From an uncultured Pelagibacteraceae bacterium (lineage in GTDB: Bacteria > Pseudomonadota > Alphaproteobacteria > Pelagibacterales > Pelagibacteraceae), in NCBI GenBank assembly GCA_902626575.1, contig CACOFY010000001.1:62001-126000 (forward strand): 64,000 nt of DNA. The letters are read 5' to 3'. The notes below the pieces were generated by a model. It searched no databases, was not told the DNA's origin, and worked only from the letters and a program-made list of their open reading frames with translations. Of the stretch, positions 1 through 64,000 are shown one piece after another. The position numbers and the translations under genes were made by a program. Positions within the stretch are counted from its first letter, which is position 1, and every line of letters starts with the position of its first letter.

Positions 1-3
1 TAA

Positions 4-1047
4 ATGTCTAGCAAAAAAAACTTAGGTCATAACAGCAAAAAAGACTTTCTAAAAAAACCAGTAGAACATATTGATATAACGTCTTTTGACTCAACAAAAA
101 TTATACAATCAATGGAAAAGATGTCTTTTGTATCTAGAGAAACTGCAAATGCAGCGAAAATATTTAATGATATGATCAATGACAAAAACTGCACAATTTT
201 TTTAACTCTTGCTGGATCAACATCTGCCGCAGGATGTATGAACATTTACAAAGATTTGGTAAAATTTAATATGGTAGATGCAATAGTGGCGACAGGAGCA
301 TCTATAATTGATATGGATTTTTTTGAAGCTTTAGGATTTAAGCATTATCAAGGATCACAATTTCAAAATGATACTGAGTTAAGAAAAAATTATATAGATA
401 GGATTTATGACACTTATATTGATGAAGATGAGTTGCAAATATGCGATAAAAAAATATGTGAAATTGCAGATGATTTAGAACCTAAAAGCTATACCTCTCG
501 AGAATTCATTCATGAAATGGGTAAATATTTGAAAAAAAACTCAAAAAAAAAAGAATCTCTTATTGAAACAGCATACGACTATAATGTTCCAATTTTTTGC
601 CCAGCTTTTACTGACTCTAGTGCTGGATTTGGTCTTGTTATGCATCAGGAAAAAAATCCTAACAAACATTTAACTATAGACTCTGTTAGAGAATTTAGGG
701 AACTTACAGAAATTAAAATTAGGTCAAAGGGCTCAGGATTATTTATGATTGGTGGTGGAGTACCAAAAAATTTTATTCAAGATACTGTAATTTGTGCTGA
801 ACTTTTAGGTAAAGAAGTTGATATGCATAAATATGCTGTTCAAATAACCGTTGCTGACTCACGGGATGGTGCATGCAGTAGCTCAACTTTGAAAGAAGCA
901 AGTTCTTGGGGAAAAGTAGATATTACCAAAGAACAAATGGTTTTCGCTGAAGCAACATCTGTTCTTCCTCTAATTGCAAGCAATGCTTACCATAAAGGAA
1001 ATTGGAAAAATAGAGACAGAAGAAATTTTACAAAAATATTTGGATAA
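4..1047 (+). CDS. Deoxyhypusine synthase-like protein (probable polyamine/homospermidine-type synthase)
   Basis: 347 aa; DHS-like C-terminal segment ...SSTLKEASSWGKVDITKEQMVFAEATSVLPLIASNAYHKGNWKNR with the conserved SWGK lysine motif. Confidence 0.85.
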   Translation: MSSKKNLGHNSKKDFLKKPVEHIDITSFDSTKIIQSMEKMSFVSRETANAAKIFNDMINDKNCTIFLTLAGSTSAAGCMNIYKDLVKFNMVDAIVATGASIIDMDFFEALGFKHYQGSQFQNDTELRKNYIDRIYDTYIDEDELQICDKKICEIADDLEPKSYTSREFIHEMGKYLKKNSKKKESLIETAYDYNVPIFCPAFTDSSAGFGLVMHQEKNPNKHLTIDSVREFRELTEIKIRSKGSGLFMIGGGVPKNFIQDTVICAELLGKEVDMHKYAVQITVADSRDGACSSSTLKEASSWGKVDITKEQMVFAEATSVLPLIASNAYHKGNWKNRDRRNFTKIFG

Positions 1048-1927
1048 AAAATTGAATTATCTATCAAATAAAAATGGGTTTCTCGGTGTTGATAATAATT
1101 TCAACTTTTCACCAAAAGTTGTTGTTGTTCCATTTGGTTTAGAAAAGACAGTCAGTTATGGAGGGGGAACAAAAAATGGGCCTCGAGAAATTATTAAAGC
1201 ATCTCATCAAGTTGAGCTTTACGACGAGGAACTTAATTGTGAACCATACAAAAAAATTGGTATAAAAACTCTTAAACCCTTCAAAATAGATAAAAATATT
1301 CAGGTAGCCTTAAGAAAAATTTCTAATATTAATTCCCTACTTTTAAAAAAAAAACTTTTTCCTTTAACTTTAGGAGGTGAACACTCTATTACACCTGGTT
1401 GTATAGAACCTTTTACTAAAAATTTTAAAAACCTATGTATTTTACATTTTGATGCTCATGCAGATTTAAGACAAAGCTATAATGGTGAAAAATTTTCCCA
1501 TGCATCTGCTATAAGAAGATGTCTAGATCACAAAAATGTTTCTATTATATCTTTTGGAATTAGAAATATATCTAGGTCTGAAGTTAAATATTTAAATAAA
1601 AATAAAAGTAGAATAAAAATATTTTGGGCTAAAGATAAAAGTAAGTGGAACTTACAAAGTTTTAAAAAACATATTAAAAATAAGAATGTTTATTTGACCT
1701 TTGATGTTGATGGATTTGACTCTAGTATTATGCCAGCTACTGGGACACCGGAACCAGGAGGATTATTTTGGGATGAAACGCTCAATATTTTAAAAATAGC
1801 GGCAAAAAATTCTAACATTGTTGGCGGAGACATAAATGAACTATCTCCAATTAAAGGTTTTAATTCATATAACTTTCTTGTAGCTAAATTAGCCTATAAA
1901 ATTCTTTCATATAAATTTTTATTATAA
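974..1927 (+). CDS. speB: Agmatinase/arginase (ureohydrolase) family protein; start uncertain
   Basis: Motifs GGEHS, HFDAHADLR, TFDVDGFDSS, GGDINELSP. ORF overlaps the upstream gene by 74 nt; an in-frame TTG at 1052 is an alternative start. Confidence 0.8.
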   Translation: MQAMLTIKEIGKIETEEILQKYLDKKLNYLSNKNGFLGVDNNFNFSPKVVVVPFGLEKTVSYGGGTKNGPREIIKASHQVELYDEELNCEPYKKIGIKTLKPFKIDKNIQVALRKISNINSLLLKKKLFPLTLGGEHSITPGCIEPFTKNFKNLCILHFDAHADLRQSYNGEKFSHASAIRRCLDHKNVSIISFGIRNISRSEVKYLNKNKSRIKIFWAKDKSKWNLQSFKKHIKNKNVYLTFDVDGFDSSIMPATGTPEPGGLFWDETLNILKIAAKNSNIVGGDINELSPIKGFNSYNFLVAKLAYKILSYKFLL

Positions 1928-1935
1928 TTATTCAA

Positions 1936-2484
1936 TTAGACTGGTTTAAAAGTCCCTAAAAGTAATCTGAAAGGTATTAGCATGACTAAAGTTACAAGTA
2001 GTTTAATCACTAAATCTCCTAAAGATAATGTAAACCACGGTACACCGGTTGCATAAAAAGATATTGAGAAGAACAAAAAAGTATCGACTGTGGATCCTAT
2101 TATAGAGGAACTTAATGGTGCTACATACCAACTTTTTTCTCTTAGTTTATCAAATATTTGTACATCTAAAAGTTGAGCTACAATAAAAGCTGTTCCAGAA
2201 CCTATTGCAATCCTTACTGAAATAAGATCAGAAAATTTTGTTGAAAAGAAAAGAGTAAAAGATATTCCAACCACAAAACCAAAGTAAACAATTTTTCTAG
2301 CTATTTGTTTTCCGTATGATCTATTTGCTAAATCTGTAATTAAAAAGGCTATTGGATAAGTAAAGGCCCCGTAGGTAAGAATGTCTTGTAAACCATAATA
2401 TTTTACTGGAAATTGGACTAGATAATTAGAAGATAAAACTACTAAACCCATTAAAAAAGGTAAGGCTATAAATACTCGACTCAT
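1936..2484 (-). CDS. Queuosine precursor transporter (VUT/YhhQ family)
   Basis: Hydrophobic; NYLVQFP...LTYGAFTYPIAFLITDLANRSYGKQIARKIVY typical of the VUT family. Confidence 0.85.
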   Translation of the reverse strand: MSRVFIALPFLMGLVVLSSNYLVQFPVKYYGLQDILTYGAFTYPIAFLITDLANRSYGKQIARKIVYFGFVVGISFTLFFSTKFSDLISVRIAIGSGTAFIVAQLLDVQIFDKLREKSWYVAPLSSSIIGSTVDTFLFFSISFYATGVPWFTLSLGDLVIKLLVTLVMLIPFRLLLGTFKPV

Positions 2485-2487
2485 GTC

Positions 2488-2769
2488 TTATGCAGGTTTG
2501 CTTAATAGACTTTTTTTTATTTTTTTTAATCTTGGAGATAAATCTCTTAATTTAGCTGATTTTACAAACTGATCGAAACTACCTTTTTTATCTACTGATC
2601 TAACTCCAGCATTTGAAACTGTTAGTCTTATATTTTTTTTTAAAAGATCACTTTTAAATCTTACTTTTTTTAAATTTGGAAGAAATCTTCTTTTTGTTTT
2701 ATTATTAGCGTGGCTTACTTTGTGACCCTTGAGAGGTATTTTTCCAGTTAATTCACATTTTTTAGACAT
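2488..2769 (-). CDS. rpmB: 50S ribosomal protein L28
   Basis: MSKKCELTGKIPLKGHKVSHANNKTKRRFLPNLKKV. Confidence 0.95.
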   Translation of the reverse strand: MSKKCELTGKIPLKGHKVSHANNKTKRRFLPNLKKVRFKSDLLKKNIRLTVSNAGVRSVDKKGSFDQFVKSAKLRDLSPRLKKIKKSLLSKPA

Positions 2770-2780
2770 AAAAATATGAT

Positions 2781-2809
2781 TGTATAGGCTTAACTAAGTT
2801 GCCAGTCAA
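2781..2809 (-). promoter_or_regulatory. Sigma70-type promoter for rpmB: TTGACT-N17-TATACA
   Basis: On the minus strand TTGACT ggcaacttagttaagcc TATACA, 12 nt upstream of the rpmB start. Confidence 0.7.
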
Positions 2810-2811
2810 GA

Positions 2812-3855
2812 TTATTTTTTACTTCCTACTATCTCAGATATATTTGTTACACCTTGTTTTTTAAATATATTATTTAAGTCTTCGCTGATTTTTTTTGCTA
2901 TACCTGGTCCTCTATAAACCATTCCGGTATATAATTGAATTAATGACGCGCCGTTTATTATTTTATCATACGCACTATCTGCTGAGTCCACTCCACCTAC
3001 ACCAATTATTTTGACTTTTTTTGCCAAATTTTTAAAAAACTTATTAATTATTAAATTTGATTTTTTTGCAATTGGCTTACCAGATAAACCACCTTTTTCT
3101 AATTTATTTATATTTTTTAAAACATCTCTAGTTCTGTCACTTGTGTTAGATACTATTATTGCGGGTATATTATATTTTAAAATTAATTTAGAAATTTTTT
3201 CTATTTCTTGATCGTTTATATCTGGTGAAATTTTTAGGACTGTAGGAATCGACGTTTTTAATGAAGCTTTTTCTTGTTCAATTGCTTGGAGTAAGTCATT
3301 TAATTCACTCTCATTATGAAAACTTCTTAAATTTTCTGTATTAGGTGAAGAAATATTTATAGTTAGATAATCGGCCAATTCATAAAATTTTCGTAAACCA
3401 ATTAGATAATCATTAATTCTATCTTTTGTTTCTTTGTTTGGGCCTATATTTATTCCAAATAAACCTTTTGGAGGATTTAATCTGATTCTGGACTGAATTA
3501 GATCTGCACCTGAATTATTAAATCCTAATCTATTTATTAAAGCTTCATCTTCTTCAAGCCGAAAAACTCTCGGTTTTGGATTTCCAGACTGCTTTAAAGG
3601 AGTGATCGTCCCTACCTCAACAAAACCAAATCCTAATCTAAAAATTGAATTATAAACTTCTGCATCTTTGTCAAAACCTGCTGCAAGACCAATCGGATTT
3701 GGTATTTTTTTATTGAATATTTCAGTCTCTATATGTTTAAAATTTTGCTTTTGATTTCTTGGCATTAAATTAAATTTTAAGGCTTGTATTGCTAAATTAT
3801 GAGCAGTCTCTGGATCAAACTTAAATATAAATGGTCTTATTTTTCCAAACATCAC
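2812..3855 (-). CDS. pyrD: Dihydroorotate dehydrogenase (quinone)
   Basis: NPIGLAAGFDKDAEVYN, TINISSPNTENLR, GGLSGKPI. Confidence 0.95.
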   Translation of the reverse strand: MMFGKIRPFIFKFDPETAHNLAIQALKFNLMPRNQKQNFKHIETEIFNKKIPNPIGLAAGFDKDAEVYNSIFRLGFGFVEVGTITPLKQSGNPKPRVFRLEEDEALINRLGFNNSGADLIQSRIRLNPPKGLFGINIGPNKETKDRINDYLIGLRKFYELADYLTINISSPNTENLRSFHNESELNDLLQAIEQEKASLKTSIPTVLKISPDINDQEIEKISKLILKYNIPAIIVSNTSDRTRDVLKNINKLEKGGLSGKPIAKKSNLIINKFFKNLAKKVKIIGVGGVDSADSAYDKIINGASLIQLYTGMVYRGPGIAKKISEDLNNIFKKQGVTNISEIVGSKK

Positions 3856-5420
3856 ATTATCTTTTCTTTAATTAAATTTTGAGTCTCTTTCACGCCAAAA
3901 AAACTTATAAAGAACCCAATCCTTGGCCCATTTTCATCACCAAAAACAACTTCGTAAATTAATTTGAACCAATCTCTTAAATTATCTTTATAGCCATTTT
4001 CTTTACCAACAGAAAAAATTTTTGTCTGTATATCCTCTGGAGTCATTTTATCATTACATTCATCTAATGCTTTAACCAATGACATTAATACTTTCTTTTC
4101 ATCGCTATTTGGAGTTTTATATTTTTTATTAGGTGAAATAACATCTTTATAATACTTTATTGCATAATCTACTAATTTATCAAATATTGGGAACTCTTTT
4201 TCGTTGAGATTTGTTTTATATTTTTTAACAAATTTCCATAGTAAATCTTTTGAGTCAGCGTTACTTGTTTCAACAAGATTTAAAAGCATTGAGAAACTCA
4301 TTATGTTATTTTCTTTTGGGATATTTCCATTATGCACATGCCAAACTGGGTTCATTAATTTTTGAAGTTTGTTTTGTTTTTTTCCCTTTTCAATAAACTC
4401 GAGGTATTCATCTACTGCTTTTGGAACTATTTCTTTATAAAGTTTTTTAGCCCTTTTTGGGTTTTGATACATAAATAATGATAAACTTTCAGGTGAGGCA
4501 TAATTTAACCATTCATCTATTGTAATTCCATTTCCTTTTGATTTAGATATTTTTTCACCCTTTTCGTCTAAAAAAAGCTCATAAGCGAAACCACTGGGAT
4601 TTTTTTTTCCAATTAGTTTAATTATTTTAGAAGATAAGATTGCACTTTCAATTAAATCCTTCCCGTACATTTCAAAATCAACATCAAGAGCATACCACCT
4701 CATTGCCCAATCGACTTTCCATTGAAGTTTGCAATTTCCATCTAAAATGCTTTTTTCTAATTTTTTTCCATTATTGTTAAAAATGATTTTTGATTTTTTT
4801 TCATCAATTTCTAGGACGGGTATTTCTAATACTTTATTTGTTTCCGGACAAATTGGCAAAAATGGGGAATAGGTTTTTTGTCTCTCTTTTCCTAATGTTG
4901 GTAAAATAATTGACATGATACCATCATAATTTTTTAAAATTAATTTTAAAGTTTCGTTAAAAATTCCATTTCTATAAAGTTCAGTTGAACTTTTAAATGT
5001 ATACTTAAAATTAAATTTGTTTAAAAATTTTTTTAGTAATTCATTGTTATGTTCCCCAAAACTTTTATATTTTTGAAAAGGATCGGGAACACTAGTTAAT
5101 GGTTTATGCAAATTATCTTCTAAAATTTTTATATTGGGTATATTGTCTGGTACTTTTCTTAATCCATCCATATCATCAGAAAATGTAATTATTTCTTTTG
5201 GTATTTCGGTAATTTTATCAAGTGCATTTACCACCATAGAGGTTCTAGCAACTTCTCCAAAAGTTCCAATATGTGGTAAGCCGCTTGGGCCATATCCGGT
5301 TTGTAAAATAATTTTCCCTTTTTTCTCTATATATGCTTTTCTTTCTCTAAGGATTTTTTTAGCCTCAAGAAAAGGCCATGCTGCAGTTTTTTCTAAATTT
5401 TCTTTATCTATCACAAACAA
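3852..5420 (-). CDS. lysS: Lysyl-tRNA synthetase, class I
   Basis: Class I signatures GPSGLPHIGTFGE and KISKSKGN. Confidence 0.93.
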   Translation of the reverse strand: MFVIDKENLEKTAAWPFLEAKKILRERKAYIEKKGKIILQTGYGPSGLPHIGTFGEVARTSMVVNALDKITEIPKEIITFSDDMDGLRKVPDNIPNIKILEDNLHKPLTSVPDPFQKYKSFGEHNNELLKKFLNKFNFKYTFKSSTELYRNGIFNETLKLILKNYDGIMSIILPTLGKERQKTYSPFLPICPETNKVLEIPVLEIDEKKSKIIFNNNGKKLEKSILDGNCKLQWKVDWAMRWYALDVDFEMYGKDLIESAILSSKIIKLIGKKNPSGFAYELFLDEKGEKISKSKGNGITIDEWLNYASPESLSLFMYQNPKRAKKLYKEIVPKAVDEYLEFIEKGKKQNKLQKLMNPVWHVHNGNIPKENNIMSFSMLLNLVETSNADSKDLLWKFVKKYKTNLNEKEFPIFDKLVDYAIKYYKDVISPNKKYKTPNSDEKKVLMSLVKALDECNDKMTPEDIQTKIFSVGKENGYKDNLRDWFKLIYEVVFGDENGPRIGFFISFFGVKETQNLIKEKIM

Positions 5421-5502
5421 TCTTAAAAATTCGTATATTTAGTACTTTTATTAATTCTTATAATGTTGAAATTTATTTACCATAAAATAATGTTCAAACA
5501 AA

Positions 5503-6948
5503 ATGTCCAATTATAAAACAGTTTTTTTTACACTAGGTATTTTACAGATAATACTTGGAATTTTTATGATTATTCCAATAACTGTACAATTTATATTTGG
5601 TGAATTTGACTCGTCATTTATCCTAGCCTTAATTATCACCATTATATTTGGGACACTTTTTATTATTACAAATTTAGATTACGATAAAAAACTGGACCTG
5701 CAACAAGCTTTTTTACTTACCTCTTTATCTTGGATTACAGTTGCAATTTTTGGATCACTTCCAATTTTTTTTTCAAGTTTAGACTTATCTTTTACAGACT
5801 CATTTTTTGAAAGTATGTCAGGTATAACTACGACAGGTTCAACTATAATTGCAAATCTTGAAAGTGCACCAAAAAGTATATTGCTTTGGAGAGCTATACT
5901 TCAGTGGTTAGGAGGGATTGGTATAATCGTTATGGCAATAACTCTTATGCCAATAATGAACGTTGGTGGAATGCTATTATTTAAAGTTCTTAATACAGAC
6001 TCCTCAAATGAAATTTTGCCATCTTCTAAAGAAATATCGATAAAACTTATTCTGATTTATTTAGGTTTAACATTTGCTTGTAGCTTTTCTTATAAGATAT
6101 TTGGAATGAATATTTTTGACAGTATTACTCATTCGATGACAACCATAGCGACAGGTGGTTTTTCAAATTACAACCAATCTATTGGTCATTTTAATAGTGC
6201 TAAAATTGAATTTACTTCAATTATTTTTATTTTAATGGGTAGTATTCCATTTATTGCTTACGTGAAATTTATTAATGGAAATCGAAAAATATTTATCAAT
6301 GACACCCAAATTCAGACTTTTTTAAAATTAATTTTAATATCTATTTTAATCTTATTTCTTTATTTATTTTTAAAAAATGGGAAAGTAGTATTCTTAGACT
6401 TTCGATCAATTATTTTTAATATTGTATCTATATTAACAGGAACAGGTTATGTATCTGGAAATTATGATAAATGGGGAAGTTTCCCACTTCTATATTTTTT
6501 AATTTTAATGTTTATTGGTGGGTGCGCTGGATCAACTACGTGTGGTATAAAAATTTTCAGAGTTCAAATACTTTATAAATTTGTTGTTAATCAATTGAAA
6601 AAATTTATTTATCCAAGAGGTATATTTGTTATTAAATATGAAAATAGCACTGTTAACGATAAGTTTTTAGCATCAATAATTTCTTTTATTTTTTTGTACA
6701 TTATAATTTTTTTTATAATAACAGCATTATTATCTTTAACTGGGCTTGATTTTATTACCTCAATTTCTGGAGCAGCAACTTCAATATCAAATGTTGGTCC
6801 AGGATTGGGTTCTGTAATAGGATCTAATGGTAATTTTTCAAGTTTACCAGATTTATCTAAATGGGTATTAAGTATAGGAATGATATTAGGAAGATTGGAA
6901 TTATTCGCGATTTTAATTCTATTTCTTCCTTCATTTTGGAAAAAATGA
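5503..6948 (+). CDS. trkH: TrkH-family potassium uptake protein
   Basis: Repeated pore segments SGITTTGSTI, TTIATGGFSN, GGCAGSTTCGIKIFR. Confidence 0.92.
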   Translation: MSNYKTVFFTLGILQIILGIFMIIPITVQFIFGEFDSSFILALIITIIFGTLFIITNLDYDKKLDLQQAFLLTSLSWITVAIFGSLPIFFSSLDLSFTDSFFESMSGITTTGSTIIANLESAPKSILLWRAILQWLGGIGIIVMAITLMPIMNVGGMLLFKVLNTDSSNEILPSSKEISIKLILIYLGLTFACSFSYKIFGMNIFDSITHSMTTIATGGFSNYNQSIGHFNSAKIEFTSIIFILMGSIPFIAYVKFINGNRKIFINDTQIQTFLKLILISILILFLYLFLKNGKVVFLDFRSIIFNIVSILTGTGYVSGNYDKWGSFPLLYFLILMFIGGCAGSTTCGIKIFRVQILYKFVVNQLKKFIYPRGIFVIKYENSTVNDKFLASIISFIFLYIIIFFIITALLSLTGLDFITSISGAATSISNVGPGLGSVIGSNGNFSSLPDLSKWVLSIGMILGRLELFAILILFLPSFWKK

Positions 6949-8321
6949 TTACTTTTAAAAAGCATAAAAAATTTTCAGATCTTTTTACCTATTATTTTGA
7001 AAGGAGAATGATTAAAATTTTACTTCTTGGGGCGATAAGTGGATTTCCTTGGGTAATTATTGGAAGTAGCTTGAGCTTATGGTTAAAAGAAGATGGCCTA
7101 TCAAGAACAACCATTGGATGGGCGGGCTTAATTTTTGCCGTTTATGCTTTTAATTACCTCTGGGCCCCTTTAATTGATCGAATATATATTCCATTCTTAA
7201 CAAAAAAAATCGGACATAGAAAATCTTGGATATTTTTGATGCAAACAATGATTTTGATTTGTTTACTTCTCTGGAGTTTAATAGATCCAACTTATAACTT
7301 AACCTTCGTTATTGGAATTGGCTTAGTAATTGCCATTGCCTCCTCAACTCAAGATATAACAGTAGATGCTCTAAGAATTGAACAAATTTCAAAAAATGAG
7401 AAAGAATTAATGGCAGCTGGTGCTGCTGTTGCGGTAGTGGGTTGGTGGACAGGTTACAAACTCGGAGGGGTGATAGCTTTAAATTTAGCAGAATATTTTG
7501 AAAATCTAGGTATCATTAACTACTGGCAAATGTCCTTTGTTGGTCTTGGTTTAATAGTGATATTATTTAATATCGGGCTTCTTTTTATAAAAGAAAAAGA
7601 TTTTAATTCAAAAAAGAATAATCAAAACCAGTTAGATAAAAAGATAATAAAAAGTTTAAAAGTAAATAATATACTTGTAAGAATTACAGCTTGGATTTCA
7701 TCAACAATTTCTGGACCACTAATCAATTTTTTTAAGAAAAATGGTTTTAAAATAGCTCTTAGTATTTTATGTTTTATTTTTTTATTTAAGATAGGTGAGG
7801 CATTTTTGGGAAGGATGTCGGTTATTTTTTATAAAGAAATAGGTTTTTCTAAATCTGATATTGCATTGTATTCAAAAACTTTTGGATGGGTTACGACTGT
7901 CATTTTCACATTATTAGGAGGCCTGTTTGCAATAAGATCAGGTGTAATAAAGTCTATGTTTTTTGCTGGAATATTAATGGCTTCGACAAACCTTCTTTTT
8001 ACAATACTTGCCTGGAGTGAAAAATCTTATTTCCTATTTGCGTTAGCCGTAATTCTTGATGATGTTGCAGCAGCATTTGCAACTGTTGCTTTTGTTGCTT
8101 TCATATCTCTTTTAGTTGATCGAAATTATACAGCTACCCAGTATGCGCTTTTAGCATCTATTGGTACCGCTGGGAGGACGAGTCTTGCATCTTCCTCGGG
8201 TGCTTTAGTAGATTGGTTGAATGGAGATTGGGGAACTTTTTTTATTATAACTGCTTTAATGGTAATACCATCACTGTTCTTACTTTACAAAATAAAAGAT
8301 AAAATAAATTTAAATGACTAA
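6945..8321 (+). CDS. MFS transporter, AmpG-like muropeptide permease
   Basis: Start by ATGA overlap with trkH stop (ORF track extends it to 6861); SGFPWVIIGSSLSLWLKEDGLSRTTIGWAGL, SSTQDITVDALRIE. Confidence 0.85.
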   Translation: MITFKKHKKFSDLFTYYFERRMIKILLLGAISGFPWVIIGSSLSLWLKEDGLSRTTIGWAGLIFAVYAFNYLWAPLIDRIYIPFLTKKIGHRKSWIFLMQTMILICLLLWSLIDPTYNLTFVIGIGLVIAIASSTQDITVDALRIEQISKNEKELMAAGAAVAVVGWWTGYKLGGVIALNLAEYFENLGIINYWQMSFVGLGLIVILFNIGLLFIKEKDFNSKKNNQNQLDKKIIKSLKVNNILVRITAWISSTISGPLINFFKKNGFKIALSILCFIFLFKIGEAFLGRMSVIFYKEIGFSKSDIALYSKTFGWVTTVIFTLLGGLFAIRSGVIKSMFFAGILMASTNLLFTILAWSEKSYFLFALAVILDDVAAAFATVAFVAFISLLVDRNYTATQYALLASIGTAGRTSLASSSGALVDWLNGDWGTFFIITALMVIPSLFLLYKIKDKINLND

Positions 8322-9063
8322 ATACTGTTCTCAAGCAATAACTAAAAATATTTATAAATCTAATTCTGAAAAATCGGAAATAACCTCACAAATCTTATAT
8401 GGAGAAAATTTTAAAATTATATCAAAAAGTGCAAATTGGCTCAAAATTAGTTCCTCTTTTGATAACTATAGAGGATTTATAAGAAATAATAATTACATAA
8501 AAGTAGTAAAAAATACACATAAATGTTTTAATTTGAAAACAAGGATTTATAAAATTAATAAATCAAAAAATTTTATCAAAACGAAATTTTTTTTACCATT
8601 TAATAGTAGAATTAAAGTAATTAGTGTTAAAAAGAACTTTGTAGAATTCCAAAAAAACAGATGGCTCAAAAAAAAATATTTAAAAAAAATAGGTCATAAA
8701 GAAAGAGATTTTTTCAAAATTTTAAAAAAATTTAATAATATTAAATATGTTTGGGGCGGAAAGTCTTACAAAGGTATAGATTGTTCTGCTTTAATTCAGC
8801 TATATTATCAATATAATAATGAATATTTTCCAAGGGATACAAAAGATCAAATTAAAACTAAAAAAGGTAAAAAAAGTCTAACTAAATTTCAAAAAGGTAA
8901 TATTATTTATTGGAAAGGACATGTCGCAGTATGTATAAATTCAGAAAAATTAATACATGCTTACGGGCCTATGAAAAAAGTTATAATTATGGATACACAT
9001 GAAACAATAGAAAGAATATATAAAACAGCAAAGCTTAAGGTAAAAAAAATCACGAAAATTTAA
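8314..9063 (+). CDS. SH3-domain NlpC/P60 family cell-wall hydrolase
   Basis: KYVWGGKSYKGIDCSALIQLYYQ (catalytic Cys) and GHVAVCINSEKLIHAYGP (catalytic His); N-terminal SH3-like region. Confidence 0.85.
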   Translation: MTKYCSQAITKNIYKSNSEKSEITSQILYGENFKIISKSANWLKISSSFDNYRGFIRNNNYIKVVKNTHKCFNLKTRIYKINKSKNFIKTKFFLPFNSRIKVISVKKNFVEFQKNRWLKKKYLKKIGHKERDFFKILKKFNNIKYVWGGKSYKGIDCSALIQLYYQYNNEYFPRDTKDQIKTKKGKKSLTKFQKGNIIYWKGHVAVCINSEKLIHAYGPMKKVIIMDTHETIERIYKTAKLKVKKITKI

Positions 9064-10581
9064 ATGAATTTACAAGAAAAATTCAACATTCTATTAACAA
9101 AATTTAATCTTGGTAAGTTTGACGAGGTTATTTTTGAGGCTACTTTAATGTCAAAAAAATATCCAGCTCAAGAGGTATTTATAAATCTATTATCACTTTC
9201 CTACCAGGCAAAAGGTGAATTCAATAAATCAATATTAATTTTAGAAGAAGCGTTAAAAAAAGGTAAAAAAAACTTTAATTTTTGGAATAATTTGGGTTTG
9301 GGTTATCTTAAAATAAAAAATTTTAATAAATCAGAGGAGTGTTTAATTGAAGCAAATAAATTGAATCCAAAATTTATAAATACTTTAAATAATTTGGGAA
9401 ATTTATATGTTGAATTGAATAATTTTGATAAAGCAGAATTTTTTTTTAAAAAGGCATTAGAAATCAATGATAAAATAATAGAAACAAACTACAATCTAGC
9501 TACACTTTTACAATCAGTGGGTAGAATTGAAGATGCTAAGCATTTTTATAACAAAACATTGGATATAAACGAGAACTTTACTAGAGCTGATTTTGGTTTA
9601 GCAATGTTAGAAAAGTACGATTCTTCAAATAACCATATTAAAATTATGGAAAGTAAAACAAATAAAGAATTACATAAATCTAGCTATAAAGATTTATATT
9701 TTGCATTAGGAAAAGTTTATGAAGATATCGGCGATTTTGATAAATCCTTTTTGTATATAAAAAAAGGTAATGACATTAAAAAACAGATTACGAATTATCA
9801 AATTGAAAAAGATAAAAAATTATTTGAGGAAATAATTTCCTTTCAAGAAAAAAATGAACTAAATAACAATTCAAAAGAAAATATGAAGAATGTAATATTC
9901 ATACTTGGAATGCCAAGAACAGGAACATCAATGGTCGAACAAATTATATCAAATCACAGCGAAGTAGAAGGAGGTGGTGAAATCAGTTTACTCTCATTTT
10001 ACCTTGATAGATTTTTTAATAATAAAAATAAAAATCTGGACATAAATGAATATTTAAATTTAATTAAAAAAGAATATTTGAATTATTTAAATAAAATAAC
10101 AAAATCAAAAATCATAACAGATAAAGCTCCTTTAAATTTCAGATGGATAGGAATAATAAAATATCTATTTCCGAATTGTAAAATTATACACTGTAAACGA
10201 GACCCCTTAGAGAGTAGTTGGTCAATCTTTAAAAATGAATTTGAAAGAGGTATGTTTTTTTCAAACACATTCGAAGATATTGCAGAGTTTTATCACTTAT
10301 ATAAAAATTTAATGGATTATTGGAAAAAAAAATTTGATGACAATATTTTTGACTTAAATTATGAGGATTTAATTAATGATCCAGAAAATAAAATAAAAGA
10401 AATAATTAGTTACTGCGGTCTGAATTGGCAAGATAATTGTTTAGAATTTTATAAAAATAAAAAATCTATTAAAACTGTTAGTTTTATGCAAGCTAGAAAA
10501 CCTATTTACAAAGATTCTTTGAAAGGATCAAGTAAGTTTAAAAAACATTTAAATCAACTTGAAAAGTTACTTAAAACCTAA
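9064..10581 (+). CDS. TPR-repeat protein with C-terminal sulfotransferase domain
   Basis: Repeated TPR-type motifs (NNLGNLYVELNNFDKAEFFFKKALEIN) then FILGMPRTGTSMVEQIISNHSEVEGGGE (PAPS 5'-phosphosulfate-binding-type loop). Confidence 0.85.
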   Translation: MNLQEKFNILLTKFNLGKFDEVIFEATLMSKKYPAQEVFINLLSLSYQAKGEFNKSILILEEALKKGKKNFNFWNNLGLGYLKIKNFNKSEECLIEANKLNPKFINTLNNLGNLYVELNNFDKAEFFFKKALEINDKIIETNYNLATLLQSVGRIEDAKHFYNKTLDINENFTRADFGLAMLEKYDSSNNHIKIMESKTNKELHKSSYKDLYFALGKVYEDIGDFDKSFLYIKKGNDIKKQITNYQIEKDKKLFEEIISFQEKNELNNNSKENMKNVIFILGMPRTGTSMVEQIISNHSEVEGGGEISLLSFYLDRFFNNKNKNLDINEYLNLIKKEYLNYLNKITKSKIITDKAPLNFRWIGIIKYLFPNCKIIHCKRDPLESSWSIFKNEFERGMFFSNTFEDIAEFYHLYKNLMDYWKKKFDDNIFDLNYEDLINDPENKIKEIISYCGLNWQDNCLEFYKNKKSIKTVSFMQARKPIYKDSLKGSSKFKKHLNQLEKLLKT

Positions 10582-11477
10582 TTTCTTCCAAAATCTGGTT
10601 TGTTAATATCTTGTTTTAATTTAATTATTTTTTGACGAACTTTTTTTGCGTCTTTCAATTTTCTAATAATGACTTTATTATTATTAGCCCGAATATTACG
10701 TTTAAACGATTTTAAATTTTTTATAAATAAATCTATAACTTGAGATATATTTTTTTTGTTACTAAAAAATATGTCTCTCCACATTATCTCGTTAGATGCG
10801 GCTATTCTAGAGAAATCCCTAAGTCCACCAGCGCTAAAGTTTAATAAATTGTATCTCTTTCTTTTTTCAAATTCTGTAGCGGTCTGGATTAAATTATAAG
10901 CAATAAGATGGGGTAAATGACTTGTTAGTGAAAATATTATGTCATGCTTTTTTGCATCCATAATAACAACTTTTGAACCAAGCTTTTTCCAAAATTTAGA
11001 TAAGACTTTTAATTTACTTTTATCAGTTTTTTTTTCTTTAATAAGTATACACCACCTATCATTAAACAAATTTGCATCACCATGTTCTGGACCACTTACC
11101 TCTGAACCAGAGATTGGATGGCTAGATATCCATGATATTCCTCTCTTTAATTTTTTTTTTGCAATTTTATAATTATTTTCTTTTGATGATCCAACATCAG
11201 TAAGAATTGTTTTATGGCTTAATTTTTTATTAATACTTCCAATAATTATTTCATATTCTGACAGGTGGGTTGCAATTATTATAAGATCCATATCAGAGAT
11301 TATATTTTTAAAGTTTTCGACAATTTTAAACTTACTTTTTATCTTTTTTAATTTTTTAATATTGGTAATAGATTTTTCTTTGACAAAAATATTTTTCGCA
11401 ATCTTATTTTTTGATGATGCTCTGAGAATTGATGACCCAATTAGCCCACAACCAATTATTAGAAGATTATTTATCAT
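10578..11477 (-). CDS. tyrA: Prephenate/arogenate dehydrogenase
   Basis: IIGCGLIGSSILRA, SSHPISGSEVSGPEHG, SAGGLRDFSRIAAS. Confidence 0.9.
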   Translation of the reverse strand: MINNLLIIGCGLIGSSILRASSKNKIAKNIFVKEKSITNIKKLKKIKSKFKIVENFKNIISDMDLIIIATHLSEYEIIIGSINKKLSHKTILTDVGSSKENNYKIAKKKLKRGISWISSHPISGSEVSGPEHGDANLFNDRWCILIKEKKTDKSKLKVLSKFWKKLGSKVVIMDAKKHDIIFSLTSHLPHLIAYNLIQTATEFEKRKRYNLLNFSAGGLRDFSRIAASNEIMWRDIFFSNKKNISQVIDLFIKNLKSFKRNIRANNNKVIIRKLKDAKKVRQKIIKLKQDINKPDFGRN

Positions 11478-12550
11478 TATATTATTTTATTGAGAGTTTT
11501 TATAAAAAGTGCATTTTCTCTACTTGAACCTATGCTAACTCTTAGTTTATTTTTCATATTATAAATTTTCATATCTCTCAAAATAATACCTTTTTTTTCT
11601 AATTTTTTTAAAACATAATTAGCAGATAGTTTACAAAAATCAAAATTAAGTAAGAAGAAATTTGGACCCGGTGAATTTGAAATGATTTTTTTACTTTCAA
11701 AAAATTTTTTTAGTTTTTTAGACCAGTATAAATTATGTTTTATTGATTTAATTATAAATTTTTTATCTTTCAATGCCTCTGTTGCATAAAGTTGTGCCAA
11801 TTTATTAACGTTAAATGGTGGCTTTATCTTGAAAAGTTCATTAATTATATTTTTTGGTCCATAACCCCAACCGACCCTCATTGAAGCAAGGCCGTATATC
11901 TTTGAAAAAGTTCTTAAGATAAAAACATTTTTACTGTTCTTGAATAAATTTAATCCATTTTGGTAGTCTTTATTTTTCATATATTCGAAATAAGCATCAT
12001 CAATTACCAATAAGATTTTGTTATTTAATTTTTTTCTTAAGTATTTAATTTCTTTAATCGTAATATAAGTTCCAGTTGGATTATTGGGGTTTGCGATGAA
12101 AACCATTTTAGTTTTATTTGTTGTCTTGGAAAGAATATTTTTCACTGAAACTTTAAAATTTTCTTCTTTTGCAAATACTACTTTTGCTCCAACTATTTTT
12201 GAATATATTCTGTACATTAAAAAACTAAATTCTGGAACTATTACCTCATCATTTTTGTTTAAAAATAATTGGCAAAGCATTTGAATTATTTCATCAGATC
12301 CAGATCCACAAATAATTTTATTAAAGTCACAATTATATGTCTTTGAAATTTGTTTTCTTAAAATTTTACATTTACCATCTGGATACTTATCTATTTTTTT
12401 GTTATTGAAACTATTTTTTTTAATTTTTGAACTAAAACCCAATGCAGATTCATTCGCCGAAAGTTTGATCAAATTTTTTATATTTCCAATCCTTGATTTT
12501 CCGGGTTTATACGTTTCTATATCAATTTTTCTAAATTTTAGCTGTTTCAT
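11477..12550 (-). CDS. hisC: Histidinol-phosphate aminotransferase
   Basis: PLP aminotransferase; FIANPNNPTGTY, LRTFSKIYGLASMRVGW. Confidence 0.92.
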   Translation of the reverse strand: MKQLKFRKIDIETYKPGKSRIGNIKNLIKLSANESALGFSSKIKKNSFNNKKIDKYPDGKCKILRKQISKTYNCDFNKIICGSGSDEIIQMLCQLFLNKNDEVIVPEFSFLMYRIYSKIVGAKVVFAKEENFKVSVKNILSKTTNKTKMVFIANPNNPTGTYITIKEIKYLRKKLNNKILLVIDDAYFEYMKNKDYQNGLNLFKNSKNVFILRTFSKIYGLASMRVGWGYGPKNIINELFKIKPPFNVNKLAQLYATEALKDKKFIIKSIKHNLYWSKKLKKFFESKKIISNSPGPNFFLLNFDFCKLSANYVLKKLEKKGIILRDMKIYNMKNKLRVSIGSSRENALFIKTLNKII

Positions 12551-12619
12551 AATTATAAATTCAACCTTATAAATAAATTAACAAAATTTAATAGCAAAAT
12601 TAGGTATATTTTTTTAAAA

Positions 12620-12648
12620 TTGACATAACAAAAATCATTTAGTACATA
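12620..12648 (+). promoter_or_regulatory. Sigma70-type promoter for metX transcript (TTGACA-N17-TACATA)
   Basis: TTGACA at 12620-12625, 17-nt spacer, TACATA at 12643-12648; immediately upstream of the riboswitch. Confidence 0.75.
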
Positions 12649-12650
12649 AA

Positions 12651-12703
12651 AAGGGCGCTGATTTAACTGAATTGCGAGCGCGATAAAAAAACCGCTAAAT
12701 AAG
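12651..12703 (+). ncRNA. SAM-II riboswitch upstream of metX
   Basis: GGGCGCTGATTTAACTGAATTGCGAGCGCGATAAAAAAACCGCTAAATAAG matches recalled SAM-II consensus CGCUGAUUUAAC..UUGC.AGCGCG.GAUAAA...GCUAAA; P1 GCGCT (12655-12659)/AGCGC (12677-12681). Confidence 0.93.
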
Positions 12704-12736
12704 TTTTTTTTCTCTCTCAATTCACAAATATTAAAA

Positions 12737-13855
12737 ATGAATAAAATTGATAAAGTAAAAAAAATTATAGTAGAAAAACCACTAAAACTCGATTGTGGTA
12801 AGACTATCAAAGATTTTCCATTGGCTTATGAAACTTATGGAAAATTAAATGATAGAAAAGATAATGCAATTCTTGTTTTTCATGCTTTAACAGGTGACCA
12901 ATTTGCTTCTGGTACAAACCCAATTACAAATAAAGAGGGATGGTGGAATTATGCTCTTGGGCCAGGTAAAGCAATTGATACTAATAAATTTTTTGTGATT
13001 TGTGCAAATGTTATTGGTGGATGTATGGGCTCATATGGTCCAAGCAATATAGGTGATAACGGTAAACCCTTAGGAACAAATTTTCCAGTAATAACTATTA
13101 ATGATATGGTTAATGCTCAGTATAACATCTTAGATTTTTTTAAAATTAACAAGTTATTTTCTGTCATTGGTGGTTCTATGGGCGGAATGCAGGTACTTCA
13201 ATTTGTCTCAAATTTTCCCGAAAAATCACATACTGCAATTCCAATTGCGTGTACTGCAAGTCATTCTGCTCAAAATATTGCATTAAATGAATTAGGAAGG
13301 CAGTCAATTATGGCTGACCATAATTGGATGGACGGGTTTTATGTGGAGAATAAAAAAGTTCCTGATAAAGGGCTAGCTGTTGCGAGGATGGCTGCTCATA
13401 TCACTTATTTGTCAAAAAAAGGTTTACAGGAAAAATTTGGAAGAAAGCTTCAAGAAAGAGATGATTTAAAATTTGGTTTTGATGCTGATTTTCAAATAGA
13501 AAGCTACCTAAGATATCAAGGCTCTGTTTTTGTAGATAGATTTGATGCAAATAGTTATTTATATATAACCAGAGCGATGGATTATTTTGATTTAACAAAA
13601 CAATTCAATGGTAACTTATCTAAAGCTTTTGAAAAGACAAATTCTAAATTTTTTGTCATCTCATTTACATCTGACTGGTTATATCCAACATCTGAAAATA
13701 GAGATATAGTTATAGCTTTGAACTCAATAAGTAAAGATGTAGGATTTATAGAAATAACATCAGATAAAGGGCACGATTCATTTTTATTGGATGTTCCAGA
13801 TTTTCTTAGTGCAGTAAAAAATTTTTTAGAAACCTCATATCAAAAATTAAAATGA
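12737..13855 (+). CDS. metX: Homoserine O-acetyltransferase
   Basis: LVFHALTGDQFASG, VIGGSMGGMQVLQ, SDKGHDSFLLD. Confidence 0.95.
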   Translation: MNKIDKVKKIIVEKPLKLDCGKTIKDFPLAYETYGKLNDRKDNAILVFHALTGDQFASGTNPITNKEGWWNYALGPGKAIDTNKFFVICANVIGGCMGSYGPSNIGDNGKPLGTNFPVITINDMVNAQYNILDFFKINKLFSVIGGSMGGMQVLQFVSNFPEKSHTAIPIACTASHSAQNIALNELGRQSIMADHNWMDGFYVENKKVPDKGLAVARMAAHITYLSKKGLQEKFGRKLQERDDLKFGFDADFQIESYLRYQGSVFVDRFDANSYLYITRAMDYFDLTKQFNGNLSKAFEKTNSKFFVISFTSDWLYPTSENRDIVIALNSISKDVGFIEITSDKGHDSFLLDVPDFLSAVKNFLETSYQKLK

Positions 13856-14406
13856 AAAAAGAATTTTTTGAAATATCAAAGTTATTAAAAAAAAACTCTA
13901 AGGTATTAGATGTTGGATGCGGTGATGGCGAATTAATGAAATATATAACTGAAAATATAACAGAAAACGTAAGAGGTCTTGAAATTTCTAAAAATAATAT
14001 TCAAAAATGCATCGCAAAAGGGCTTACGGTAATAGAAGGGGATGCAGAAAAAGATTTACGACAATTCCCAAATTCCTCATATGATTTTGTGATATTGAGC
14101 CAGACACTTCAAGCTTTTCTTGACCCAGAGAATGTTATAAATGAACTCTTGAGAGTTGGAAAAAAAGCTATTGTATCTATACCAAATTTTGGTCATTGGA
14201 GAGTCAGATTAAATCTTCTTTTTAAAGGCCAAATGCCTATCACAGAAAATCTGCCAAATGAATGGTATAACACACCTAATTTACATATGTGTACGATAAG
14301 AGACTTTGTAAATTTTTGTAACAAAAAAAAAATAAAAATTGATTGTCCAAACTTATTTTATGTAAATTTATTTTCAGAACTCGGAATTTTTATTATTGAA
14401 AAATAG
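13852..14406 (+). CDS. metW: Methionine biosynthesis protein MetW
   Basis: VLDVGCGDGELMKYI, VILSQTLQAFLDPENVINELLRVGKKAIVSIPNFGHWRVR. Confidence 0.93.
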   Translation: MKKEFFEISKLLKKNSKVLDVGCGDGELMKYITENITENVRGLEISKNNIQKCIAKGLTVIEGDAEKDLRQFPNSSYDFVILSQTLQAFLDPENVINELLRVGKKAIVSIPNFGHWRVRLNLLFKGQMPITENLPNEWYNTPNLHMCTIRDFVNFCNKKKIKIDCPNLFYVNLFSELGIFIIEK

Positions 14407-15123
14407 ATGAATGTCGAAATTATAAAATGTTTAAAGGATAATTATTCTTATCTAATTACTGATAGTGATAGAAATAGTATTGTAATTGATCCTAGTGAAT
14501 CAGATCCAATAATAAAAATTATAGAAAAAAAAAAATTAAATTTAAAATTTATATTAAATACACACCATCATTTTGATCATATTGGTGGAAATGATGAATT
14601 AAAAAAGAAATATTCATCAGAGATTGTGGGTTTTAAAAAAGATAAGGATAGAATACCTGGTATAGATATTTCTGTTTCTGACAACGAAGTATGGAAATCG
14701 GGAAATTTTGAAGCTAAAATTATTTATATACCAGGACATACATCGGGTCATATTGCTTTCTATTTTTATAAGAATGAAATTTTATTTTCTGGTGATACTC
14801 TTTTTTCTTTAGGATGTGGTAGAGTATTTGAGGGAACGCATGAAGATATGTATAACTCTTTATCTAAATTCAAAAGTTTACCACCAAGTACTAAAGTTTA
14901 CTGTGGTCATGAATATACTTATAATAATTCATTATTTTGTATTAAGTATGATAGCGAAAATATTATGTTAAAAAAAAAAATAATCGAAATTGAAAAAAAG
15001 TTAAGAAAAAAAGAACCTACAATTCCCTCAACAATTAAAGATGAATTAGAATGCAATATTTTCCTAAGAGCAAAAACTCTTTCGGAGTTTTCAAAACTAA
15101 GAGATTTAAAGGATAATTTTTAG
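14407..15123 (+). CDS. gloB: Hydroxyacylglutathione hydrolase (glyoxalase II)
   Basis: THHHFDHIGGN, IPGHTSGHIAFY, FSGDTLFSLGCGRVFEGT. Confidence 0.93.
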   Translation: MNVEIIKCLKDNYSYLITDSDRNSIVIDPSESDPIIKIIEKKKLNLKFILNTHHHFDHIGGNDELKKKYSSEIVGFKKDKDRIPGIDISVSDNEVWKSGNFEAKIIYIPGHTSGHIAFYFYKNEILFSGDTLFSLGCGRVFEGTHEDMYNSLSKFKSLPPSTKVYCGHEYTYNNSLFCIKYDSENIMLKKKIIEIEKKLRKKEPTIPSTIKDELECNIFLRAKTLSEFSKLRDLKDNF

Positions 15124-15187
15124 TTTATTAGCCTTGACTAAAATAGGTCTAGAACTATATTGCTCCTATAAAAATTAGAAAGTAAAT

Positions 15188-15589
15188 ATGTCTTTTGCAA
15201 TAATTAAAACAGGTGGTAAACAGTATAAAGTAAGAGCTGGAGAAATACTTAAGGTAGAAAGGCTTGATGAAAAATCGACAAGCCCAAAAATTGAGTTTAA
15301 AGATGTTCTTGCTTATGGAGATGATAAGACTGCTGAAATTGGATCCCCAAAAATAGATGGTGCTAAGGTTGAAGCAAACTTAGTAAAGAATGGAAAAAAT
15401 AGAACTGTTTTAATTTTTAAAAAAAGAAGAAGAAAAAATTCTAGAAGAAAGAATGGACACAGACAGGAATTTTCATTAATTAAGATTAATAAAATTTTCT
15501 CAAAAGATGGGAAAGTATTTTCTGAAGTTAAAGAGAGTGTTGCAGATACAAAAAAAAAAGAAATTAAGAAAGAGGCAAAGACAAAGTAA
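15188..15589 (+). CDS. rplU: 50S ribosomal protein L21
   Basis: MSFAIIKTGGKQYKVRAGEILKVE; Lys-rich C-terminal tail. Confidence 0.95.
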   Translation: MSFAIIKTGGKQYKVRAGEILKVERLDEKSTSPKIEFKDVLAYGDDKTAEIGSPKIDGAKVEANLVKNGKNRTVLIFKKRRRKNSRRKNGHRQEFSLIKINKIFSKDGKVFSEVKESVADTKKKEIKKEAKTK

Positions 15590-15600
15590 TTAGGTAATTT

Positions 15601-15855
15601 ATGGCAACAAAAAAAGCAGGTGGATCATCAAGAAATGGAAGAGACAGCGCCGGCAGAAGGCTAGGTGTTAAGAAGTATGGTGGTCAGCAAGTAATTCCTG
15701 GTAATATAATTGTAAGACAAAGAGGAACTAAGATTTTCCCTGGCGAGCACGTTGGCATGGGAAAAGATCATTCTATATTCTCAAAAATAAAAGGAACAGT
15801 TAAGTTTAAAAAAAGTAAATCAGACAGAACTTTTGTTTCTGTAAAACCCAATTAA
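15601..15855 (+). CDS. rpmA: 50S ribosomal protein L27
   Basis: [29 protein letters not shown]. Confidence 0.97.
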
Positions 15856-15857
15856 TC

Positions 15858-17965
<2,108 letters not shown>

Positions 17966-17966
<1 letters not shown>

Positions 17967-19216
17967 TGAAAAAGTATTTAGATAAAATTGGTAAAAATTC
18001 AAAAAAAGCATCTATTAAATCGGTAACAACAACTAAGAAAAACAAAGTTTTGATCGATTTTGCAAATCTAATAAAAAAAAATAGAGCAAAAATAATATAT
18101 CAAAATAAAAAAGATCAAAAGTATGCGATAAAAAAAGGTATTAAAAATAATATGATCGAAAGATTAATTTTAAACTCAACAAGATTAAAACAAATCGAAA
18201 AATCAGTTGTTAAAATTGCGAATTTAAAGGATCCTGTAGATAAAACTCTTTTGATGTGGAAAAGACCTAATGGACTTAAAATAAAAAAAGTTACAATACC
18301 TATCGGTGTTATAGGAATAATTTATGAAAGTAGGCCCAATGTCACTTCTGACGTTTCAAGTCTTTGTTTTAAATCTGGTAATCCAGTCATTCTAAAAGGT
18401 GGATCTGAAGCATTTAATAGTAACAAAATATTAGTCTATTTATTTAAAGAAGCTTTAAAGAGAAATAGTGTTGATCCTAATTATGTTCAACTAATTGAAA
18501 ATAAAAGTAGAAAATCAGTATCTTATATGCTCACTAAAATGAGTAAGTATATTGATGTTATAATACCAAGAGGTGGGAAAAACTTAGTTAAAGAGGTTCA
18601 AAAAAGATCGTCGGTACCATATATAGGTCACTTAGAAGGTATATGTCATACTTATATTGATAAATTTGCAAAATTAGAGATGGCAAAAAAAATTATTTAT
18701 AATGCAAAGTTAAGAAATACAGCAATTTGCGGTGCTACTGAAACCGTTTTATTTCATGAAAAAATAATTAAAACTTTTATCAATCCAATTCTGAGTTTTT
18801 TGCAAAAAAATGGATGTGAAATTTATGCTGATGATAAAATCAGAAAAATTTACAAAGGAAAATTAAAAATAGCTAGTCCATCAGACTGGTCAAGAGAATA
18901 CTTGAGTCCAAAAATATCTGTAAAAGTAGTCCAAAATACTTGGGAAGCTATAAATCATATTAACAAGTATGGTACTATGCATACAGATGCAATCGTTACC
19001 TCCAAAAAGTCAGAAGCTGTACTTTTTGTTAAAAATGTAAAAAGTTCTATTGCAATTCACAATTCTTCGACACAATTTGCAGATGGAGAGGAGTTCGGTT
19101 TTGGTGGTGAGGTTGGTATTTCAACAAATAAAATACCTCCACGTGGACCAGTTGGTTTAAATGAGCTTGTTACCTACAAATATGAAGTTTATGGTTCAGG
19201 GCAAATAAGAAAATAA
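17966..19216 (+). CDS. proA: Gamma-glutamyl phosphate reductase
   Basis: IPIGVIGIIYESRPNVTSDV, NTAICGATETVL, EFGFGGEVGISTNKIPPRGPVGL. Confidence 0.95.
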
Positions 19217-19217
19217 A

Positions 19218-19742
19218 TTGAAAAGTATAATAAAAAAAATTGGAATATTGGGTGGAACGTTTGATCCCGCCCACTTAGGGCATATAAAAATATCTAAAGA
19301 AGCAAAAAAAAAGTTTAAATTAGAAAAAGTTTATTGGGCAGTTACCAATAAAAATCCATTTAAAAACAAAAGTAAAAAAAGTTTAAATGATAGGATAAAT
19401 TATGCAAAAAAAATTAATAAAAAAAATAAATTTATATCTATTAAATGTTACGAAAATAAAATTAACTCTAATAGAACAATTGATCTTATTAAATATTTTA
19501 AAAAGAAAAATAATAAAAAGAAAATCTACTTTATAATGGGGGCTGATAATTTAATAAATCTTCACAAGTGGGAAAAATGGAGTCAACTCACTAAATTATG
19601 TGAAATCCTAGTTTTTGACAGAACAAAATATAAATCTAAATCTTTAAAATCAAAATCATATAAAAAATTGGCTAATAAGGGGCTTAGGTTTATTAACTTT
19701 AAAAAGGTAAATATTTCATCTTCTAAATTGAGAAAAATTTGA
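19218..19742 (+). CDS. nadD: Nicotinate-nucleotide adenylyltransferase (TTG start)
   Basis: IGILGGTFDPAHLGHIKIS, IMGADNLINLHKW. Confidence 0.9.
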   Translation: MKSIIKKIGILGGTFDPAHLGHIKISKEAKKKFKLEKVYWAVTNKNPFKNKSKKSLNDRINYAKKINKKNKFISIKCYENKINSNRTIDLIKYFKKKNNKKKIYFIMGADNLINLHKWEKWSQLTKLCEILVFDRTKYKSKSLKSKSYKKLANKGLRFINFKKVNISSSKLRKI

Positions 19743-19759
19743 TAGTCTTAATTTAATTA

Positions 19760-20110
19760 ATGGATAAAATTTCAGATTTAAAAACAATAATCTTAAAAAC
19801 ATTAGATAATAACAAGGCTTTAGATATAGTTAGTATTGATTTGACTGATAAAAGCTCAATTGCAGATCATATGATTATTGCTAGCGGTACATCATCTCGA
19901 CACATACAAGCTCTTTCAGAACAGGTTTTACAAAAGCTTAAGTTAAGTGGTTTAAAGCATTGTAAAATTGAAGGGAGTGAAAGTAACGACTGGAAATTAA
20001 TTGATGGCATAGATGTAATAATTCATATTTTTAACCCTGAAAAAAGAAAGTTTTATGAACTTGAAAAAATGTGGTCAGAGTTAATACCTAAAGAGAAAGT
20101 CTTAATATGA
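19760..20110 (+). CDS. rsfS: Ribosome silencing factor
   Basis: ADHMIIASGTSSRHIQALSEQV, EGSESNDWKLIDGIDVIIHIF. Confidence 0.93.
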   Translation: MDKISDLKTIILKTLDNNKALDIVSIDLTDKSSIADHMIIASGTSSRHIQALSEQVLQKLKLSGLKHCKIEGSESNDWKLIDGIDVIIHIFNPEKRKFYELEKMWSELIPKEKVLI

Positions 20111-21249
20111 TAAGAGTTAAAATCATAATATTTTTTATCTTATTGAATTTGTTTTTAGTTAAAAATTTTTTATTCGCGTCTGAAGAAAATATTTACGACA
20201 AGATTGATTTATTTGGAGAAGTTTTAAATAAGATAAATAAAGAATATGTTGAGGAGATTGATCAATCTGAAGCAATGGATGCAGCAATAAACGGAGTTTT
20301 GCAATCCTTAGATCCATATTCTGCATATATGTCGCCTGAGTCTTTTGAAAATATGCAAACTGAAACTAGCGGAGAATTTGGTGGTTTAGGTATTGAAGTG
20401 AGCATGGAGGCAGGAGTTGTAAAAGTTATATCTCCATTAGACGACTCTCCTGCTTACGAGGCTGGTGTTAAAGCTGGAGATTATATTGTAAAAATAAATA
20501 ATATTCAGGTTCAAGGAAAAACTCTTAATGAAGCTGTTGAAATAATGAGAGGACCAGTTGGATCAGATATTGAAATCACAGTGAGGCGCAAAGGAGTTAA
20601 AAAGGCTCTAGTTTTTAATATAACTAGAAAAATTATAAAAGTAAGATCAGTCAAATCAAAAATAATTGACAACAATATTGGTTACATAAGGCTAACAGCA
20701 TTTAACGAAAATAGTAGTAATCAAATTAAAAAAAAAATTAAGGAATTTCATAAAAATGAAAATATTGAAAAATTTATTTTAGATCTAAGGAATAATCCAG
20801 GTGGACTGCTTTCTCAAGCAATCAAAATAACTGATTTTTTTCTTTCAAGTGGTGAAATAGTTTCAACTAAATCTCGACAAGAAAATGAAAATAGAAAATG
20901 GTTCGCACAAGCTGGTGACATATTAAATGGAGAAACTTTGGTAGTTTTAATCAATAACGGATCTGCCTCTGCATCAGAAATAGTTGCTGGAGCTTTAAAA
21001 GACCATAAAAGAGCAATTTTAGTTGGTGAAAATAGTTACGGAAAAGGATCTGTGCAATCAATAATACCTTTAAGAAATAAAGGTGCGATCAGATTAACAA
21101 TTTCCAAGTATTATTTGCCTTCGGGTGAATCTATTTCTGAAGTTGGTGTTTCGCCTGATATAGTTGTAGCAGAGGATAATGATAATTTTAGAATAGATAC
21201 TGATAGTGATAATCAATTAACTTACGCAATAAAATTATTAAATGGATAA
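20107..21249 (+). CDS. ctpA: Carboxyl-terminal processing protease (S41, PDZ)
   Basis: PDZ plus LDLRNNPGGLLSQAI, NNGSASASEIVAGALKDH, GENSYGKGSVQ. Confidence 0.95.
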   Translation: MIRVKIIIFFILLNLFLVKNFLFASEENIYDKIDLFGEVLNKINKEYVEEIDQSEAMDAAINGVLQSLDPYSAYMSPESFENMQTETSGEFGGLGIEVSMEAGVVKVISPLDDSPAYEAGVKAGDYIVKINNIQVQGKTLNEAVEIMRGPVGSDIEITVRRKGVKKALVFNITRKIIKVRSVKSKIIDNNIGYIRLTAFNENSSNQIKKKIKEFHKNENIEKFILDLRNNPGGLLSQAIKITDFFLSSGEIVSTKSRQENENRKWFAQAGDILNGETLVVLINNGSASASEIVAGALKDHKRAILVGENSYGKGSVQSIIPLRNKGAIRLTISKYYLPSGESISEVGVSPDIVVAEDNDNFRIDTDSDNQLTYAIKLLNG

Positions 21250-21730
21250 GGCAGTAAAAGATTTTAAAAATCTTCCATTGCGTGAAGGCGTAGGTATCGT
21301 ATTACTCAATAAAGATAACAAAGTTTTTGTCGCAAAAAGAATTGATAATCCTAATAACTATTGGCAAATGCCACAAGGTGGAATGGATCCAGGAGAAACT
21401 CATCATGAGGCTGCTATAAGAGAATTATATGAGGAGACAAGTATAAAAAGTGTTAAACTAATTAAAGAGATAGATGATTACACCGTATATAACTTACCTA
21501 AACGTTTATTAGGAATTATCTGGAAAGGAAAATATAAAGGTCAGAAACAAAAATGGTTTATCATGAAATTCTTAGGACATGATTCGGAAATTAATATTAA
21601 AACAAAAAAGCCAGAGTTTTTAGAGTGGCGATGGATTGAATCTAATTCTATCACAAAAAATGTAGTAGATTTTAAAATAGAAGTTTATAAAAAAATTCAG
21701 GTTGAATTAAACAAGGTTTTATCTAATTAG
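21242..21730 (+). CDS. rppH: RNA pyrophosphohydrolase (Nudix)
   Basis: WQMPQGGMDPGETHHEAAIRELYEETSI Nudix box. Confidence 0.93.
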   Translation: MDKAVKDFKNLPLREGVGIVLLNKDNKVFVAKRIDNPNNYWQMPQGGMDPGETHHEAAIRELYEETSIKSVKLIKEIDDYTVYNLPKRLLGIIWKGKYKGQKQKWFIMKFLGHDSEINIKTKKPEFLEWRWIESNSITKNVVDFKIEVYKKIQVELNKVLSN

Positions 21731-22120
21731 CACCAATAGACTTTAAACTATCAATTTTTTGTGAAATCAAAAACCTCTGTTGATCGGTTATACCCTCTTT
21801 TAAAAGACTTTTTTCGGCCTCTTGGATAGAATTGTCAATAAAGCTCTTATCTAATTTATCAAGCTTTATAACTGTGCTCGTTAATATAGATAGAGTATCA
21901 TCTTTGAATTCTAAAATACCATCTTCAATATAAAATTTTTCTTCGGCATTATTACGATAGATTTTCATGATACCAGGTTTTAAAAAAGAAATTATTGAAA
22001 TATGATTTTTCAAAATACCCATTTCTCCCTCATAAGCAGGAACGACAACCTCTTTAACATCATCTGCTGATAAAAAAGATTTTTCAGGATTTACAATCTC
22101 TAAATTAAACAATTCACTCA

Positions 22121-22121
<1 letters not shown>
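21723..22121 (-). CDS. atpC: ATP synthase F1 epsilon subunit
   Basis: LEIVNPEKSFLSADDVKEVVVPAYEGEMGILKNH; position after atpD. Confidence 0.92.
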
Positions 22122-24411
<2,290 letters not shown>

Positions 24412-24413
24412 AA

Positions 24414-25946
24414 TTATTTTAAACTGTTTTTTAAATCTTTGATTAAATCTACAAGTAATTTTTCTGTATTCTCCTCTAATTTACCATCGCTTGAAATATT
24501 ATCTAATATCTCAGGCTTATCAGATTTACATTTTTCTATTATTTTTTTTTCAAAATCTGAAATATCTTTAAGTTCAACGTCATCTAAATAGCCTCTCACA
24601 CCACAAAAAACAGATATAACTTGTTCTGCAACAGTCATTGGAGAATATTGCTTTTGCTTTAATAATTCCGTAAGTTTGGAACCTCTATTTAGTAACTTCT
24701 GTGTTGATGCATCCAAATCAGAACCAAACTGTGCAAAAGCTGCCATCTCTCTATATTGAGCTAATTCTAGTTTCATCGAACCAGAAACTTTTTTCATTGC
24801 TTTTGTTTGTGCTGCAGATCCAACTCTTGATACAGATAGTCCAACATTAATCGCCGGTCTTATACCTTGATTGAATAAATTAGTTTCTAAAAAAATTTGG
24901 CCGTCGGTAATTGAAATTACATTAGTAGGTATATAAGCTGAAACGTCTCCAGCCTGTGTTTCAATTATTGGAAGTGCAGTTAATGATCCACCTCCATGTT
25001 CGTTGCTTAGTTTTGCTGCTCTCTCTAAAAGTCTGCTGTGTAAATAAAAAACATCACCAGGATAAGCTTCTCTTCCTGGAGGTCTTCTTAATAATAATGA
25101 CATTTGCCTATAGGCTACAGCTTGTTTGGACAAATCATCATAAATAATTAAAGCATGCATGCCATTATCTCTAAAGAATTCACCCATTGCACAACCTGTA
25201 TAAGGAGCAAGGAACTGTAATGGTGCTGCATCAGACGCTGTAGCTGCAACAATAGTTGTATAATCCATTGCTCCAGCTTCCTCTAAAGTTTTTTGTATTT
25301 GTCTAACAGTTGATCGCTTTTGACCTATTGCAACATAAATGCAATAAAGTTTTTGTTTTTCATCACCGCTTTCATTAATTTTTTTTTGGTTAATAATAGT
25401 ATCAACTGCAACTGCAGTTTTACCTGTTTGTCTGTCTCCAATAATCAATTCTCTTTGACCCCTTCCAATAGGAACTAAACTATCTATTGCTTTTAAACCA
25501 GATTGCATTGGTTCGTTAACTGATTGACGTGGTATAATTCCTGGAGCTTTTATCTCTACTCTACTTTTTTTGATTGATTTATCTAATGCACCTTTGCCAT
25601 CAATTGGATTTCCTAATCCATCAACAACTCTTCCCAATAGTTCTTTACCAACAGGTGTGTCAACAATTGCTCCTGTTCTCTTAACTGTATCTCCCTCTTT
25701 AATAGCTTTATCATCGCCAAAAATTACTACTCCTACATTCTCGCTCTCTAAGTTTAAAGCCATACCTCTAGAACCATCTGAAAATTCAACCATCTCACCT
25801 GCCTGAACATTATCTAAACCATATACACGAGCAATACCGTCTCCAACCGATAGAACTTGCCCTACTTCACTTATTTCAGCTTTATCTCCAAATTTTTTTA
25901 TCTGCTCTTTTAATATTTTTGTTACTTCTGAAGGGTTTATATCCAT
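24414..25946 (-). CDS. atpA: ATP synthase F1 alpha subunit
   Basis: [44 protein letters not shown]. Confidence 0.98.
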
Positions 25947-26504
25947 TTATGCCTCTAACATTTTATTTTCTATTTTTTGTAATTTGCTTCTTATTGAAGT
26001 ATCAATCATTGTACTATTTACTTGAATTATTAGACCTCCAATTAAACTCGGATCTTTTTTAAAATTTAATTTTATTTTAGCATCAAAAGTACTTAACAAA
26101 TTACCTTCAATTTTTTTAATCTCATCTTTGCTCAAATCTTTTGCTGCAATTAGTTCTGCTTTTATTTCTCCTCTTTTTTTGGAGCATGTTTCAATAAAAT
26201 CACTTAATATTTTCTCTACATAAAAAAATCTTCTTTTATGAATGAGGTAGCATAAAAATTTTGAGAGGAGTTCATTCAAATTAAATTTATTTGAAATTTG
26301 TTTTATAATATTTTCTTGGTCCTCTTTTTTGGTAGTTGGATTTTTAATGAAAAAATCTAGATCTGGGCTTTTTATTATAGTAGATAGCAAAGCCTCAACC
26401 TGTTTCTCAATTTCGCTAACTATATTTGTTTCGTCCGCTAACTCATACAGTGCGAGAGAATATCTTCCAACTGAAGTTTCAGAAAAGTTTTTGTTTTTTG
26501 TCAA
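25947..26504 (-). CDS. atpH: ATP synthase F1 delta subunit
   Basis: GRYSLALYELA, C-terminal DPSLIGGLIIQVNSTMIDTSIRSKL. Confidence 0.93.
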   Translation of the reverse strand: MTKNKNFSETSVGRYSLALYELADETNIVSEIEKQVEALLSTIIKSPDLDFFIKNPTTKKEDQENIIKQISNKFNLNELLSKFLCYLIHKRRFFYVEKILSDFIETCSKKRGEIKAELIAAKDLSKDEIKKIEGNLLSTFDAKIKLNFKKDPSLIGGLIIQVNSTMIDTSIRSKLQKIENKMLEA

Positions 26505-26611
26505 TTTTAAACCTTTGTATATGAAGAATTATTTAAAAATTTGAGATTAATTAACATATGATAAAAATCTGTTCAAGTAACTGATTGTCAAAATGGTTCT
26601 TATTTTACTGA

Positions 26612-28567
26612 TTAATTGAAGTTTATTGGGTCAACATCAACTGTCAGTTTTATTCCGTATGGAAACTTATATTTTGATATTACTTCAGATAAGGAATTTT
26701 GAAGTTTCATTGATTTTCTCCCTCGAATTAATAATCTTACCCTATATTTTCTTTTTAACCGAAAAATTGGAGCGTTTACCGGACCTAGAATTTTATCTTT
26801 AATATAAGTTTGTGCAAAACTTTTAAATTTATTAGATTCTTGCTCAATTATTTTTTCATTTTTACCAGTTATTATAATTGAAATAAATCTTTGAAATGGA
26901 GGAAGATTATTTAACTTCCTAAGTTGAAGTTCTTTTGATAAAAAGATATCTGGATCACTATCCGTCAAAGTCTTGATTGAATTTGTATCATTGCTATAAG
27001 TTTGAAAATAAACTGTTGCAGGTTTTCCAGCTCTTCCTGCTCTTCCTGATAATTGATGATACAATTGTAAGTTTTTTTCGGTGCCCCTTAAATCGTGTCC
27101 TTTTGTAGTAAGGTCTATATCAACCACTATTATACAATTGAGATGAGGGAAATGAAAACCTTTTGATATTAATTGAGTTCCAACAAGTATTTGAATTTCA
27201 TTATTAATAATTTTTTTTAAAATTTCAGATGAATTTTTTTTATTCATTGTATCACTTGAGAAAATTGTAATATTTTTATCAGGAAATTTTTTTTTAACTT
27301 CTTCAGTAATTCTCTCTACGCCTGGACCATAAAAAATAGGTTCACAAAAACTTATTTTATTACATTTTCTGTCAAGCTGATCTTTAAAACCACAGTAATG
27401 ACATAATAAAAAATTTTTATTTTTGTGGAACACAAGATTAATTGAACAATTTGGACAAGAGTAACTATATAAACATTTTTTACAAAATACGTGGGGAGAA
27501 AAACCCCTTCTATTTAAAAAAAATAAAACTTGGTCTTTTTTATTTAAATGATCATTCACTTTTTGAACAACTGCGTTTGATAACCAAGAATTTTTATCGA
27601 GTTTTACTTTATTTAAATTAATAATTTCATGATTTGGTAATGATGCTTTTTTAAACCTTTCTGATAACTTTGATATTGAGTATTTCCCTTTTCTTATATT
27701 CTCATAGGTTTCAATTGAAGGTACGGCAGTTACTAGGTTAATTGGAATATTTTCAAAGTTTGCTCTTGCAATTGCCATATCACGAGCATTATAAATTACT
27801 CCTTCGTCTTGTTTGTACGATTGGTCATGTTCCTCATCAACGATAATGAGTCCTAAATTTTTAAAAGGTAAAAAAAGCGATGATCTAGCTCCAATAGCTA
27901 CTTTTATCTTATTATTAATAATACCACTCCATATTTTTTTTTTATTTTTTTTTGATATGCCTGAATGCCATATTGCTGGTTGAAAACCAAAAAATTCAAT
28001 GAATTTTTTTTCAAACTGGTTTGTTAATCCAATCTCGGGAAGAAGAATTAGTGCTTGTTTTTTTTTTTCTATAACTTTTCTTATTGTCTCAAAATAAACT
28101 AATGTTTTACCTGACCCAGTAACACCTTGTAAAACATGTACTCTAAACTTATTAATATTTTTATTTATTTCCTTTAAATTTTTTTCTTGCTCATTTGTAA
28201 GTTTAAAGTCTAATTTGTTTTCGAAACTATTAAAATTTTCATATTCTTTTTCTGGCAATTTTTCAATAGCCTGTCCACTCATTAAAACTAATTTTAAAGC
28301 CATCCCTTTAGGGATTAAGTTATATTGAGAAAACCAATCTAAAAACTTGATTGTCTCTATTTTAAGACTTGGTATATTTACTTTTCTTATAACGCTTTTA
28401 ATTTTAAATGTTTTTTGACTTTTTTTTTCAAACTCATCCCAAACAACTCCAATAATTTTTTTTTTACCAAAAGGAACCTCAACAAAATCTCCTATTTTTA
28501 ATTTAATATTTGTTTTGTATGTAAAAGGATGATTAAAAATATTTGGTAATAGAATCGGAATTTCCAT
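26612..28567 (-). CDS. priA: Primosomal protein N' (replication restart helicase)
   Basis: LLQGVTGSGKTLVYFE, VDEEHDQSYKQ, zinc-binding cysteines CKKCLYSYSCPNCS. Confidence 0.95.
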   Translation of the reverse strand: MEIPILLPNIFNHPFTYKTNIKLKIGDFVEVPFGKKKIIGVVWDEFEKKSQKTFKIKSVIRKVNIPSLKIETIKFLDWFSQYNLIPKGMALKLVLMSGQAIEKLPEKEYENFNSFENKLDFKLTNEQEKNLKEINKNINKFRVHVLQGVTGSGKTLVYFETIRKVIEKKKQALILLPEIGLTNQFEKKFIEFFGFQPAIWHSGISKKNKKKIWSGIINNKIKVAIGARSSLFLPFKNLGLIIVDEEHDQSYKQDEGVIYNARDMAIARANFENIPINLVTAVPSIETYENIRKGKYSISKLSERFKKASLPNHEIINLNKVKLDKNSWLSNAVVQKVNDHLNKKDQVLFFLNRRGFSPHVFCKKCLYSYSCPNCSINLVFHKNKNFLLCHYCGFKDQLDRKCNKISFCEPIFYGPGVERITEEVKKKFPDKNITIFSSDTMNKKNSSEILKKIINNEIQILVGTQLISKGFHFPHLNCIIVVDIDLTTKGHDLRGTEKNLQLYHQLSGRAGRAGKPATVYFQTYSNDTNSIKTLTDSDPDIFLSKELQLRKLNNLPPFQRFISIIITGKNEKIIEQESNKFKSFAQTYIKDKILGPVNAPIFRLKRKYRVRLLIRGRKSMKLQNSLSEVISKYKFPYGIKLTVDVDPINFN

Positions 28568-28589
28568 AAAGATATAATATGAAAATTTT

Positions 28590-28603
28590 TTAGGAGTGTA
28601 TTG
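28590..28603. repeat. Copy of lpd 3'-end sequence TTAGGAGTGTATTG (putative attachment core, left)
   Basis: 14 bp identical to 32790-32803, which encodes the last codons of lpd. Confidence 0.6.
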
Positions 28604-28675
28604 TTGTTTTAAGCAACAGTCTATAATCTTTGTTCCTCGTAGCTTTTTCGATCAAACCAATTTTTTTTCTTTCCA

Positions 28676-28696
28676 TACCAAGAATTTACCAAGAAT
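28676..28696. repeat. Tandem 11-bp direct repeat TACCAAGAATT/TACCAAGAATG (left, inside putative island)
   Basis: TACCAAGAAT at 28676 and 28687; same motif as in 32620-32675. Confidence 0.75.
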
Positions 28697-28783
28697 GAAG
28701 AATGTTTTCAAAATTTTTTTACGGTTATAAACATATTATCTAACTATTTTTACTCTGTTTATTATATCGATTGCTAAGTAAAT

Positions 28784-30277
28784 TTATTTTAATGCCATCC
28801 AAGAAATTATTGCGGTAGAATTGTTTGGATTAATATTAGCATTAATTAATATAATTAATAAAATTACTAAAAAGTAAGACAAAACTCCATAACGAGTGCT
28901 TAATTTTTCGATATTATTTCCTAAAAGTTGATTTGTTTTAAGCAATCTAAAAGAGACAACGCTCAAGATATTTGGAATTACCGCATAAATGTATGATGTC
29001 AAAATAATCCAATCTAATACTGTTAAATACTCTAATTTAGGCAATTCCGAGTCGATTACAAAATTGTAAGCAATTAAAGACAGTAGACATACTATCGTGA
29101 CAGTCAGTCTAGCCTCAAGCTCTTTTGGATCAATCCAAACTACTAACCAGCATACTGACAAAATTAATACTATAGGCAAAATAACTTTATACAAATAATA
29201 GCTATGTTTACGCTCTATAACCATTGATAACTCTATTCCAGTTGCGTAATCATCCTCCATGAAAAATGGATTTTGATAATTTAAAATATTAAAATCAAAA
29301 GATTTTATATTCCATCCAGGAATATCATTATTATCTTTTATGTTTGATAATGATAAGTATGAAAGACTACTTTCAAACAGCACAGTATTTGGAATTCTTT
29401 GAAAATCATCAATAATTTTAATTCGTACAGTTTGCTTATCGAATGGAAATGTTTTTAAGTTAAATTTATTTTTTATCGAATATGTTCCTCCTAATTCAGA
29501 AGAAATAAACAAATATTCATCTGAGTTTCCAAGTTTTGTTGAATATGGGGACAATTCATATGTTTTATTATCAACTAAATCTTTATCAGATTTAACTTCA
29601 TTTAGAATTTTGAATCCTTTCTCTGGAGGGTATAGTTTTAAGTCATTAAATTGTTTTTGAGTATAATCACAAACATAGTAAGTGTAAGATCCATCGTCTA
29701 ATTTTAAAATTATATTTTCTTCTACAACGTTCCAAAGTTCAGGGTGACTTTCGGATAAATGCCTTGAAAAAATATCATACTTCATAGAGAATTCGACAAT
29801 ACCGTTTTTTGTATCAATTTTATTAAAATCCAAATATTTGATATCTAATATTGGATTAAAAGTGGTATACTTTGACTTGGTTATTTTCTTTTTGATAATC
29901 TCCTCTTTATTCAATATTTCAAATTCAATTGTATCGTTTTCATTCAGTATTTCAGGGCTAAAATTTTTTTGATTTGCTTTTAATATTTGATCACCCGCTT
30001 TAAAAAACTTTAAATGCTTAGGATCATAAATTCTTCCAACTTGAAAATTTCCATTTTCTTTAGTAAATTTCCAACTTTTAGAATTTTCGTCATATTTTTC
30101 CATAAGATCAAAACCAAAATTTTCAAAATCAACTGAACCTTTATATTTATAATTTAATTGAGCCAAATCATTACTAAATGTTTCACAATTTGATAATGCC
30201 GTATTAATATTTGACATAAGTAAAAAAATAACGATGATTTTTAATTTTAGCAAAATATTAAATAATTTTTTTCTCAT
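28784..30277 (-). CDS. Pentameric ligand-gated ion channel homologue with N-terminal PDZ-like region
   Basis: Signal peptide; FPFDKQTVRIKI (pro-loop-type FPFDxQ); MVIERKHSYYLYKVILPIVLILSVCWLVVWIDPKELEARLTVTIVCLLSLIAYNFVIDSELPKLEYLTVLDWIILTSYIYAVIP aligns by eye with GLIC M1-M3; VGRIYDPKHLKFFKAGDQILKANQKNFSPEI...IEFEILNKEEIIKKKI is PDZ-like. Confidence 0.85.
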   Translation of the reverse strand: MRKKLFNILLKLKIIVIFLLMSNINTALSNCETFSNDLAQLNYKYKGSVDFENFGFDLMEKYDENSKSWKFTKENGNFQVGRIYDPKHLKFFKAGDQILKANQKNFSPEILNENDTIEFEILNKEEIIKKKITKSKYTTFNPILDIKYLDFNKIDTKNGIVEFSMKYDIFSRHLSESHPELWNVVEENIILKLDDGSYTYYVCDYTQKQFNDLKLYPPEKGFKILNEVKSDKDLVDNKTYELSPYSTKLGNSDEYLFISSELGGTYSIKNKFNLKTFPFDKQTVRIKIIDDFQRIPNTVLFESSLSYLSLSNIKDNNDIPGWNIKSFDFNILNYQNPFFMEDDYATGIELSMVIERKHSYYLYKVILPIVLILSVCWLVVWIDPKELEARLTVTIVCLLSLIAYNFVIDSELPKLEYLTVLDWIILTSYIYAVIPNILSVVSFRLLKTNQLLGNNIEKLSTRYGVLSYFLVILLIILINANINPNNSTAIISWMALK

Positions 30278-30944
30278 TTTCTTTTTTTTTTTTACTTTGA
30301 ATCTTTTTTAGTTTTGAAAACATTTTTAAGGCTACAATCCATGAAACAATTATTAGGATAAGCGATATATAAAAGTTAGAAGTGGTAAATAAATTGTAAC
30401 ATCCATGTAAAGTGAAAGGGACTAAAAAAGCAAAAATTAAATTATCACCCTTTTTTATAAAAGCGTATCTCATAAAAAAGTAGCCCATGAAAACTCCAAA
30501 AATCCCGTGTGCAGGTACAGCTGAGAATGACCTTAGAAATGCCATGTAGATTGGTGTTGTTTCATAATAGTCAGCTAAAATATATACATAATAAAAGTTT
30601 TCTAAGGTTGCAAAACCAAGTGAAACAGCAACCCCATATACTATGCCATCGATGGGTTCATTAAAATCTTTCATTTTATAAACTAGAAAATATAAAACAG
30701 CTAACTTTAAACCTTCTTCGACTGGAGCTGCTGTAAAAAAAGAAGATCTAAGACCCTCGTCCATTTGTGTTGAAGCCCAAATTCCACTTAGATAAGTGTT
30801 AATAAAAAAAGCAGGTATTGTTATGAGAATTCCGTAAAAGAATACTTTAATTATCTCAGCATTAGGTTCTTTAAACTTATCTGATAGAACAAAGAATAAT
30901 ATTATAAGTATTGAGGGTAAAATTGTTGCTAACAGTAAAATCAT
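30258..30944 (-). CDS. PrsW-family intramembrane metalloprotease
   Basis: AAPVEEGLKLAVLYFL (EExxK), SFSAVPAHGIFGVFMGYFF, FTLHGCYNLF. Confidence 0.85.
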   Translation of the reverse strand: MILLLATILPSILIILFFVLSDKFKEPNAEIIKVFFYGILITIPAFFINTYLSGIWASTQMDEGLRSSFFTAAPVEEGLKLAVLYFLVYKMKDFNEPIDGIVYGVAVSLGFATLENFYYVYILADYYETTPIYMAFLRSFSAVPAHGIFGVFMGYFFMRYAFIKKGDNLIFAFLVPFTLHGCYNLFTTSNFYISLILIIVSWIVALKMFSKLKKIQSKKKKENEKKII

Positions 30945-31405
30945 TAACTTTTTTCAATTGTTGTTTTAATTTTTAAAATTTTATTCTCCAATGCTTCAAA
31001 AGCATCAAAAATTTCCTTTTTTTCTATTCCTGAGATTTGTTCACCTTTGTGACCCTCTGGATTTTTTGCAGTATTTATGACATCCATTAATTGCCCATGC
31101 AAAATTGTAAATTTTATGAGAAGTTCGTTTAAATCTTGTTGGGATCCTTTAGTATTTTTGATCTCTTTTAAAATTATATATTCGTGGGCTCTTAACAAAT
31201 AAGGTGTTAAACCTCTCTCAACGCATGCTTTATCTATTTTTACAGCATCTTTATGATCCAATTGTTGATCTAAATCAGGGTCGCTGCACTTTCTTAAAAA
31301 TGACTCACTTTTTCCAGTTACCTCTTCAATAACCTTTGACTTAAGATTTTTTATTGCTTCTGTAAGTCCGTGTTCAATTGACGATATTTGTCTTAGCTTT
31401 GCCAT
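30944..31405 (-). CDS. Hypothetical protein with possible HTH (phage CII/regulator-like)
   Basis: EEVTGKSESFLRKCSDPDLDQQLDHKDAVKIDKACVERGLTPYLLRAHEYI; TAATG overlap with PrsW gene. Family call is weak. Confidence 0.45.
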   Translation of the reverse strand: MAKLRQISSIEHGLTEAIKNLKSKVIEEVTGKSESFLRKCSDPDLDQQLDHKDAVKIDKACVERGLTPYLLRAHEYIILKEIKNTKGSQQDLNELLIKFTILHGQLMDVINTAKNPEGHKGEQISGIEKKEIFDAFEALENKILKIKTTIEKS

Positions 31406-31433
31406 ATCTTAAAATGAAATTCTAATACAATTT

Positions 31434-31472
31434 TTGGACAAATAAAAACTAATAAAATAAGTTTTTGTCCAA
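31434..31472. promoter_or_regulatory. Inverted repeat TTGGACAAA...TTTGTCCAA, putative operator of the minus-strand operon
   Basis: 9-bp perfect arms (31434-31442 / 31464-31472), just downstream on the minus strand of a promoter-like CTTGTA-N16-TAATAT. Confidence 0.55.
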
Positions 31473-31543
31473 TATTATCCACCTCTTTTCACATACAAGA
31501 AATTCTAATCGTTATTATTTTAATTTTATAACGAAAGGAAAAA

Positions 31544-31648
31544 ATGAACTACTTAATAAACTTTAAACCAATTCAGATCAATAATGATCTTGATTTAGTT
31601 AAAAATATAGAAAGGAGGTTATATGAAAAAGTTAGCTTTGATAGTTAG
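31544..31648 (+). CDS. Possible 34-aa leader ORF overlapping the repeat peptide
   Basis: ATG after AAAGGAAAAA; MNYLINFKPIQINNDLDLVKNIERRLYEKVSFDS; its 3' end overlaps the SD and start of the next ORF. Confidence 0.3.
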   Translation: MNYLINFKPIQINNDLDLVKNIERRLYEKVSFDS

Positions 31649-31802
31649 TTTAATATCTATGGTTGCTACTTCATCGCAGGCATTTACGTATAGTTCGCCT
31701 AACATTTACGGTGGATACAACTATTATGGTAACGGATCATTTGGATGGTCATCTCCAAATATATACGGTGGATATAATTACTACGGTAATATGTTCAATT
31801 AA
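31623..31802 (+). CDS. Secreted Gly/Tyr-rich small protein (59 aa) with two SSPNIYGGYNYYGN repeats; absent from the ORF track
   Basis: AAAGGAGGTTATATG start; MKKLALIVSLISMVATSSQAFTYSSPNIYGGYNYYGNGSFGWSSPNIYGGYNYYGNMFN; signal peptide; repeats identical in protein but mostly differing in codons. Confidence 0.85.
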   Translation: MKKLALIVSLISMVATSSQAFTYSSPNIYGGYNYYGNGSFGWSSPNIYGGYNYYGNMFN

Positions 31803-31809
31803 TGTAAAG

Positions 31810-31831
31810 GGCCCCTCAGTAATGAGGGGCC
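31810..31831. other. GC-rich perfect hairpin GGCCCCTC-AGTAAT-GAGGGGCC
   Basis: 8-bp stem, 6-nt loop just after the repeat-peptide stop; no T-tract on the + strand. Confidence 0.75.
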
Positions 31832-31845
31832 AAAAGAAAGTGAAA

Positions 31846-32220
31846 ATGAAAAAATTAATTTGTAAAAATTGTGGACATAAAGAAACTTTAGAAAATATTA
31901 ATTTAAGTATAAGTACAAAAATACTTATTGTAAAAATACCAAGAATTAGGGCTAAAGATGGTTTGCACATTTACCCTCTTTATTGCCTAAAATGTAACTA
32001 TATAACTGAATGGGCTTCAGACCCTTATAATCATTCTGGCAAAGCAATTGATGGGGTTGAATATTTTAAGAAATTCAAAATCAACAACAAGTATAAAAAC
32101 TATTTTCAGAATACTAAAAATAATTTAGTCAATAGAGGCTATACAAAATCTGAGTATATTAAGTTTTCTTTAGCGTGGTTTTTAATTTTATCTGGAATAC
32201 TGGCTTTTTTTCAGTCTTAA
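31846..32220 (+). CDS. Zinc-ribbon protein with C-terminal transmembrane segment
   Basis: MKKLICKNCGHKET...YCLKCNYITEW (CxxC pairs); FSLAWFLILSGILAFFQS. The ORF track start at 31663 is in the same frame but overlaps the repeat peptide. Confidence 0.75.
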   Translation: MKKLICKNCGHKETLENINLSISTKILIVKIPRIRAKDGLHIYPLYCLKCNYITEWASDPYNHSGKAIDGVEYFKKFKINNKYKNYFQNTKNNLVNRGYTKSEYIKFSLAWFLILSGILAFFQS

Positions 32221-32221
32221 T

Positions 32222-32539
32222 TTAGACAGCACCAGTAAGGATATCTCTAAACTGAATTATTATTCCGAGAACAACTGCAACTTTTGCTAATACCGCCCAA
32301 TGTTTGGGGCCTTTATATTTATCTGATGATCTCCATATTCCAACAGTCGTATATATTAACCAAGGTATTATCAAACCATAAACTGCATGAAAATGAAGTC
32401 CAATACTTAGTATTATGAGGGCACTTACAAAACCAAAAGCAGCACTTAAAAGGACACCTACAAGCCAATAAGATTTTACTAAAGAAACATCTCCATTCCA
32501 AAAATCTACAAAGAAATTATTATTTTTTTTTCTAGCCAT
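32222..32539 (-). CDS. Small membrane protein of unknown function
   Basis: 105 aa with hydrophobic helices LVGVLLSAAFGFVSALIILSIG and VYGLIIPWLIYTTVGIW. Confidence 0.65.
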   Translation of the reverse strand: MARKKNNNFFVDFWNGDVSLVKSYWLVGVLLSAAFGFVSALIILSIGLHFHAVYGLIIPWLIYTTVGIWRSSDKYKGPKHWAVLAKVAVVLGIIIQFRDILTGAV

Positions 32540-32619
32540 ACAAAAGCTTATATGAATTATGAACGTTGGTAAATAAAAAGAAGAACTAACTACTGATTCA
32601 AAAGGACAATACAGTCCCG

Positions 32620-32675
32620 TACCAAGATTTTACCAAGAGGTTTTTGAGATCCTTACCAAGATTTTACCAAGAATT
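32620..32675. repeat. Two tandem pairs of TACCAAGAWTT (11-bp spacing)
   Basis: TACCAAGA at 32620, 32631, 32654, 32665; same orientation as the left-end pair. Confidence 0.8.
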
Positions 32676-32789
32676 CCAAAAACATTGTTTCACAAATTCA
32701 ACCTAGTCGGAGTCCACAGAAGGGGAACATCAAACTAGAACCTAGAGTTTGCAATTGATCTAAAAGTTATTGTTTTCGGAACAAATTGA

Positions 32790-34190
32790 TTAGGAGTGTA
32801 TTGCTCTTTTATCCACAGATAAGGCTGCCTCTTTTACAGCTTCTGAAAAAGTAGGGTGTGCATGACAAGTTCTAGCAATATCTTCAGAACTTGCGCCGAA
32901 TTCCATTGCAACTGCCATCTCCGCAATTAATTCTCCTGCATGTGGACCTATTAAATGTACTCCGAGCACCTTATCAGTTTTTTCATCTGCAAGTATTTTT
33001 ACAAATCCCTCGGCCTCGTTAATCGCTTTTGCTCTAGAGTTTGCCATAAAAGAAAATTTGCCAACTTTATATTTAATTTTCTTTTCATTTAGCTTTTCCT
33101 CTGTTTCTCCTACTGTTGCTACCTCTGGTGTTGTATAAATTACTCCTGGTATAACATCATAATTTACATGCCCAGCTTGTCCTGCGATTAGCTCAGCAAC
33201 TGCAATACCTTCTTCTTCCGCCTTATGTGCAAGCATTGGTCCATCAATAACATCGCCAATAGCATAAATATTTTTAATACTTGTCTCAAAGTTTTTATTT
33301 ACCTGAACTCTCATTTTGCTATCTAATTTTACTCCGACATTATCTAAATTTAAATTTTTTGTATTTGGTTTTCTACCTACAGAAACCAAAACTACATCTG
33401 TTTCCATTTGAATTTTTTTTCCATCTTTGCTTTGAATTGTAACGGTGGCAGAGTCACTATTTTTTTTAATATTCTCAACTTTAGTCTCCATATGGAAATT
33501 TATTCCTTGTTTCTTTAAAATTTTCATAAATTCCTTTGAAATTTCTTTATCCATTCCTGGTGTAATATGATCTAAAAATTCAACAACGTGAACCTCTGAA
33601 CCAAGTCTAGACCAAACCGAACCCATCTCTAATCCAATATAACCTCCACCCACAATAAGCATTTTTTTTGGAACACTTTTTAAAGATAATGCTCCAGTAG
33701 AAGAAACTATAATTTTTTCATCGAATTTTGCACCTGGTAATTCCGATGCTTCTGATCCAGTGGAAATTATAATTTTATCAGTATCTAATAATATTTCTTT
33801 ATTATTTAAATCTATTATTTTAACTTGATTATTTTTAGTAAGACTACCTGTTCCTTTAAAATATGAGACTTTATTTTTTTTGAATAAAAACTCTACTCCT
33901 TTTGTCAAAACATCAACTGCCTTATCTTTATTTTTCATCATTTTTTCTAAATTTAACTTTATTTGACCAACCTCTATACCTAATTGATCAAATGATTTAG
34001 CTTTATGGAAATTTTCAGATAGGTTTAAAAGACTTTTAGAAGGAATACATCCTACATTTAGGCATGTACCTCCCAACGTACCTCTTGACTCAACACATGC
34101 AGTTTTGAATCCTAGTTGGGCAAGCCTTATTGCACAAACATAACCACCCGGTCCACCACCGATCACAACTGCTTGAAATTTCTCAGACAT
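32790..34190 (-). CDS. lpd: Dihydrolipoyl dehydrogenase
   Basis: GGGPGGYVCAIRLAQLG, GGTCLNVGCIPSKSLL, HAHPTFSEAVKEAA. Confidence 0.97.
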   Translation of the reverse strand: MSEKFQAVVIGGGPGGYVCAIRLAQLGFKTACVESRGTLGGTCLNVGCIPSKSLLNLSENFHKAKSFDQLGIEVGQIKLNLEKMMKNKDKAVDVLTKGVEFLFKKNKVSYFKGTGSLTKNNQVKIIDLNNKEILLDTDKIIISTGSEASELPGAKFDEKIIVSSTGALSLKSVPKKMLIVGGGYIGLEMGSVWSRLGSEVHVVEFLDHITPGMDKEISKEFMKILKKQGINFHMETKVENIKKNSDSATVTIQSKDGKKIQMETDVVLVSVGRKPNTKNLNLDNVGVKLDSKMRVQVNKNFETSIKNIYAIGDVIDGPMLAHKAEEEGIAVAELIAGQAGHVNYDVIPGVIYTTPEVATVGETEEKLNEKKIKYKVGKFSFMANSRAKAINEAEGFVKILADEKTDKVLGVHLIGPHAGELIAEMAVAMEFGASSEDIARTCHAHPTFSEAVKEAALSVDKRAIHS

Positions 34191-35516
34191 TTAAATTTCT
34201 AAAAATAACCTTCTTGGATCCTCTAGGTTTTCTTTGATTGTTTTTAAGAAGGAAACAGAGTCTTTGCCATCAATTATTCTATGATCATAGGATAATGCTA
34301 AATACATAAGTGGCCTAATTTTAATTTCGCCATCAACAACAAAGGGTCTATCAACAATATTATGCATACCTAAAACTGCTGACTGAGGTAAATTTAAAAT
34401 TGGAGTTGATAACATAGATCCATAAACTCCACCATTACTAATTGTAAAAGTTCCACCCTGAAGATCCTCTATATTTAATTTCCCCTCTCTTGCTTTTTCA
34501 GACATAGATTTAATATTTTTTTCAATGTCAGCAAATGATAGCTCATCGGCATTTTTTAACACTGGAACAACTAATCCTTTATCTGTACCAACAGCAAAAC
34601 TTATATTGTAATAATTTTTATAAATTATTTCATCACCTGAGATTTCCGCGTTTACTATTGGGAAAGCTTTTAATGCTAAAATACATGACTTGATGAAAAA
34701 AGACATAAAACCTAATTTAACTCCATATCTTTTTTGAAAATCATCTTGATTTTCTTTTCTCATTTCAATAATTCCGGACATATCAACCTCATTAAAAGTT
34801 GTTAAGAGTGCTGCATTATCTTGAGCTTGTTTCAATCTTTTTGCGATTGTTTGTCTCAATCTTGTCATTTTGATTTTTTCTTCTTCTCCAAATTTAATTT
34901 TTCTCTCTGATGGAGAAGGTTTTATAGACATTAAATCAATTAGATCTCCTTTTAATATTCTTCCATCTCTTCCTGTTCCTTTTACTTTGTCCAAGTCTAT
35001 CTTTTTTTCAGCAACAATTTTTCTTACAGATGGAGAAAGGTTATTCTCTCTTTTTTTTATATTTTTTGAGACTTTCTTTTCTACCTCATTGGTAAGAACC
35101 AAAGGCTCTTCCTCATTTTCCTCAGAAATAATATTTTCGTTAACAACAGTCTCTTCGGCTTTTTTTTGTTCGTAAACTTTTACCTCTTTCTTTTCAGGCT
35201 CAAGTTCAACAACATTATTTTTTTTCTGTTCTTTTGGCTGCTCATGTTTTTCAACAGGTTTTTTTTCAGTAGCTTCTCCATTGTTTTGGATCGAACCTAA
35301 AATAGCTCCTACTTCAACAGTATCTCCATCTTTAAATTTTATATCTCCTACAGTACCACTTATAGGCGATGGAACCTCTAAATTTACTTTATCTGTCTCA
35401 AGTTCTACAACTGGTTCATCTGCTTCAACCGTATCACCAACATTCTTAAGCCACTTAGCAACAGTTGCCTCTGTTATACTCTCTCCAAGTGCGGGTACAA
35501 TAATTTGCTCACTCAT
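34191..35516 (-). CDS. sucB: 2-oxoglutarate dehydrogenase E2 (dihydrolipoyl succinyltransferase)
   Basis: Lipoyl domain [30 protein letters not shown]. Confidence 0.96.
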
Positions 35517-35518
35517 AT

Positions 35519-38389
35519 TTAGTTTAATACTTTTTCTATAATTTCTTTTTGTTGTTTTAGATGTCTTTTTGCATACCCGGTTGCTGGAGATGCAGCAACA
35601 TCTCTTCCAATGTAAGAAATTGTGTTATTATTAGCCTTAATGTTATCTAAAGTCCATTGTATATAATCTCTCACTGAGAACCAAGCTCCCATATTTTTTG
35701 GTTCTTCTTGACACCAAATAAATCTTGCGTTTTTTGCATACGGTTTTAATGCTTTTGCTAAAGATTTTGCTGGAAATGGATATAATTGCTCAACTCTAAA
35801 GATAATTATTTTGTCATTTTTAGCTTTATCTCTAGCTTCTAATAAATCAAAGTATATTTTTCCAGAACAAATTATTACTTTTTCTATACTTCCACTCTTC
35901 TTAAGACTAATAAAGCCATTTTTATTATTCAATGCATGATCCTCTAAAATTCTATGAAAAGAGTTTTTTTTACTAAAATCATCTAAATTAGAAACACAAT
36001 TTTTGTGTCTCAAAAGAGATTTAGGTGTCATTATTACTAAAGGTTTTCTAAAATCTCTATGTATTTGTCTTCTTAATGCATGAAAATAGTTAGCCGGTGT
36101 TGTACAATTCAATACTTGCAAATTTTCTTGTCCACATAACTGTAAAAATCTTTCTAGCCTAGCAGATGAGTGTTCTGGGCCTTGACCTTCATATCCATGA
36201 GGTAATAGAAGAACTAAGCCTGATGCTCTTGACCATTTTCTTTCACCTGATGCTATAAATTGGTCAATAACAACCTGTGCTCCATTAGCAAAATCACCAA
36301 ATTGTGCTTCCCATAATGTTAATGTTTCAGGTTCAACTAAACTGTAACCATATTCAAAACCAAGAACAGCCAATTCAGATAAAAAACTGTCTACAATTTC
36401 AAATTTTTTTTGTTTATCGGAAATATTATTTAATGGAATATATCTAGAATTATCCTCTTGATTTCTTAAAACAGAATGTCTTTGACTAAAAGTTCCTCTA
36501 CCTGAGTCTTGTCCAACTAGTCTCACCGGGAAACCTTCATCCAAAAGACTGCCAAATGCGAGAGCTTCGGCACTGGCCCAGTCAATATTTTTCTTTTCTA
36601 AAACGCTTTTATGTCTATTTAAAAGAATTTTTTTGATAGTTTTGTGAATATTTTGATTTTCCTGGATGTGATTAATTTTTTCTGAAATTTTTATTAATTT
36701 ATTTATATCAACGCCTGTTTGACCTCTTCTATCTTTTCCTTTTTTAGGTTGATATCTTGACCAAGTCCCTTCAAACCAATTAAGCTTTGGTTTATAATCT
36801 TTTGCGGTTTTAAACTGTTCATCGAGTAAGTTTTTGAAGTCATTTATATTTTTTTCGAAATATTCTTTGGAGATAGTGCTTTCATCTACTAATTTTTTTC
36901 CATAAATCGATAAAGTTGTTGGATGACTTCTAATCTTTTTGTACATAAGAGGTTGAGTAAAACATGGTTCGTCGCCCTCATTATGTCCAAATCTTCTGTA
37001 ACATATCAAATCTATGACAAAATCTTTTTTAAACTTTTGTCTAAATTCTATTGCGATTTTCGCACAATGTACGACCGCTTCTGGATCATCACCATTACAA
37101 TGTAGGATCGGTGCCTCAACAATTTTACCAAGATCTGATGGGTAAGGACTTGATCTAGCAAACCTAGGACTAGTAGTAAATCCAATTTGGTTATTTAGTA
37201 TAATATGAATAGTACCTCCAGTATTATGCCCTTTAAGTCCAGACATTGCAAAACATTCGGCAACAACTCCTTGGCCAGCAAATGCCGCATCTCCATGAAT
37301 TAAAATTGGTATTACCTTTTCTCTTGTTGAGTCTTCATGAAAAAATTGTTTTGCTCGAGTTTGACCTAGCACAACTGGATTTACTGCCTCTAGATGTGAA
37401 GGATTATCAGTTAAACTAACATGCACAGAGTTTCCATCAAATTCTCTATCGGATGATGCGCCCAAATGATATTTTACATCTCCAGCTGAGTCCTCTGCTT
37501 TTGCATAATTCTCTTCTCCTGCAAATTCATTAAAAATTCTCTTATAAGATTTTTGTAATACATTTGCTAAAACATTTAACCGTCCTCTATGTGGCATACC
37601 AATTTTTACTTCTTTAACTCCTAACTGGCCGCCCCTTTTTATTATTTGCTCTAAAGCAGGTATTAGCGCTTCTCCACCATCTAAACCGAATCTTTTTGTT
37701 CCAACATACTTTCTTGCCAAAAATTTTTCAAAACCCTCAGCTTGAACAATTTTATTTAAAATAGCTTTTTTCCCATTTTCTGTAAAATTTAGTTGGTTCT
37801 CTCTTTTTTCCATTCTGTCTCTAAACCAAACTTTTTCAATAGGATCAGTAATATGCATATATTCAGCCCCAATTGTAGAACAATATATTTTTCTTAATTT
37901 AGATAATATTTCATTAACAGATGAGTAGCCCGTGTCTAAGTATGAACCTAAAAATATTTTTTTATCATAATCCTCTTTTTTAAAACCATGATCCTCTGGA
38001 TGAAGTTCGTATAAATATTTTCTTTCCATTAGATTTAATGGATCAAGATTTGCTATTAAATGGCCTCTAATTCTATATGCACGAATTAGAGCAATTGCTT
38101 TAATGGACTCACTTTTTGCTGTCTCTAAATCTTCATTATTTAATACCTTAGTTGTAGATTTTGTGCTTTCATATTTAATTCTTTTTTTATGAGGTTGCCA
38201 TGTAGGACCTTCAAGTTCTTTGACAACAGATTTAATATCATCATTAAGAGTGTCAAAATAGTCTTTCCAACTCAAAGGTAGATTTGGATCTTTTTCGATA
38301 TATCTTATGTACATATTCTCAATAAATGCACTATTTGACTTCGTTAAAAATGATGTATTTTTTTGTTCTAAATTTTTTGATGAGCTCAT
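35519..38389 (-). CDS. sucA: 2-oxoglutarate dehydrogenase E1
   Basis: [52 protein letters not shown]. Confidence 0.97.
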
Positions 38390-38422
38390 TAATTCCTGAT
38401 TATAATATCACTATTGATTATT

Positions 38423-39298
38423 TTAAAGTGACAATTTTTCTAAAAGTGTCTTTCCAATCTCACCTGGCGATTTTGCAACAGTTATTCCTGCTTTCTCCAT
38501 AGTTTTTATTTTGTCAGCTGCTCCACCTTTGCCTCCTGAGATAATTGCTCCAGCATGACCCATTCTTCTTCCTGGTGGTGCTGTAATACCAGCAATAAAT
38601 CCCACTATGGGTTTTTTAATTTTATGTTGTGTAATAAATGCTGCAGCTTCTTCCTCTGCTGTTCCTCCAATTTCTCCTATCATTAAAATAGACTCTGTTT
38701 CAGGATCATTTAAAAATAAGTCTAAGCAGTCTATAAAATTAGTACCATTTATTGGATCACCCCCGATACCAATACATGTAGATTGACCTAATCCGTTTGA
38801 GGTTGTTTGAGCAACTGCTTCATAAGTTAATGTGCCTGATCTTGAAACAATTCCAACAGATCCTTTTTTATGAATATTACCAGGCATAATACCTATTTTG
38901 CATTCATCAGGTGTAATTATTCCTGGGCAGTTAGGGCCTATCAGTCTTGATTTTGATTTGGATAAATATTTTTTTACTCTAAGCATATCTAAGACTGGAA
39001 TTCCCTCAGTGATACAAACTATTAGCTCTATATCTGACTCTATTGCCTCAATAATTGCATTAGCACAAAATTTTGCGGGAACATAAATCATGCTTGCATT
39101 CGCATTTGTTGACTTTTTTGCCTCAGCCACAGTGTTAAATACTGGTTTATCTAAATGAGTTTGTCCGCCTTTATTTGGAGTTACACCCCCAACAAGATTA
39201 GTTCCATATTTAATTGCTTGTTCAGAATGAAAGGTTCCATGTGAACCTGTAAATCCTTGGCAAATCAGCCGTGTATTTTTATTAACTAAAACTGACAT
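38423..39298 (-). CDS. sucD: Succinyl-CoA synthetase alpha subunit
   Basis: [44 protein letters not shown]. Confidence 0.97.
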
Positions 39299-39299
39299 T

Positions 39300-40459
39300 C
39301 TATTTTATTTCATTAACAATTTTTTCAGCTGCACTATTTAAATCTGTTGCAGAAATTATTTTTAACCCAGACCTATCAAGAATTTCTTTTCCTTTTTCAA
39401 AATTTGTACCAGCTAATCTAACAACTAGTGGAACATTAATTTTTACTTCTTTTGCTGCATCAACTACTCCTTGAGCAAGAACATCGCATTTCATAATTCC
39501 TCCAAATATATTTATTAGAATCCCTTTCACATTTTTATCAGAAATTATGATTTTGAGAGCTTCTGATACTTTCTCTTTTGAAGCTCCTCCACCAACATCT
39601 AAAAAGTTTGCTGGTTCTTCTCCATAAAGTTTAATAATATCCATTGTAGCCATTGCAAGTCCTGCGCCGTTTACCATACAACCAATACTTCCATCTAATT
39701 TTATATAAGACAAATCATATTTACTTGCCTCTATTTCCGTAGGATCTTCCTCATTTAAATCTCTGAGTGCAGAAATTTCTGGGTGTCTAAATAATGCGTT
39801 ATCATCGAAATTAATTTTTGCGTCTAAGCAAATAATTTTTTCCTGCTTTGTCAAAATTAGTGGATTTATTTCAACCATACTAGCGTCTAAATCTATAAAA
39901 AGTTTATATATTGATTTTACAATATTCATAGCTTCTAGACTTTGATCTGGTTTAAGATCAAAAATTTTTATTACTTTTTCGCAGTCCAAATCTGAAATAC
40001 TTTTATTAAAATCAACTTTAATAGTATTAATTTTGTTAGGATTTTTTTTTGCTACTTCTTCAATATCCATTCCACCTTGGTCACTGGAGATGAAGGCTAT
40101 TTTTGAACTACCTCGGTCTACAAGACAAGATAAATAAAATTCTTTATCAATATCTGATGGTTCCTCTACATAGAGTCTTTTTACTATTTTTCCAGATGGT
40201 CCTGTTTGATGTGTGATTAATTTTTTTCCTAATAAATTATTTGACTCTTTCTCCAATTCACTAATGTCATTTAATATTTTTACTCCGCCAGCTTTGCCTC
40301 TTCCTCCAGCATGAATTTGGGCTTTTAAAACAAGTTTTTGGCTATTTAAGTTTTTCGCTTTTTCTAAAATATCTTTTACGGTTAAAGCAAATACTCCATT
40401 AGGTACATTTGCACCATATTTTTTAAGTAATTCTTTTGCCTGGTGTTCGTGAATATTCA

Positions 40460-40460
<1 letters not shown>
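39300..40460 (-). CDS. sucC: Succinyl-CoA synthetase beta subunit
   Basis: [47 protein letters not shown]-like. Confidence 0.97.
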
Positions 40461-42921
<2,461 letters not shown>

Positions 42922-42964
42922 GAATATGATCTTTTAAATTAAAAATTATTAATAGTCTAATGTT

Positions 42965-43741
42965 TTAAATATTTGATGTAGCTAACATCTTTTTAATTTC
43001 TGCTATCGCTTTTGCTGGGTTTAAACCTTTTGGACATGCATTGGTACAATTCATAATAGTATGACATCTATACAATTTTAATTCATCGGCTACTTTTTTT
43101 AATCTTTCCTTCCTATCTTCATCCCTACTATCTATAATCCATCTATAAGCTTGTAATAGAACAGCTGGTCCTAAATACTTGTCACCATTCCACCAGTAGC
43201 TTGGGCAAGATGTCGAGCAGCATGCACACATAATGCATTCATATAAACCATCTAATTTTGACCTGTCATCTTTGGATTGTAAATTTTCTTTCTCCGGTTT
43301 TTTCGAAGTTTTTAACCAAGGTTGCACTGACTCATATTGTTTATATAATGTACTCAAGTCACCTATTAAGTCTTTTAGAACTTTCAAGTGTGGAAGTGGA
43401 TAAATATTTATATCTCCCTTAATTTCTGCATGAGATTTTGTGCATGCTAAACCGTTTTTTCCATCCATGTTCATTGCACAAGAACCACAAACTCCATGAG
43501 CACATGATCTTCGGTAAGCAAGACTAGGATCTATTTCATTTTTGATTTTATTTAAAATATCTAAAACTTTTGACGGACAATTATCCATGTCTATTTCATA
43601 TGTGTCAATTCTAGGTTTCTCACCACTAGATGGATCCCATCTATAAACATTCACTTTTCTTAAATTTTTAGATCCAGTTTTATCTTTATAATATTTACCT
43701 TTTTGAATTTTTGAATTTTCAGGAAGGTTTATTTGAACCAT
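42965..43741 (-). CDS. sdhB: Succinate dehydrogenase iron-sulfur subunit
   Basis: [41 protein letters not shown]. Confidence 0.97.
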
Positions 43742-45516
43742 TAATAGACTCTTTCTTGTGGAGGAAAATACTGAACCTCATTTGTCAATGTTGATTTGTG
43801 AACCGGTCTGTAATCAATCTTTGTCTCTTTCCCATCACACCATGACAGTGTGTGTTGCATAAAGTTTCTATCGTCTCTTTTAGGAAAATCTTCTCTAGCA
43901 TGAGCTCCTCTACTTTCTTTCCTATGATAGGCTGAGTCCATAGTAGTGATTGCTTGTCTAATTAAATTGTCAAATTCTAAAGTTTCAACTAAGTCTGTAT
44001 TAAATATCAGAGATTTGTCTTTAACTGCAATTGCATCCATCCCGTCAAAAGGTTTTCTTATTTCTTGCACTCCTTCTTTTAGAGTTTTTTCCGTTCTGAA
44101 AACTGCACATTTTGACTGCATAGTTTTTTGCATCGCTATTCTTAAATCTGCAGTATTATGATCTCCACTACCGTTTCTTAATTTATCAAATCGATCAAGA
44201 CATTTATCTGTTTCAGATTTTGAAATTTCCTCATGTGGCATGCCAGGTTTAATAAGTTCTGCAGCCCGTTTTGCAGCAGCTCGACCAAAAACAACTAAGT
44301 CTATCAAAGAGTTTGAACCTAATCTATTTGCCCCATGAACTGAAACGCATGCTGCTTCTCCGATTGCCATTAACCCAGGAACAGTTTTTTCAGAGCCGTT
44401 AAGTGTAAGAACCTCAGCTTTGTAATTTGTAGGTATACCTCCCATATTGTAGTGTACAGTAGGTACAACTGGTATTGGCTCTTTAGTTACATCTACGTTT
44501 GCAAATAATCTTGAAGACTCTGAAATGCCAGGTAGTCTTTCCTCAATTACCTTGGGATCTAAGTGATTAAGATGCAAATGAACATGATCTTTTTCTTTTC
44601 CAACTCCTCGTCCTTCGTTAATTTCTACTGCAATCGATCTACTTACAACATCTCTCGATGCAAGATCTTTTGCTTTAGGAGCGTATCTTTCCATGAATCT
44701 CTCTCCTTTAGAATTTAAAAGATATCCTCCCTCACCTCTCACACCTTCCGATATCAAAGTTCCATGTCCATAAATTCCGGTTGGGTGGAATTGCACAAAT
44801 TCCATATCCTGTAATGGCAATCCTGCTCTAAGCACCATTGCATTTCCATCTCCAGTACAAGTGTGTGCAGACGTTGCAGAATAATAAACTTTTCCGTATC
44901 CGCCTGTTGCTATTATAGTAATATGAGATCTAAACCTATGAATAGTTCCGTCATTTAAATTCCACGCAATCAAACCCTTGCAAGCTCCATCTTTCATAAG
45001 TAAATCTAGAGCAAAGTATTCAATGAAAAATTCAGTATTATGCTTTAAAGCCTGTCCGTACAAAGTATGAAGAATAGCATGACCAGTTCTGTCAGCTGCA
45101 GCGCAAGTTCTTTGGACTGTCTCATTTCCATAGTTTTTTGTCATTCCACCAAATGGTCTTTGATAAATTTTTCCGTCTTCGGTTCTACTGAAAGGTACTC
45201 CATATTTTTCTAACTCAAGAACTGCTCTTGGTGCTTCTTTGCATAAATACTCTATTGAGTCCTGGTCTCCTAACCAATCTGATCCTTTAACAGTATCATA
45301 CATGTGCCAACGCCAGTCATCCTCTCCCATATTTCCAAGTGCTGCAGATATTCCACCTTGAGCAGCAGATGTATGACTTCGGGTAGGGAATACTTTTGAT
45401 ATACAAGCTGTTTTCAAACCAGCTTCGCTCAGACCTACGGCTGCTCTTAACCCAGAGCCACCTGCCCCCAAAACGACAACGTCATATTCATGATCTATTA
45501 TTTTATACGAGCTCAT
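43741..45516 (-). CDS. sdhA: Succinate dehydrogenase flavoprotein subunit
   Basis: [50 protein letters not shown]. Confidence 0.97.
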
Positions 45517-45842
45517 AATCCAAATTTTAATAATATTATTATTGTAATTAAAGGAAATATTATAGCAAAGAAATATAATAATTTGTTTGCGACACTTTTT
45601 ATTTTTTCATTATGAATATAATCCTCAAAAATCTCACTTATTGTAAGAGCTGTATGAAAAAAAGCCATTATTAGTAATAAAGAGAGTATAAATTTTATTA
45701 TTTGGTCGCTGAAAAAACTGATTACCTGATTATAGTTCTGATCATATAAAGACACAAAGTTGATAATAAACCATATCATTAAAGGTATTAAAATAATTGT
45801 GCTTACTTTTAAAAATATCCATTTTTTCGTGGCATTTATCAT
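45513..45842 (-). CDS. sdhD: Succinate dehydrogenase membrane anchor subunit
   Basis: Position; three TM segments; [19 protein letters not shown]. Confidence 0.85.
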
Positions 45843-46231
45843 TAGATTATTCCTCTACCAATAAAGTAAATTAAAACTGTACTTATAAATGATCCAAAAA
45901 TTACACAAATACCTGTGACGTTCGAAATTTTTAAATCAAAACCATAACCTAAATCCCAAAATAGGTGTCTTATTTCACTTAAAATCTGAAAAGAAAATGA
46001 CCAAACAATACTAATTACAAAAAACTTTCCAAAAATTGAATTAAAAAAAGCTGCAAATAAATTGTAATGTTGTTCAAATAAAAAGACAAAAGATATCCAA
46101 ATACATAAAAAAATAAAAAATAGATAGTTAATTACACCAGATATTCTATGCGAAATCGATACCAAAGATGAAACGTGCCAATTATAAATTTGTATGTGTG
46201 GAGATAGAGGGTTATTATTTTTCATTTTCAT
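45842..46231 (-). CDS. sdhC: Succinate dehydrogenase cytochrome b556 subunit
   Basis: PLSPHIQIYNWHVSSLVSISHRISGVINY; EIRHLFWDLGYG. Confidence 0.92.
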   Translation of the reverse strand: MKMKNNNPLSPHIQIYNWHVSSLVSISHRISGVINYLFFIFLCIWISFVFLFEQHYNLFAAFFNSIFGKFFVISIVWSFSFQILSEIRHLFWDLGYGFDLKISNVTGICVIFGSFISTVLIYFIGRGII

Positions 46232-47220
46232 TTATTATAGACGGTTTCTGCAATTTCAACAGCATTTAGTGCAGCACCTCTCAATAGATTGTCCGAAACA
46301 ATCCAAAGGTTTATAGAATTTTTATTTGAGTTATCTTGTCTTATTCTTGAAATAAATGTTTCATTTTTACCTGCACTATCAATCGGTGTCGCATACAGAT
46401 TATTTATAGGATCATCAATTATTTTACACCCTGGAGCTTTTGCTAAAACTTTTCTTATCTCTGAGAGTGAGACAGTTTTATTGAATTCAATATTTAAAGA
46501 CTCTGAGTGTGAGACCATCACTGGAATTCTTACACATGTTGCTGTTAATTCTATTTTGCGATCTAGTATTTTCTTTGTTTCATTTATCATTTTAATCTCT
46601 TCTTTCGTGTAACCATCATCTAGAAAATCATCTATATGTGGTATGGCATTGAAAGCGATTTGTTTTGTAAAATTTTTTGATGAAACTTTTTTTTCTGCTA
46701 AAATATCTTTTGTTTGTTCAATTAACTCATCCATCGATGCTTTTCCTGCTCCCGATACCGATTGATAAGTAGAAACTACTACTCTTTTAATATCAAATAG
46801 ATCATGTAAAGGTTTAAGTACAATTACCATTTGAGCTGTTGAACAATTAGGATTTGCTATAATATTTTTTTTTAAATTAGATATATGATGTTTGTTTACC
46901 TGTGGCACAATTAATGGCACATCTGGATCCATTCTAAAATAACTAGAATTGTCTACAACGACAGAAGATTTGGCAGCTTTAACCGCGTAGGCTTCTGAAA
47001 TTTTTTTACCCGCTGAAAAAAAAGTAATATCAACTTTGGAAAAGTCAAAATCTTCTAAATTTTGAACTTTTATTTTTTTCCCATTAAACAATAACTCTTT
47101 ACCTGCACTTTTTTGCGAGGCTAATAAACATAAATCCTCTACTAAAAGTTTTTTCTGTTCTAAGACTTCAATTATCTTACGTCCAACATTTCCGGTTGCA
47201 CCAACAATAGCAATTTTCAT
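46228..47220 (-). CDS. asd: Aspartate-semialdehyde dehydrogenase
   Basis: IVGATGNVGRKIIEVLEQ, IANPNCSTAQMV, VSTYQSVSGAGKAS. Confidence 0.96.
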   Translation of the reverse strand: MKIAIVGATGNVGRKIIEVLEQKKLLVEDLCLLASQKSAGKELLFNGKKIKVQNLEDFDFSKVDITFFSAGKKISEAYAVKAAKSSVVVDNSSYFRMDPDVPLIVPQVNKHHISNLKKNIIANPNCSTAQMVIVLKPLHDLFDIKRVVVSTYQSVSGAGKASMDELIEQTKDILAEKKVSSKNFTKQIAFNAIPHIDDFLDDGYTKEEIKMINETKKILDRKIELTATCVRIPVMVSHSESLNIEFNKTVSLSEIRKVLAKAPGCKIIDDPINNLYATPIDSAGKNETFISRIRQDNSNKNSINLWIVSDNLLRGAALNAVEIAETVYNK

Positions 47221-47240
47221 GACTTATTTAATACTTTATA

Positions 47241-48350
47241 TTAGATGAAGGGTAAATCACAAACTGTTCCGTTCACAGATTTACCATTAATATTTATTTT
47301 AATTTTAGTTCCTGTATCCCAATTAGGTTTTTTTAACATTGCAATTCCAATAACTTTATTAAAGTGAGGTGAATAAACTCCTGATCTTAATTCGCCTATA
47401 TGATTTTCATTATTATCATAAATTTCTATTGTTTCAGTAATACTGATGCTATCAGACTCAATTTTCACACCCATCAGTTTTTTTTTTATACCATTTTTAT
47501 TATATTGAATTAATTTATCTTTTCCTAAAAAATTAATATCACTATTAACATTTACATATTTATCTAATCCACATTCATAAGGGTTGTCTTCATTATCTAT
47601 ATCGTTACCGTATGAAAGTAGTCCACTCTCTATTCTCTCAATTAAATTTGGACAGCCTGGTTTTACATTAAATTCTTTACCCTCATCAAAAAGTTTATCA
47701 TATAATTGTAAACCTGACTTTGTATGCTCAACGTAAATTTCATATCCACCTTGCTTGGACCAACCTGATCTTGCTATTAAATGTTTATCTCCTGCAAATT
47801 CAAAATAGTCAAAGCCAAAGAATTTCATTTCAGTGATTTTCTTCCCAAAAATTTTCTCCATCAATTTAAATGATTTCGGTCCTTGGACAGCTAAAATATT
47901 TACATTTGGTTCAGTTATTTTTACATTAAGTTTGTTACCAATTGCTAAACCTTTGGCAAATAAAATCACATCCGAGTCTGCAATTGATATCCACCATTTA
48001 TCCTCTTTTAATTTTAAAATCACCGGATCATTAATCATTCCGCCATTATCATCTATAATCGGACAATAGTAACATCTGCCAATTTTGGACTTAGATAAGT
48101 CTCTACAAGTCATAAGCTGAACTAATTTATAGGAGTCTGGTCCACTTATTTCTACTTGTCTTTCCGCTGCAACATCCCAAATTTGCACATGCTCTTTTAA
48201 ATGATGGTATAAGTCTTCAAGTGATCCAAACGCAGCTGGTAAAAGCATATGGTTATAAATTGTATAAGCCGTGACACCTTGAGATTCAATTCTTGATGAA
48301 TAAGGAGTGCTTCTTAATCTTCTTGATTTAGCAATATTAAATTTTTTCAT
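47241..48350 (-). CDS. dmdA: Dimethylsulfoniopropionate demethylase
   Basis: GcvT-fold; [60 protein letters not shown] as recalled for SAR11 DmdA. Confidence 0.92.
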
Positions 48351-49132
48351 TTTTTTAGTTTTAAAATAAATTCTTTTACAATTTTTCTCATTTCAAAAGC
48401 TTTTTCAAAAATTATCATGTGACCACAGTCGTTAATCACTTTAGTTTCTGAATTTTTAATTAATTCAGACATTTTATTACCAACTTTAAGTGGGACCATT
48501 TTATCGAGATCTCCAAATATACATAACGTTGGACAATTAATTTTTTCTAAAGACTCTTTTCCAGACTTGTAGTTATTACAAGCGTTTAAGTCTACAGATA
48601 AAATTTCTATAATTTCTCTAGATGAGTTAATTATCTTTTTTACAGGGTTTCCACCAATAAATGCCTTGGATCCTTCATAACCCCACTTCATCATCAATAA
48701 TATCGCCTTATCATCTCCAGCCTCTGCAAGATCTATCAAATCTTGATTTACAGGCATTTTATATGATCCAGCAACTAATACTAATCCATCAATAAATTCT
48801 GGATATTTAGATGCAAAATCTATTCCAACCAAACAACCTTGAGAATGACCAACGATGATAATTTTTTGAATTTTGAGTGTTTCCATGAAGCTTTTTACCC
48901 AAGACGACATATCCTCAATAGATTTAAGAGATGGACCTTCAGAGCTTCCATGTCCTGGTAAATCAATTGATAAAACATTATAACCTTGGGATGCATAAAA
49001 TTGTTCATGCAGAGACCAAACAATATGTGTTAACCCACTCCCATGCATCAACATAACAGATGGCTTATCTTTATCAAAATCGAAGCCACCTGTAGAAATA
49101 AATACGTTTTTGCCGTTAACGTCTAGGTTCAG
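48347..49132 (-). CDS. Alpha/beta hydrolase in the dmd cluster; probable non-ATG (CTG) start
   Basis: Open frame upstream of track start 49054 adds [26 protein letters not shown] ahead of MLMHGSG; CTG at 49132-49130 overlaps the dmdB stop; [10 protein letters not shown] nucleophile elbow. Confidence 0.75.
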
Positions 49133-50757
49133 TTTAGCTCCTTGGCTAATTTCCTTAATTCAAATTTTTGGATTTTTCCTGTTGAGGTTTTAGGTAATTC
49201 ACAAAATTCAATTTTTTTTGGTACTTTAAAACCTGCTAATGTTTCTTTACAATAAGATATTAATTCTTTCTCGGTTACTTCTTTATCTTTCACTTTTTCT
49301 ATAAAAGCACATGGTACTTCTCCCCATTTTTCATCTGGTTTAGCAACAACAGCTGCAATTGAAACACTCGGATGTTTTGCTAAAGTATTTTCTATTTCAA
49401 TTGATGAAATATTCTCTCCACCAGAAATTATAATATCTTTTGATCTATCTTTAATCTTAATATAACCATCTGGATTTGTTACGGCTAGATCTCCAGAGTG
49501 AAACCATCCATGCGACATAGCCTTATCAGTAGCTTCTTTGTCCTTAAAATATCCCTTCATAACAATATTTCCTCTGATCATGATTTCACCTATTGTCTTT
49601 CCATCTTTGGGTACTGGTTTCATTGTTTCAGGATCCATTACCATTGTGTCTTCAGTATTAGGATATCTTACACCTTGTCTTGCTTTAATTTCATTTTTTT
49701 TGTCTTCATCATAAGAATTCCACTCTTCGTTCCATGCGCACTGCAAAATATGTCCATATGTCTCTGTAAGTCCATAAACATGCATTACCTCAAACCCAAG
49801 AGCTTCCATTTTTTTAAAGATAATACTTGGAGGTGGTGCCCCTGCGGTTAAAACGTAAACTTTATGATTTAATTTTTTTCTTTCACTTTCAGATGCACCT
49901 GTGATCATATTCAAAACAATTGGCGCTCCTCCGAAATGAGTAATTTTATGCTTTTCAATTAATTCAAAGATCTTTTTTATATCTATTGCTCTTAAGCAAA
50001 TTGTTTTCCCATTAAGCATTGGAACAGTCCAAGGATACCCCCAACCATTGCAATGAAACATTGGGACTATTGTTAAAAAATTTAATCTATTCGGCATGTT
50101 CCATGCAACTGCACTGCCAGTTGACATTAAATAAGAACCTCTGTGATGATATACAACGCCTTTGGGATTACCTGTTGTGCCAGATGTATAGCTTAATGAT
50201 ATAGCTTGCCACTCATCTTTAGGTCTTTTCCAAACGTAATTCTCATCACCAGTTTTTAAAAATTCTTCGTATTCTTTTTCACCAATTTTTTTTAACAACG
50301 ATTGATCTGCATAGTCATCTTGAACATCAATTATTATTGGCTTTATTTTAGTTTGTGTAAGGGCTTTATCAATTACAGAGTGTAGTTGTCTATCGACGAT
50401 AAGTACTTTTGCCTCACTGTGATCAATTATATATGCCACAGTTTTAGCATCTAATCTTGTATTAATTGTATTTAATATTGCACCCGTCATTGGGACAGAA
50501 TAATGGGCTTCAAAAATTTCAGGGGTATTGAACGCCATAACTGAAACTGTATCTCCCTCACCAATTCCAATTTTTTCAAGAGCACTTGCAAATTTAATGC
50601 ACCTTTTATAAATTTCTCTCCAGGTAAATTTTTTATCCTCATAAACAAGAGCCTCATAGTTAGGGTATATATCTTTTGCTCTTTCTAGGAAACTAAGTGG
50701 TGTTAATGGTACAAAGTTAGCTTTGTTTTTATCTAAGTTTTGCTCGTATTTATTCAT
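49129..50757 (-). CDS. dmdB: Acyl-CoA synthetase, probable 3-methylmercaptopropionyl-CoA ligase
   Basis: SLSYTSGTTGNPKGVVYHHRGSYL, HVYGLTETYG; between dmdC and dmdA. Confidence 0.85.
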   Translation of the reverse strand: MNKYEQNLDKNKANFVPLTPLSFLERAKDIYPNYEALVYEDKKFTWREIYKRCIKFASALEKIGIGEGDTVSVMAFNTPEIFEAHYSVPMTGAILNTINTRLDAKTVAYIIDHSEAKVLIVDRQLHSVIDKALTQTKIKPIIIDVQDDYADQSLLKKIGEKEYEEFLKTGDENYVWKRPKDEWQAISLSYTSGTTGNPKGVVYHHRGSYLMSTGSAVAWNMPNRLNFLTIVPMFHCNGWGYPWTVPMLNGKTICLRAIDIKKIFELIEKHKITHFGGAPIVLNMITGASESERKKLNHKVYVLTAGAPPPSIIFKKMEALGFEVMHVYGLTETYGHILQCAWNEEWNSYDEDKKNEIKARQGVRYPNTEDTMVMDPETMKPVPKDGKTIGEIMIRGNIVMKGYFKDKEATDKAMSHGWFHSGDLAVTNPDGYIKIKDRSKDIIISGGENISSIEIENTLAKHPSVSIAAVVAKPDEKWGEVPCAFIEKVKDKEVTEKELISYCKETLAGFKVPKKIEFCELPKTSTGKIQKFELRKLAKELN

Positions 50758-52523
50758 TAATTAAATTTGTGGCTCATTATATAATCACTTCCACTAACAG
50801 CAGTTATATAATGGCTTTCGATTCTTGGTAAAACTCTTTCAAAATAATACTTGGCAGTATTAATTTTGTCCTCATAAAATTGTTTGTTAGTTTCATAGTT
50901 TTTATAACTAACCTCTAAAACCTTTATCCAAGAATGAGCAACGGCAACATAACCTAACACTTTGAGGTAATCATTACATGCAGCACTAACATCGTTCTTA
51001 GATTTTTGCATTTTATCTTTAATCCAATCAGTAAATTTTATTAAAGTTTTCAAACTGTTTTCTAATTTTTCGTTAAAATTTTTCAATTCTTGATTTTTGC
51101 TAGATGAGTCTTTTTTTAAACTCTCAATATATCTATTTATAATGTCACTTTCTTTATTTACTAATTTTCTAAAAACTAAATCAATAGCCTGGACTGAGTT
51201 AGTGCCCTCATATATTGGGGTAATTCTGTTGTCTCTGTAAAGCTGTTCTATTCCTTGGTCTTTTGTATATCCATAACCTCCGAATATTTGCATAGCATCA
51301 CTTGTTATTTCCATCCCAAGGTCTGTAAACATCGATTTAACTACGGGCGTCATTAATGATACTAGCTCCGATGCCTCCCTTCTTATTTTTTCGTCAGAAT
51401 GATAAAGGCTTACCTCTGTTTGTTGTGATAACCAAAAGCATAGTGCTCTTTCACCTTCAATTATAGATTTCATGTTTAACAATGATTTTCTGATATCTGC
51501 ATGTTCAATTATTAAATCTGCTCCTCCATTTTGATTTTTTCCATTGTGAGCTTTACCTTGTTTACGTTCTTTTGCATAGTTAACTGAATTTTGATAAGCA
51601 ATTTCTGAGATGCCTAACCCTTGAATTCCTACAACAATCCTTTCAAGATTCATCATCGTAAACATAGAATTTAAACCTTTATTTTTCGGTCCAATCATAT
51701 ATCCAACTGCGTCATCAAAATTTAAAACACAAGTTGCTGAGCCTTTTATTCCCATTTTACTCTCAATAGATCCAGTTGATACACCGTTTCGTGGACCAAT
51801 TGATCCATCATCCTTAACAATAAATTTTGGAACCAAAAATAAGCTTATACCCTTAGTTCCACTTGGGGAGTCAGATACTCTGGCAATAACTAAGTGGATA
51901 ATATTTTCTGTTAAATCATGATCTCCCGAAGTAATAAATATTTTTTGTCCGCTTAACTTAAAGCTTCCATCTTGTTGTTCGACAGCTTTTGTTTTGAGCA
52001 AACCTAGATCTGTTCCACATACAGGTTCTGTAAGACACATTGTGCCACTCCATTTACCCTCAACCATTTTTGGTAAATATTTATTTTTAATTTCATCAGT
52101 AGCATGATGGTTAATACAATTGTAAGCGCCTATACTTAATTCTGAGTAAAGTTTGAAAGATAAACATGCTGAAGATAACATTTCATCAAAAAATGCACTA
52201 ACAGTTTTTGGCATTCCTTGACCTCCAAATTTTGGATCACATGATAAAGAAGTCCATCCATCCTCTATATACTTCTTGTATGCTTCTTTATATCCTGGAG
52301 GAGTTCTAACAATACCATTTTCTAATACAGTTGGATTTTCATCTCCAGACTTTGCTAGTGGTAGTATGATGTTTTGATTTATTTTAGCTGCCTCTTCTAA
52401 AATATTTTTTACTAAATCTGGCGTGACATCCTTATACTTTTCTATCTCATTATAATTTTTATTGTTTCTTAAGTTCTCATAAAGAAACATCATATCTTCA
52501 ACGGGAGCTGTATAAATTGTCAT
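50757..52523 (-). CDS. dmdC: Acyl-CoA dehydrogenase, probable 3-methylmercaptopropionyl-CoA dehydrogenase
   Basis: MTIYTAPVEDMMFLYENL; GKWSGTMCLTEPVCGTDLG; QIFGGYGYTKDQGIEQLYRD; internal Met preferred over 52565. Confidence 0.87.
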   Translation of the reverse strand: MTIYTAPVEDMMFLYENLRNNKNYNEIEKYKDVTPDLVKNILEEAAKINQNIILPLAKSGDENPTVLENGIVRTPPGYKEAYKKYIEDGWTSLSCDPKFGGQGMPKTVSAFFDEMLSSACLSFKLYSELSIGAYNCINHHATDEIKNKYLPKMVEGKWSGTMCLTEPVCGTDLGLLKTKAVEQQDGSFKLSGQKIFITSGDHDLTENIIHLVIARVSDSPSGTKGISLFLVPKFIVKDDGSIGPRNGVSTGSIESKMGIKGSATCVLNFDDAVGYMIGPKNKGLNSMFTMMNLERIVVGIQGLGISEIAYQNSVNYAKERKQGKAHNGKNQNGGADLIIEHADIRKSLLNMKSIIEGERALCFWLSQQTEVSLYHSDEKIRREASELVSLMTPVVKSMFTDLGMEITSDAMQIFGGYGYTKDQGIEQLYRDNRITPIYEGTNSVQAIDLVFRKLVNKESDIINRYIESLKKDSSSKNQELKNFNEKLENSLKTLIKFTDWIKDKMQKSKNDVSAACNDYLKVLGYVAVAHSWIKVLEVSYKNYETNKQFYEDKINTAKYYFERVLPRIESHYITAVSGSDYIMSHKFN

Positions 52524-52549
52524 AATTTTTATAAAATAATTGAAATTAA

Positions 52550-53659
52550 CTAATTTTGCAAACAAGCAATAATCGCATCTCCAACATCTTTTGTTGATAC
52601 TTCCTTATTACCTTTTGAACATATATCCTTGGTTCTAAGCCCATCATCAAGGATTTTTTGTACTGCAGCGTCTAGCTCCTTTGACTCTTTATCCAAATTT
52701 AAAGAATATTTTAACGCCATTGAAAAACTTAATATTGTTGCAATTGGGTTAGCGATACCTTTTCCAGCAATATCAGGTGCTGAACCGTGTACTGGCTCGT
52801 ACATTGATCTCATGTTTCCATTTTTATCCTTTGCTCCTAAAGATGCTGAAGGTAGTAACCCAAGTGAACCTGTTAACATCGCAGCCTCATCTGACAATAT
52901 ATCTCCAAATAAATTATCTGTCACAATAACATCAAATTGTTTTGGATTTCTTAAGAGTTGCATAGCACAGTTGTCTGCTAACATATGTTCTAATTCTACT
53001 TCTTTAAATTCTTTATCATGAATAGCTTGAACTTCCTCTCTCCAAAGCTGACCTGCTTCCATTACATTTGATTTTTCACATGATGTAACTTTATTATTTC
53101 TTTTTTTTGCAAGATCGAAGGCTACTCTAGAAACTCTTTCAATTTCGCTAGTTGTATAAGTGTGAGTATTAATTCCTTTTCTTTCACCGTTATCTATTGG
53201 CTTAATTCCTCTAGGCTCACCAAAATATATTCCCCCGGTAAGTTCTCTTACTATCATTATATCAAGTCCTGAAACTATTTCAGGTTTTAAACTTGAGGCT
53301 TCAACTAACTGCTTGAAACAAATTGCCGGTCTTAAATTTGCAAAAAGTTTAAGTTCTTTCCTTAATTTTAATAATGCTCTTTCTGGTTTTTTGGAAAAAT
53401 CCAAATTATCCCACTTTGGACCTCCCACAGCTCCTAAAATTACAGCTTCACTTTCTAATGCTTTATAAAAAACTTCATCAGTAATAGGTGTTCCATGTTT
53501 ATCATATGCAGCACCACCCACTAAGTCTTCATCAATTTCAAAATCTAAAGATCTATTTTTATTTAACCAATTAATTATTTTTTTAACTTCTGCAATTACT
53601 TCTGGTCCAATACCATCACCTGGTAAAAGTAAAATTTTTCTTTTCTTAACCTTAATCAT
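52550..53659 (-). CDS. leuB: 3-isopropylmalate dehydrogenase
   Basis: [47 protein letters not shown]. Confidence 0.96.
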
Positions 53660-54257
53660 TAAAGATCCATGGTTTTGAAGACTCTAGTTTTTTTTCAAAT
53701 TCATTTATATTTGAAGATTTCTCTAGAGATAAAGCAATGTCATCAAGTCCTTCTAATAAGCATTTTTTTTTGAAAGGCTCAATTTGAAAACTGATCTCAT
53801 TGTTTCCAAAGATAATTTTTTCATCATTTAAATTTATCTCTATTTCTTCTTGTCTTTTTGAGTACTCTGATAATTCTTTTATTTTTTCCTCATTTAAAAT
53901 TATTGGTAATATGCCGTTTTTAAAACAATTGTTATAAAAGATATCAGCATAACTTGAACTTATCACGCATGTAATTCCAAAGTCTAGAAGAGCCCATGGT
54001 GCGTGCTCTCTTGATGAACCACAACCAAAATTATTACCCGCAATTAATATTTTTGAATCATCAAATGGTTTCTTATTTAAAATAAAATCTTTAATAATAT
54101 TTCCATCATTATCATATCTCATTTCATGAAAAAGGTTTTTTCCCAATCCTGTTCTTTTTATTGTTTTTAGGAATTGTTTTGGGATGATCATATCAGTATC
54201 GATATTGACAATTGGTAAATATGCAGGAATACTTTTAAGGGATATAAATTTTTTCAT
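53652..54257 (-). CDS. leuD: 3-isopropylmalate dehydratase small subunit
   Basis: [32 protein letters not shown]. Confidence 0.96.
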
Positions 54258-55660
54258 CAGTTTTGATATTTTCTTACATCATCAAGATTTCCAGCAATTG
54301 CAGCTGCTGCTGCCATACCTGGGCTTACTAGATGTGTACGACCACCTCTTCCTTGTCTTCCCTCAAAGTTTCTATTTGAAGTAGATGCGCATCTCTCTTG
54401 TGGTTTTAATTTATCAGCATTCATTGCTAAGCACATTGAGCAGCCAGGCTCTCTCCATTCAAATCCAGACTCAATGAATATTTTATCTAAACCTTCCTGT
54501 TCTGCTTGTTCTTTTACTAGTCCAGATCCTGGAACAACCATGCCATGCACATGTGCAGCCTTTTTTTTATTTTTTAAAATTTGAGCAGCCTCACGTAAAT
54601 CTTCTATTCTTCCATTGGTACAACTTCCAATAAAAACTTTATCAATTTTTATATCCTGAACTTTAACATCTGGTTTTAGACCCATATATTTTAAAGATCT
54701 ATTAATGGAATTTTTTTTATCTTCATTTTTCTCATTATCAGGGTTCGGTATTTTTCCATTTATTGATACAACATCTTCTGGAGAAGTTCCCCAAGTTACC
54801 ATGGGAGCAATATCTTCTCCATTTAAATTGATCTCTTTATCAAATTTAGCATCATCGTCAGTTTTAAGTGAGTTCCAATACTCTAAAGCTTTATTCCAAT
54901 TCTCATTTTTTGGAGACATTGGTCTTCCTTTTAAGTAATTAAAAATTTTTTCATCAGGTTGAATAAGACCAGCTCTAGCACCACCCTCGATTGACATATT
55001 ACAAATCGTCATTCTCTGTTCCACTGACAGGTCTGAAATCACCGAACCAGCATACTCTAATACACATCCAGTACCTCCAGCTGTTCCTATTTTTCCAATT
55101 ATTTGCAAAATAACATCCTTTGAAGTCACTCCCAGTGACAGTTTCCCATTAACGTTTATTCTAAAATTTTTTGCCTTTTTTTGTACCAAAGTTTGAGTTG
55201 CTAAAACGTGCTCTACTTCTGAAGTACCTATTCCAAATGCTAGGGCGCCAAATGCACCATGAGTAGCAGTGTGGCTATCTCCACAAACAATTACTGTACC
55301 TGGTTGCGTGAAACCTTGCTCGGGCCCTACTATATGAACAATACCTTGTCTTTTATCGTCCATTCCAAAAAGTTTGATACCAAATTCTTTACAATTTTTT
55401 TCTAATGTTTCTACCTGAATTTTAGAATCAACATCATCAATTCCTTTAGATCTATCAGTTGTAGGAATATTATGATCAACTACAGCAAGTGTTAACTTTG
55501 GTTGTCTCACTTTTCTTTTTGAATTTCTAAGCCCCTCAAATGCCTGTGGGCTTGTCACCTCATGTATTAAATGTCTATCCACAAATAATAAAGAAGTACC
55601 ATCATCTTGCTGATGAACTAAATGTTCATTCCAAATTTTGTCGTATAAAGTTCTAGGCAT
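54257..55660 (-). CDS. leuC: 3-isopropylmalate dehydratase large subunit
   Basis: [61 protein letters not shown]. Confidence 0.97.
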
Positions 55661-55671
55661 TTTGAAAAAGA

Positions 55672-56217
55672 CTATTTTTTATCTTTTAGAGTCTCTTTTT
55701 CATTTTTTTTTTCAGAGGTATCTTTTTTTTCAACAGACTCTTTCTCTACTTTCGTTTCCTCTGTTATGTTGCTTTCTTCAGTTTTAGTTACATTTTGTAC
55801 TGTTGGTTGTTCTGTTTTTACATCTACATCAATGCCGATTTTTTTCTTAATTTTTTCTGCAATTCTTGCTGATTTTCCTGTTCTGTCTCTTAGATAATAA
55901 AGTTTTGCCCTTCTTACCTTTCCAGATCTAATTACCTTAATTGAATCTACAATTGGACTATAAAGTGCAAATGTTCTTTCTACACCTTCGCCAAAGGAAA
56001 TTTTCCTTACTGTAAAAGATGAGTTTAAATCTCTATTCTTTTTAGCAATACAAACTCCTTCAAAATATTGAATTCTATCTCTTTTGCCCTCGGTAATTCT
56101 AACCCCAATTTTAACAATATCTCCTGGAAAAAAATTTGGTAATTTTTTTTCTGCAACTATTTTTTTAACGTTAGCCTGGTTAATTTCTTCAATTGTTTTC
56201 ATTTGTAAGTTTATCAA
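55672..56217 (-). CDS. rplS: 50S ribosomal protein L19 with long acidic/lysine C-terminal extension
   Basis: [34 protein letters not shown]; tail [47 protein letters not shown]. Confidence 0.95.
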
Positions 56218-56218
56218 A

Positions 56219-56908
56219 TTAGTCTTTTTTATTATATTTTTGCCATAAATCTGGCCTTCGGACGCGAGTTATAGCCTCTGATTGAGATAAACGCCAGTCT
56301 TTAATTTTCGCATGATCACCTGATAAAAGCACATTTGGCACACTTTTTTCCTCCCAGATTTGAGGTTTTGTGTACTGTGGATACTCCAATAAACCATTTT
56401 CAAAGCTTTCTTCGCTAGTAGATTTTTCATTTCCAAGTACTCCGGGTATTAATCTTAATATAGCATCCAAAAAAACATAAGTTGCTGTTTCACCTCCAGA
56501 AAGAACAAAATCTCCTAAACTTATCTCATCTATTTTTCTGTTTTCTAAAACTCTCTGGTCAATACCTTCGAAATGACCACAAATTATGTTAACTTTTTTT
56601 TCTAAAGAAAGTTCTTTCGCAATTTTTTGATTAAAAACTTTTCCTTTTGGAGATAAGTAGATAATTTTCTCATCTCGACTAATGTTTTTATCTAACGACT
56701 TTGCGAGTACGTCAGGCTTGATTAACATTCCTGAACCGCCTCCGTAAGGAGTATCATCAACTGTCTTATGTTTATCAATTGCATAATCTCTAATATTCAC
56801 TGTCCTCAAATCCCAAATTTTTTTTTCAATGGCTTTTCCATAAAGTCCATTTTTAAAAGGTCCAGGAAAGTACTCAGGATATAATGTAAATACTTGAGCT
56901 ATAAACAT
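56219..56908 (-). CDS. trmD: tRNA (guanine-N1)-methyltransferase
   Basis: [45 protein letters not shown]. Confidence 0.96.
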
Positions 56909-56910
56909 TT

Positions 56911-57381
56911 TTATTTTTTCTCTTCTGCTTTAGGAGCTTCTTTTGTAGCATCTGCTTTTTTCTCTTCTGCTTTAGGAGCTTCTTTTGGAGCATCTACTTT
57001 TTTCTCTTCTGCTTTAGGAGCTTCTTTTGGAGCATCTGCTTTTTGTCCTTCTTTTGGTGACTCCTCATTTTCCTCTTTTTTTCTATCTTTTTTAGGTACT
57101 GCCTTCATTGGATTATTACCTTTTGCTGGCATAGGAATTAGCTCATGTTCACCAAGTAATCTAGCAACTCTAGTAGTTGGTTGTGCACCTTGGCTTAACC
57201 AATATTTTATTCTATCCGTTTGAAGTCCAATTCTTTCTTTTTTTTCTTTTGGAAGCAAAGGATTAAAAAAACCCAATTTTTCAATAAATCTTCCATCTCT
57301 TGGAAATTTACTGTCTGCAACTACTATTTTGTAAACTGGTCTTTTCTTTGTCCCTCCCATTGATAATCTAAGTTTTAACAT
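56911..57381 (-). CDS. rpsP: 30S ribosomal protein S16 with repetitive C-terminal extension
   Basis: [41 protein letters not shown]; [15 protein letters not shown] repeats. Confidence 0.95.
56914..57042. repeat. 42-bp tandem repeat (3 near-identical copies) within rpsP
   Basis: TCTCTTCTGCTTTAGGAGCTTCTTTT recurs at 56919, 56961, 57003. Confidence 0.92.
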
Positions 57382-57394
57382 TATTCTCCTTTTT

Positions 57395-58753
57395 TTATTT
57401 TAGTTGATTAAAAAGTTCAGGCGGAATACCTTTATCTGCCATTCCTTTCATGTTTCCTTTTGACATCTTTTTCATCATTTCAGACATCATTTTAAATTGC
57501 TTGAGCAATTTATTGATAGTGGCTATGTCTGTACCAGAGCCATTAGCAATTCTTTTTTTTCTTGATCCATCAATTATTTTTGGATTTTGTCTCTCTTTTT
57601 TAGTCATAGATAAAATAACAGCTTCATTTTGAGTTATAACTTTTTCATCTATTCCAGATTGATCCATTTGTGATTTTATTTTTGAAACCCCAGGAAGAAA
57701 GGACATTATGCCCTCTATACCACCCATTTTTTTCATCTGTTTTAATTGGGATAAATAATCATCTAAAGAAAACTGGCCTTTCTTTAAATTTTCTTCAGTT
57801 TTTTTTAATTTCTCTTCATCAAGATCTTCAGCAGCTTTTTCAACAAGACTAACTATATCCCCCATTCCTAAAATTCTGTTTGCAATTCTTTCGGGATAGA
57901 AAACTTCAAGATTTTCAATTTTTTCACCAACACCTAAAAATTTTATTGGAACATTTGCTACATATTTCATGCTTAATGCAGCTCCACCTCTTCCATCTCC
58001 ATCAGACCTAGTAAGAACAATTCCTGACAAATTAACTGTGTTTTTAAATTCTTTAGCCACATTTGCTGCAACCTGACCAGTAAGCGAATCTGCAACCAAA
58101 ATTGTCTCTACGGGATTTAAAATTTCTTCAATTTGCTTTATTTCACTCATCATTTGTAAATCGATTTGGGTCCTACCTGCAGTATCGAATAATATTACCT
58201 CTGATCCATTAAGACTTGCAGCACTCAAGGCTCTTCTACATATGTCAGCTGGTTGTTGTCCCTCAATAATTGGTAAGGTGTTAATATTATGCTGTTCTCC
58301 TAAAAGTTTAAGTTGTTCTTGAGCTGCAGGCCTATAAATGTCTAAGCTCACAACCATTACTTTTTTTTTTTTATTTTTTTCAATAAACTTTGCAAGTTTT
58401 GCTGTTGTTGTGGTCTTTCCAGATCCTTGTAAACCTACCATCATCATAGATACTGGGGGTACAGCATTAAAATTTAAATCAGTATTTTCGCTTCCTAATA
58501 AATTTATTAATTCATCATTTACAATTTTCACCACCATTTGTCCTGGCGATGTTGATCTGATGATTTCTTGTCCTAATGCCTTAGGTTTAACTTTATTTAC
58601 AAAATCCTTAGCAACCTCTAGTGAAACATCTGCCTCTAAAAGTGCTAATCTGATATTTCTTAGCCCTTCATCAACCTGCTTCTCATCTAGAGATGCTGAT
58701 TTTTTTAAGGAGGAAAATATTTCCTCGAATTTGTTAGTTAAATTTTCAAACAT
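57395..58753 (-). CDS. ffh: Signal recognition particle protein Ffh
   Basis: [24 protein letters not shown], Met-rich M domain. Confidence 0.97.
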
Positions 58754-58759
58754 AATTTC

Positions 58760-58860
58760 ATCCAGCAGTTATCGCACCAGTGGGCGAACCCTCGCTGACT
58801 GGTGTCGATCTCTTTGTTGCCAAAGACACCGCAAATTGCTGTTTTTGCGGAAACTTCAAC
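58760..58860 (-). ncRNA. Structured 5' leader of ffh with three hairpins (candidate cis-regulatory RNA or sRNA)
   Basis: Minus strand: CCGCAAA..TTTGCGG; TCTTTG-GCAA-CAAAGA (GNRA loop); CACCAGT..GGG-TTCG-CCC..ACTGGTG (UUCG loop); GC-rich against its AT-rich surroundings. Confidence 0.75.
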
Positions 58861-58864
58861 AAAC

Positions 58865-58870
58865 TATAAT
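58865..58870 (+). promoter_or_regulatory. -10 element TATAAT upstream of dapF, overlapping a divergent TATAGT-like -10 for ffh
   Basis: aaacTATAATagagg; the minus strand reads TTATTG-N17-TATAGT over the same bases. Confidence 0.5.
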
Positions 58871-58911
58871 AGAGGTTCAAAAAGTCAATAAATAAGTTAA
58901 GTATTAAATAT

Positions 58912-59736
58912 ATGGAATTTAGAGCTTTTAAAATGGATGGTTTGGGTAACGATTTTATAATTATAGATAATAGAGAAAAAATTATAAATCTTACAAAAGA
59001 CCAAATTATAAAAATTTGCGATAGAAATTTTATTGGTTGCGATCAGTTAATATTTATTAAAAAAAACCAAAATTCTGATGGTTATCTTGAGTTTTTTAAT
59101 TCTGATGGTGGAAAAGCAGGTGCATGTGGTAATGGAACAAGGTGTGTCGCTGATTTTATAGCTAAAGAAAAAAATAAAAAAATTGTGAATTTAACTACTT
59201 CCTCTGGAAATTTGAAATCTCAGATAATTGGGGAAAATATTGTTTCAACTGAAATGGGACAACCAAAAACAAAATGGAGCGAAATTCCATTATCAAAAGA
59301 ATTAAATACAATAAATTTAAATATTAAAATTTTTGATAAATTTAAAAAAGAATTTCAAGGTGGTACAGCAGTAAATATCGGAAACCCACATGTAGTTTTT
59401 TTTGTACCAAACATTGATAGCTTCGATATAAAAAAAATAGGTCCAGAAATTGAAAATCATAATTTATTTCCGGAAAAAACAAATGTTACTTTAGCAAAAG
59501 TAATTAGTAAAAATTTAATTAAAGTGAATGTATGGGAAAGAGGAGCGGGAAATACAAAAGCTTGTGGAACTGCAGCTTGTGCAACTGCAGTAGCGGGTAA
59601 ATTAAATGGCTTAACAGATCAAAAAGTAGATATTGAATTTGCTACTGGTAAATTGTTTGTCGAAATTGATGAAAAAAATTCAATTCATATGAAGGGTCCA
59701 GTTTCAAAAATAAATACTATTAATGTCAAATTGTAA
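58912..59736 (+). CDS. dapF: Diaminopimelate epimerase
   Basis: MDGLGNDFIIID, FNSDGGKAGACGNGTRCVA, ERGAGNTKACGTAACA. Confidence 0.96.
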   Translation: MEFRAFKMDGLGNDFIIIDNREKIINLTKDQIIKICDRNFIGCDQLIFIKKNQNSDGYLEFFNSDGGKAGACGNGTRCVADFIAKEKNKKIVNLTTSSGNLKSQIIGENIVSTEMGQPKTKWSEIPLSKELNTINLNIKIFDKFKKEFQGGTAVNIGNPHVVFFVPNIDSFDIKKIGPEIENHNLFPEKTNVTLAKVISKNLIKVNVWERGAGNTKACGTAACATAVAGKLNGLTDQKVDIEFATGKLFVEIDEKNSIHMKGPVSKINTINVKL

Positions 59737-60653
59737 TGAGCATATTTGAAAAATTTAAAATAGGCTTTAAAAAAAGTGCGGAGAATATTTCCTCGGGTTT
59801 TCGAGAAATTCTTATAAAGAAGGAAATTGATGATAACTCACTTAATAAAATAGAGGAATTTTTAATAAGTTCTGATGTAGGAATAGATGCAGCTTCTGAG
59901 ATAAGAAATATTTTAGCTCAAGAAAAAATTGATCCAAGTTCGGACTTAATTGGAGAAATAAATAAAGTTCTTAAAAGGTATATTATCTCTACTATGGGTA
60001 ATTTTGAAAAAAAAGATTTTTTCAAAAATAATAATAATTTAAATGTTATACTAGTGGCTGGTGTCAACGGCTCTGGAAAAACAACAACGATTGGCAAAAT
60101 CGCTAAAATTTTTAAAGAAAATAATAATAAAGTAGTATTGTCTGCGTCTGATACATTTAGAGCTGCAGCAATTGAACAATTAGAAAATTGGGCAAATAAA
60201 ATTGGTGTCGATTTAGTAAAATCAAATCAAGGGTCGGATCCTGCATCTGTTGCATATAAAGCAATGAGTTTTGCAAAAGAAAATAACTTTAACCAATTAA
60301 TTATTGATACAGCTGGAAGGTTGCAAAATAAAAAAAATTTGATGGAGGAGTATAAAAAAATTGCAAACGTTGTAAAAAAAATCGACGATAGTGCTCCACA
60401 TGAAGTTATTTTAGTTTTAGATGCTACTTCAGGACAAAATATACTGAGTCAAGTTGACGAGTTTAACAAAATTATTCCCATCACCGGACTTGTTATGACA
60501 AAATTAGATGGAACAGCAAAGGGTGGTATTCTCTTGGCTTTATCTAAAAAATATAAAATTCCAATAATAGGACTTGGCTTAGGTGAAAAAGAGGATGATC
60601 TTCAAATGTTTGATGTTGAAAAATTTGCTGAAGCTTTTACTCAAATAAATTAG
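59736..60653 (+). CDS. ftsY: Signal recognition particle receptor FtsY
   Basis: VAGVNGSGKTTTIGKIA, ASDTFRAAAIEQL, DTAGRLQNKKNLMEE. Confidence 0.96.
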   Translation: MSIFEKFKIGFKKSAENISSGFREILIKKEIDDNSLNKIEEFLISSDVGIDAASEIRNILAQEKIDPSSDLIGEINKVLKRYIISTMGNFEKKDFFKNNNNLNVILVAGVNGSGKTTTIGKIAKIFKENNNKVVLSASDTFRAAAIEQLENWANKIGVDLVKSNQGSDPASVAYKAMSFAKENNFNQLIIDTAGRLQNKKNLMEEYKKIANVVKKIDDSAPHEVILVLDATSGQNILSQVDEFNKIIPITGLVMTKLDGTAKGGILLALSKKYKIPIIGLGLGEKEDDLQMFDVEKFAEAFTQIN

Positions 60654-61204
60654 TTTATTAAATTTTTTGATATCAAAGGTTTAAATAAATTACACTCATG
60701 CTTTTTATCAAGAGCAGCATATCCACAATTCTTAGCATACGAAGAAATTATAAAACCTAATTTCCCACTCCTATCATTGGATCTTAGTTCTTTTTTTTGA
60801 ATATCAAATGTAAGATTTTTTGAGATGTTTTTATTTGCACTAACCATCACTAATGTATTATTATCCTCTAAAAGATAATACGCAAAATCCTCTGGGAATA
60901 CTGGATAATCATAATCCATTAAAAATAATTTAGCTTTATTTGGAAACCACTCATAAGAAATAAGAGGTAGATCCTTTTTTAATTTATGGTCATATAGATA
61001 AAGATCTTGTGGATAATCAGTTACATAATTTAAATCTTCTCCTCTTGCAAGTATGGCATTTTCTCTTGTTTTAAAATATAGAGTGAATTTTTTGTTATAA
61101 GACTCCATTTTACCTATATGAAAGTATTTATCTGATTGATCAGAAGACGCATTGCTACAAATTAAAAGTAAAAGTGTTATTAAAAAAATATTTCTCATTA
61201 ACAA
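60650..61204 (-). CDS. Hypothetical secreted protein
   Basis: 184 aa; N-terminal signal peptide MRNIFLITLLLLICSNASS; convergent stop overlap with ftsY. Confidence 0.6.
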   Translation of the reverse strand: MLMRNIFLITLLLLICSNASSDQSDKYFHIGKMESYNKKFTLYFKTRENAILARGEDLNYVTDYPQDLYLYDHKLKKDLPLISYEWFPNKAKLFLMDYDYPVFPEDFAYYLLEDNNTLVMVSANKNISKNLTFDIQKKELRSNDRSGKLGFIISSYAKNCGYAALDKKHECNLFKPLISKNLIN

Positions 61205-61246
61205 AATTTAATTGTAAACTTTGAAGAGTATTTGTTTAAAATGTGT

Positions 61247-62053
61247 CTATTTTAGACTTTTAATAAATTTTTGAATTTCGCTGATTAAATTTTGATCGAA
61301 ATTCATCATATGATCATCATTTTTTATAAAATATTTTGATTTTTGAGTGTTTGATTTTTCAAAGATTTCAACACCCATACTAAAAGGAACTATAGTATCC
61401 TTCTCACCGTGCATCACTAATAGGGGGGAATTTATTTTTTGAATCTTATTAATAGAGTCGAATTTATCTTTAAGAATAATTTTAACTGGAAAAATTGGAT
61501 AATATTTTTGTGCAAGTCCTGTCATTGAAGTAAATGGGGATTCTAATATTATCCCTGCGAACTTATGTTTGCTCGCTAAATCAACAGCAACTGCTGTACC
61601 AAGAGACTCTCCATATAGAATTATATCTTTATCTTTAACACCATTGTTATTCAGCCAAATTTTAGCGGATTTTGCGTCTTCATATAAGCCACTCTCAGTT
61701 GGTTTTCCCTCATTTCCACTGAAGCCTCTATAAGCAATTATTAAGTAATTTATTTCAAGTTTTGAAAGTTCATTTAGTTTATAAACTCTATTATCGAGTT
61801 TTCCAGCATTTCCATGAAAAAAAAGAATAGTTTTATAATCTGAGTTTTTTTCAAAATACCAAGAAACAAGTTTATTTTCTGATTGAATAAATTTTTTTTC
61901 TATATTGTGGTTTAGGGATGTTTCGTCTAAGTAATTATTTTCACTTGGATGATAAAGTAATTTTCTTTGATAAAAAAACAAAAAAATTATTACAAAGATA
62001 TATAAAAATAATAATATTAAAAAAGAATTAAGAGCGATGCTTCCTAGCTTCAT
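61247..62053 (-). CDS. Membrane-anchored alpha/beta hydrolase
   Basis: N-terminal TM; LFFHGNAGKLDNR, LYGESLGTAVAVDLA, VMHGEKDTIVPF. Confidence 0.85.
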   Translation of the reverse strand: MKLGSIALNSFLILLFLYIFVIIFLFFYQRKLLYHPSENNYLDETSLNHNIEKKFIQSENKLVSWYFEKNSDYKTILFFHGNAGKLDNRVYKLNELSKLEINYLIIAYRGFSGNEGKPTESGLYEDAKSAKIWLNNNGVKDKDIILYGESLGTAVAVDLASKHKFAGIILESPFTSMTGLAQKYYPIFPVKIILKDKFDSINKIQKINSPLLVMHGEKDTIVPFSMGVEIFEKSNTQKSKYFIKNDDHMMNFDQNLISEIQKFIKSLK

Positions 62054-62061
62054 TAAAAAAA

Positions 62062-62238
62062 TTATTTTTTATCGAAAAAGGCTTCATATAGCATCATGAA
62101 TATGGCAATTCCCATTAGTAAGTAGACTGGTAAAACATCCCAAAAGGTTATCATCATTGATCTTGTTAGTGTTGTAGCAAGACCAATTAGGAAAAAAACT
62201 GCAAAGGATAAACCTATTAATGTAGTTATTTTATTCAT
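62062..62238 (-). CDS. Small membrane protein
   Basis: MNKITTLIGLSFAVFFLIGLATTLTRSMMITFWDVLPVYLLMGIAIFMMLYEAFFDKK; overlaps amidase stop. Confidence 0.6.
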   Translation of the reverse strand: MNKITTLIGLSFAVFFLIGLATTLTRSMMITFWDVLPVYLLMGIAIFMMLYEAFFDKK

Positions 62239-63568
62239 TAAACTCCTTACTTTTTTGTTCAAGCCATCTCGCGGTACTTAAAAATCTTAGATCGTCATAT
62301 TTATCTCCAACAAGCTGGACGCCTAAGGGTAGATTATTTTCTCCTTGAAGTAAAGGCAGAGAAATTGCTGGTGTATGCATATAAGACCAAACTCTATTAA
62401 AATCTGCACTTCCAGTGTCTTTTAGTCCTTTATCTGCTACCCCAGTGCTACACGGGCTTAATACTCCGTGATAATCCTCGAATACCTCTTTATAAGACTC
62501 ATAACTTCTTTTCATAAAATCAACTGCATCTAAATATTCTTTTGCTGAATGTTTCATTCCTCTTGCGATTGCTGATTGCATTTGTTTTGATAGCTTATTT
62601 TTAGACTTTTTGTAGTAAACTTGAAAGTTATTAGCTAAGTCGGTTTCATGAATAACTCTGTGATATTTATCTATATCCTTAAAATATGATGGTGTATCGA
62701 ATACTTCAATATTTTTTTTAAAAGTTTTAATAAAGTATTCAAAAGACTCCCTTGATTTTTTATCAATCTTTTTCCAGCTATCGGTTTTATAAAAAATAAA
62801 TTTTGGCTCAAATAATGGTGCTTTCAAACATTCTTCCAACATAAATTCTGATGAATAATGTATAGTCGCTTCATCGTATTGATCTTTTTTGATTAACACT
62901 TTTGCAAGTAAAGCTACATCCTCGACGGTTTTTCCGAAAACACCTATATGATCTAGATTGTATGAGGTTCTGAGAACGCCATTTCTTGATATTAATCCAT
63001 AACTTGGTTTGTAACCAACTACGCCACAATAAGATGCAGGTCTTATAACAGATCCACCAGTTTGAGATCCAATAGACAATGGAGCCATATGAGTTGCAAT
63101 TACAGCAGCTGATCCACTAGAGGATCCACCAGGTGTTCTTGTATAATCATGAGGATTTCTTGTTGCTGGAGGCCCAAGATAGGCAAGTTCTGATGTTGCT
63201 GTCTTACCCATTATTATTGCACCTTCAGATTTTAATAAGTCAACTATTTCTGCATTTTGCGATTGAGTTCTACCTTTTCTTAAAACAGTGCCACATTCTG
63301 TTGGCATATCATAAGTGCCAATTATATCTTTTAAAGCTACAGGAACTCCATGAAGTAACCCCATCGGTTTACCTGACTTTCTATAAGTATCTGCTTCTTG
63401 GGCTTTTTCTAATAATAGTTTTTTATCAAAGAATGCCCAAGCTTTAACATCTTTTTCAAATTTGTTTACTTGAGAAATATAGTGCTCACACAACTCTAAA
63501 GAAGTCATCTCGGATTTTCTTATCTTTTCTGCTAATTTAGATATTGGTAGTGAAAAGACATTCGTCAT
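62231..63568 (-). CDS. Amidase (amidase signature family)
   Basis: GVPVALKDIIGTYDMPTECGT, TPGGSSSGSAAVIATHMAPLSIGSQTGGSVIRPASYCGVVGYKPSYG. Confidence 0.92.
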   Translation of the reverse strand: MTNVFSLPISKLAEKIRKSEMTSLELCEHYISQVNKFEKDVKAWAFFDKKLLLEKAQEADTYRKSGKPMGLLHGVPVALKDIIGTYDMPTECGTVLRKGRTQSQNAEIVDLLKSEGAIIMGKTATSELAYLGPPATRNPHDYTRTPGGSSSGSAAVIATHMAPLSIGSQTGGSVIRPASYCGVVGYKPSYGLISRNGVLRTSYNLDHIGVFGKTVEDVALLAKVLIKKDQYDEATIHYSSEFMLEECLKAPLFEPKFIFYKTDSWKKIDKKSRESFEYFIKTFKKNIEVFDTPSYFKDIDKYHRVIHETDLANNFQVYYKKSKNKLSKQMQSAIARGMKHSAKEYLDAVDFMKRSYESYKEVFEDYHGVLSPCSTGVADKGLKDTGSADFNRVWSYMHTPAISLPLLQGENNLPLGVQLVGDKYDDLRFLSTARWLEQKSKEFNE

Positions 63569-63575
63569 TTAAAAA

Positions 63576-64000
63576 TTACTCTGCAAATAACGTATCAGGC
63601 AACCACAATGCTATTCCAGGAAACATATACATTAAAACCATAGCAAGAATTACAATTCCAAGGAAAGGCATAATTCCTCTAAAAATTTCCATTAACTGAA
63701 CATTTCTGCTTTGAACACCCTTTAAGTAGTAAGCTGACATCGCCATGGGGGGAGTTAAGAAAGATGTTTGTAAATTTAGTGCAATTAACATTGCAAAGAA
63801 ATAAGGATTAACTCCAAAAAACTCTACAAGTGGTAAAAAAATTGGCACAAAAATAATTAATATTTCTGTCCATTCAAGTGGCCATCCTAAAAGGAAAATA
63901 ATAATTTGTGTAATTACTAAAAATTGCCATGGTTTAATATCCATCGATTTAAAAAAATGTTCAAATACCTCATGTCCTCCAAGATAAGAAAATACTGAGG
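63576..64000 (-). CDS. TRAP transporter large permease subunit (DctM family), truncated by window edge
   Basis: Frame stays open upstream of 63944 (SVFSYLGGHEVFEHFFKS-MDIKPW); IIFVPIFLPLVEFFGVNPYFFAMLIALNLQTSFLTPPMAMSAYYLKGV. Confidence 0.85.
   Translation of the reverse strand, partial: SVFSYLGGHEVFEHFFKSMDIKPWQFLVITQIIIFLLGWPLEWTEILIIFVPIFLPLVEFFGVNPYFFAMLIALNLQTSFLTPPMAMSAYYLKGVQSRNVQLMEIFRGIMPFLGIVILAMVLMYMFPGIALWLPDTLFAE

Follow-up and report, generated by a model that had tools for sequence, protein, structure and literature searches.

The window, a 64,000-nucleotide stretch of a contig from an uncultured Pelagibacteraceae bacterium, contains at 31623-31802 on the forward strand a gene for a 59-aa peptide with predicted export, MKKLALIVSLISMVATSSQAFTYSSPNIYGGYNYYGNGSFGWSSPNIYGGYNYYGNMFN, recognized from its reading frame, its homologs and its dN/dS ratio, and referred to here as a class A cassette. 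It is preceded by a strong Shine-Dalgarno site, AAAGGAGG (31611-31618, forward), and the sequence reads as a signal peptide over residues 1-20 (31623-31682, forward), ending in ..SSQA and leaving a mature part of 39 aa that is 33% aromatic and 54% G/N/S/T. Within the mature part lie two 14-aa repeats on the forward strand, repeat 1 (SSPNIYGGYNYYGN, 31692-31733) and repeat 2 (31749-31790). Pairwise comparison of the two copies gave 12 base differences, affecting 10 of 14 codons, and no residue difference; one of the differing codons is a Ser AGT/TCA pair, which no single silent step can bridge. When 12 random substitutions were introduced into repeat 1, the minimum was 2 residue changes and zero was never reached in 200,000 simulations, indicating that the identity of the repeats in protein is not due to chance. 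An earlier note on this DNA had described the open reading frame, its Shine-Dalgarno site and signal peptide, and the two repeats that differ only by synonymous changes in 10 of 14 codons; we found all of these elements in place, and the codon comparison agrees with its count.

Two single-cell genomes of Pelagibacteraceae, AG-899-N21 (L005, whose contig is also that of G255/L007) and AG-426-D13 (L006), carry homologs at the corresponding position, at 75% and 66% identity, and both homologs retain the frame, the signal peptide, the Shine-Dalgarno site and the two repeats. In the mature part, dN was 0.166 and dS 1.49 (dN/dS about 0.1) between the window and L005, the nearer homolog, and 0.19 and 1.89 between L005 and L006. 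The intact frames of the homologs, and the low dN relative to dS, indicate on comparative grounds that the window gene is translated and under purifying selection on its protein, as the earlier note had argued; we searched the homologous repeats for the frameshifts and stop codons that it had named as refuting this, and found none. The repeat copies within each of these two homologs differ at 3 of 14 residues. At the I-Y/V-F positions, the same residue pair occurs in both copies inside each gene, suggesting that the copies change together there. The variant in copy number that the note had proposed looking for exists in a further relative, G170 (L008/L061), which has three repeat copies, so that copy number in class A is 2-3.

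The window peptide matched no family in Pfam, NCBIfam, PHROG or PADLOC, and a PDB sequence search returned only chance matches. A single-sequence search for close homologs in 61 genomes gave nothing above chance level, the peptide had no match in viral contigs or phage records, and an Rfam scan of the leader and slot described below had none either.

Organization of the locus

Divergent from the peptide gene, on the reverse strand, are genes for a 153-aa CII/CP76-like regulator (30944-31405; PF06892, 28.6 bits, cutoff 26), a 228-aa intramembrane protease of the PrsW family (30258-30944; PF13367, 121.9 bits) and, by predicted folds, a 497-aa pentameric ligand-gated ion channel (pLGIC) with an N-terminal periplasmic PDZ-like domain (28784-30277). 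Because the protease scored 145.8 bits against the NCBIfam PrsW equivalog, under its cutoff of 225, we make no claim of orthology for it. The channel is predicted to have a pLGIC fold with four transmembrane helices, from a model with a mean pLDDT of 78.5 and best Foldseek matches to DeCLIC, sTeLIC, GABA-A and ELIC. An AF2 model of the channel N-terminus resembled a PDZ domain (pLDDT 84.5), with top Foldseek matches to the PDZ-containing proteins CtpA, HtrA3, EpsC and DegS (E 0.002-0.08, probability mostly 0.95-1.00), and in the L044 channel the PDZ domain exceeds the Pfam cutoff. The arrangement is varied in L006, where the pLGIC is short (389 aa), and in L074, where PrsW and the pLGIC are separated by other genes. 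As a side observation, two different PDZ-pLGIC paralogs stand in tandem in L046 (6823-9940), L047 (7100-10203) and L069 (6860-9948); these are shuffled between loci, the second copy of L047 resembling the single copy of L045.

The divergent promoter, itself conserved, holds a candidate operator (31434-31471), recognized by sequence conservation and composed of TTGGACAAA at 31434-31442 and an inverted TTTGTCCA at 31464-31471. The starts of the half-sites are exactly 30 bp apart; both halves are found in 14 of 15 loci and one half in L061, and they are exact in 12 loci, with base variants in L044 and L046. Locus comparison placed a constant left border, AACGAAAGGAAAAA plus ATG, at 31530-31546 on the forward strand; in the loci scored, 134-142 bases separate this ATG from the regulator start. 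On this side the operator/promoter, the ribosome site and the ATG are all constant. The slot peptide begins at this ATG in loci that have no leader. A leader ORF of 27-28 aa lies ahead of the peptide in classes A (L061 excepted), B and D (classes are defined below), and in relatives its TGA and the peptide ATG overlap. A one-base difference from G540 shifts the frame in the window, resulting in a 34-aa leader (31544-31648, forward) that overruns 26 bases into the peptide gene. The constant right border, also established by locus comparison, is a hairpin directly after the stop codon, GGCCCCTCA-GTAA-TGAGGGGCC (31810-31831, forward), whose sequence varies and whose pairing is kept in all loci scored. 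Beyond it are a 124-aa zinc-ribbon protein (31846-32220, forward), which is absent from some loci, and a convergent membrane protein of 105-107 aa (32222-32539, reverse), which occurs near the slot in 13 of 15 loci, with a weaker match in L044 and no match in L006.

Peptide classes in the slot

Genome searches with the regulator and the peptide yielded 15 SAR11 loci, from draft single-cell and metagenome-type assemblies of varying completeness, and 4-11 kb around most of them were compared. By sequence, a Sec-type peptide occupies the slot between the constant ATG and the hairpin in all 15, its signal peptide being judged by eye from a positive start, a hydrophobic stretch and an AxA-type site. 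Six unrelated classes of peptide were distinguished: class A with PN[IV][FY]GG repeats (window, L006, L061, L074), class B with GYWSHTPxxGGGW (L044, L048), class C with a 21-aa four-Cys peptide (L045, L047, L068, L069, L071), class D with AGYVCKPNIYGGQTCVYSEYAF (L043), class E with DWLGNYVC repeats (L042), and class F with NWDNSSLNW repeats and a beta-flower-like tail under the Pfam cutoff (L046, L070). A common PNIYGG suggests that class D may be distantly related to class A. The slot products range from 21 to 82 aa, and include Cys peptides of 21-22 aa and non-repetitive peptides of 31 aa; the mature peptides are near-neutral or acidic, rich in G/N/S/T and aromatic residues, and neither cationic nor amphipathic. 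When classes B, C, E and F were scanned against Pfam and NCBIfam, every match fell under the threshold. An aromatic residue is found among the last three positions in 14 of 15 slot peptides; since the peptides are aromatic-rich and represent only six independent classes, we treat aromatic C-termini as PDZ ligands only as a lead. A match of another slot peptide to the Cor superinfection-exclusion family (E 0.16) covered residues 1-25, mostly signal peptide, and was discounted. Away from the slot locus, genome G322 encodes a class B-like peptide (L072, 5308-6762) in a group of further small secreted peptides, among them one that has YNPMTGEW-type repeats, and a sigma-factor-like gene adjoins.

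Exchange of cassettes

The DNA of the window and that of G543 are 96.3% identical over 1311 bp on the left and 95.2% identical over 866 bp on the right, and between these flanks the two are unalignable, G543 having a different peptide of 88 aa. Among G543, G540 and the window, the regulators are 98-99% and the PrsW proteins 91-96% identical, and the three peptides are different. A similar swap was seen in the pairs window/L043, L042/L043, L046/L069, L046/L068, L005/L071, L048/L071 and L005/L048. In every different-class pair tested, similarity on the left ended at the first ATG (relative position 145-161) or, in classes A, B and D, at relative position 252-263, which is inside the signal-peptide region. 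In these three classes, left similarity thus covers the leader and reaches into the signal peptide, and only the mature part differs. Similarity returned at the hairpin or close to it, or later; in pairs with L043 or L046 the return is later because a downstream gene, too, is absent or differs. Pairs of the same class were collinear. The tree of regulator plus PrsW required 9 class changes among 15 tips, and each multi-member class was rejected as a single clade (AU p 1e-55, 1e-6, 1e-174 and 0.003). Together, these sequence comparisons show that the content of the slot has been replaced wholesale, repeatedly and independently of its flanks.

We asked whether any neighbor changes along with the peptide, covering the regulator, PrsW, the PDZ and transmembrane parts of the channel, the 107-aa protein and the zinc ribbon, and found none that co-varies with peptide class (permutation P 0.09-0.58, with limited power at 15 loci). 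At P <0.05, none of these neighbors is closer within than between classes; within the scope of 15 loci, this speaks against the locus encoding a receptor or immunity gene specific to the allele. For the PDZ domain, no tracking of peptide class was seen (P 0.19), which gives a specific lock-and-key relationship no support.

Distribution and probable mobility

Of 397 genomes searched in the order, 10 had a regulator match at E <1e-50, a distribution by which the module is accessory in SAR11. A member of another SAR11 family, G048 (L073), keeps the linkage but arranges the genes differently, in the order regulator, pLGIC, PrsW, class E peptide and DUF2130. More distant regulators (43-50%) mostly adjoin a pLGIC and a trypsin-like protease, PrsW being replaced; L049-L059 (e.g. 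L049, 380-4458) encode distant regulator homologs, pLGICs and secreted trypsin-like proteases, and L049 also encodes a caspase-like (Peptidase_C14) protein.

In G139 (L086, 6572-7386), a class E gene adjoins the tmRNA gene on its 3' side, and the 14 kb of sequence covered there do not contain the module. The last 27 bp of the tmRNA gene are perfectly repeated 519 bp away, with the class E gene as the sole gene enclosed; on its sequence, this site is the footprint of an integrated element of very small size, or of what remains of one. IMG/VR viral contigs encode relatives of class F (43-44% identity), 175 aa in length (L075, 189-716; L076, 4785-5312), that have a hydrophobic stretch followed by an NWDNS repeat, one adjoining a DNA-polymerase-like gene and another a helicase-like gene. 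From these class E and class F occurrences, mobile DNA seems to carry the peptide genes from place to place. Viral contigs had no match for classes A and E, and classes A, B, E and F and the viral form had no match in 50,697 phage records. PADLOC gave no match for the peptide, regulator, PrsW or channel. Directly after the slot in L006 (5283-9373) are genes for an HSP90-type ATPase and a protein matching PADLOC helicase/MzaC models, which resemble a defence gene pair.

Discussion

Our preferred reading, to which we assign a probability of roughly 0.4, is that the gene at 31623-31802 encodes a Sec-exported peptide from an allelic cassette slot belonging to an accessory SAR11 module with a CII-like regulator, PrsW and a PDZ-pLGIC. 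The exchange of cassettes is visible in the alignments, and the slot would provide a module for sensing or conflict at the envelope with a hypervariable cassette for exported peptides. The regulator would bind the common operator, co-controlling the peptide and the sensing operon, and the peptide would act outside the inner membrane, where the sensing branch of PDZ channel and PrsW would have in it an exchangeable partner, be it a ligand, a bait or a decoy. Cassette swapping of this kind usually arises from conflict with phages or rivals, and because no gene beside the slot changes along with the peptide, we suggest that an outside antagonist, phage or competitor, may diversify its identity. 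Counting against the preferred reading are the lack of tracking between PDZ domain and peptide class, the short pLGIC of L006, the genes interposed between PrsW and the pLGIC in L074, and the class E peptide that occurs by itself at the tmRNA gene of G139. A more specific version, in which a channel of the neurotransmitter-receptor type reads the exported peptides through its fused PDZ domain, together with PrsW and the CII-like regulator, and strains trade cassettes as in an arms race, appears to us unlikely.

The slot peptide could instead be phage-type cargo that protects the envelope against phages or superinfection by blocking adsorption or DNA entry, with variation tracking phage types. 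The class F relatives on viral contigs, the class E gene between 27-bp direct repeats at tmRNA, the shuffling of classes over the regulator and PrsW tree, and the ATPase and helicase/MzaC-like genes beside the L006 slot are all consistent with this; however, neither the phage records nor PADLOC yielded a match in the searches described above, and the constant association of the slot with PrsW and the PDZ channel is left unexplained. Cor/Llp-type superinfection-exclusion genes and other cargo encode small envelope-directed proteins on mobile DNA, as the slot genes may do, but the latter have a fixed chromosomal place in a regulated host module and no significant family match. We consider such a role possible, though doubtful.

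Short Sec-exported peptides with a conserved export part, a variable mature part and allelic replacement also recall a bacteriocin-like toxin against kin, whose alleles would be kept diverse by a rarity advantage and to which a neighbor such as PrsW would give immunity. CPBP-like proteins function in bacteriocin immunity. Small Sec-exported bacteriocin loci share with the slot a short exported peptide, its own regulator, an adjoining membrane protease and allelic variety. Immunity is expected to change with the allele, however, and G543, G540 and the window combine closely similar regulators and PrsW proteins with three peptides, no co-varying neighbor was found among the 15 loci, and the near-neutral or acidic composition is unlike that of a classical membrane-active bacteriocin. 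In polymorphic toxin systems, export and processing parts are constant, C-terminal products are exchangeable, and peptidases including PrsW accompany the toxins (PMC3482391). The slot too has an exchangeable payload behind a constant part, but it has no toxin domain of recognized fold, no PrsW fusion and no co-varying immunity gene, and its products are of 21-82 aa. On balance, a toxin against kin seems distinctly improbable.

The earlier note had proposed, from its Gly/Tyr/Asn-rich repeat, a self-assembling or surface-binding peptide. The Tyr/Gly/Asn-rich composition of the window peptide and a repeat copy number of 2-3 would suit a structural peptide that assembles or coats a surface, but no Pfam, NCBIfam or PDB relative was found, and sister genomes fill the same slot with unrelated peptides, some of them non-repetitive and some Cys-rich and as short as 21 aa, so that the repeat cannot be what the locus requires; nothing specific supports the proposal, which we think very improbable. 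That the ORF is non-coding or a chance occurrence, the RNA leader being what is conserved, has next to no chance of being correct, since the conserved hairpin and upstream leader would fit it but the dN/dS of about 0.1 in the mature part, the codon-level conservation, the intact homolog frames and the Rfam result do not.

For the preferred reading, that of an allelic cassette in a sensing or conflict module, two known signaling schemes offer parallels. In envelope stress sensing of the DegS/PrsW type, a PDZ domain senses C-termini and PrsW cleaves an anti-sigma factor. The module likewise combines a periplasmic PDZ domain, an intramembrane protease and a regulator, but its PDZ domain sits on a pLGIC, no anti-sigma gene was recognized nearby, and a variable exported peptide lies opposite. 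In agr-type signaling, which uses polymorphic peptides, a variable exported peptide is similarly accompanied by adjoining sensor genes and a membrane protease; the module differs in having no two-component sensor, and in that no co-variation with the peptide was seen for its sensor domain. We found no earlier description of such a module in SAR11 in the open-access literature.

SAR11 genomes are streamlined, and to our knowledge few conflict or communication systems are known in them. That a short slot exchanges unrelated peptides with export signals between flanks of about 96% identity points directly to diversifying selection acting on the cell envelope. We are also aware of few natural ligands for bacterial pLGICs, and the conserved link of the slot to a PDZ-bearing channel and an intramembrane protease provides a testable candidate class of such ligands. 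Were the exported peptides indeed read by the PDZ-bearing channel, the version that we consider unlikely, the module would be a peptide-gated bacterial pLGIC system of signaling or immunity.
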